The notes beneath the pieces are model-generated. The model saw only the letters and a program-made list of their open reading frames with translations, did not search any database and was not told the DNA's origin. Shown here in pieces: positions 1-34,893 of a stretch of 34,893 nucleotides of DNA. The stretch spans positions 1 through 34,893 of IMG/VR virus record IMGVR_UViG_3300035663_000055; one strand, 5' to 3'. The first letter of the stretch is position 1. Every line of letters begins with the position of its first letter. The position numbers were made by a program, and so were the translations under genes. This DNA is from a virus.

Positions 1-2
1 GG

Positions 3-236
3 CAGCCGAAGGCCGAGGCCCGCATCGCAGAGCTGGAGGCGGAGAACGCCTGGCTCAAGAACCTACCACGCCATGCCTTTAACGAAGGCTTTGACCAGTG
101 CTGCGGGCTTGGTCCATACAGCGCAAGCGCGATCAAGCCTGACGACCCCGACTTCATTAGAGATTTGGAGGCAGAGGGCATGCTCTGGCGAGATTCGCTT
201 AGTTGGAAGCTGCTGAACAAGGAGCCCAAGCCGTGA
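3..236 (+). CDS. Partial small coiled-coil protein, 5' end outside window
   Basis: An open frame runs from the window edge to TGA at 234-236 and gives 77 residues with no start inside the window. It begins with a charged helical stretch (AELEAENAWLKN) of coiled-coil type and then a more globular part with adjacent Cys residues. AAGGAG near its end probably serves as the Shine-Dalgarno (SD) sequence of the next gene, whose GTG overlaps its stop (GTGA). The operon-style overlap supports it being real. Family and function are not recognised. Confidence 0.6.
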   Translation, partial: QPKAEARIAELEAENAWLKNLPRHAFNEGFDQCCGLGPYSASAIKPDDPDFIRDLEAEGMLWRDSLSWKLLNKEPKP

Positions 237-460
237 AGCTCTCCGAAGCGCAGATTCGCGGGCTGCGGGCGATAGCGGAAGGGCGTGCCGGCTGGAGCGC
301 TGGATCGCCGGCCGGCATCTTTGATCCTTCTCGCTGGTGGGGCATCCACGCAGGAACGGCTGAGGCGCTTGTTCGCCGGGGCTATCTGCTGCGCCGCTCC
401 AAGGAGCCCCTCACCCCAGCCGGCCGCGAGGCCCTGGAAGAACTGGAGGCTAAGCAATGA
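233..460 (+). CDS. Small hypothetical protein, possibly winged-helix-like
   Basis: This 75-residue protein is read from GTG 233, which overlaps the previous stop and has AAGGAG about 8 bases upstream; a TTG at 203 is a longer alternative without such support. The helical start (LSEAQIRGLRAIAEG), a middle part containing RWWGIH, and the end (TAEALVRRGYLL, then TPAGREALEELEA) resemble the helix-helix-wing order of small winged-helix proteins. Phage proteins of this style are common, but DNA binding is only an inference. Its stop overlaps the next ATG (ATGA). Confidence 0.6.
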   Translation: MKLSEAQIRGLRAIAEGRAGWSAGSPAGIFDPSRWWGIHAGTAEALVRRGYLLRRSKEPLTPAGREALEELEAKQ

Positions 461-687
461 CCTGGCAACCGATCGAGACCGCGCCGAAGGATGGCACACC
501 AGTGCTTGCGTGGGATCCGCAAGGTGAACAGTGCTGCGAGGCTTTCTTCATCCAAGCGGAACATCCATGGAGCCTGTCCGCTGGTTGGTATTCAAATCAC
601 GGGCGAAACAACGATAACCCGTATGGGTTCTGGCCCTCTCACTGGCAGCCGCTTCCCCTGCCGCCCCAAGAACACCCCCACGAATAG
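457..687 (+). CDS. DUF551-like phage protein
   Basis: The 76-residue protein opens with WQPIETAPKDGTPVLAW and ends with FWPSHWQPLPLPPQE. This is the start and end signature of the short DUF551-like proteins frequent in phages and prophages of proteobacteria (typically W-x-PI-x-TAPKDGT ... P-T/S-HWxPLPxPP). Function is unknown for the family. ATG 457 overlaps the previous stop by four bases, so translation is probably coupled. The family assignment comes from memory of the motif and was not searched. Confidence 0.75.
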   Translation: MTWQPIETAPKDGTPVLAWDPQGEQCCEAFFIQAEHPWSLSAGWYSNHGRNNDNPYGFWPSHWQPLPLPPQEHPHE

Positions 688-700
688 CGCGCGCGGCCCT

Positions 701-1264
701 ATGTTCACCATCTCCCTCCAACAGCTCCGCGCCGCCGGCGCTTGCACCGACAAGCTCGCCGCTTGGGCGACACGGATCGGTGGCGACGAATCGCCTCAAC
801 CGTTCGCTCGGCTACTGGACTGTTCTGCCCTCGGCCCGTCTGAGTGGTATTGGGCCACGCGATGTCTCACTGCTGCTGAGCGCCGTAAAATCTACATCGG
901 GACCATAATCCCGGCGGCAAGGCGCGCCGTCGTGGTATGGGAGCGAGGCTGTCCCGCTGATGGCGGACCGCGCCGCGCTGTGGAGGCGGCCGAATTGGCG
1001 CTTCTGGAGCCGACAAAGGCGAATTGTGACGCTGCCGCCGCCGCCGACGCTGTGTACGCTGATGCCGATGCCGCCACCTGCGCCGCCGCCTGCTATGCTG
1101 CGCGTGCCGCCTCCGCCGCCTCCGCCGCCTCCGCCGCCGCTGGTGCCTCCGCCGCCGCTGCTGCCGGCATCTCCGCCTACTACGCCACGCGCGCCGCCTC
1201 CGCCGCTCGGGCCGAACTCGCCCAACAGCGCCAGGACTGGCTCAACACCCTCGCATCTTTCTGA
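701..1264 (+). CDS. Ala-rich Imm-5-like phage protein
   Basis: This 187-residue protein starts at ATG 701; the same frame is open further upstream but there overlaps the DUF551-like gene. The N-terminus (MFTISLQQLRAAGACTDKL) and the central GGPRRAVEAAELAL match the phage protein type annotated as putative immunity protein Imm-5-like, in which a CxxxL-type start and a PRRAVEAAE helix precede a long Ala-rich segment. Residues about 108-170 are almost purely Ala with Ser, Tyr, Asp and Arg, encoded by GCC/GCT triplets in a near-repeat. Phage copies are known but their role is not. The GCC-rich stretch is prone to slippage. Confidence 0.65.
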   Translation: MFTISLQQLRAAGACTDKLAAWATRIGGDESPQPFARLLDCSALGPSEWYWATRCLTAAERRKIYIGTIIPAARRAVVVWERGCPADGGPRRAVEAAELALLEPTKANCDAAAAADAVYADADAATCAAACYAARAASAASAASAAAGASAAAAAGISAYYATRAASAARAELAQQRQDWLNTLASF

Positions 1265-1269
1265 TCTCC

Positions 1270-2934
1270 ATGCTCCACACCAAGATCCTCCCCGTCCCCC
1301 CCGGCTCCCCGCAGATCCTCGACGGCCACGCAATCCCCGTGGGCCCGCACGTCGCGCAAGCGCAGCCGCTGGCCTGGCGTGGCGACACGCTGGAGCTGTG
1401 CAAGCTGACCGTGGACACCGACACAGAGCCCGACTGGTCGCAGGTCCGCTGGGGCGAGGCGCGGGCGCTGAGCTTGGGGGAGATTCAGCAGCTCCACAAG
1501 GATGCGATCGCCTGGGCGCTGGCCGAGATCGACGCGCCGTTTGAGGGCGTGGTCGCTGGCCCGGTGATGATCGAGGCGAGCTGGTGGCAGCCTGTGGCGC
1601 AGCGGCGGAACTGGGACTATGCGCGAGCGGGGCGCCTGGCCTACGACGAGGTGTCTGTCTGGAACAACCATGAGGTGACCGGGCCTGTGGCGCCGGTTAA
1701 CGCGCAGCCGCAGCGCTTGCAGCTCGACCACGGCACCTACGCGCCCTGGGACCTCAGCGCCCCCTACGGTCCCTTGGGTCTCCCCGGGTCCCTGCTGCGT
1801 GCCGTGGACTACGACGACGACGAGACCCCCTTCCCGTACGACAGACCCTACGGCGCCGTGGGCAGCGGCGAGGGCGCCAACCCCTGGGGCCTGGTGCAAG
1901 GCAACCGCTATCTGACTGGCCGGCTGGCTTTGCAGCAGCTCGCACTGCGCGGCACCGGCGCCCTCTACGAGCGCGGCCTTCCGCCGTCGAAGCTCCCCGC
2001 CGGCGCGGTCTACCGCCTTGACGGTCCGTCGCACGTCCCCGTCTGTCACGGCTGGGACAAGCACCACGACCCGCTTGGGTGGCACCAACAGGACTACAGC
2101 AAGACCACGCACGGCGTGATCGACTCGCAGCACATGAGCCGCACGCTGGGGCTGCTGTATCCCGCGGCGTACCTAGGCGGCGAGCGCTGGGCGATCAACG
2201 AGATCCGCTGCCTGGCGCAGACCATCGTGCTGTGCTACGACCCGGCTCAGCAGCAGCGCTTCGGCCGCGAGGACGCCTGGCGGATGCACGCGGTCGCGGC
2301 TGCGGTCCACCTGACCCCGCCGAGCGATCCGATGCGCCCGGGGTGGACCCGCTGGCTCGAAGATATGGCCGTGTGCATCGCGGAGGCGGTCGCTAGGGAC
2401 GGCTTCTTGGACGTGCAATGGGGCCACCACCACCTCCCCGCCGATATGCAAGGCCCCGGTTTCGGCCTCTGCGCCCCCTGGGAGTGGATCTTGCTCCTGT
2501 CGGGGCTGACGGCGGCGCGCCGGGTCACGATGCTGGGCAGCAGGGTGGACGAGTTCCACTTTGCGGCGCGGTTCTTGCTGGTGAACCTGGACGAAGCCTG
2601 GGGCCGCGGCGAAGAAGGGCGCCTGCCCTACAAGTTCGTCGTGACGCGCGCTGCGCCCAGCCAGATGATCCACCACGCCATCAACCAGCACCCCAACGGC
2701 ACCCCGCAGACCGATGGCGAGTTCTACATGGGGCTCCTCGGCTGCCTCTCCCTGCCCGAGCACACCGGCCTCGACCTGCGCGGGTCCCCCGAGCTGGAGA
2801 TGCTGACCAAGCGCCTCCAATCCTGGGCCGCCGCGCAGGGCAAGACCCTGGCGCAGTGCTTCCCGGCGCACCCGCACAGCCCGAGCTTCGGCTGCGAGAT
2901 CGTGGCGAAGTTGGCGCTGTCCGCTCATTCCTGA
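1270..2934 (+). CDS. Unrecognised 554-residue protein, helical C-terminal half
   Basis: The frame is long, starts at ATG 1270 just after the previous stop, and has natural composition. The first 220 residues look beta-rich and contain many Trp and Pro. The second part has a His/Asp-rich segment (GWDKHHDPLGWHQQD, then GVIDSQHMSRTLGLL) followed by repeated amphipathic helices. Such a run of paired helices bearing His and Asp recalls (alpha/alpha) toroid enzymes, but no family is recognised. It stands alone before the primase-helicase and is separated from it by about 50 bases. Calling it an enzyme or a virion part would be a guess. Confidence 0.7.
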   Translation: MLHTKILPVPPGSPQILDGHAIPVGPHVAQAQPLAWRGDTLELCKLTVDTDTEPDWSQVRWGEARALSLGEIQQLHKDAIAWALAEIDAPFEGVVAGPVMIEASWWQPVAQRRNWDYARAGRLAYDEVSVWNNHEVTGPVAPVNAQPQRLQLDHGTYAPWDLSAPYGPLGLPGSLLRAVDYDDDETPFPYDRPYGAVGSGEGANPWGLVQGNRYLTGRLALQQLALRGTGALYERGLPPSKLPAGAVYRLDGPSHVPVCHGWDKHHDPLGWHQQDYSKTTHGVIDSQHMSRTLGLLYPAAYLGGERWAINEIRCLAQTIVLCYDPAQQQRFGREDAWRMHAVAAAVHLTPPSDPMRPGWTRWLEDMAVCIAEAVARDGFLDVQWGHHHLPADMQGPGFGLCAPWEWILLLSGLTAARRVTMLGSRVDEFHFAARFLLVNLDEAWGRGEEGRLPYKFVVTRAAPSQMIHHAINQHPNGTPQTDGEFYMGLLGCLSLPEHTGLDLRGSPELEMLTKRLQSWAAAQGKTLAQCFPAHPHSPSFGCEIVAKLALSAHS

Positions 2935-2972
2935 TAGATTCCCGCCCGTTCCCCCGCATTCCGCTCACATCT

Positions 2973-2978
2973 GGAGGA
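2973..2978 (+). promoter_or_regulatory. Shine-Dalgarno site deciding the TTG start of the primase-helicase
   Basis: GGAGGA ends 6 bases before TTG 2985. The frame stays open far upstream, but only the TTG places a strong SD directly before the zinc-binding motif. Confidence 0.7.
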
Positions 2979-2984
2979 TTCTCC

Positions 2985-4568
2985 TTGGCCAGTCACAACC
3001 TTCCCTGCCCTTCCTGCGGTTCGTCTGACGCCCTTTCTGACTACGGGACTCACACCTTCTGCCACAAGTGCCGCAAGCGCGAGCGAAAGGGTATGCGGGC
3101 TGCGCCGGAGGCGGAGGAGCCCGAGGAGCGAACTGAGGGGGGCTTCACGGTCCTCCGGGACTTCACCGGCCGCGGGATCACCGCTGAGACCTCTCGGCGA
3201 TATGGGGTTAAGTTGGTGCAGATGCCTGCCGGCGACGAGTGTGTCATGTTCCCGTACCACGAGGCTCCTGGGGTCGTGTGCGGTCACAAGTTCCGGCAGA
3301 CCGACCAGAAGAAGTTCTTCGTCTCTGGGCGTCCCGGGGCCAACTTCTTCGGACGCTACGTCACCGCAGGGACTCGGCGGCTGGTCATCACCGAGGGTGA
3401 GTTCGATGCTCTGGCGGTCGCTGAGGCCCTCGGGCCCTGGCCGGTCGTGTCGATCCCTGCGGGGGCTGCGAATGCTTCCAAGGCGATCTTGGAGAACATG
3501 GACTGGATCGGGACCTTCGATGAGGTCGTCGTCTGGTTCGACAATGACAAGCCGGGGCAGAAGGCTGTCCAGGACTGCGCGCCGCTGTTCCGAATGGGGC
3601 GTTTGCGGCTGGTCCGCTCGATTCCTCAGGACTGCAAGGACGCCAACGACGTGCTGATGAAGCACGGGCTCACCGCGGTCAAGAATTGTGTCTACGGGGC
3701 CGAGGCGTACGCTCCTGAGGGCCTTGTGAGCGGCGCCAAGCTCTTCACTCGCCTCCAGAAGCGGCGGACTCTGGGGCACCCCTATCCGTTCGTCGGGCTC
3801 AACGAGATGCTCCTTGGGATGCGCCCCGGCGAGGTGACGATGTGGTTCGCCGGCACCAACGTGGGCAAGTCCACGGTCGTGCAATACGTCGGGGCCAACC
3901 TGGTGCGCTCTGGGGTTAAGGTGGGCGTGGTGGCCTTGGAGGAAAATGTCGAGCGGACGCTACTGCGCTACCTCAGCACCTTCGAGTCTCGCCCGCTCCA
4001 CCTGTCGGAGACCCTACCCGTCGACGAGCTGACCGCCAAGTACGAACAGCAGCTCGGCGAGAACCTGGTCTGCTTCGACAACGAGTCCAGCTACGATCCT
4101 GAGGTTGTCTTTGCTCGGATGCGCCACATGGTCCTCGGGGACGGCTGCGAGGTCTTGATCCTGGACCACATCTCGGCCCTCGCGGAGCGGCTGCAAGGTG
4201 AGGACGAGCGCAAGGGGATTGACCACATGATCTACGGGCTCGCCGCGCTCGCCAACGAGCTACAGGTCCACATCCATGTCATCAGCCACGTTTCGGCGAC
4301 TGCCCGGGATGCCGAGGGCGGCGGGAGTCTGCGGCTGGCCGATGGGCGCGGGTCGAAGGCTCTGGCCCAGGTCCCCGACACCGTGATCGCCCTGGAGCGA
4401 GACCTCCAGGACCCTGTGCTCCGCTCTGTGACCCGCTTCCGGGTCTTGAAGAATCGCTACCTCGGGATCACCGGGATCGCTGGCCACTGGCGCTACAACG
4501 CTGAGCACTGTACGTTCGAGCAGGTCGACCCCGAGACCCTGGAGAACCCCAACACCGACATCTCTTGA
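2985..4568 (+). CDS. T7 gp4-like DNA primase-helicase
   Basis: The 527-residue protein combines primer synthesis and DnaB-type helicase activity at the replication fork. The zinc-binding domain is at the extreme N-terminus with C8, C11, C26 and C29 in the gp4-type context CPSCGSSDA. The TOPRIM core shows EGEFDALA (E137) and DND (D186-D188). The helicase part has Walker A GTNVGKST with K295, Walker B LILDH with D394, then a HVISHVSATARD segment and the typical end RFRVLKNRYLGITG. Length is close to that of T7 gp4 (566). The start is TTG 2985, chosen by its SD site. Polymerase and exonuclease follow downstream as in T7. Confidence 0.95.
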   Translation: MASHNLPCPSCGSSDALSDYGTHTFCHKCRKRERKGMRAAPEAEEPEERTEGGFTVLRDFTGRGITAETSRRYGVKLVQMPAGDECVMFPYHEAPGVVCGHKFRQTDQKKFFVSGRPGANFFGRYVTAGTRRLVITEGEFDALAVAEALGPWPVVSIPAGAANASKAILENMDWIGTFDEVVVWFDNDKPGQKAVQDCAPLFRMGRLRLVRSIPQDCKDANDVLMKHGLTAVKNCVYGAEAYAPEGLVSGAKLFTRLQKRRTLGHPYPFVGLNEMLLGMRPGEVTMWFAGTNVGKSTVVQYVGANLVRSGVKVGVVALEENVERTLLRYLSTFESRPLHLSETLPVDELTAKYEQQLGENLVCFDNESSYDPEVVFARMRHMVLGDGCEVLILDHISALAERLQGEDERKGIDHMIYGLAALANELQVHIHVISHVSATARDAEGGGSLRLADGRGSKALAQVPDTVIALERDLQDPVLRSVTRFRVLKNRYLGITGIAGHWRYNAEHCTFEQVDPETLENPNTDIS

Positions 4569-4738
4569 AGATCGCTACCCCGCTTGAGAATTGGATCCGC
4601 GACCACGAGTTCTGCCCGGTCCACGAGCTGGCCCTACTGCGCCGCTGGGGCCTTGGGGGCCTCAAGTGGTGGAAGGACAACGCCGATTCCTGGGGATACC
4701 TTTGGGACGGTCCTCGGGGCCTCTGGTATCGTCCCTGA
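4565..4738 (+). CDS. Small Trp-rich hypothetical protein
   Basis: A 57-residue frame starts at TTG 4565, overlapping the primase-helicase stop (TTGA), and ends at 4738. It contains seven Trp, with GLKWWKDNADSWGYLWDG in the middle, and many charged residues. The same TTGA junction is used elsewhere in this genome (polymerase, portal), which supports the start. The Trp/His pattern might suit a small DNA- or protein-binding accessory of the replisome, but no family is recognised. Confidence 0.55.
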   Translation: MKIATPLENWIRDHEFCPVHELALLRRWGLGGLKWWKDNADSWGYLWDGPRGLWYRP

Positions 4739-4752
4739 GGTAGGATCAGCTC

Positions 4753-5448
4753 ATGACTCAACGCCCTGATCGTCGCGGTCTCCCGGAGCGCTTGGCGGCC
4801 CGCCTGCCCATTCCCGGCGGGGACGTGGCGAGTTGGCGGGCTTTTCTCCAGGCCCAGCTCGCGGCCCTGGATGGTCGCCTGGACACCAACGAAGCCACGG
4901 ACATAAGCCAAAGCGGCACAATCGCCTCCCAGGGGGCCTTGATCTCGGCCATCGCGGCAGCCTATGCGGCGGATGTGGCAGCGAAGTGGGACCCTACCTA
5001 CCTCGCGGTCTTGGCGCTCCTCCAGCGTGGCTACTTCACGAACGGTGGGGTCACTGGGGTCGTCGGCACGGCCCAGACGCTGACCGGGTGGGCGGCCTCG
5101 ATCAATGTCGGCGGCTTCGTGGTCAGCGGGCCTGGGGACACCGTAACGATTCCCACGGCCGGGACCTATGAGATTGGGACTGAGATATCGATGAGCCTGT
5201 CGACCGGCACGGCTTCTGGGTTCGTTTCCCTCCTCCAGACCGATCTCGGCTCCGGGACCTGGAGTGCCATTGGGCGCGCCTGGCTTCCGCAGATCACCAC
5301 CACACAGCTCGCCACCGGTTCTATCACCTGCATCTACACCACGGTCGCCAATGAGGCGGTGCGGGTGCAGGTGCAGCGTGCCAACGGTTCGGGCACAGGA
5401 CAGACCAACAGCACCGGCACACGCCTCAGGATCCGGAGGATTACTTGA
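4753..5448 (+). CDS. Beta-sandwich (C1q/TNF-like) protein, probable virion or fibre component
   Basis: The 231-residue protein starts at ATG 4753. Residues 1-60 are helical (ASWRAFLQAQLAALDGRL) and resemble a trimerisation or attachment stalk. From about residue 98 on, short alternating strands appear (VVSGPGDTVTIPTAGTYEIG ... SGFVSLLQTD ... RLRIRRI). The PGDTVTIPTAGTYEI turn is typical of the C1q/TNF-like jelly rolls found in phage fibres and in bacterial exported proteins. A structural role is inferred. The place is odd, because it sits between primase-helicase and DNA polymerase. Its stop overlaps the polymerase TTG. Confidence 0.7.
   Translation: MTQRPDRRGLPERLAARLPIPGGDVASWRAFLQAQLAALDGRLDTNEATDISQSGTIASQGALISAIAAAYAADVAAKWDPTYLAVLALLQRGYFTNGGVTGVVGTAQTLTGWAASINVGGFVVSGPGDTVTIPTAGTYEIGTEISMSLSTGTASGFVSLLQTDLGSGTWSAIGRAWLPQITTTQLATGSITCIYTTVANEAVRVQVQRANGSGTGQTNSTGTRLRIRRIT
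5435..5440 (+). promoter_or_regulatory. Shine-Dalgarno site deciding the TTG start of DNA polymerase
   Basis: GGAGGA lies 4 bases before TTG 5445. The first catalytic exonuclease residues fall only six codons after this TTG, so a later start would destroy the domain. Confidence 0.75.
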
Positions 5449-7352
5449 CGCCCATCGTCTTCGACATCGAAGCGAACCAGCTCGAACTCAACGAGGCCCT
5501 GCGAATCTGGATGTTGGCTTACCAGCTTCCTGGCGAGTCCCCCAGGTGGGTCAAGGGTGACGAGATCCCCGCGTGGTTCGTTGGACTGCCGGCGGACGCT
5601 GTGTTGGTGGGCCACAACGTGCTCCGCTACGATCTCCCAGCGATCCGGCAGGCCTATGGGGTCTCTTGGCCTGTGGAGCGTACCTGGGACACCCTGGTGG
5701 CCTCCAAGATGGCCTGCGCGGATCGCCACGGGCATTCGCTGGAGTCCTGGGGGGAGACCTTCCAGATGCCGAAGGGGCAGTTTAAGGACTTCGAGGGCGG
5801 ACTGTCGGACGAGATGGTCCGCTACTGTCTACGGGACGTGGAGGTGACTTCCAAGCTCTACGCACACCTCCTGCGGATTGCCCCATGGCTCGACGGATAC
5901 TGCACGGACCTGGAGCGCCGCTTTGCTTTGCGGATCGGCGAGATGTGCGCCCGGGGGGCCCCCTATGATTCGTCGGCTGCGATGGACCTGCTCGACAAGT
6001 GCAAGGACGCCGAGAATCCGCTGCTCGATGAACTACGCTCCTTGGTCCCCGACCGCCTTGAGGAGGGCAAGCGTCCGGCGTACTACGAGGACCCCACGAC
6101 AGGGGATCGATACAAGTTCAAGAACCTGGCGGAAACGGCGGTCCAGAAGCGCTTGGTCGCCGGGCCCTCGGCGGTCTCCTCGATCCCTTTCAATCCCAGG
6201 AGCACCAAGCAGGTCGCCGACCTCCTGGTGACCAAGTATGGCTGGAAGCCCACGGAGTTGACCGAGACCGGCCAGCCTCAGGTCTCTGAGGAGGTCCTAG
6301 AGCGCCTGGAGTATCCTGAGGCCCGGCTGGTTCTGGACATCAAGCTCCGCGCCAATCTGGTCTCCAAGCTGGCGAGCTGGAATTCCAAGGTGGTCAATGG
6401 TCGCGTTCACGGCTACGTCGACCACTACGGGGCCGTTACCGGCCGTTGTACGCACAGCGATCCCAACTTGGCGAACATCCCGGTGCATTCGCCGATCTTC
6501 GCCGAGTGCCGCGGGCTCTTCCGGGCCCCCGAGGGGCGGGTTCTGGTCGGGGTGGACGCCGCCAAGCTGGAGCTGGTCATGTTGGCCCACTACCTCTACC
6601 CCTTCGATAACGGGGAGTACGCGGAGCTGGTGCAGTCAGGCGACCCCCACCAACGCACCCTGGAGGGCACAGGCCTTATCGAGCGTCTGCCGATTCTTGT
6701 GGACGCTGGGTTCACGGAGGAGCAGGCCCGGAAGGCTCTCAGGAATCAGGCCAAGCGTTTCATCTACGCCCTGATCTACGGGGGTGGCGATGTCAAGCTC
6801 GGGGCCCTGGTCGAGCCATCAGCTTTGGAGTTGGAGGAGATTCGGGTCCGCCAGGTCGCCAAGGTCCGGGAGTACGAGCGGCGCTTCGCCAAGCGTTTCC
6901 CGGATCGGGCGGTCCCTGATTACGTCGGACCCTTCGGCGTGATCGGCGGGCGCCTCCGGGAGCGTTTCATGGCCGCCATGCCCGCCTACGAGGCCCTGCT
7001 GGCGTCGGTGCAGGCCCAATTCGGGACCGGCAAAGGCCTCAAGACCCTCACAGGAGCCCGCCTATTCCCCCGGGGTCGCAATAGTGCCCTCAACACCCTG
7101 CTGCAAGGCGGCGGGGCCGCGGTCATCAAGCAGGCCACTGTGGACTTCTGCGATGGCCTGGCGAATTTCCTGGACGCTTGGATGGTCCTCCACACCCACG
7201 ATGAGATCCAGACCGAGTGCTGCGCGCGGGACGGGGAGGCGATTGGCCGGCTCTGTGGGGAGTCCATGACTGGGGCGGCCCGGAAGCTCAATGTTCGTCT
7301 CCCTCTTGGCTACGAGGCAAAGATCGGAAAATCATGGAAGGAAACACACTGA
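5445..7352 (+). CDS. T7 gp5-like family A DNA polymerase
   Basis: The 635-residue replicative polymerase has an N-terminal 3'-5' proofreading domain and a C-terminal polymerase domain. Exonuclease residues are D7 and E9 (FDIEAN), N58/D63 (GHNVLRYD) and Y127/D131 (YCLRD). Polymerase motif A has D371 (VGVDAAKLELV). Motif B has R433, K437, Y441 and Y445 (RNQAKRFIYALIYGG); Y441 matches the T7 Tyr that lets dideoxynucleotides in. Motif C is H585-D586-E587. T7 gp5 is slightly longer (704). The T7 thioredoxin-binding loop is not evident by eye. It follows the primase-helicase and overlaps the exonuclease gene. Confidence 0.96.
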   Translation: MTPIVFDIEANQLELNEALRIWMLAYQLPGESPRWVKGDEIPAWFVGLPADAVLVGHNVLRYDLPAIRQAYGVSWPVERTWDTLVASKMACADRHGHSLESWGETFQMPKGQFKDFEGGLSDEMVRYCLRDVEVTSKLYAHLLRIAPWLDGYCTDLERRFALRIGEMCARGAPYDSSAAMDLLDKCKDAENPLLDELRSLVPDRLEEGKRPAYYEDPTTGDRYKFKNLAETAVQKRLVAGPSAVSSIPFNPRSTKQVADLLVTKYGWKPTELTETGQPQVSEEVLERLEYPEARLVLDIKLRANLVSKLASWNSKVVNGRVHGYVDHYGAVTGRCTHSDPNLANIPVHSPIFAECRGLFRAPEGRVLVGVDAAKLELVMLAHYLYPFDNGEYAELVQSGDPHQRTLEGTGLIERLPILVDAGFTEEQARKALRNQAKRFIYALIYGGGDVKLGALVEPSALELEEIRVRQVAKVREYERRFAKRFPDRAVPDYVGPFGVIGGRLRERFMAAMPAYEALLASVQAQFGTGKGLKTLTGARLFPRGRNSALNTLLQGGGAAVIKQATVDFCDGLANFLDAWMVLHTHDEIQTECCARDGEAIGRLCGESMTGAARKLNVRLPLGYEAKIGKSWKETH

Positions 7353-8149
7353 CCGTTGAGATCCCGCACTACGCCGACCTGTTCGACAAGCGGGCCAGTC
7401 GCTACTACCTGCTGGATGGCGACTACGCGCTCTACTTGGCGCTGGGGTCGACCACCGAGCAATGTGAGTGGGACGATGGGGTCGTCACGCCTGTGGCAGA
7501 CCTGGGCGCCGCTGTGCGGTTCCTGGAAAGCTGGTTCTCGGGCATGGTCGATCCTGAGGGCCAGGTCGTCTTTGCCTTCTCCGAGGGTTCCAACTACCGG
7601 ATCAAGTGGGTGCCGACTTACAAGGCCCACCGGACCGGCGCAAAGCCCGTTGGGTACTATCAGCTCCGCAAACGTCTCCAGGCCCGCTGGTCGAGCGTCA
7701 TGGTCCCCTGGCTCGAAGCGGACGACCTCATCGGGATCTACGCGACCTGCCCGGCGGTGGCCGAAAAGCTGGTGATCCTGGCGGAGGACAAGGACTTCCT
7801 CACGATCCCGGCGGCCCGCTTCAATCCCCGGACCCGGGTGATCACCCTACCGACCCCGGAGTCCGCCCGATACGCACTGGCGAAACAGGTGCTCATGGGG
7901 GATTCCACGGACGGCTACAAGGGGATCCCCGGGGTCGGCCCCAAGACTGCGGACAAGCTCCTGGCGGGTCTTTCGGACCCTCTGGCGGCCGTGCCGGAGA
8001 TCTACGGGGCCCACGGAGTCCAGGATTGGTCGGATAACCTGTTATGCGCCCGGATCCTGAGCTGGCCCTGGGTCCGCCAGGAAGTTTCCCGCTGGTATGT
8101 TGACCTGACTGAGCGGACCCTCCGCACCATCGAAGGATGCTCCACCTGA
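7334..8149 (+). CDS. T7 gp6-like 5'-3' flap exonuclease
   Basis: Read from ATG 7334 (271 residues), overlapping the polymerase end by 19 bases. The FEN-type metal-binding residues are visible: D28/D30 (YLLDGDYA), E128, D130 and D131 (LEADDLIG), D152/D154 (AEDKDF), and D190/D193 (GDSTDGYKGIPGVGPKTA), the last merging into the helix-hairpin-helix that grips DNA. In T7 this enzyme removes RNA primers and degrades host DNA. Size and place next to the polymerase fit the family. The same frame is open further upstream inside the polymerase gene, but the extra residues are shadow sequence. Confidence 0.92.
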   Translation: MEGNTLTVEIPHYADLFDKRASRYYLLDGDYALYLALGSTTEQCEWDDGVVTPVADLGAAVRFLESWFSGMVDPEGQVVFAFSEGSNYRIKWVPTYKAHRTGAKPVGYYQLRKRLQARWSSVMVPWLEADDLIGIYATCPAVAEKLVILAEDKDFLTIPAARFNPRTRVITLPTPESARYALAKQVLMGDSTDGYKGIPGVGPKTADKLLAGLSDPLAAVPEIYGAHGVQDWSDNLLCARILSWPWVRQEVSRWYVDLTERTLRTIEGCST

Positions 8150-8400
8150 CTGACGAATCCCCGACCATTCGGTTCACCGCGGACCAGCTTGAGGTGATCC
8201 TGCGGATGATCGGGGACGACTGGCGCCCGGAGCAGGACTATCGAGCCTACATCGGCAGCGAGGACGCTCGGGCGGCGGCGATGGTCCGGGCCTATCACCG
8301 CACGAAGGTCTTGGGGTTCGTCCAGGATTGTCTTGCCAACACCCCGCACCTCCGCCCTGAGCTGGTGGCCCGCCTTCCCTGGCTGTCTCTGTTCCTCTGA
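8137..8400 (+). CDS. Small acidic hypothetical protein
   Basis: This 87-residue protein overlaps the exonuclease end by 13 bases and its TGA overlaps the next ATG. It is helical, with IRFTADQLEVILRMIGDDW near the start and a hydrophobic end (LVARLPWLSLFL) that is too short and interrupted for a clear membrane anchor. No family is recognised. It lies where T7 keeps small genes between gp6 and the portal. Confidence 0.65.
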   Translation: MLHLTDESPTIRFTADQLEVILRMIGDDWRPEQDYRAYIGSEDARAAAMVRAYHRTKVLGFVQDCLANTPHLRPELVARLPWLSLFL

Positions 8401-8654
8401 TGGGCTGGCTGGACGACATCACGGACGCTATCATCGGCGGGGTCACGGCGCCCTTCAATGCGGCCTATGACACGATCAAGGATGGCGCGGAATCGGCGTT
8501 CAAGACCCCGAATCCCCAGGTCCCTTCGGCCTTCCAGGCTCCGGTGACCTCGAAGACAGCCTCCCAGCTCGGTGTCAATCAGGCGGCCCTCGGGAAGCGG
8601 ATGACGCTGATGGACTTCTACATCCCCCTGACCAAGGGTCCTAAGATGCCTTGA
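8400..8654 (+). CDS. Small virion-type protein upstream of portal
   Basis: The 84-residue protein starts MGWLDDITDAIIGGVTAPFN, an amphipathic helix, followed by a Pro/Ser/Thr-rich part and the end TLMDFYIPLTKGPKMP. In T7 the small virion/tail-assembly proteins gp6.7 and gp7.3 sit just upstream of the portal gene, so position makes this a candidate analogue; similarity cannot be shown by eye. The junctions are TGATG upstream and TTGA downstream. Confidence 0.65.
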   Translation: MGWLDDITDAIIGGVTAPFNAAYDTIKDGAESAFKTPNPQVPSAFQAPVTSKTASQLGVNQAALGKRMTLMDFYIPLTKGPKMP

Positions 8655-10174
8655 AAATCTGCGAGCGATACCACCTGTTGTCCTCGGAGCGCCAGCATGC
8701 GCTGGACCTGGGCCGGCGGATCTCGGCGATCTCCGACCCGGGCCTCATGCCGCTTGACCGGGACAACCCGTTGCTCAACCCGCCGCACCAGGGGGTGAAT
8801 GCGGCCTGTGTGCATGAGCTGTCGGCCAAGTTCACGCTGGCGATGTTCCCGCCGGACATTCCGTTCTTCCGCCTCCAGACCGAGCTGGCTGCGAATCTGC
8901 CTGCGGAAGAGAAGAGTCAACTAGAGTCCGAATTGGCCCGCGCAGAGCTGGAGATTTCGCGGTACTTCGAGTCGACGAATCTGCGGACTCTCCTGGGCCG
9001 CGCAAACGCCCAGATCATTGGGGCGGGGCCTTGTGTGATCTCGTTGCTGGACGAGGGCAACTTCCAGCTCTTCGAGTTGGACCAGATGGTGTGGTTCAAG
9101 CGGGCCAACGGCGACATCATCGAATACATCTTGCATGCGGAAGAGCCTTACGCGGCGATCCTTGAGGACTACCCGCAGATCGTTGACGAACAGAATCCGC
9201 TCTGGGAAAACAGTCGGCTCTGGGCCGAAACGGCGCAGTCTCGTGGGATCAATCTCTATACGCGGGTGTGGCTGGAGGCCGGTAAGTGGCACTCGGTCCA
9301 AGAGTGGGAGCTGCGGGACATGGGGCCTGAGATGGCCGTCGAGGTCCCGGACAGCCGCCAGGTTCACCGCACTTGCCCGCTGATTCCGTTCGAGTTCTCG
9401 GCGGTCGATGGGGTCACCTACGGGCACCCCTACGCCCACAGGTTCTGGGGAGACATGAACTACCTAGAGGTCGTCTGGAAGTCGCTCAAGCAGACGACGG
9501 CCCTGGTGGCCCAGGCCAGACTTCTTGTGAATCCTGCGGGGGTCACGCGCAAGACCGCGCTGGTCTCGGCGGACAACGGGGCTGTCGTGGATGGCCGCGA
9601 GGAGGACATCTCAATCCTGAGCTTCTCCGAGAAACTGGGGGACTTCCAATGGCTCGCGCAGGTCGCGGCGACGATGGAGAACCGCCTGGACCGGGCGTTC
9701 CTCCGCGCCCAAAGCGTCCAGCGGCCCGGCGAGCGCGTCACGGCCGAGGAGATTCGCCGGCTGGCGGACGACCTGGAGCGGGCCTTCGGCGGGGCCTACG
9801 CGGATGCGGCGCGGCGCGTGCAGGTCCCGCTGGTCCGGCGGTTGATCGACCTCCTTGTGGAGGCCAAGCGGCTCCCCAAGAACTTCCTGAAACTCAGCGT
9901 CTCGATCGTCACCGGCATCGACGCCCTGGGACGGTCTGCGGAGATCCAGCGCATCCAGCTTGCAGTCATGACGCTGGCCCAGATGGGCCTCGGCGAAGTC
10001 CTGGCCCAGCGCCTGAATCTTCCTGTCCTCATCCGCCGGGTCTTCATGGCCTCCGGTCTGGCGGACACCGACTTGGTCCTGACCGAGGAGCAGTTCATGG
10101 AGGCTCAGATGGCCGCGCAAGCGCAACAGGCCATCCCGGGGCTGCTCCAACAACAAGCCCAACCCAATGCCTGA
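8651..10174 (+). CDS. Portal (head-tail connector) protein, T7 gp8-like
   Basis: The 507-residue protein forms the portal ring through which DNA enters and leaves. The N-terminus has the gp8-type segment DRDNPLLNPPHQGVNAACVH followed by LSAKFTLAMFPPDIPFFRL, and the C-terminal half has VQRPGERVTAEEIRRLADDL and the long helical region typical of the family, ending in a Gln/Ala-rich tail. T7 gp8 is 536 residues. The start is TTG 8651, overlapping the previous stop. Scaffold and capsid genes follow. Confidence 0.95.
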   Translation: MKICERYHLLSSERQHALDLGRRISAISDPGLMPLDRDNPLLNPPHQGVNAACVHELSAKFTLAMFPPDIPFFRLQTELAANLPAEEKSQLESELARAELEISRYFESTNLRTLLGRANAQIIGAGPCVISLLDEGNFQLFELDQMVWFKRANGDIIEYILHAEEPYAAILEDYPQIVDEQNPLWENSRLWAETAQSRGINLYTRVWLEAGKWHSVQEWELRDMGPEMAVEVPDSRQVHRTCPLIPFEFSAVDGVTYGHPYAHRFWGDMNYLEVVWKSLKQTTALVAQARLLVNPAGVTRKTALVSADNGAVVDGREEDISILSFSEKLGDFQWLAQVAATMENRLDRAFLRAQSVQRPGERVTAEEIRRLADDLERAFGGAYADAARRVQVPLVRRLIDLLVEAKRLPKNFLKLSVSIVTGIDALGRSAEIQRIQLAVMTLAQMGLGEVLAQRLNLPVLIRRVFMASGLADTDLVLTEEQFMEAQMAAQAQQAIPGLLQQQAQPNA

Positions 10175-10757
10175 CCAACTTCCGATCGAGCCCACGGCAG
10201 CTGCCGAGACCCCTGAGGCCCCGGCGCCCGAGGCCCCCGACGAGCTGACCCCTGAGACCTTCTATGGGGAGCACTACGTCACCTTCCAGGAGACCGGCCA
10301 ACTGGATCCTGTGGTGGTGGCGACCCTGGCGAAGAAGCACAAGTTGGACGAGAAGGCGGCGCTCAAGGAGCACCTGTTCTTCGCGTCGCAGCGTGAGGCC
10401 GCCCTGGCGAGCATCTACGCCGAGGCCGGCGGCAAGGAGACTTGGGACAGTCTGCTGGCGTCCGCGGCGGCTGACCGGGCGCTTACCAAGGAGGACCGCC
10501 AGCGGATCAATATGACCCTGCGGCACCCCGACGCCGACGTGCGGAAGACCGCCATCGCCGAGCTGAACCTCCGGTACGCTCGTCCTAGCCAGCCCAAGGT
10601 GCGCGACATGGCCCGCCCGGCCCGCCCGGCCCCTGCGGAGCCTTTCGCGTCTGCGAAGGATCTGGCGAGAGCCTTCAACGATCCTCGCTTCCAGTCCGAT
10701 CGGGCCTACCGCGCTCAGGTCGAGGCCCGCTTGACCGCCACCGACTTCCCCCGATGA
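10167..10757 (+). CDS. Capsid assembly scaffold protein, T7 gp9-like
   Basis: The 196-residue protein is acidic and Pro/Ala/Glu-rich at the N-terminus (PEAPAPEAPDELTPE), helical in the middle, and basic at the C-terminus. The end carries DLARAFNDPRFQSDRAYRAQ, a motif seen at the C-terminus of T7-like scaffolds. Position between portal and capsid agrees. T7 gp9 is longer (307). It overlaps the portal by 8 bases and the next ATG by 4. Confidence 0.85.
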   Translation: MPDQLPIEPTAAAETPEAPAPEAPDELTPETFYGEHYVTFQETGQLDPVVVATLAKKHKLDEKAALKEHLFFASQREAALASIYAEAGGKETWDSLLASAAADRALTKEDRQRINMTLRHPDADVRKTAIAELNLRYARPSQPKVRDMARPARPAPAEPFASAKDLARAFNDPRFQSDRAYRAQVEARLTATDFPR

Positions 10758-11299
10758 AACGTCTCTTCCTCGCCCTCTGTCTGCTCCTTGGCTCCTGCCA
10801 ATTGGAGCAAGTTCTCACCCCGGAACAGGCCGCCCAAGTCGCTGAACTCGATGCTCAAGCTGCGCTGGCTCAAGACAAGCTGGATCAGGCACTCGGTCAA
10901 GCTGACAATCTTGCAAGTCAGGCGGCTCAAGCGCTCCAGCTTGGCGATGCGGCGCAGCTCGAAGAGGTCCGCCAGGCCTTGGTGGCTCTTAACGACACGA
11001 TCGTCTCTGCCGAAGCGGACCGAGCCGCCGCCGTCGCAGGGGGTGACGCCGTGGTGCGAGAAGCGACCCAAGAGCAAAAGGCGGGGTTTGGCGCGCTGGT
11101 GAAAGGGACCCCGCTGGAACACTGGGTCGAGTTCGGCTATGGCTTGGCCCTCCTGGGGTTCCGCCGGTCTCGCCGGCATCTTAAAGACGCCCTGACGAAC
11201 GCCTCGAAGTTGCAGCTCGCCGCTTCCATTCTGAGCGTCACCAAGGCACTTGGCCTTCTGCACACCGAGGAGAAAAAAGAGCCCGAGCAAAAATCCTGA
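10754..11299 (+). CDS. Predicted phage lipoprotein with coiled coil
   Basis: This 181-residue protein begins with a basic start, a hydrophobic core and a lipobox (MKRLFLALCLLLGSC, acceptor C15), so it should be lipidated after export. Residues about 20-110 are Ala/Gln/Leu heptad-like coiled coil. A short hydrophobic patch (VEFGYGLALLGF) follows near residue 125, then a helical Lys-rich tail. It sits between scaffold and major capsid, an unusual place for a membrane-associated protein. Outer-membrane spanin subunits and superinfection-exclusion lipoproteins are possible, but it is larger than most o-spanins and lacks obvious Pro enrichment. Localisation is inferred from the signal only. Confidence 0.75.
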   Translation: MKRLFLALCLLLGSCQLEQVLTPEQAAQVAELDAQAALAQDKLDQALGQADNLASQAAQALQLGDAAQLEEVRQALVALNDTIVSAEADRAAAVAGGDAVVREATQEQKAGFGALVKGTPLEHWVEFGYGLALLGFRRSRRHLKDALTNASKLQLAASILSVTKALGLLHTEEKKEPEQKS

Positions 11300-11318
11300 G
11301 ATTTCGCTGGGTATTCTG

Positions 11319-11357
11319 CCAGGAGCCGCTTGGGACTCGCGCCCTTGCGGCTCCTGG
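11319..11357 (+). terminator. Hairpin between lipoprotein and major capsid genes
   Basis: A perfect 11-base-pair stem (CCAGGAGCCGC with GCGGCTCCTGG) encloses a 17-base loop in which GGG and CCC may add three pairs. No T-run follows, so a classic rho-independent terminator is doubtful; an RNA-processing or stabilising element is equally likely. Its CCAGGAG/CTCCTGG arm is shared with the hairpin after the capsid gene. Confidence 0.6.
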
Positions 11358-11429
11358 TCTATCTCGTGCCGCTACGGCGGTTGAGTCGTGCCACGGTTGG
11401 CTTCTCCGCAACCCCAAAGCACAACTCCG

Positions 11430-12479
11430 ATGCCCCTTACTAACGGTTCGTTCACCGGAAAAATCGAAGGTTCCGGCGCTGGCGTCAACGCCGGCATGCT
11501 TCTCAAGGTCTACAGCGGCATGGTGATCTCGGCGCTGGACGAGATGTCCGTGACCGACGGCCGCTTCATCGAGCGCACGATCAGCTCTGGCGTCTCGGCC
11601 CAGTTCCCGGTCTTCGGCCGGACCTCGGGCAAGGTCCACACGATCTTCGAGTCGGTCTTGACTGACTCCTACGGCCAACAAGAGGCTCACGACGAGATCG
11701 TCATCACCCTGGAGCGTCCGTTCATCACGGTCAACAAGGTGGACGAGTTCGAGATGACCCAGGCGCACTACCCGGTGATCCAGGAGTACGCCCACATGCA
11801 GGCCCAGGCCATCTCCGAGCACTTCGACAACAAGCGCCTTCGGGCCCTTGCGGCCGGCGCGTTCCAAGCGAACCTCATCAGCGGCCTGCCGAATGGTTTC
11901 AACTTGGCCGGGACCACGGGCTTTGCCTCGGGCACCTCGTCGGCTGACATCAACGCCACCGTCGGAGCCTTCTTCGACGCCAAGGGCCGCTTCGACGCCA
12001 ACCGTGTCCCGCAGACTGGGCGCATGGCGTTCATGAACTGGGACACCTACAACTACCTCATCAAGTTGGCGGCGAACCAGGTGATCGACATGGACATCAC
12101 TGGCGGCCAGATGAACGGTTCGGTGGCGACCGGCACGATCAAGATGCTGGCGGGCTGGGAACTCCGCCCGACCAACAACTTCACGTTCTACTCCACGGCC
12201 TCGGCTCTCACCGGCTTCACGCAAGATCTCCCCACCGGAATCGGCAACGGCGACTGGGACAACTACGCTGTCCCGGTCAACAACATCGGTGTGATCTTGG
12301 GCCATCGCACCTCCCTGGGCACCCTCAGCCTCGGCGGGTTCGGTGGGGTCTCGACAGACTCCTGGTATGACCCGGAGTACCAGGCGCGAGTCATGCTGGC
12401 CCGCAAGTCGGCCGCCAGCCGTGTGCTCCGCCCGGAGGCGTGCGGTGTGATCCGCCGCGATGCTTCGGTGATCTCCTGA
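11430..12479 (+). CDS. Major capsid protein, T7 gp10-like
   Basis: The 349-residue shell protein is read from ATG 11430; an in-frame GTG at 11388 would add 14 residues that look unlike the family. The gp10-type sequence includes LKVYSGMVISALDEMSVTDG, then SGKVHTIFESVLTD, ITLERPFITVNKVDEFE near residue 100, and a C-terminus with GFGGVSTDSWYDPEYQA. T7 gp10A has 345 residues. No convincing SD lies before either start, which is strange for the most abundant virion protein. The gene stands apart from its neighbours, with about 130 bases on each side and a hairpin in both gaps. Confidence 0.95.
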   Translation: MPLTNGSFTGKIEGSGAGVNAGMLLKVYSGMVISALDEMSVTDGRFIERTISSGVSAQFPVFGRTSGKVHTIFESVLTDSYGQQEAHDEIVITLERPFITVNKVDEFEMTQAHYPVIQEYAHMQAQAISEHFDNKRLRALAAGAFQANLISGLPNGFNLAGTTGFASGTSSADINATVGAFFDAKGRFDANRVPQTGRMAFMNWDTYNYLIKLAANQVIDMDITGGQMNGSVATGTIKMLAGWELRPTNNFTFYSTASALTGFTQDLPTGIGNGDWDNYAVPVNNIGVILGHRTSLGTLSLGGFGGVSTDSWYDPEYQARVMLARKSAASRVLRPEACGVIRRDASVIS

Positions 12480-12485
12480 TCTAGC

Positions 12486-12521
12486 GGGCCCCAGGAGCGC
12501 TTTGTGAACCTCCTGGGGCCC
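12486..12521 (+). terminator. Strong hairpin after major capsid gene
   Basis: A perfect 12-base-pair GC stem (GGGCCCCAGGAG with CTCCTGGGGCCC) with a 12-base loop starts six bases after the capsid stop. The stem suits a terminator, but C/G-rich sequence rather than a T-run follows, and a tRNA-like element begins four bases later. It may limit readthrough from the capsid message or protect its 3' end. Confidence 0.7.
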
Positions 12522-12525
12522 CTGG

Positions 12526-12583
12526 CCTCTCGTAGCTCAGTTGGTAGAGCCTAGGTGCGTAGGTTCGAGTCCTACCGAGAGGC
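12526..12583 (+). tRNA. tRNA-like element without an anticodon arm (58 bases)
   Basis: All canonical tRNA parts except the anticodon arm are present. Acceptor stem CCTCTCG (12526-12532) pairs with CGAGAGG (12576-12582) over 7 pairs; T8 and A9 follow. The D arm is GCTC/GAGC with loop AGTTGGTA carrying the GG pair. The T arm is GTAGG/CCTAC (12559-12575) with loop TTCGAGT, a canonical T54-T55-C56-R57-A58. Between D and T arms there are only 8 bases (CTAGGTGC), where a tRNA has about 22. It cannot decode a codon. No CCA is encoded after discriminator C12583. It could be a decayed tRNA, an attachment-site relic, or a processing signal for RNase P/RNase Z, which need acceptor and T arms but not the anticodon arm. 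Confidence 0.8.
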
Positions 12584-12607
12584 GTCTTCGCTTGGTATCC
12601 TTTAGCC

Positions 12608-13186
12608 ATGAAGAGCAAGCTAGAGGTTGTAAACGCGGCCCTGGAGGCTTGCTCTCAGTCTCCGGTGGCCTCCATTGATCTCACGAATCAACAGGTCGAA
12701 GTGATCTCGGGGATTCTGGAGCGGGAGCTGGTGGACGGCCAGACCGAGGGGTGGGCCTTCAATGTCGAGGACGAGGTGACGCTGACCCCGGACCTGAGTG
12801 GGTTCATCACGGTCGCGGCGGACATCCTGCACGTCTCTTGGGGCAAGGACCGGGCCCGGACTCCGGTGCTGGCGCTGCGCGGGGCCCGTCTGTTCAACCG
12901 CTCGGACAACACCTACGTCTTCACGGGCCCCATCAAGGTCCGGGTGATCCGCAAGTTGGACTGGGAGTTCACGCCCCAGGAATACCGGGAGTTCATTCAG
13001 GCCCGTGCGATCCGCATGGCCTACGCGGCCCTGATTACTGGCGGGCCTCTTCTCCAGGCACTCTATCTGGCCGAGGCCCAGGCCCGCGCCCATCTGACGG
13101 CCTTGCAGGCCAGCGCGAGCAACGAGAGTCTTCTGCGGACCCCCACGGCCTCGCAGTTCCTTGAGTCCCCCTGGTTCTCCATCTGA
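12608..13186 (+). CDS. Tail tubular protein A, T7 gp11-like
   Basis: The 192-residue adaptor joins portal to nozzle. The start KLEVVNAALEACSQSPVASID is the hallmark of the family, followed by LERELVDGQTEGWAFNVEDE and the late segment FIQARAIRMAYAALITGG with helical SNESLLRTP near the end. T7 gp11 has 196 residues. Its stop overlaps the next ATG (TGATG), so tail tube A and B are coupled. The start lies about 24 bases after the tRNA-like element; no good SD is visible. Confidence 0.93.
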   Translation: MKSKLEVVNAALEACSQSPVASIDLTNQQVEVISGILERELVDGQTEGWAFNVEDEVTLTPDLSGFITVAADILHVSWGKDRARTPVLALRGARLFNRSDNTYVFTGPIKVRVIRKLDWEFTPQEYREFIQARAIRMAYAALITGGPLLQALYLAEAQARAHLTALQASASNESLLRTPTASQFLESPWFSI

Positions 13187-16100
13187 TGCTGCGATCTGTC
13201 TCGGTCCCGACGCTGGCTGGTGGGGTTTCGCAGGGCCTGGCCCCGCTCAATCCGCCTTGGAAAGTCCGTGAGAGCGTCAACAACGTCCTGGACGTGGTGC
13301 GCGGGGCTGGTAAACGTCCTGGGTCTCGGCATGTGGCTGTGCTGGGCGCCGCGGATGTGAACGAGGCCGTCTGGCGGACTCTGCGTTTCGAGGACGACCA
13401 GTTCTACCTGGCACAGATCAGTCCGGCTTCGATCAAGGTCTGGGACCGTTTCGGCGCCCCGTACCCGGTCATCAACAGCGCCGGCAGTTTCTCCTACCTG
13501 GCCACGCGGGCTCCCAATGCGGCGGCGTCGCCCGAAGGAAACTGGTTGGTGGTCTTCGGCTCCGACTGGACTTTCAACGGCGGGGGTTCGATCACTGGAG
13601 TCGGGACAGGGGTCTTCGGCTTGACGCCCTGGGGAGAAGGCGGGTCCGCGGTGGTCTCTCAGATTAGCTCGGCTTCTCTCGTTGCTGGCGGGTACACCTA
13701 CCTCTACAACAGCGACGCCGCGCTGGTCTTGAAGCCCGGCAAGGCGGTCGTCAGCGTCTACGTCAAGGACCCGAACTACGAAGGCGCCGCTGGGGTCTTG
13801 GCGCCCACGCAGGTCGGCCTCGGGCTCATTCAACCGACTCTGGGGACTCCCCCGGCCTCCGCGCTTTTCTGGGAATACAACGCCACCAGCGCCAAGTGGA
13901 CGCTCAAGAGCCAGCTCGGCGAGGGGTCTGTGTTCTTGAAGCAAGGGGCCGTCTACTCCGGCGGGGGCTGGACGCGCCTGTGGGTCACTCTTGACCTGAC
14001 GCAATACCTCCAGCTCAGCGGCAATCTCGTGGGAGACCCTTTCTACCCCACGATCTTCCAGCTCTCTGGGGCCTCCGAGGTTCGCACCGTGCTCGCTACG
14101 GGCTTCCAGGTGACCTATGGGGTCGATGTGGTTCAGCCTTACCTGCTGTCGGGGCGCTACGAGACCTTGAGCCTGGGGTCGACCACGCTGGTCTTGAACA
14201 AGGCCGTGACGGTAGCCCCAGGGACGACGCTGGAGCCGACACCCAGTGCCTACGGGGATCAGGCGCTCTTTTTCGTGGCCCAGGGGGCCTACTCGACGAA
14301 ATACACGGTCTCTGCGATCGTGGATGTCAGCGGTGTCGACACGGTTTACTTTGCGACGATCACGACCTGGGATGGAGTCAACGGGGGCGTTGGCATCCTC
14401 AACTCCATAGACCCCGCGGACATCGCGGCGTCTTTGAGGGCTTCCCTGACCGGAGCCATCGCTCAGAATTTCGGGCCTCTGATTCTCCTGAGGTCTGACC
14501 CGACGCGGCAGATCAAGAACGTGATCGCCACGGACTCCCAGGGCGGCAGCGTGCCCCTAATCCGTGCTTTCGACGATCAGGCGCAACTTCTGACCGACCT
14601 GCCGGCCAGTGCGCCCGCTGGGTACAAGCTCAAGATCAGCGGAGACGCCGACTTCAACCAGGACGACTACTACGTCGAGTTCGTCATGGAGGGCATCGGC
14701 CAGTCCGGTTCGGGCGCGTCTTCGCTGGGCTTGAGCACCCAGAAGTACGGCCCTGGCCAGTGGATTGAGTCGCTTCCCAACGGAATCGTCCTGGATCTTG
14801 ACGAAGCGACGCTGCCGCACAAGATCGAGCGCAAAATCGACAACGCTCTTGGGGCGGTCACCGGGACTCCCAACGCGGTCTACTTCGAGTTCTCCCGAGT
14901 TACCTGGGCGGACCGCGAGGTGGGCGACGATGTGTCCAACCCTGCGCCGGATTTCGTTGGATCCCGCATCAACCATATGTTCTGGGTGGACGGCCGTCTC
15001 GGCTTCCTGTCCCAGAACAACGTCATCTTCTCTCGGGTCGACCAGCCTTTCAATTTCTGGCGGGAGACCGTGCGGACCTTCCCGGCATCTGACCGCATCC
15101 AGGCGCAGGCGGCCAGTCGGGACTACGCGGAGTTGCTCGGGACAGTTCTCTACTACGGTCGGGTGATCCTGATCTCCTCGGAGAATCATTGGATCCTCAA
15201 TATCAATCCGTCGCTGACGGCCGAGAACATCAACTTCGTCCCGTTCGTCAACTTCGAGAGTTTCCCCGAGGTCCCGCCGGCCTACACGGACAGCTCTGTC
15301 TATGTGCCGTACAAGGACGGGGCCTACACCGGAGTCCGTCGGATCACCCCGTCGAACGCTGATGCGAATGCGCTGATCACGCAGGATGTCACGCGGGAGA
15401 TCCGTAACTACATCCCCGGAGCCGCTCGTCAGATTGTCAGCGCGACCAACCTCGGGATGCTGTTCCTCCTGACAGACGTGGAGGGCGTTGACGACCACAG
15501 CAACATCTACGTTTACAGCTACGCCCAGTCCGGCTCGGAGCTGATCCAGACGGCCTGGCACAAGTGGCGGATGCTTGATCGAGTTGCACACTTGGCGGTC
15601 GAGAACAGCACGCTCTACACGGTCCAGGTCAGCGACGCTGGGGTCTACCTGGAAAGTCTGATCTTCGACGATGTGTTTGCGGCCGAGGGTACCCAAGAGT
15701 GGCGTTTGGACCGCCGAGTCGACGTGGGGGCCCTCAGCGTCTCAGTGAGTGGTGGTAAGACTTTGTTTACCGCCCCGCCCGGGTTCAAGTTCGATTCGCG
15801 CAATGATTGGAAGGCAGTCTACACGGCGGCCTCCAACGCCCCTGGTACGTTTACCAGCAGCAAGCTCAAGCTCGATAGTCTGGGCGCGGCGAGTCGAGGG
15901 GTCCCTGGATTGGTGGCGAAGTCGACCCCGGCGTTCAACAGTGCCCTGAACCTCAAGCAGTATTTCGACTTCAAGCCCCAGGCGCTGTTCTATCGCACCA
16001 ACTACCTCAAGGGCGCCCGCTACGCTAACCCCGGGACTCAAAACGGGTGGCTTAAGGAGTCCAAGAACAGCTTCAGCCAGTTCTCGGCTTTTGAGGATGG

Positions 16101-18288
16101 GATCTGTCCGGTGTACTTCTCGGGTTTCGAAAAGGGCTATCCGGACATCGGGAATCTTGGGACTGATCCGTACCGCGCTGGAACGCTGCTGTTCCGCGAC
16201 CTGCGGGAAGTCTCGTCTGATGGAACAGTGAGCCCTCTGTACCGGGCGGGGACCTATGTGCTGACCTTCGAGGGCGACGGGACCTTCATGGTCGGGTTCG
16301 ACGCCGCTCCGGCGAATCTTGTGGTCAATCCCTTCGGCGGCAAGGAGCTTGCGGGAGAGACCACGCCTGGGTCGAAGCGCATCGAGTTCAACGTGGCGAA
16401 CCCGACGACTGCGGGGGTCTATCTCGCGGTCCACACGAGCAACCCTGCGAATCGTGTGCGGAACATGCGCGTGTTCTACAAGGCTGACGAGGCCGACCTC
16501 GCGGCCCAGCCTTGGCTGCCTGAGTTCGTCAACGATCTCAAGAACGTCTTCAAGGTCCGAGTCCTGCGGCCCATGGAGTTCGTTGGGTCAAACACGAGCA
16601 AGCGCACCGTCAACCGGGTTCTAGCGACTGACCCCTTCTGGACAGGCGGCGGCTGGCCCTGGGAAGTCTTGTGCGAGCTGTGCAATCAGTTGGACTGCGG
16701 GATCTGGTACAACCCGCCGGGCTTCCTGGATGCGGCGGCCATCCAATCGGAAGCGGCAATCATCCGCAATACGCTCAAGCCCGAGCTGACGGTTGTCGTT
16801 GAAGGCCCGAATGAGATGTTCAACGGCTTCCCGTTCTCTGTCGGGAGCGGCCAATATGCCACAGGCGCTCTGGTGCCGCCTACCGCGGCCTGGCTGGAGG
16901 GCAACAACGCTACTGAGACCACGCCTGGATCTGGGGTCTACCAATACATCGGGCCGAAGCCCGGGTTCTCCAGCAACATCACGCAGGCGGCCTTCGAGGG
17001 TGCTGCGGTGCTGACAAACCGCGCCCACCAGGCGTTCGCTACAGAGTTCGCGGGCCAAACGGATCGATTGGTCTACGCTTTCGGAACGCAGGCCGCCAAC
17101 GTCTTCCCCTTCACCGTGGGCATCTCCCGCGCCCCGCTGACCCAGATGGTGGTCATCGCGCCCTACGCCGCGGTCAGTCCGTTCATTGATTTCACGCACC
17201 CGACTTACGCCCAAGAGGCTCTGTCTTCTTATGTCGGTGCTGAGGTGGATCAAGCGGTGCAGTTCGTGCAGAACTACCGCGATGCGATTGACGCGCACAA
17301 CACCACTACTGGTGCCTCGCTGCGCCTTGGTTGCTATGAGTTCGGCTTCCAGATGGTCAGCGCCAAGAAGTTCAGCCTGGACGATCCCAACGGGGTCGCG
17401 CCGGGCGGGGCGACTGCCAGCAGTCCCTCGTTGACCTTCTACCCGTCCGGGGGGCAGGTCGGGGCCTTCTTCTGGAACGAAATCTGGACCGGGTTCCTGC
17501 CGGTGTCTTTTCCGATCACCGACCCACAGAACACGGTCATCGGCGATCGGATCAAGACATTCATGCGGTCCGCGCAGGCCGGCACGATCCTGACGGACTT
17601 CATCGCCAAGGTCGCCCCGCTCCTCGACGGTCCCTTGGCCTTCTATGCTGACTACGCCCAAGTCTCCCCGATCGACGGACACTACGCCCTCCTCGACTAC
17701 CCTGGCCAGCCCCTATCGGTGTACCCCAAGGCTCAGGCGTGGGCGGCAGCTTCTGCGGGCGGCTCCGGCGGCGGCGGTAGCGGTCCTGGGGGCATCTCTG
17801 TGGGTCCTTCTGACCTTGTGGACCTGGAAGGGACGCTTATTCCAGGCCCGCCGGTCCCCCCAGGGACCACGCTGACGCTCACCTGGGTCGATGCGGATAC
17901 GCTGAGTGTGCAGGGCAACCTCCTGGACCAGCTCGACTACCTCCAGATCGGGGCGGAGTTCGATTGCTACATCGTGCTCCACCCGCCCTATTTCCGCAAC
18001 TCCAGGGAAGGCGCCATTCTCGGCGGATCCTACCGGGCCAAGCTGGTCAAAGTGGCTTTCGAGGACACCTGGAGGTTCCGGGTCGATGTCCAGGCAGAGA
18101 ACGGCAAGACTTACAGCAAGCAGGCCTCCTCCCAGGCCACGGCCACCCAACTGATCTTCAAGACCGGCCTTCAAGAGTTCCCGGCCCTCGGGGACCCGGC
18201 AAAGATCAGCGTGGCCCTCCACAACCCGGAGGTGACTCCCAACTGGTTCGCTAGCGTCGAGTGGCTTATCGAGCCGGTCCGGCGGTAG
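13186..18288 (+). CDS. Tail tubular protein B (nozzle) with inserted jelly-roll and glycoside hydrolase domains
   Basis: This 1700-residue protein is a T7 gp12-like tail nozzle with two insertions. Residues 1-111 match gp12 (LAGGVSQGLAPLNPPW, then KRPGSRHVAVL; ASIKVWDRFG). Residues about 112-322 form an inserted beta domain with SVYVKDPN and GGGWTRLWVTLD, like sugar-binding jelly rolls of phage tails. The gp12 frame resumes at RYETLSLGSTTLVLNK and includes FVGSRINHMFWVDGRLGFLS. After FTAPPGF (867) an insert of about 670 residues holds a small beta part and a TIM-barrel-like region with EGPNE (N1209-E1210) and CYEFGF (E1385), fitting acid/base and nucleophile of clan A glycosidases. A Gly/Ser linker (1524-1537) leads back to gp12 (LSVQGNLLDQLDYLQIG; C-terminus SVEWLIEPVRR). 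Without inserts about 815 residues remain, close to T7 gp12 (794). Confidence 0.9.
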   Translation: MLRSVSVPTLAGGVSQGLAPLNPPWKVRESVNNVLDVVRGAGKRPGSRHVAVLGAADVNEAVWRTLRFEDDQFYLAQISPASIKVWDRFGAPYPVINSAGSFSYLATRAPNAAASPEGNWLVVFGSDWTFNGGGSITGVGTGVFGLTPWGEGGSAVVSQISSASLVAGGYTYLYNSDAALVLKPGKAVVSVYVKDPNYEGAAGVLAPTQVGLGLIQPTLGTPPASALFWEYNATSAKWTLKSQLGEGSVFLKQGAVYSGGGWTRLWVTLDLTQYLQLSGNLVGDPFYPTIFQLSGASEVRTVLATGFQVTYGVDVVQPYLLSGRYETLSLGSTTLVLNKAVTVAPGTTLEPTPSAYGDQALFFVAQGAYSTKYTVSAIVDVSGVDTVYFATITTWDGVNGGVGILNSIDPADIAASLRASLTGAIAQNFGPLILLRSDPTRQIKNVIATDSQGGSVPLIRAFDDQAQLLTDLPASAPAGYKLKISGDADFNQDDYYVEFVMEGIGQSGSGASSLGLSTQKYGPGQWIESLPNGIVLDLDEATLPHKIERKIDNALGAVTGTPNAVYFEFSRVTWADREVGDDVSNPAPDFVGSRINHMFWVDGRLGFLSQNNVIFSRVDQPFNFWRETVRTFPASDRIQAQAASRDYAELLGTVLYYGRVILISSENHWILNINPSLTAENINFVPFVNFESFPEVPPAYTDSSVYVPYKDGAYTGVRRITPSNADANALITQDVTREIRNYIPGAARQIVSATNLGMLFLLTDVEGVDDHSNIYVYSYAQSGSELIQTAWHKWRMLDRVAHLAVENSTLYTVQVSDAGVYLESLIFDDVFAAEGTQEWRLDRRVDVGALSVSVSGGKTLFTAPPGFKFDSRNDWKAVYTAASNAPGTFTSSKLKLDSLGAASRGVPGLVAKSTPAFNSALNLKQYFDFKPQALFYRTNYLKGARYANPGTQNGWLKESKNSFSQFSAFEDGICPVYFSGFEKGYPDIGNLGTDPYRAGTLLFRDLREVSSDGTVSPLYRAGTYVLTFEGDGTFMVGFDAAPANLVVNPFGGKELAGETTPGSKRIEFNVANPTTAGVYLAVHTSNPANRVRNMRVFYKADEADLAAQPWLPEFVNDLKNVFKVRVLRPMEFVGSNTSKRTVNRVLATDPFWTGGGWPWEVLCELCNQLDCGIWYNPPGFLDAAAIQSEAAIIRNTLKPELTVVVEGPNEMFNGFPFSVGSGQYATGALVPPTAAWLEGNNATETTPGSGVYQYIGPKPGFSSNITQAAFEGAAVLTNRAHQAFATEFAGQTDRLVYAFGTQAANVFPFTVGISRAPLTQMVVIAPYAAVSPFIDFTHPTYAQEALSSYVGAEVDQAVQFVQNYRDAIDAHNTTTGASLRLGCYEFGFQMVSAKKFSLDDPNGVAPGGATASSPSLTFYPSGGQVGAFFWNEIWTGFLPVSFPITDPQNTVIGDRIKTFMRSAQAGTILTDFIAKVAPLLDGPLAFYADYAQVSPIDGHYALLDYPGQPLSVYPKAQAWAAASAGGSGGGGSGPGGISVGPSDLVDLEGTLIPGPPVPPGTTLTLTWVDADTLSVQGNLLDQLDYLQIGAEFDCYIVLHPPYFRNSREGAILGGSYRAKLVKVAFEDTWRFRVDVQAENGKTYSKQASSQATATQLIFKTGLQEFPALGDPAKISVALHNPEVTPNWFASVEWLIEPVRR

Positions 18289-18297
18289 ACTGGTCCC

Positions 18298-18825
18298 ATG
18301 CTCGATCCGGCGACGCTGGCTATCGTTGGGGGCTTTTCCCTGGCTCAGGGGGCCTCCAACATCTTTGGGGCCTGGCAGCAGCACAAGTACGATAAGAAGG
18401 TCGCCGCGCAGAACCAAGCGCTCCTGCGGGAGGCTTTCGTCAAGGCCCTGGACGCCCGGGGTCGGGCCTTTCGCGCAGAGCATGAGCAGGCCGCCTACAC
18501 CTCGGAGTCGATCCAGCAAGACGCTGCGCGGGCCCTTGGGGTCTCTCGGGCCCAGGTAGCAGGCGCCCGGGTGTCCGGCGAAGCTGCGCGACTTTTGGTG
18601 GACCAGATCACCGCGGGGCTCGCCCGGTATCGCGTGGGGGCTGAGCGGGATGCGCGGTTCCGCCAGGCTGCGGAGGTCGATGCGAACCAGGCGGCCCAGA
18701 TCGAGTTCCAGAGCAATCTGTTCTCGGCCGGGGCGGGCCCGAAGCCGAACTACGGGCTCCTTTCCTTCTCGGCCATTGCCGGCGCTGGCGCCCAGGGCGT
18801 GGCTTCGGCCTACACGCCTGACTGA
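18298..18825 (+). CDS. Internal virion protein, T7 gp14-like
   Basis: The 175-residue protein starts with a hydrophobic Gly/Ala-rich helix (ATLAIVGGFSLAQGASNIFG) and continues with long Gln/Ala/Arg-rich helices. The segment ALGVSRAQVAGARVSGEAA resembles the conserved core of gp14-like proteins (ARASAQVSAGEAGV type). In T7, gp14 forms the outer-membrane part of the DNA ejection channel. Size (T7: 196) and position before two giant virion genes agree. Its last base is the first base of the next ATG (TGATG). Confidence 0.8.
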   Translation: MLDPATLAIVGGFSLAQGASNIFGAWQQHKYDKKVAAQNQALLREAFVKALDARGRAFRAEHEQAAYTSESIQQDAARALGVSRAQVAGARVSGEAARLLVDQITAGLARYRVGAERDARFRQAAEVDANQAAQIEFQSNLFSAGAGPKPNYGLLSFSAIAGAGAQGVASAYTPD

Positions 18826-21800
18826 TGTTCCCCTCGCCCTACAATCGCTACCAAGGCGCTTCGGCCAGCCCGCGCATGCGGGCCACCGACCGTCTCATTA
18901 ATCCGCTGCCGGACTTCGAGTCTATCGGCAAGGCCTTGAAATCTATCCGCCAGCAGGACCAAGAGGTCGAGCAGGTCGAGCAGTTCGGGGCCGGGAAGCA
19001 ATGGGCCCAGGAGAATGAGAGCGCCATCCAGCAGGCTGTCGCCGGGCAGGCCAAGGAGCTGAGCGAAATCGAACTCAAGTCTCTCTTGCGGGAGATGATG
19101 CAGCAGGGCCTGGGGCCCGTGCTTCCACAGACCATCGAAGGGGGCCTGGTGGCCCTGGGGCGCTCGCACAGCTCTGGGTTCGCCCGCGAACTCCAGGGAG
19201 AGCTGGAGAAGCTCCCGCTGATTACGCAAGACGGCGAGCCCGTCCTGGACGACCGCGAGGCCCAGGCGGCCTACGCCCGGGTGTTTCAGCGCTACAGCAC
19301 CAGCGGGCTTATGCGGGCCCCTGCGGCTCGGGATGTGTTCACCCAGCAGGCCCAGGAGATCCGCGACAGCTTCCTTGGGCAGGCCACGCGGAACCGTCTG
19401 GAAGCCCAATACAAGCTCGCCGAGGGGGCTGCTAAGGAGTCTGTGGCGGCCTCAATCGGTCAGTCGATGCTTGGGATCTATGCGAGCCCGGATCGTATCC
19501 TGACCCCTGAGGAGCGCAACACGGCGTCCCTGGAGTTCCAAGAGGTGCTGGACCGGGAGGTGGGGCGCCTCCGTGCGGCGAACATCTTGGCGCCCGCGGG
19601 GATCGTGGCGGACGCGCTGGATATGGTGGTGGAGAACGAGATGGTCAAGGAGGCTCCGGACATGGACATGCTCCTGGACATCTTGGCACAGGCCGAGGAC
19701 TACAAGGTCGGATCGGCGACGCTGGGGGAGAACGCCTTGACTGGGCCCCGCATGGTGGCGCTCCGTGGGCGGGTGCGCGAGCTGGGGATGCGGGCTGAGC
19801 GCGAGGCCTCTGAGCGGGACGCCCTTCGGGACGCGCGTTTGTCCAGCGCAGCCCGTTCGCTGTTTCTCGGGCCTCTCCAGAAAGCTGCCGAAGAGGGGCG
19901 ACTTGCCGATGTCCAGCAGGAACTCCTGCGGACCATCAATGATGACAAGGAGACTTTCGTCAAGGACTCCGACAAGGCCATCGCCCGTGAGGCCCTGGGG
20001 GAGCTGCTGATCAGGGCCCGGACGACCCAGAACCAATACGAGGCCCCGACGATGGAGGCGGCCCGCAGCGCGATCAAGCAGAATCAGATCACCCAGGAGA
20101 TGATCCAGGCGCTGCCTATCAGCCTGTCGGCTCAGTTGGAGCTGCTGGAAGAGCTGGAGAAGCAGTCCACGATCCCGCCATCTCTGACGAATGGCTCGTT
20201 GGCCTCCAACACGGTCAGCAGCCTGGTCAACGCTCTTGGGAGCAGCGGCTTGACCGCGCGGACGCGCCAGGACATGATGCCCGGGATCTTCGAGATTCAC
20301 GCGCAAGCGGCGACGAAGGGATCCGAAATGTTCCGCCAGTTCATCAGCGGTGGAGACACGCCGGCCATGGCGGAGCAGAAGACACACGCCGAGATCAATC
20401 GTTTCTTGCTCGCGAAACAACAAGAGGTCATCGCGTCCCTCGGGGCCCGCCAGGTCGACCAAGACAACCTCGCGGCGGCCTACAAGGTCCCCTTCCAGGA
20501 CGGCGACTTCGATGAGGCCCTCCAGGCACTGGTGCGGGCCGAGCAAGCTGGCGCGATCCCCGCGGGGGATGAGACGCAGATCCGCCGGACCATTACCGCG
20601 ACCCAGGCGCTTCGCACGGCCGGGGCGGCTTCCATCGGAGACCCGTCGCTGACTCAGACGTTCTCGATGATCGAGGACCGGATCTTGCGAGAGACCCAGC
20701 TATTCGCTACGACTCCGGTGGGAGCCCGGGAGTTTAGCGATAACGAGGAAACCGCGCAGGCCCAGTTGCGTCTGCGGGTTTCTGAGGAAGTCAACAAGAT
20801 CAAGCAGGAGGCTTTCAAGAAGACCGACGATTGGCTCAAGGAGCAGAAGAATACTGCGGACCTCCAAGAGCGGGCGGTGCGCTACATGCGGGAGGTTGTG
20901 ATCCCCGAGATCCAGGAAGCTCGCAGAGCCACTGTACAGACCCCTGAGATGTTCGCCCCGGCCACGAAGGCCTTGCAAGCGATCGACTCGAAGTTGCAGG
21001 TGGACGGCCCGATCGACGAGTTCGTCGCCGTGCGTCGATCGAATGTGGTTAGCCCTATTGTCAGGGACTTGATTCAAAAGCCTGGATATGAGCCGTTGTC
21101 TTCAAGCTGGTTTGCCGAAAACGAGGTTTCGATGAGTCTTCTAGCGTTGGTGAAGACCACAGGCCAACGTGACCGGGCGAGTGAAGTGGTGAAGCGCCAG
21201 GTTAGGGTCCCCGCGCAGATCGACGATCCCGCGGGGCGGATTCGTGCGCTTGAGACCGACCGAAGGCGTGCAGTTACTGAGCGGCGAATCGCCCAAGAGC
21301 AGCGGGACCGTAAAGATCGCGGGATGCCTGCGTTGTCAATGACGGAGACGCTGGCGATCGTCAACGCCCGCTATGACAATCTGGTGACTCCCGAGGAGCG
21401 GGCGGCGATTATGGCAGCCGGGGCGCCGACCACAAAGGAAATCGAAGAGATCGTCCAAACCGAGCGTTTCGTTCCGGCGCGTGTGAGTCCGACCAAAGCC
21501 GCGGTGTTGCTTGACAGGGCACTCCGTGGGGAGGGCTTCGATAACTCCCCGGGAATTGGTCTGAACGCCGCGCAGGCGGAGGCCCTCGGCCCTTTCCTCG
21601 AGCGGCGTGAAAAGCCCTGGGCCCTCAGCGTCGCCCTCAAGTCCATGCCGCCCGAGGACGTGACCACGGCCTTGATCCGGGGCTCGCTGACCTACGAGGA
21701 GTTCATGGCCGGTTCGATGACCCGCGGGTACTTCGACGGTGCCGAGTTGAAGCCGCAGACCTTTGCGCTGCCGGCGGACCTTGACATCTTCTCGACCCCT

Positions 21801-21950
21801 ATGTTCTCTTCGCAGGCCGACCTAGAGCGCTTTGCCGATACTCCCGATGAACACGCCAAGCTCTTTGCGCGGATCGGGCAGCAGCCCTCTGAGGCCCTTC
21901 TGGCTGTCTTCTACCAGTCCCAAGCGAACCTGATCGCTCTCTACCGCTGA
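18825..21950 (+). CDS. Internal virion protein, T7 gp15-like by position
   Basis: The 1041-residue protein is mostly helical and rich in Gln, Glu, Ala and Arg (QQDQEVEQVEQFGAGKQWA near residue 45; the NENES-type start is absent). T7 gp15 (747 residues) is likewise helical and builds the periplasmic tunnel with gp16. The assignment rests on order and composition, since sequence of this family diverges quickly. No enzymatic motif is seen. The start ATG overlaps the upstream stop and its own stop overlaps the next ATG, so the three ejection genes are coupled. Confidence 0.75.
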   Translation: MFPSPYNRYQGASASPRMRATDRLINPLPDFESIGKALKSIRQQDQEVEQVEQFGAGKQWAQENESAIQQAVAGQAKELSEIELKSLLREMMQQGLGPVLPQTIEGGLVALGRSHSSGFARELQGELEKLPLITQDGEPVLDDREAQAAYARVFQRYSTSGLMRAPAARDVFTQQAQEIRDSFLGQATRNRLEAQYKLAEGAAKESVAASIGQSMLGIYASPDRILTPEERNTASLEFQEVLDREVGRLRAANILAPAGIVADALDMVVENEMVKEAPDMDMLLDILAQAEDYKVGSATLGENALTGPRMVALRGRVRELGMRAEREASERDALRDARLSSAARSLFLGPLQKAAEEGRLADVQQELLRTINDDKETFVKDSDKAIAREALGELLIRARTTQNQYEAPTMEAARSAIKQNQITQEMIQALPISLSAQLELLEELEKQSTIPPSLTNGSLASNTVSSLVNALGSSGLTARTRQDMMPGIFEIHAQAATKGSEMFRQFISGGDTPAMAEQKTHAEINRFLLAKQQEVIASLGARQVDQDNLAAAYKVPFQDGDFDEALQALVRAEQAGAIPAGDETQIRRTITATQALRTAGAASIGDPSLTQTFSMIEDRILRETQLFATTPVGAREFSDNEETAQAQLRLRVSEEVNKIKQEAFKKTDDWLKEQKNTADLQERAVRYMREVVIPEIQEARRATVQTPEMFAPATKALQAIDSKLQVDGPIDEFVAVRRSNVVSPIVRDLIQKPGYEPLSSSWFAENEVSMSLLALVKTTGQRDRASEVVKRQVRVPAQIDDPAGRIRALETDRRRAVTERRIAQEQRDRKDRGMPALSMTETLAIVNARYDNLVTPEERAAIMAAGAPTTKEIEEIVQTERFVPARVSPTKAAVLLDRALRGEGFDNSPGIGLNAAQAEALGPFLERREKPWALSVALKSMPPEDVTTALIRGSLTYEEFMAGSMTRGYFDGAELKPQTFALPADLDIFSTPMFSSQADLERFADTPDEHAKLFARIGQQPSEALLAVFYQSQANLIALYR

Positions 21951-24900
21951 TGGCCGACCTGTCCCAATATTTCCGCACCATGGGCCCTGTGGAGCCCCCG
22001 GAGGAGGAAGGCTCCCTGGTCGGTGACTTGGCTCTGGCGATTCCCCGCGGATTCGCGCACAGCGCGCAGAGCCTCGCCAGTCTTGCGGGTCTGTCAGACG
22101 ATGAAGAGCCCTGGCTGGGTACCTCGTCCTACATGGGGATCCGGGTCCTGGAGGGGGCTGTCCAGTACGCGCCGATCTTCGGTGGGGCGTTTAGCGCTCT
22201 TAAAGGCGTCACCACCGTCGGCAAGGCCGCCTTCGGGGCCGGTGTGGCTGCTGACTTCCTGGCCCAGCGTGGTCAAGATGGCCGGGCGGTCGACTTGTTG
22301 GCCCTGGCCATCCCCGAACTCAAAGACACCTACCTGGCCACCAAGGAAGACGAGCTGGATTCCCTGGAAGGGCGATTCAAGAACGTCCTGGACGGCCTCG
22401 GGTTCTCTTTCATTGCCGGCGGGCTCGCTGCGGGGCTGCGCCAGGCCAGGGGCCGGGCCAAGGCGGGAGATGCCCGCAAGGTCGACCGGGCCATTGACGA
22501 GATCGCTGGGAAGGTCGCCACGGACGAGACGGTGAACCTGGAGGTCTCGCTGGGCCTCGACGAATACAGCCCGACCTCTGGGGTCCAACGGATTTCCGGC
22601 GAGGTCGAAACACACGCCCAGCGGATCCTCGACCAAGATGAGGTGCCCTTGCTGGGCCAGCGGGAGCTGTTCGGATTCGCGCAAGACCTGTCGGCTCAGG
22701 TGGGCCGTGTGCTGGTTGACCAACCCCTGGGCGGGAAGAAGACCGGCGCTCCCACCAAGAAGGCGTCGGTCCTGCGCCAGGAAGGTGTCCAGGTCAGTGC
22801 CGAGCTTCTGGACGCCCACGCGGACCTGCTGCGAACCGGCACGCTCAACCGGACCTTCCTGCGGAAGTTCTGGACCTTCATGGAGGCCCAGATGTCCGAG
22901 GACGCCAAGAAGGTTCTCAGCGAGCAGTGGAGACTGGAGCGGGACAGCATCGCCGCCTTCGAGCCCGGTATCGAGGCCCGGATCGGGACCGACAAGGAGC
23001 TAGCCGGCGAGTACCGATTCCGAAGCCCCGCGGACTGGGCGATCCACAAGATCATCCAGGATGCCCGCCCGAACAACCCGGGAAACCTGGAGCTGGACCG
23101 GGCCTATGCCGAGGCCGAAGTCGCCTGGCGGCGGGTTCTCGATGCCCACATCAACCAGTACGGCACAGAGCGGGTCTCGGCGGCTCTGATCTCGCTTCGC
23201 CGGGGTTCTGAGGAGTGGGACTATCTTCGCAACGACTCTCGCTCGGTGCCTCTGGAACTCCGGCGGGAAGAGCTGGTGCGCTCGCGGGCCCGCCAGGTCA
23301 AGAAGTTTGAGGAGCGGGTCTTCGCCAACCTCGATGCGACCATCAAGGACATGGAGACCAAGGGGATCGACCCTCGGCGCCCCGACTACCTCCAGCGTGT
23401 GGTCGATACGAGTCTGCGGGACATCAACCTCCAGATGGTGGATGAGGGCCTGATGGATGCCGCTGTCCTGATCCGATCAGCCGCCAAGGCGTATCGCTAC
23501 TGGTTCGAGAAGAACCCCGGGCGAAAGATCGTCCCTGACCGGGAGATGGTTCGGACCGTGGCGGCCCGCGTGGCGACCCTGGTCGGCCAAGACGACGGCG
23601 GGGTTTCAGCGATCTTGACGCGGATGCGCGGAGACCAGCTCGCCTCTCAGGCCCAGCTCCAAGACATCACCATCGAGCTGACGGCAGCTTCTACGGTGCT
23701 CTTCCGTTTGGGCTCGCAGCTCTTCCGTGACATGTACCAAGCTCGCCCGCTCTTCAAGGAGGCGAAGAAAAACGAGCAGGCCATTCAAGACATCTTCCAC
23801 CGCTATCGGCTCTACCTGGACGCCCTGGGAGCTGTGAAAGGCACCCGAGCGACCCTTGGCCGTGGCTTGCGCGCCTTGGGCCTCAAGGTCCACGACAAGA
23901 GCCTGGAGAAGACCATCAAGGAGTTCAACGCTCTCGGCGGGGTCGTGCAGAACTCCCCCGCGGCTGCGGCGGCCTTCTTCGAGTCGTTCGTCAAGAAGCA
24001 CGAGGGCCTCGCCAAGGCGATGGGGCTGCGCGCCGATGCCGGCGGGCCCGCGGCGAGTCCGCTGGGCCCTGGTGGAGGCTCCGGCGGACCTGGCGCGGCC
24101 CCCTCGGGGTCCTTTGGATTCGGGCAGGCCGCTCCGGCCCGGATGACCGCTGACGAAGCTGCCGCCGGTCTGGACATGCTCCCGCCGGGCGACGTGGATC
24201 CCAAGCTGATCGAGGCGGCTCTCGGCGGGCTCGCGCGGACCACCACAGATTCCTTTGGGAAGCTGGTCGGCGGTTTGATGATCGAAGGGTTCATGGGCCA
24301 CATCATGTGGGGCATGCGGACGCTGGTGGGCACTATCCCGGTCTTCTCGTTCGCTTCGGCCAGCTTGAAGATGTTGGAGGTCGCTGCTGGCTCTGGGGTC
24401 ACGCGGTTCTTCAACACCTACACGACGGCGGTGGACCGGCGCAGTGCCCAGCAGGCTGCGGCCCGTTTCTTCTTCTCGCCCGACAACTGGACTCGGGGAT
24501 GGAAGGCGTTCAAAACCGCCCTGCTTGAGAACCAGAATACGTTTCGTCCCAAGGCCTTGACGGCGGCCACGGAGCACAAGCACTACATCAACAAGGAGTT
24601 CATCGACCGCCTGCGGTTGACGATGGGCCACACCGACACCGACTATCAGAGCACGCGCTGGTACAAGGTCGGTGGGGCCATTCTCAACGGCTACGGGGCC
24701 TTTGCGCGATTCCCGGGTCGCTGGTCGCAGGCCGTAGACTCGGCGTTGGCCACCAAGATCGGCTACGCCATGGCTGAAAGCCGCCTGGCTCAAGAGGCCA
24801 TCGCTAAGGGTATGGTCGACGAGCAGATCCCTGAGTACGTCGCCAAGCACATCGACCTCATCATCGAGAATGGACGCTTGATGACTGACGCGGCCCTTGA

Positions 24901-26398
24901 GGAATACGCGGGACAGATCGCGGCCGAGAAGGGCCTGTCTGGCGCTGAGCGGGCCAGATACACCGCTGAGTTCGTCGTCGAGGCCAAGGACCGCTTGAAT
25001 CAGATCTCGCCGGGGGTCGGCGCGTTGGCAGCAAATATTAACAAGGTGAGTGACGAGGGTTTATTCACCAGGCCGCTAAACCCTGAGGGCCTCTCCGCAG
25101 CTCTACAGAAGGCCGCCGCACGCTCGCCGCTCCTCCGCTTGGTGGTGCCCTTTATCGGGATGCCGACCAACGCCCTGCTGTCCTCGATCGACCGTTCGCC
25201 GGCCGCGCTGGCTGCTGGGGGTCTGCGTGTGTTCGCTGAAAGCCCGCTGGGCAAGCGGGTCTGGCCGAGCCTGAGCGAGAGCCTCAAGAACTCCTACAAC
25301 CGCCTGTTGGCCGATTCTTACTCCAAGGATCCCCAGGCCGCCATGGATGTCGCTGGGCGCCTGATGACCTCCTCGGCGATCCTCGGGACTTTCTTGATGA
25401 TGAGCGCCGAGGGGCGGATCACCGGGACGGGCTCCAGGGACCGCAAGGAGCGCGAGATGATTGCGTCGCTGGGCGGTCCCCCGCCTCAAAGCGTGCTCAT
25501 CGGAGACACCTGGGTGAGCTACGCCAAGTTCGATCCGATCGCGTCGGTCTTGAGCGCCATCGCGGATGCCTACAAGTTCGTCGAGGACAACCCGAATGAG
25601 GACGATGTACCCGGGCTGGCCCTCATCACTGGCATCTTCATCGGCTTCGCCAACAACTTCGTCAACAAGTCCTACATGCAGGGCATCGAGAACGCTGCCG
25701 AGGCCCTGAACAACGCGGAGACCTACGGTGCCAAGTACGTCAACGGGCTCTTGAAGACCATCATTCCGAACCTGGTCTCGCAGGCCGCCTCCGCCGACGA
25801 CCCGTTTATGCGCGATGTCCGCGGGCTCCACGAGACCATGTTGTCGGCGCTTCCCTGGACCCGCCAAGACCTTGCGGTCCGCCGCAACTTCCTCGGGGAG
25901 CCCATCCAATCCGCCAAGCTCATCCGGTCCAAGGTGGCTGAGCAAGACCCTGGGCTCCTGGCGCGTATCGCGAACCTGGTGAGCCCGGTGATGGCCCAGG
26001 TGACCGGGGACGACGCGCTAAACGAAGAGATCCTGGCCCTGAACTACGCCTTCACCCCGCCGTCCACCAAGATCAACCGGGTGATCGACCTGCGGGAGAT
26101 CGTGGCGGCCAATGGGCGCAGCCTGTATGACATCTACGGCGAGAGGACCAGCACGATCACGTTGGGCGGGCGGACGGTTCGCCAGGCCCTGCGGGATCTC
26201 ATCGGGACCGCAAAATACCAACGGGCTGTCGATGTCTCCACCGAAGATGTGCGCTCTCCGCGCATTGATATGATCAACCAGGTGGTCGAGCGCTACCGTG
26301 CGGCTGCCAAGAAGGACCTGATCCGCTCTTACCCCGAACTCAAGCGAATGCTCGCTGAGCAGACCCGCCAACGTCGCCTCGCTCTCCGTGGACAATGA
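21950..26398 (+). CDS. Large internal virion protein, T7 gp16-like
   Basis: This 1482-residue protein is at the gp16 position (T7: 1318). An N-terminal region with hydrophobic segments (APIFGGAFSALKGVTTVGKA; LDGLGFSFIAGGLAAGL) is followed by DELDSLEGRFKNVLDG, resembling a conserved patch in gp16-like proteins. A Gly/Pro-rich linker lies near residues 698-722 (ASPLGPGGGSGGPGAAPSGS). Several amphipathic stretches follow that could enter the inner membrane. The N-terminal transglycosylase domain of T7 gp16 is not evident, so wall degradation may rely on another protein. DNA ejection motor function is inferred from family and place. Confidence 0.8.
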   Translation: MADLSQYFRTMGPVEPPEEEGSLVGDLALAIPRGFAHSAQSLASLAGLSDDEEPWLGTSSYMGIRVLEGAVQYAPIFGGAFSALKGVTTVGKAAFGAGVAADFLAQRGQDGRAVDLLALAIPELKDTYLATKEDELDSLEGRFKNVLDGLGFSFIAGGLAAGLRQARGRAKAGDARKVDRAIDEIAGKVATDETVNLEVSLGLDEYSPTSGVQRISGEVETHAQRILDQDEVPLLGQRELFGFAQDLSAQVGRVLVDQPLGGKKTGAPTKKASVLRQEGVQVSAELLDAHADLLRTGTLNRTFLRKFWTFMEAQMSEDAKKVLSEQWRLERDSIAAFEPGIEARIGTDKELAGEYRFRSPADWAIHKIIQDARPNNPGNLELDRAYAEAEVAWRRVLDAHINQYGTERVSAALISLRRGSEEWDYLRNDSRSVPLELRREELVRSRARQVKKFEERVFANLDATIKDMETKGIDPRRPDYLQRVVDTSLRDINLQMVDEGLMDAAVLIRSAAKAYRYWFEKNPGRKIVPDREMVRTVAARVATLVGQDDGGVSAILTRMRGDQLASQAQLQDITIELTAASTVLFRLGSQLFRDMYQARPLFKEAKKNEQAIQDIFHRYRLYLDALGAVKGTRATLGRGLRALGLKVHDKSLEKTIKEFNALGGVVQNSPAAAAAFFESFVKKHEGLAKAMGLRADAGGPAASPLGPGGGSGGPGAAPSGSFGFGQAAPARMTADEAAAGLDMLPPGDVDPKLIEAALGGLARTTTDSFGKLVGGLMIEGFMGHIMWGMRTLVGTIPVFSFASASLKMLEVAAGSGVTRFFNTYTTAVDRRSAQQAAARFFFSPDNWTRGWKAFKTALLENQNTFRPKALTAATEHKHYINKEFIDRLRLTMGHTDTDYQSTRWYKVGGAILNGYGAFARFPGRWSQAVDSALATKIGYAMAESRLAQEAIAKGMVDEQIPEYVAKHIDLIIENGRLMTDAALEEYAGQIAAEKGLSGAERARYTAEFVVEAKDRLNQISPGVGALAANINKVSDEGLFTRPLNPEGLSAALQKAAARSPLLRLVVPFIGMPTNALLSSIDRSPAALAAGGLRVFAESPLGKRVWPSLSESLKNSYNRLLADSYSKDPQAAMDVAGRLMTSSAILGTFLMMSAEGRITGTGSRDRKEREMIASLGGPPPQSVLIGDTWVSYAKFDPIASVLSAIADAYKFVEDNPNEDDVPGLALITGIFIGFANNFVNKSYMQGIENAAEALNNAETYGAKYVNGLLKTIIPNLVSQAASADDPFMRDVRGLHETMLSALPWTRQDLAVRRNFLGEPIQSAKLIRSKVAEQDPGLLARIANLVSPVMAQVTGDDALNEEILALNYAFTPPSTKINRVIDLREIVAANGRSLYDIYGERTSTITLGGRTVRQALRDLIGTAKYQRAVDVSTEDVRSPRIDMINQVVERYRAAAKKDLIRSYPELKRMLAEQTRQRRLALRGQ

Positions 26399-27951
26399 AG
26401 ATCTTCGAGAACCTGACCACCATCGCCAACTGGCCCTCGGGCTTCATCACCCCCGCGGCTGAGCTGGATTCGCGGATCACCGAGCTGCGCCTGAACCTCG
26501 CCAAGGTGGGGTCGTTCAGCGCCTACAACGTGATCTTCGAGGGCTCTCCGTATCGTGAAGGTCCCTGGGCTCCAATTTACACCTTCGCGATCGCCGACGC
26601 CGCCACCAACTTCCCCGGTGGTGCGCTGCTGTCCACGGGGTCTGCTGCGGCTGCCGCGTTCCGCGCGTGGGCCTGGATCCGCTGTCGTGTCACCACGTTC
26701 ACTGGGACCAAAGTCACCTCGGTCAACGTCGGTCCGACGTTCAGCAACGCCAACCAGACCTATCCGCCTGGCGGAGCCCAGGTGTTCACCTGGCAGACTG
26801 CCCAGCTCACCTTGCCGCCTGGTGTGCCCCCGCTAGGCGGGTGGCGAGTTCTGCTGGTCCCGCGCCTGCTCAACACCTTCCAAGGGGCCACGCTGATTTC
26901 CACGGCGATCGACGAGGGGGACGCTGCCGAACTCGCGCTTTATACGGCGCTGGCCCGCGGCTATGCTGTGCTGGAGATCCGCGTCTCGGCCAAGAACGAT
27001 ACGTCCGCCAATGTGGACGAAGGTTTCTTCCGCGACCCCAACATCCCCATCGCCGGCCAGAACCTGGACCCGCTGACGATGCCCAAGGCGCAGTTCGACG
27101 TGCCCTTCGGGATCCAGTTCGCCCGGCGGATCGCGCCGAACTTCGGGCTCAACCCGAACGCTGTGGTGGTCTATGCACAGAACGCGGCCGGAAGTTTCCC
27201 AGTGATGGCGCCGTTCATGCGGGCCTCCCTGCGCGGGATCGGCACGTCTAACACCGATTTCTCGGACGTGCCCAACGGGGTCATCATGCAGGATCCGGTG
27301 GCCGATTGGCGGGCAATCTCGGGTGTCGCTGCGGTCACCCACACGCCATTCGTCACCTCAGTCACCTGGGACTCGCTGAACGGTTCACAAGCCGCCACCT
27401 ACGGGGCCGCTCTGAACTCCGAGCTGGCCCTGTGCAGCCCTGCGAACTTTCTGGGCCTCACGACCTCTGTGCGCGCTGCCGAGTTCCTGCGACTCCCTGT
27501 GTACCTGGTGGCCGCGCAGGACAGCGTGGGCCCCGCGGGTGCGGCGAGCTTCAACTCGAACCTCGGGTTCGTGACTCCTGTGGGTGCCAACGGCTTCTCG
27601 CTGCTCGGTGCTGAAGCGTTGAACACCAACAAGTTCTCGAACCATGTCGCTGCTTGGCAATCTCTGATGCTGCTCCAGGCCTTCACGGCTCACATCGATC
27701 GCTTCCTGCCCCCGGCGGAGCGCGCGGACGCCCTGGCCTCCAAGTGGCTCAACTTTACCGACGGGTCCGCGACCCCCACCAACCCGGCGCAGGCCACCTT
27801 GGTCAACTCCCTGATTACCAGCCGCCTGACCTCGACCGCCGTCTGGATGGCCGACGCCTTGGACAAGATCAATGCTCGACTCGGACTCGCCCCTTATACC
27901 GCAGGAGTCGGCCCGGCCCTCACGGCCTACGTTCAACCGATCGGGCGATAG
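26395..27951 (+). CDS. Protein at tail-fibre position, possibly alpha/beta-hydrolase-like
   Basis: The 518-residue protein overlaps the previous stop by 4 bases and takes the place of the T7 tail fibre. It has no fibre repeats. Residues about 145-425 read like an alpha/beta hydrolase: WRVLLVPRLLN, ALARGYAVLEIRVS, then NAVVVYAQNAAGSFPVMAPF, which looks like the strand and nucleophile elbow, and later PVYLVAAQDSVGPAG (D376) and SNHVA (H417). The elbow residue would be N263 instead of Ser/Cys/Asp, so it may be inactive and bind a ligand only. The fold call is by eye and uncertain; a virion role is inferred from the position. Confidence 0.6.
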   Translation: MKIFENLTTIANWPSGFITPAAELDSRITELRLNLAKVGSFSAYNVIFEGSPYREGPWAPIYTFAIADAATNFPGGALLSTGSAAAAAFRAWAWIRCRVTTFTGTKVTSVNVGPTFSNANQTYPPGGAQVFTWQTAQLTLPPGVPPLGGWRVLLVPRLLNTFQGATLISTAIDEGDAAELALYTALARGYAVLEIRVSAKNDTSANVDEGFFRDPNIPIAGQNLDPLTMPKAQFDVPFGIQFARRIAPNFGLNPNAVVVYAQNAAGSFPVMAPFMRASLRGIGTSNTDFSDVPNGVIMQDPVADWRAISGVAAVTHTPFVTSVTWDSLNGSQAATYGAALNSELALCSPANFLGLTTSVRAAEFLRLPVYLVAAQDSVGPAGAASFNSNLGFVTPVGANGFSLLGAEALNTNKFSNHVAAWQSLMLLQAFTAHIDRFLPPAERADALASKWLNFTDGSATPTNPAQATLVNSLITSRLTSTAVWMADALDKINARLGLAPYTAGVGPALTAYVQPIGR

Positions 27952-28258
27952 GATCCGCTGGGAGACGGCCCACAACTGCTGGCGTCTCCTGCGGAAGGAG
28001 GAGCCCACGGCCCAGGATCTTGAGGTGGTCCGGGCCTGGCTCCAGAGTGTCCAGGCCGTTGCTTTGGACGATGAGTTGGCGCGTGTCCGCCTAGCGGTCT
28101 GGCTGACTTTCGAGGATCTCCTGACGGAGGCCTTGGAATCGGAGCCGGAGAACCCGCGCCTGATCCAAGTGGCTACCAGGTACTCTACAAAGAACCGCGC
28201 GGCCCCCCGGGAGCGAGCCAAAGAACGCCGCCTTCTGGACCGCGATCTACCCTTCTGA
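27872..28258 (+). CDS. Probable small terminase subunit (by position)
   Basis: Read from ATG 27872 the product has 128 residues and overlaps the previous gene by 80 bases in another frame; no ATG, GTG or TTG occurs soon after, so the true start is uncertain. The conserved-looking part is helical (ETAHNCWRLLRKEEP; DLEVVRAWLQSVQ; ARVRLAVWLTFEDLLTEALE) and the end is basic (KNRAAPRERAKERRLL). T7-type TerS proteins are short, helical and located just before TerL, which fits. Sequence identity to a TerS family is not visible. Confidence 0.55.
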   Translation: MLDSDSPLIPQESARPSRPTFNRSGDRIRWETAHNCWRLLRKEEPTAQDLEVVRAWLQSVQAVALDDELARVRLAVWLTFEDLLTEALESEPENPRLIQVATRYSTKNRAAPRERAKERRLLDRDLPF

Positions 28259-28263
28259 TCCCC

Positions 28264-28383
28264 ATGCACGACGGCATCGTTCACGCTGCTCTGGCCGAGA
28301 TCCAGCAGCAGCTCAAAGACCTCCGGGCTCTGGTGGAGAGCCTGCGGGACCGCCTCAAGGACACCCAAGCCCCCAAGAAATGA
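28264..28383 (+). CDS. Tiny coiled-coil protein, 39 residues
   Basis: The frame MHDGIVHAALAEIQQQLKDL... continues as one heptad helix and ends KDTQAPKK. It lies 5 bases after the previous stop and its TGA overlaps the next ATG (ATGA). Tight packing on both sides and a clean amphipathic pattern support expression. Function unknown; a small partner of the terminase or a helix bundle with its neighbour is possible. Confidence 0.45.
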   Translation: MHDGIVHAALAEIQQQLKDLRALVESLRDRLKDTQAPKK

Positions 28384-28502
28384 AACTCGACGCCACGGAC
28401 ATCGCGCTCATTCGTGAGCTGAACATCCTGGTCACGGCCGCTCTCGCGGCGCTGGAAGTGAAGATCGACGCCATCAAGGCCAAGACCGACACTCTTCCGT
28501 GA
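28380..28502 (+). CDS. Tiny helical protein, 40 residues
   Basis: Starting at ATG 28380 within the previous stop, the frame reads MKLDATDIALIRELNILVTA and then AALEVKIDAIKAKTDTLP. It is a single helix with a hydrophobic face, too charged for a transmembrane segment. Its TGA overlaps the TerL GTG (GTGA). Together with the previous tiny gene it fills the gap between the TerS candidate and TerL where T7 has its Rz-type gene, but no spanin features are seen. Confidence 0.45.
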   Translation: MKLDATDIALIRELNILVTAALAALEVKIDAIKAKTDTLP

Positions 28503-30244
28503 ACCGGCTGGAGCGGATTTTCGACTCTGGGCGCACCTTGGTCATTCCCGACCCGCGCCTACGCGACTTCCGCAACTTCCTGACCCTCGCGTGGGAGGCT
28601 CTGAACCTTCCGTCTCCCACGCGGGCCCAATACGCTATCGCAAGGTTCATCCAAGAGGAGCTTGGTGGTGTGAGTCGGGACTGCGTGATCGAGTGCGTCC
28701 GTGGCCTGGGTAAGAGCTACGTCGCTGGTGCTGTCCCTCCTTGGCTCTGGTTGTTCGACAACTCCCTTCAATTCTTGGTGACCTCGGCCACAGGCCAGAA
28801 AGGTCTCGACCAGGCCCGATACATCAAGCGCCTCCTGTTCTCGATCGAGGCGTGCCAGCACCTAGTCCCAGAGACGACCGACAGAAACACGGCGGAGGCT
28901 TTCGACGTTGCTGGGGCTCCTATCAGCCAGACGCACAACCTGCGGTCTGTGGCGATCCTCGGCAACTTCGTCGGTGGCCGTGCGGACATCATCATCGCAG
29001 ACGACGTGGAGGCCCCCTCGAACTCCGAGACCCCCACGATGCGGGCAAAGCTCGAAGACCGGACGCTGGAGTTCGGGCACTTGATGAAGCCCGAGGGCCC
29101 GCAGTTCCGCATCTACCTCGGGACCCCTCACGCCGAAGAGACGCTCTACGAGAGCCTACGCAAGGCCCGCGGGGCCAAGGTGTTCATCTGGCCCGCGCTC
29201 TACCCTGACAACAACCTCAAGGACTTCTACGGAGACAGCCTGGCTCCTGAGATCCGCGGGGCTCCTGACGGTCTCCAGGGCAAGAGCACGGACCCTGAGC
29301 GCTGGACGGACACCGAGTGGACTGTCCGCCGGCAGACGATGCCGCCCCAGGAGTGGGCGATGCAATACATGCTGGACCCTCGGCCCAGCTCGGCCGACAA
29401 GTACCCGCTGAGCATCCGGGATCTGGTCGTCGCCGATGTGGACTCGACCTTCGCCAAGGCCCGCTACGTCTGGGGGAGCCGTGAGGATCTGGCGCTCCAG
29501 GAGCTTCAAGCGTTCAACGTGGGCTGGTCCCGGGATCGCTACCACAAGGCGGCCATCGAGGACGGGGAGTTCATGGCTCACCAGGGCGTCTACATGGCCG
29601 TGGACCCTTCGGGCTCTGGTAAGGACGAGACAGGCTATGCGGTGGTGGCCCAGCGCAACGGGTACCTGTTCCTGCTGGCTGCCGGCGGGTTCATCGACGG
29701 GCACTCCGACGCCACCCTAGAGGCCCTGGCGAATGCTGCCGCGACCTCTGGGGCCCAGCGGATCGTCGTGGAATCCAACTTCGGTGACGGGATGTACGCG
29801 AGGCTCCTGAGCCCCAAGGTCCGGGCGACAGGCCGCCAGATCGCGGTGGAAGACCTGAGGTCCAAGGGCCAGAAGGAGAAGCGGATCTGTGACGTGCTCC
29901 AGCCGGTCATCACGGCTCACAAGCTGATCGTGACCCCGCAGGTCATCCGGGACGACTACTCGAAGATCCCACAGGGCGTGGAGTCCCCTGGGGTCTATCG
30001 CTTGTTCTATCAGCTCTCGCGGATCACCCGGGAGCGCCAGGCCCTGGTGAGGGACGACCGCCTAGACGCTCTGGCGATCGCTGTGAGCCTCTGGACCGAC
30101 TCGATGGCCCAGGACCCCAAGAAGTCCGCTGAGGAGGCCCTGGAAGAGCGTATAGCGCGCCGGGGACTGCGCCAGGCCGCCCCCCGGTCCTTCATCTCCG
30201 AACACCTGGCTCCGGCCGAGTCTAGGGGTACTTTCATCCGATGA
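28499..30244 (+). CDS. terL: Terminase large subunit, T7 gp19-like
   Basis: The 581-residue DNA-packaging motor and nuclease starts at GTG 28499. The ATPase shows Walker A RGLGKS (K72), Walker B IIIADDVE (D168-E171) and the coupling motif YLGTPHAEETLY. The C-terminal RNase H-like nuclease has D369 (AVDPSGSGKDE) and the closing acidic motif RDDRLDALAIA (D519-D523). Length equals that of T7 gp19 (586). The stop overlaps the next ATG. Use of this family implies T7-type packaging, usually with direct terminal repeats. Confidence 0.96.
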   Translation: MNRLERIFDSGRTLVIPDPRLRDFRNFLTLAWEALNLPSPTRAQYAIARFIQEELGGVSRDCVIECVRGLGKSYVAGAVPPWLWLFDNSLQFLVTSATGQKGLDQARYIKRLLFSIEACQHLVPETTDRNTAEAFDVAGAPISQTHNLRSVAILGNFVGGRADIIIADDVEAPSNSETPTMRAKLEDRTLEFGHLMKPEGPQFRIYLGTPHAEETLYESLRKARGAKVFIWPALYPDNNLKDFYGDSLAPEIRGAPDGLQGKSTDPERWTDTEWTVRRQTMPPQEWAMQYMLDPRPSSADKYPLSIRDLVVADVDSTFAKARYVWGSREDLALQELQAFNVGWSRDRYHKAAIEDGEFMAHQGVYMAVDPSGSGKDETGYAVVAQRNGYLFLLAAGGFIDGHSDATLEALANAAATSGAQRIVVESNFGDGMYARLLSPKVRATGRQIAVEDLRSKGQKEKRICDVLQPVITAHKLIVTPQVIRDDYSKIPQGVESPGVYRLFYQLSRITRERQALVRDDRLDALAIAVSLWTDSMAQDPKKSAEEALEERIARRGLRQAAPRSFISEHLAPAESRGTFIR

Positions 30245-30783
30245 GAGAGGACGGCTTCATCCAGGCCCTTTTGGCCTCCCCGTTGGTCCTGGCCTTGTTC
30301 CATTGGTGGACCCGCAGGCCTCGCAACATCCGTGAGGGCCTGGGCCAGACCGCTGCCATCTACGAGGTCTTGGCCCGATTCCTGTCCCATGACCACATCA
30401 AGGCGGTCTGGATCGAGGTCTTGGAGAACGGGGGCGGGATCCCGACGGCGACCAACATGGCCTACAGCACGGCCACCTGCTTCGTCGCCCGGGATCGCTA
30501 CCGGGGGTGGACCCGTGAGTTGGTTCGTGGGGAGGCCCTGGTCGCTGCCCTATCCCACGCTCTCCAGTCTGGCAAGTCCGCCGCTAGGGGCGTCGAGGTG
30601 GCCGACAGGTTCCTGGGATCCAGCATGAACCAGCCGAACCTATCGACCCGTTGGATCACGTTGGAGACCCAACGCTCCCGCGCGATTCTCCTGGGGTGGA
30701 TTCAGGAGGATGGCGCGGATCCGCTGGATCCCGAGGATCTGGTGGGACTGCGGGGGATCCTGAGAATTGGCGAGAACAAGTAA
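30241..30783 (+). CDS. Hypothetical protein with N-terminal hydrophobic helix
   Basis: The 180-residue protein overlaps TerL by 4 bases. Residues 7-22 (FIQALLASPLVLALFH) could be a membrane anchor, followed by a basic stretch (WWTRRPRN). The soluble part contains ALARFLSHDHI-like helix sequence, KAVWIEVLENGGGIPTATNM and CFVARDRYRGW. The strand-NGGG-loop arrangement recalls membrane-linked phage proteins seen near packaging genes, but I do not recognise a family. The stop lies in the first unit of a 23-base tandem repeat. Confidence 0.75.
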   Translation: MREDGFIQALLASPLVLALFHWWTRRPRNIREGLGQTAAIYEVLARFLSHDHIKAVWIEVLENGGGIPTATNMAYSTATCFVARDRYRGWTRELVRGEALVAALSHALQSGKSAARGVEVADRFLGSSMNQPNLSTRWITLETQRSRAILLGWIQEDGADPLDPEDLVGLRGILRIGENK

Positions 30784-30836
30784 TCGGCCTGAGCGAGGAC
30801 AAGTAATCGGCCTGAGCGAGGACAAGTAATCGGCCC
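30774..30836 (+). repeat. 23-base tandem repeat, about 2.6 copies
   Basis: The unit containing ACAAGTAATCGGCC recurs at 23-base spacing (TAATCGG at 30781, 30804 and 30827). The first copy includes the last codons and TAA of the preceding gene, so the stop codon context is duplicated twice downstream. Confidence 0.85.
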
Positions 30837-30861
30837 CGCCGGCGAGGGGCCTAGGGGCCTA

Positions 30862-30965
30862 GGGGCCGGTGGGCTCGAGGGGCCGGTGGGCTCGAGGGGC
30901 CTCGAGGGGCTCGAGGGGCCGGTGGGCTCGAGGGGCCGGTGGGCTCGAGGGGCCGGTGGGCTCGA
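30862..30965 (+). repeat. 17-base G-rich tandem array, five full copies
   Basis: GGGGCCGGTGGGCTCGA occurs at 30862, 30879, 30915, 30932 and 30949, with two shortened units (GGGGCCTCGA, GGGGCTCGA) between copies two and three. It is preceded by GGGGCCTA repeats at 30846-30861. The + strand is strongly G-rich and each unit carries CTCGA. Confidence 0.9.
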
Positions 30966-31375
30966 GGGGGCTCGCTGGCCTGCCGGTCTCGCGCCCTTGC
31001 GCCCCGGACGGCGGCTTCGATCATGCCAGCCACGCCTTGATTAGCCGCCCCCGGGACGGAACCGATCGGCGAATCTGCCGAATCTTGCGCGCAATCGGTC
31101 AAGGGCGCGAATAACCAGAATTAGCCGAACCAGATCGGCGCCGATCCGCTCGGGGTGGCCGAGGTGGCTGAGACTTTCCAGAATCGCGCGGTGCTGTGCG
31201 TTGATCATGCCAACGAAAGCCGACGCGGCTGCCGGGCCGATCGCGGAATCCGCGGAATCCGCCGCAACTCTAGGGCCCCGGCGGGTTTGCGGCGTTCCTT
31301 GGGATTCCTTCGATCGGTTCCGCGGATTCGCCGGCTCTGCGGGGAGCGCCCGGAATGGTTCCGCGGCGCTCCCGC
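30966..31375. other. Non-coding stretch with palindromes
   Basis: No convincing gene is seen. The segment holds a perfect 14-base palindrome (GATCGGCGCCGATC, 31133-31146), a tandem GCGGAATCC pair (31243-31260), and a 12-base inverted repeat (31246-31257 with 31318-31329) that could fold the leader of the DUF932-like gene. Promoters for that gene would have to lie here, but none could be named. A 55-residue minus-strand frame at 31041-31208 lacks an SD. Confidence 0.5.
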
Positions 31376-31397
31376 CTCTCTCTCTCTCTCTCTCTCT
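31376..31397 (+). promoter_or_regulatory. (CT)11 tract just before the DUF932-like start
   Basis: Eleven CT units end 7 bases before ATG 31405 (followed by CCCGACA). The tract takes the place of an SD sequence, and a nearly identical tract lies before the next gene. It is a dinucleotide repeat able to change length by slippage. Confidence 0.7.
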
Positions 31398-31404
31398 CCC
31401 GACA

Positions 31405-32238
31405 ATGGTCCACCCGACCGCCGCCGCCGCCTTCCTGCGCCCCGTTCCCCACGCTACTGTGCGCGACGCTTTCCGCCGCGATGCTGGCGAGGACTTGCCC
31501 GTCCTCAACTGGCCTACTTCCCGACTTCCCGCAACCCGCAAGGGTCGCGAACTGGCCCTCCGCAATCCCGAACGGATCGACGCCCCTGCCCTCGAGTTCG
31601 CACTGTACCAGGAGGGATTCGTCCGCTCCGCTTGGCGCCGTGGGCCCCGCGGGGCGCAGTGGATCGAATGGCACCGTGACCTGCTGCCCGGCTATCGCTT
31701 CCGGGTTTCGTTGGTGAGCCCGCGTCGCCCTGGCCGCGCCGACTTCCTGGCCTTCGGGCTGGGCGTCCTGGTGTGCTCGAATGGGCTCACCCTCGGCCCG
31801 ATGCAAGGCGAGCGCCTCTCCCACGCGCAGGGCCGCGCCGACTTCCTCGCTGGTCTCTCAGGCACGGTCCGGCGGATCGAAGGCGCTGCCGTTGCCGCTG
31901 CCGATTGGACCCGCCGGCTCCGGGACACCTCCACCAGCGTGCCGCTACGGGCCGGAGTCGCCGCCGGTCTCCGGGCCCGGGTTGGGTCCGACGGGATGCC
32001 GCGCGATATCCGGTGGGTCGACGCCGAAGTTGTCCCCATGCTCGGCCGGGGGAGCGCCTTGGAAACCTACAACGCCGCGCAGGGGCTTGCCACGGGGCGT
32101 ATCGACTGGACCCCCTACCCGGGCACCCCCTCCCGTCGCTCGGTCCCTGCGCTCGGGCAGGTCGGCGTTTCGTTGGCCCGCGCCGCGGTCTCGGAAGCTG
32201 TGCGCGAGGCCCTGGCGATCCCCGCGTTGGCTTTCTGA
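31405..32238 (+). CDS. DUF932-like protein
   Basis: The 277-residue protein is read from ATG 31405; the frame is open upstream through the CT tract (giving SLSLSLP), so an earlier start cannot be excluded. The core FLAFGLGVLVCSNGLTLGPM and the following RLSHAQG match the DUF932/phage-plasmid protein pattern (LVCSNGL..G, RxxH), and later ALETYNAAQGLATGRIDW matches its C-terminal helix. The family is common on phages and plasmids; its role is unknown, with DNA metabolism or recombination suggested only by context in other elements. No SD is present. Confidence 0.75.
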   Translation: MVHPTAAAAFLRPVPHATVRDAFRRDAGEDLPVLNWPTSRLPATRKGRELALRNPERIDAPALEFALYQEGFVRSAWRRGPRGAQWIEWHRDLLPGYRFRVSLVSPRRPGRADFLAFGLGVLVCSNGLTLGPMQGERLSHAQGRADFLAGLSGTVRRIEGAAVAAADWTRRLRDTSTSVPLRAGVAAGLRARVGSDGMPRDIRWVDAEVVPMLGRGSALETYNAAQGLATGRIDWTPYPGTPSRRSVPALGQVGVSLARAAVSEAVREALAIPALAF

Positions 32239-32249
32239 CTGACTTCCCG

Positions 32250-32280
32250 CCGGGCCCGTTCGGTTATCGGGCGGGTCCGG
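32250..32280 (+). terminator. Weak hairpin between DUF932-like and DUF7227-like genes
   Basis: CCGG (32250-32253) and CCCG (32255-32258) can pair with CCGG (32277-32280) and CGGG (32268-32271), giving a two-part stem with an internal loop 12 bases after the stop. No T-run follows. It may also simply reflect GC-rich sequence. Confidence 0.25.
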
Positions 32281-32296
32281 CTCTCTTTGCTAGCGG

Positions 32297-32316
32297 TCTC
32301 TCTCTCTCTCTCTCTC
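32297..32316 (+). promoter_or_regulatory. (TC)10 tract just before the DUF7227-like start
   Basis: Ten TC units followed by CCGA lead directly to ATG 32320. Arrangement and surrounding bases (TCTCTCCCGA) copy those at 31376-31402, in a genome with no other such tract. Confidence 0.7.
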
Positions 32317-32319
32317 CCG

Positions 32320-33045
32320 ATGAAACAGCCCACGCTTACCCTGGCGATGCCCGGCGATCGCTTGGCAGTCTTCCGATACGGTGCCGACAACGTCAAGCTC
32401 GGCCGCGCCGTCCAGGTCTACGTTCTCGCGGAGGGCGCCGATCCGAACAACTACGGGCCCGCGGAGGAAACCCGAGTGTGTGGCGCTTGCCCCCTTCAAT
32501 CCTGGAAAGGTGGCGGATGCTACGTCCTGCGATGGCAAGGCCCACGCCAAGCCGCAAGGGCCGCAACGGACCCGCTACCTTGGTCGGGGCCCGTCCTCGC
32601 TGCCGCGGCCGTGCGCGAGTGGGCGGAGCGCCACGTTCCCAAGGGCGTCTTGCTCCGGTGGGGGGCCTATGGGGATCCGGGCTTCCTCCCGTGGGACTTC
32701 CTCTGCGATGCGTCGCAAGGCTGGCGCGGCCCGGTGATCGGCTATACGCGGACCTGGACACACAATCCGACCTCTCCGGCCCGCCGCTGGCTCCGCGCTT
32801 CGACTCTCACCGCGGCGGAGGCAGCCAGCGCGGAGTCTTTGGGCTGGCGCAGTTACTTGGTCACCGATGCGCCCCCCGCGGATTCCTGGCCCTGCCCTTC
32901 GGTCGACGGGGCTACCTGCGATACTTGCGGGGCTTGCGGGATTAGCGCTGGCGCGCCGCAAACTATCACCATAGCCCCGCACGGCGCACGGGCTGCGCGG
33001 GTGCGCGAGGCTATCCGCGACCTTGAGAGGGCCGAACGGTGCTAG
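32320..33045 (+). CDS. DUF7227-like Cys-rich phage protein
   Basis: Read from ATG 32320 (241 residues). Recognisable parts are VCGACPLQSWKGGGCYV near residue 48, LLRWGAYGDPGFLPWDF, VIGYTRTW, and near the end a second Cys cluster (CDTCGACG) followed by ITIAPHGARA. This order of CxxCP...GGCYV, GAYGDP, GYT, CxxCGxC and a final HG is what I recall for phage DUF7227 proteins. The paired Cys clusters suggest a metal site. Function unknown. The start follows the CT tract rather than an SD. Confidence 0.75.
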   Translation: MKQPTLTLAMPGDRLAVFRYGADNVKLGRAVQVYVLAEGADPNNYGPAEETRVCGACPLQSWKGGGCYVLRWQGPRQAARAATDPLPWSGPVLAAAAVREWAERHVPKGVLLRWGAYGDPGFLPWDFLCDASQGWRGPVIGYTRTWTHNPTSPARRWLRASTLTAAEAASAESLGWRSYLVTDAPPADSWPCPSVDGATCDTCGACGISAGAPQTITIAPHGARAARVREAIRDLERAERC

Positions 33046-33236
33046 TGCGACTCCCCGGGGACCGATGGGGGCTCCGCCAAGGTTCCCGAGTGTGGATCCC
33101 TCGCTTGGCTAGCGTCCACGCTATGTCCCCGGCGTGGGCCTTGCCTACCCTACGGGCCCTTCTAGCCGATGCCCCGGACCTAGGGGACTGGCGCCCCTAT
33201 CCTGGCGAGAACAAGAAAGCCGGCGAAACGGAGTAA
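33039..33236 (+). CDS. Small hypothetical protein
   Basis: A 65-residue frame starts at GTG 33039 inside the end of the DUF7227-like gene (GTG 33045 is an alternative). It reads LVRLPGDRWGLRQGSRVWIP followed by helical AWALPTLRALLADAPDLG and a Lys/Glu-rich end (GENKKAGETE). The end is similar in style to that of the gene at 30241-30783 (GENK). No family recognised. Confidence 0.5.
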   Translation: MLVRLPGDRWGLRQGSRVWIPRLASVHAMSPAWALPTLRALLADAPDLGDWRPYPGENKKAGETE

Positions 33237-33273
33237 CGCCCCCGGTGGCCCGGGGAGCTATGCAAGGGCCTGC

Positions 33274-33289
33274 GCATATGCGCATATGC
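33274..33289. repeat. Tandem GCATATGC palindrome
   Basis: Two adjacent GCATATGC units form a 16-base palindrome, flanked by TATGCAAGGGCCT (33259) and TATGCAAGGCCTT (33285). It is an AT-containing island in very GC-rich sequence between the small gene and the tandem array, and could be an operator or an early-melting element. Confidence 0.5.
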
Positions 33290-33309
33290 AAGGCCTTTAT
33301 GCGCTCCCC

Positions 33310-33464
33310 GGGAGCCTACGGGACCCCCGGGACCCCCGGGAGCCTACGGGAGCCTACGGGACCCCCGGGAGCCTACGGGAGCCTACGGGAGCCTACGGGA
33401 GCCTACGGGAGCCTACGGGGCCCCCGGGAGCCTACGGGGCCCCCGGGAGCCTACGGGAGCCTAT
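33310..33464. repeat. Two-unit tandem array, 16 units
   Basis: The array consists of unit A GGGAGCCTAC (10 bases; 10 exact and one last copy ending in T) and unit B GGGACCCCC or GGGGCCCCC (9 bases; five copies). The order is A B B A A B A A A A A B A B A A. The mixed period breaks any reading frame, so it is not coding on the + strand. The stop of the minus-strand gene (33461) lies in its last unit. Confidence 0.9.
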
Positions 33465-33838
33465 CGCGGCGCGCGGGTGATGCTGGGGCCGTCGAGCGGT
33501 TCGTACGTCAATAGGATCACGTCCGGGCCCGGGCCCGGCCGGTGCCGAAGGAGCACCACAGGCTGGCCTGGAATGATCCAGCGGGCCCGATCGGCCGGCC
33601 ATGGCGTTCCGGAGTGTGGACCCCACAGCGTCTGGACTGCGCAGGTTTCCTTGAATAGGTACCCCGCATCCCAAGCGTAGCGAACCCAATCGGCGGAAGC
33701 GCCGCGCGGCAACACCGCCACCGCTACAGGCAGACCATTCCAGCCAGTGAAATGGGGCACGAATGCGGCAAGCCATGCGAGCGGGTCGGCGTCGGTCATG
33801 ACTTGGTCGGCGGTCGGGAGAGTCTCGGGAGTGTCCAT
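33461..33838 (-). CDS. Minus-strand hypothetical protein
   Basis: The 125-residue reading starts at the ATG whose complement is at 33836-33838; an ATG at 33895 would add 19 residues. The product has natural composition: PLAWLAAFVPHFTGWNGLPV, then SADWVRYAWDAGYLF and RWIIPGQPVVLLRHRP. The + strand frames opposite look like shadow sequence. It is the only minus-strand gene supported here and is convergent with 33039-33236 and divergent from 34039-34239. No SD precedes it. Family not recognised. Confidence 0.5.
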   Translation of the reverse strand: MDTPETLPTADQVMTDADPLAWLAAFVPHFTGWNGLPVAVAVLPRGASADWVRYAWDAGYLFKETCAVQTLWGPHSGTPWPADRARWIIPGQPVVLLRHRPGPGPDVILLTYEPLDGPSITRAPR

Positions 33839-33927
33839 CGGGAGGTCGCGAGGTTGGGCGGCCAGGTGCGTCCGGCTCGCTATCGCGGTGCGCACTATAT
33901 CGGGTGCCGCAACGGAAACGCACGAAC

Positions 33928-33983
33928 TTTCCCGGGAAAACTTTGGGGCGCGGACGTAAACCCTGCCGCCCTCTAGGTTTACG
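33928..33983. promoter_or_regulatory. Operator-like palindromes in divergent intergenic region
   Basis: TTTCCCGGGAAA (33928-33939) is a perfect 12-base palindrome flanked by two AACTTT copies. CGTAAACC (33955-33962) and GGTTTACG (33976-33983) form a perfect 8-base inverted repeat across 13 bases. Both lie between the minus-strand gene and the small gene at 34039, where a regulator would control divergent transcription. The second could alternatively fold as an RNA hairpin. Confidence 0.45.
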
Positions 33984-34038
33984 GCGCCCCCCGATCGGGT
34001 CCGATTCGGTCCGGCGGGTTTCTTCGGCTATCGGGAGC

Positions 34039-34239
34039 ATGCACAACACACTACCTGCCACCAGCATCCGACGCATCCGCGAGGCCGTCCTACGCATCGA
34101 CCAGCATCTAGAGGCGCTGGCCCTGCGCCAGGGTGCCGACGCGTCCCCCCGGGTCCTCGCTCTGGCGCGGGTCCACGACGCGCTCGGGGCGTTGGAGCGC
34201 GCCTTGGCGAGCTTGGCCGCAGCTTGGGAGGACGCGTGA
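34039..34239 (+). CDS. Small helical hypothetical protein
   Basis: The 66-residue protein has ATG 34039 with GGGAG five bases upstream. It is a helical hairpin or coiled coil: TSIRRIREAVLRIDQHLEAL, a short loop, then ALARVHDALGALERALASLA. Its end overlaps the GTG of the next gene (GTGA), and GGAGG near its end serves that gene. No family recognised. Confidence 0.65.
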   Translation: MHNTLPATSIRRIREAVLRIDQHLEALALRQGADASPRVLALARVHDALGALERALASLAAAWEDA

Positions 34240-34376
34240 TAGGCGCCTTGCTGGCCTATTGCGCTCTGGCCTCGTGGGCGTTGCTCGCGGAGCGTCCATG
34301 GAACCGGCGGGTGGCGCTCACCATCCTTGCGGGATGGGGAGTCTGGAGCGTCCGGCGCTGGACTCATGGAGGCTAG
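34236..34376 (+). CDS. Small membrane protein with two hydrophobic helices
   Basis: The 46-residue frame from GTG 34236 has GGAGG at 34227-34231. Hydrophobic helices span residues 2-18 (IGALLAYCALASWALLA) and 26-41 (VALTILAGWGVWSV) with a basic loop (ERPWNRR) and basic end, as in small phage inner-membrane proteins. A pinholin/holin-like or host-takeover role is possible but not shown. The stop lies in the first unit of a tandem array. Confidence 0.55.
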   Translation: MIGALLAYCALASWALLAERPWNRRVALTILAGWGVWSVRRWTHGG

Positions 34377-34463
34377 GGGTCCCGTGGGGTCCCGTGGGGT
34401 CCCTTGGGTCCCGTGGGGTCCCGTGGGGTCCCTTGGGGTCCCGTGGGGTCCCTCGGGAACCGT
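34376..34463. repeat. 10-base G-rich tandem array, about 8 units
   Basis: GGGGTCCC followed by GT, TT or TC repeats with one 9-base unit (34406-34414) and a decayed last unit (GGGAACCGT). As in the 33310 array, units differ in a variable end. Confidence 0.85.
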
Positions 34464-34474
34464 GGGGCCGAACA

Positions 34475-34566
34475 TCGAGCCCCTCGAGCCCCTCGAGCCC
34501 CTCGAGCCCCTCGAGCCCCTCGAGCCCCGCGGACCCCCCTCGAGCCCCTCGAGCCCCTCGAGCCCC
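34475..34566. repeat. 9-base tandem array TCGAGCCCC, nine units
   Basis: Six units (34475-34528) and three more (34540-34566) are separated by 11 G/C-rich bases. The period of nine makes open frames on both strands that translate as collagen-like or Glu-Pro-Leu repeats. From 34567 to 34767 only degenerate CTCGAG and GAGGCC pieces are seen, with no gene. Confidence 0.85.
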
Positions 34567-34767
34567 ACGAATCCCGCCCTACCCTTAGGTCCCGGCGACC
34601 CCCACAACTCGCGAGGCCCTCTCGAGCCTCCTCGAGCCCTCTAGGCCCACGAGGCCGCTAATCATCCGCGGACGCGCGCGCGGGAGATAGGGGGGCCAGG
34701 GGGGTCCGAGGGCCGGTCACGTTTGCGATAACCCCAGCGAGATTTTATGGAGATTCCCCGGGACCTC

Positions 34768-34893
34768 GCGAACCCTGCAATCTCCGCGAACCCTGCAATC
34801 TCCCCCGGGGCCTAGCAAGCCCGGCGAATCTTGTGGGGCCCAGCGAACCCTGCAATCTCCCCCGGGGCCTAGCAAGCCCGGCGAATCTTGTGG
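34768..34893. repeat. 51-base direct repeat at window end
   Basis: Bases 34786-34836 are repeated exactly at 34843-34893, with a 6-base spacer (GGCCCA), so the period is 57. The first 18 bases (GCGAACCCTGCAATCTCC) occur a third time at 34768-34785. Each copy contains CCCCCGGGG and GGGGCCTAGCAAGCCCGG. The second copy ends exactly at the window edge, so the array may continue. Confidence 0.9.

Follow-up and report, generated by a model that had tools for sequence, protein, structure and literature searches.

The window (the whole 34,893-nucleotide stretch analyzed here) belongs to a T7-like podovirus. Between its capsid and tail genes lies a 58-base element, at positions 12526 to 12583 on the plus strand, that has the form of a tRNA cloverleaf without the decoding arm. 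The features of this junction are listed below, with the basis of each assignment in parentheses.

11388..12479, + strand: gene for the major capsid protein, preceding the element (phrog_267 major head protein, E 8.5e-48)
12486..12521, + strand: strong hairpin, 4 nt before the element, no T run (-28.3 kcal/mol, z -4.16)
12526..12532, + strand: acceptor stem, 5' strand (RF00005 match; all seven pairs covary in the family)
12535..12550, + strand: D arm, GCTC AGTTGGTA GAGC (RF00005 match; near-invariant in the family)
12551..12558, + strand: 8-nt connector CTAGGTGC in place of the anticodon arm and variable loop (consensus in the family CTTGGGTC, with C48 conserved)
12559..12575, + strand: T arm, 5-bp stem and TTCGAGT loop (RF00005 match; covariation in three of the five stem pairs, the other two constant)
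12576..12582, + strand: acceptor stem, 3' strand (RF00005 match; family covariation)
12583..12583, + strand: discriminator position (C), with no encoded CCA behind it (sequence read)
12608..13186, + strand: gene for a protein resembling tail tubular protein A, separated from the element by 24 nt (phrog_446 tail protein, E 2.1e-36)

The initial annotation had described this anatomy from the letters alone, and it holds when the sequence is read directly: all seven acceptor pairs form (CCTCTCG/CGAGAGG), the 4-pair D stem (GCTC/GAGC) encloses a loop with GG, the 5-pair T stem (GTAGG/CCTAC) carries the loop TTCGAGT, and just 8 bases stand where the anticodon arm and variable loop would be. The Rfam tRNA model RF00005 spans exactly 12526-12583 with the anticodon arm absent (44.4 bits against a gathering threshold of 29, E 2e-6, model positions 1-71); about 18 model positions are left unfilled, all of them where the anticodon arm belongs, and this is the sole Rfam match in the window. 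ARAGORN did not call the window element, nor any of the other armless copies tested. An anticodon stem and loop are lacking, with 8 nt between the D and T stems, both here and in all 27 members of the alignment presented below, and the element cannot decode. The minimum-energy fold of the window copy as a single sequence is not the cloverleaf, which is 1.8 kcal/mol less stable. CCA after the discriminator is not encoded in the window copy and is encoded at positions 74-76 in 2 of the 27 members; its absence here, together with a discriminator that is not conserved, would argue against aminoacylation, though CCA might be added after transcription. Two identity readings, histidine-tRNA mimicry (G-1:C73 in the window) and alanine identity (G3:U70), were dropped, as the family shares neither base of the former and does not share the latter.

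The strong hairpin reported directly before the element is also present. As a candidate intrinsic terminator it was rejected: it is followed by CTGG instead of a U run and received no terminator call, and since the T run is absent it is not a standard terminator. A promoter of the element's own was looked for near the window copy and none was found. No match to the tyrosine integrase family PF00589 was obtained in the record, which may be incomplete, and an attachment site at a tRNA gene was rejected on this lack of an integrase gene in the window. TAGG does occur at 12552 and 12560, as had been noted together with the suggestion of a deletion between short repeats, but the other family members lack the repeat, so that it looks like a coincidence, and such a deletion is not supported as a general origin.

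Two other features of the window fall outside this junction. The tail nozzle (T7 gp12-like) protein encoded at 13186-18288 has 1700 aa instead of approximately 790, and the nozzle profile matches it in three stretches, which suggests a large insertion. Beyond the last clear phage genes, at 30770-34893, there are many short GC-rich tandem repeats with units of 10-29 bp, and an exact 57-bp repeat lies at the end of the window; these repeats may have arisen in assembly or may reflect a genome end rich in repeats.

The locus is common to five IMG/VR contigs, four of which show no differences over a 524-base span at the junction. In L004, the closest diverged relative, identity over this span is 97%, and a single change falls within the element, C6 to U, which converts a C-G pair to U-G and keeps the pairing. 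None of the relatives of the window phage carries a complete tRNA at the site, the arrangement that the initial annotation had named as the mark of a decaying copy. Among more distant capsid relatives (∼30% identity; Autographiviridae), the element was sought in the capsid-tail gap and found in 0 of 79 IMG/VR loci and 0 of 5 annotated phages, and the window lineage alone therefore provides no covariation test. At another position, the T7-like Rhizobium phage RHEph01 has a complete tRNA-Asn gene directly upstream of its capsid gene (L208:2269-2343).

We scanned IMG/VR with a pattern consisting of a tRNA D arm followed by a T arm with 4-22 bases between them, leaving the acceptor out of the pattern; the same spacing is 11 in the window and approximately 26 in ordinary tRNA. 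The scan yielded 91 stretches. In the nonredundant set, no gap is shorter than 10; the gaps cluster sharply at 11, become scarce at 13-17, and increase again toward normal length from 18. Of the 15 elements with a gap of 11, 12 form six or more of the seven acceptor pairs, which the pattern had not required. The connectors of this set accordingly peak sharply in length, with none below 7 nt, and so fixed a length is unlike random loss of an arm. A looser pattern recovered additional members, while loosening the D stem brought in no new ones, which indicates that the fixed D arm is not an artefact of the search. Across 84,980 species genomes, the search returned 45 stretches, of which some are broken by runs of N and some clearly fall outside the class.

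The common plan of the family is a 7-bp acceptor stem, an invariant D arm, an 8-nt connector (often CTTGGGTC), and a 5-bp T stem. Connectors such as CTTGGGTC recur alongside unrelated acceptor stems, a combination of sequences that suggests common descent or a shared partner. A family model separates the armless elements, at 56-77 bits, from ordinary tRNAs, which reach at most 46 bits; in six host genomes the armless elements score 59.7-73.4 bits, one per genome, against a maximum of 46.2 for the ordinary tRNAs of the same genomes. No genome holds more than one copy. The element was found in 2 of 400 species genomes of one bacterial family and 6 of 398 of another, and with so few host genomes carrying it we regard it as rare and phage-borne. 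BLAST searches of phage records with the consensus element returned mostly ordinary tRNAs, and Rfam scans for GOLLD, ROOL, and other larger RNA families gave only tRNA, weak tmRNA, or chance matches. In the literature we searched, outside of which most subscription journals fall, we found no earlier description of phage tRNA-like RNAs without an anticodon. Some sequences lie on bacterial chromosomes. An element on a Microbacterium chromosome (L181:3437) has a 6-nt connector, two shorter than its relatives'. In chromosomes of Spirosoma and Larkinella (L171, L174, L179, L182, L194, L200), an 11-nt connector joins the D arm to the T arm and most of the acceptor is unpaired; these are a different, bacterial group of tRNA-like sequences.

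We aligned 27 nonredundant members without gaps. Standard pairs fill 98.9% of the pair cells, with rare acceptor mismatches, a percentage inflated by the search pattern, which fixed the D arm and part of the T arm, and by the omission of members with fewer than 6 acceptor pairs; neither procedure creates double changes. Double-sided changes occupy 105 cells, compared with an average of 30 in shuffles, none of which reaches 105, and control structures slid along the alignment are only 37-46% paired. All seven acceptor pairs and three T-stem pairs show changes on both sides in some members, and the Levitt pair 15-48, G-C in 26 of the 27, is a compensated A-U in the other. RNAalifold, given no structure, returned a family consensus that is exactly the cloverleaf minus its anticodon arm. 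The aligned members have 7+5 pairs and conserve G18, G19, TTCRA, and the 15-48 pair, and the acceptor and T stems are expected to stack coaxially over 12 bp; the discriminator is not conserved and the acceptor stem varies freely across the family. Acceptor and T stems thus covary across the phage family with no anticodon arm, the pattern that the initial annotation had proposed as support for function. Its claim of selection rather than random decay is supported by the double-sided changes and the fixed connector length. Similar elements with independently re-paired stems in many unrelated phages point to a selected structure, and because the family covaries and the relatives of the window phage lack a complete tRNA at the site, we consider it highly probable that the armless, nondecoding tRNA-like fold is under selection.

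The family probably has its roots in tRNA genes. In Streptococcus phages, a common upstream flank links the armless element of L042 to a complete tRNA-Phe(GAA) gene of phage Javan565, and on this ground descent from tRNA genes appears likely, at least once. The same flank could be taken to mean that the elements are tRNA genes that lost the anticodon arm and are decaying without function, and some matches to the pattern do look like decayed tRNAs, such as L120, which lies beside three tRNA genes. Decay would not produce near-complete pairing with so many double-sided compensatory cells or a sharp peak of connector lengths with none shorter, and the one change in L004 preserves its pair; the covariation strongly disfavors this explanation, and we rate it as exceedingly unlikely.

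The position of the element in other phages is not fixed, and boundaries of structural and packaging genes seem to be common among its sites. The window has the order capsid, hairpin, element, tail. Microbacterium siphophages (L011, L064, L081) have a capsid gene (phrog_212), a gene of 137-138 aa, a 15-bp hairpin that shows compensatory changes of its own, the element, and connector genes. In L121/L125, a T7-like podovirus encoding a single-subunit RNA polymerase, the order is scaffold, hairpin, element, capsid, so that the element precedes the capsid gene, and in L137 it is element, scaffold, capsid. Elements precede small or large terminase genes in L042, L156, L138, L104, L084, L038, L095, and L019 and lie upstream of DNA polymerase in L009 and L061; some copies are found inside tRNA arrays and some members within a few kilobases of integrase genes. 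In 11 of 40 members (p 3e-6), the 50 nt upstream of the element rank in the top 5% of their own contig for stability, compared with 4 of 40 for the 50 nt downstream; the remaining 29 have no especially strong hairpin before the element.

In Lactobacillaceae phages, the element sits just behind a late transcription activator gene and before the head and packaging genes. This placement, together with a start codon 13-24 nt past the element in the window, the Microbacterium phages, L160, L112, and the Polaribacter phage Danklef, would suit a role in the 5' leader, in which the element affects translation or mRNA stability of the downstream gene, or structures the leader of the late operon, without any cut by RNase P. 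Such a role leaves the elbow and the fixed 12-bp stack unexplained, and in L010 and L021 the next gene is apparently on the opposite strand, so that no downstream message is served there. We think a leader function improbable. A separate conserved noncoding stretch follows the ArpU-like late activator gene in the Lacticaseibacillus phages A2, phiAT3, T25, BH1, LJ, J-1, and Lc-Nu (L291-L297, approximately positions 2940-3340); it contains a lone T-arm hairpin (GCGGGTTCGATTCCCGC), to which several of these phages add a second tRNA-like unit 70-90 nt later, and Rfam gave only tRNA and weak tmRNA matches to it. This stretch may be an undescribed structured RNA.

A cultured example is found in Polaribacter phage Danklef_1, where a 58-nt element annotated as "tRNA-OTHER, Undet_(NNN)", with its expected 5' end at 43546, scores 73.8 bits with the family model. 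A terminator-like hairpin with a U run ends 4 nt before it, and the next start codon follows 13 nt after it. In the published description, Danklef has a single tRNA and its sister phage Freya has no tRNA (PMC8776804). Freya has neither hairpin nor element and has an unrelated upstream gene, while its downstream gene is 97% identical to that of Danklef at the protein level; in the comparison of L314:2087-2552 (Danklef) with L319 (Freya), homology resumes right at the 3' edge of the element. By this alignment, the hairpin-element module seems to travel with the upstream gene, as would fit either a signal for the 3' end of the upstream gene or a boundary of recombination. As a general account, the latter would hold that gene cassettes are swapped where a tRNA-like sequence has its 3' edge and that its RNA fold matters little, and the proximity of some members to integrase genes could be read in the same way. 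A DNA site, however, would not need compensatory stem changes, the window has no tyrosine integrase, and the Microbacterium hairpin and element persist within syntenic genes; we consider this account very improbable.

In line with one of the roles suggested in the initial annotation, which is partly supported here, we hypothesize that the element is a selected nondecoding tRNA-like structure serving as a processing signal in cis, cut by host RNase P, and we give this reading slightly better than an even chance. The late transcript would pass through the capsid gene, the hairpin, and the element into the tail genes. With its 12-bp acceptor/T stack and D/T-loop elbow, the element would mimic a pre-tRNA, and through this mimicry host RNase P is proposed to cleave between 12525 and 12526. 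The capsid mRNA would be left ending just past the strong hairpin and would thereby be shielded from 3' exonucleases, while the tail message would be separated from it, possibly with trimming by RNase Z near 12583. From the tRNA elbow, RNase P gauges a set length along the acceptor/T stack (PMC4919913). It cleaves model substrates made of an acceptor stem, T stem, and T loop alone (PMC11143913), and elbow mimicry by mascRNA and menRNA recruits both RNase P and RNase Z (PMC11693755). The elbow bases and the exactly 7+5 stacked pairs of the family are the features that RNase P measures (PMC4919913, PMC11693755). The hairpin-element layout moreover recurs in unrelated phages (the Microbacterium siphophages, L121/L125, and Danklef). 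Against the processing model, most members (29/40) have no strong upstream hairpin, a few are located within tRNA arrays or close to genes for integrase, DNA polymerase, or terminase, so that the site is not always between capsid and tail, and the D arm and connector are conserved in sequence beyond the known needs of RNase P. Hairpins are also frequent in intergenic regions anyway.

The conservation of the D arm and connector is what leaves room for a free small RNA gene acting in trans as a mimic of the upper half of tRNA, its excision from the message being maturation only. The near-invariant D arm and the recurrence of the connector with unrelated acceptors suggest a partner that reads more than stem length, and the presence of at most one copy per genome and of some copies in tRNA arrays agrees with such a gene. 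Its targets might be, for example, RNase P, a tRNA-modifying enzyme, the CCA-adding enzyme, or a tRNA-targeting defense protein. The freely varying acceptor stem and discriminator count against a mimic of this kind, as does the lack of a promoter near the window copy, and a role in cis better accounts for the way the element is fitted tightly between codirectional late genes behind a hairpin. We regard action in trans as rather unlikely.

The element shares with transfer RNA (RF00005) the acceptor stem, D arm, T arm, elbow bases, and Levitt pair 15-48; it differs in having no anticodon arm, no encoded CCA (in the window copy), a variable discriminator, and no decoding role. The tRNA-like domain of tmRNA similarly joins an acceptor stem and T arm without a classic anticodon arm, but tmRNA has no D stem and carries a tag reading frame and pseudoknots, and Rfam and ARAGORN searches for tmRNA in the window gave no match. 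In mitochondrial messages, tRNA-shaped units between genes are cut by RNase P and RNase Z; those units are working tRNAs, whereas the phage element is a dedicated nondecoding unit. The RNA end upstream of the processing site in MALAT1 owes its protection to a stable structure. A stable structure also stands right upstream of the phage element, 4 nt before it in the window and in several unrelated phages, although it is a hairpin and not a triple helix. The mascRNA and menRNA of human MALAT1 and MENbeta are, like the phage element, tRNA-like units of approximately 60 nt with an elbow at the 3' boundary of an RNA; their elbow recruits RNase P and RNase Z, and they are not aminoacylated (PMC11693755). 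mascRNA keeps a stem in the anticodon position and has a reduced D arm (PMC11693755), whereas the phage element has no such stem and a complete D arm. These are animal RNAs and ours is a phage element. Phage RNAs cut by host RNase P include the M3 RNA, the P1/P7 C4 antisense RNA, and the T4 gene 32 mRNA (PMC11143913), and that account presents none of them as a cloverleaf lacking the anticodon arm and placed between structural genes.

In its broadest form, our proposal is that phages of several bacterial phyla carry a tRNA-derived, selected armless family that punctuates late operons, with RNase P cuts giving separate, hairpin-protected ends to the capsid and tail messages; we consider the chances of this evenly balanced. 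Gene finders miss armless copies or file them as undetermined tRNAs (that of Danklef was counted as its single tRNA), and annotation would therefore improve. Danklef, which is cultured and infects Polaribacter sp. R2A056_3_33, and predicted prophages of culturable bacteria, such as those of Microbacterium enclense NIO-1002 and Lacticaseibacillus mingshuiensis 117-1, offer direct experimental access to the element. If the proposal is correct, the elements would be natural minimal substrates for RNase P, they would suggest how phages set the ratio of capsid to tail mRNA without extra promoters, and the tRNA-type punctuation of messages seen in mitochondria and MALAT1 would extend to viruses of bacteria.
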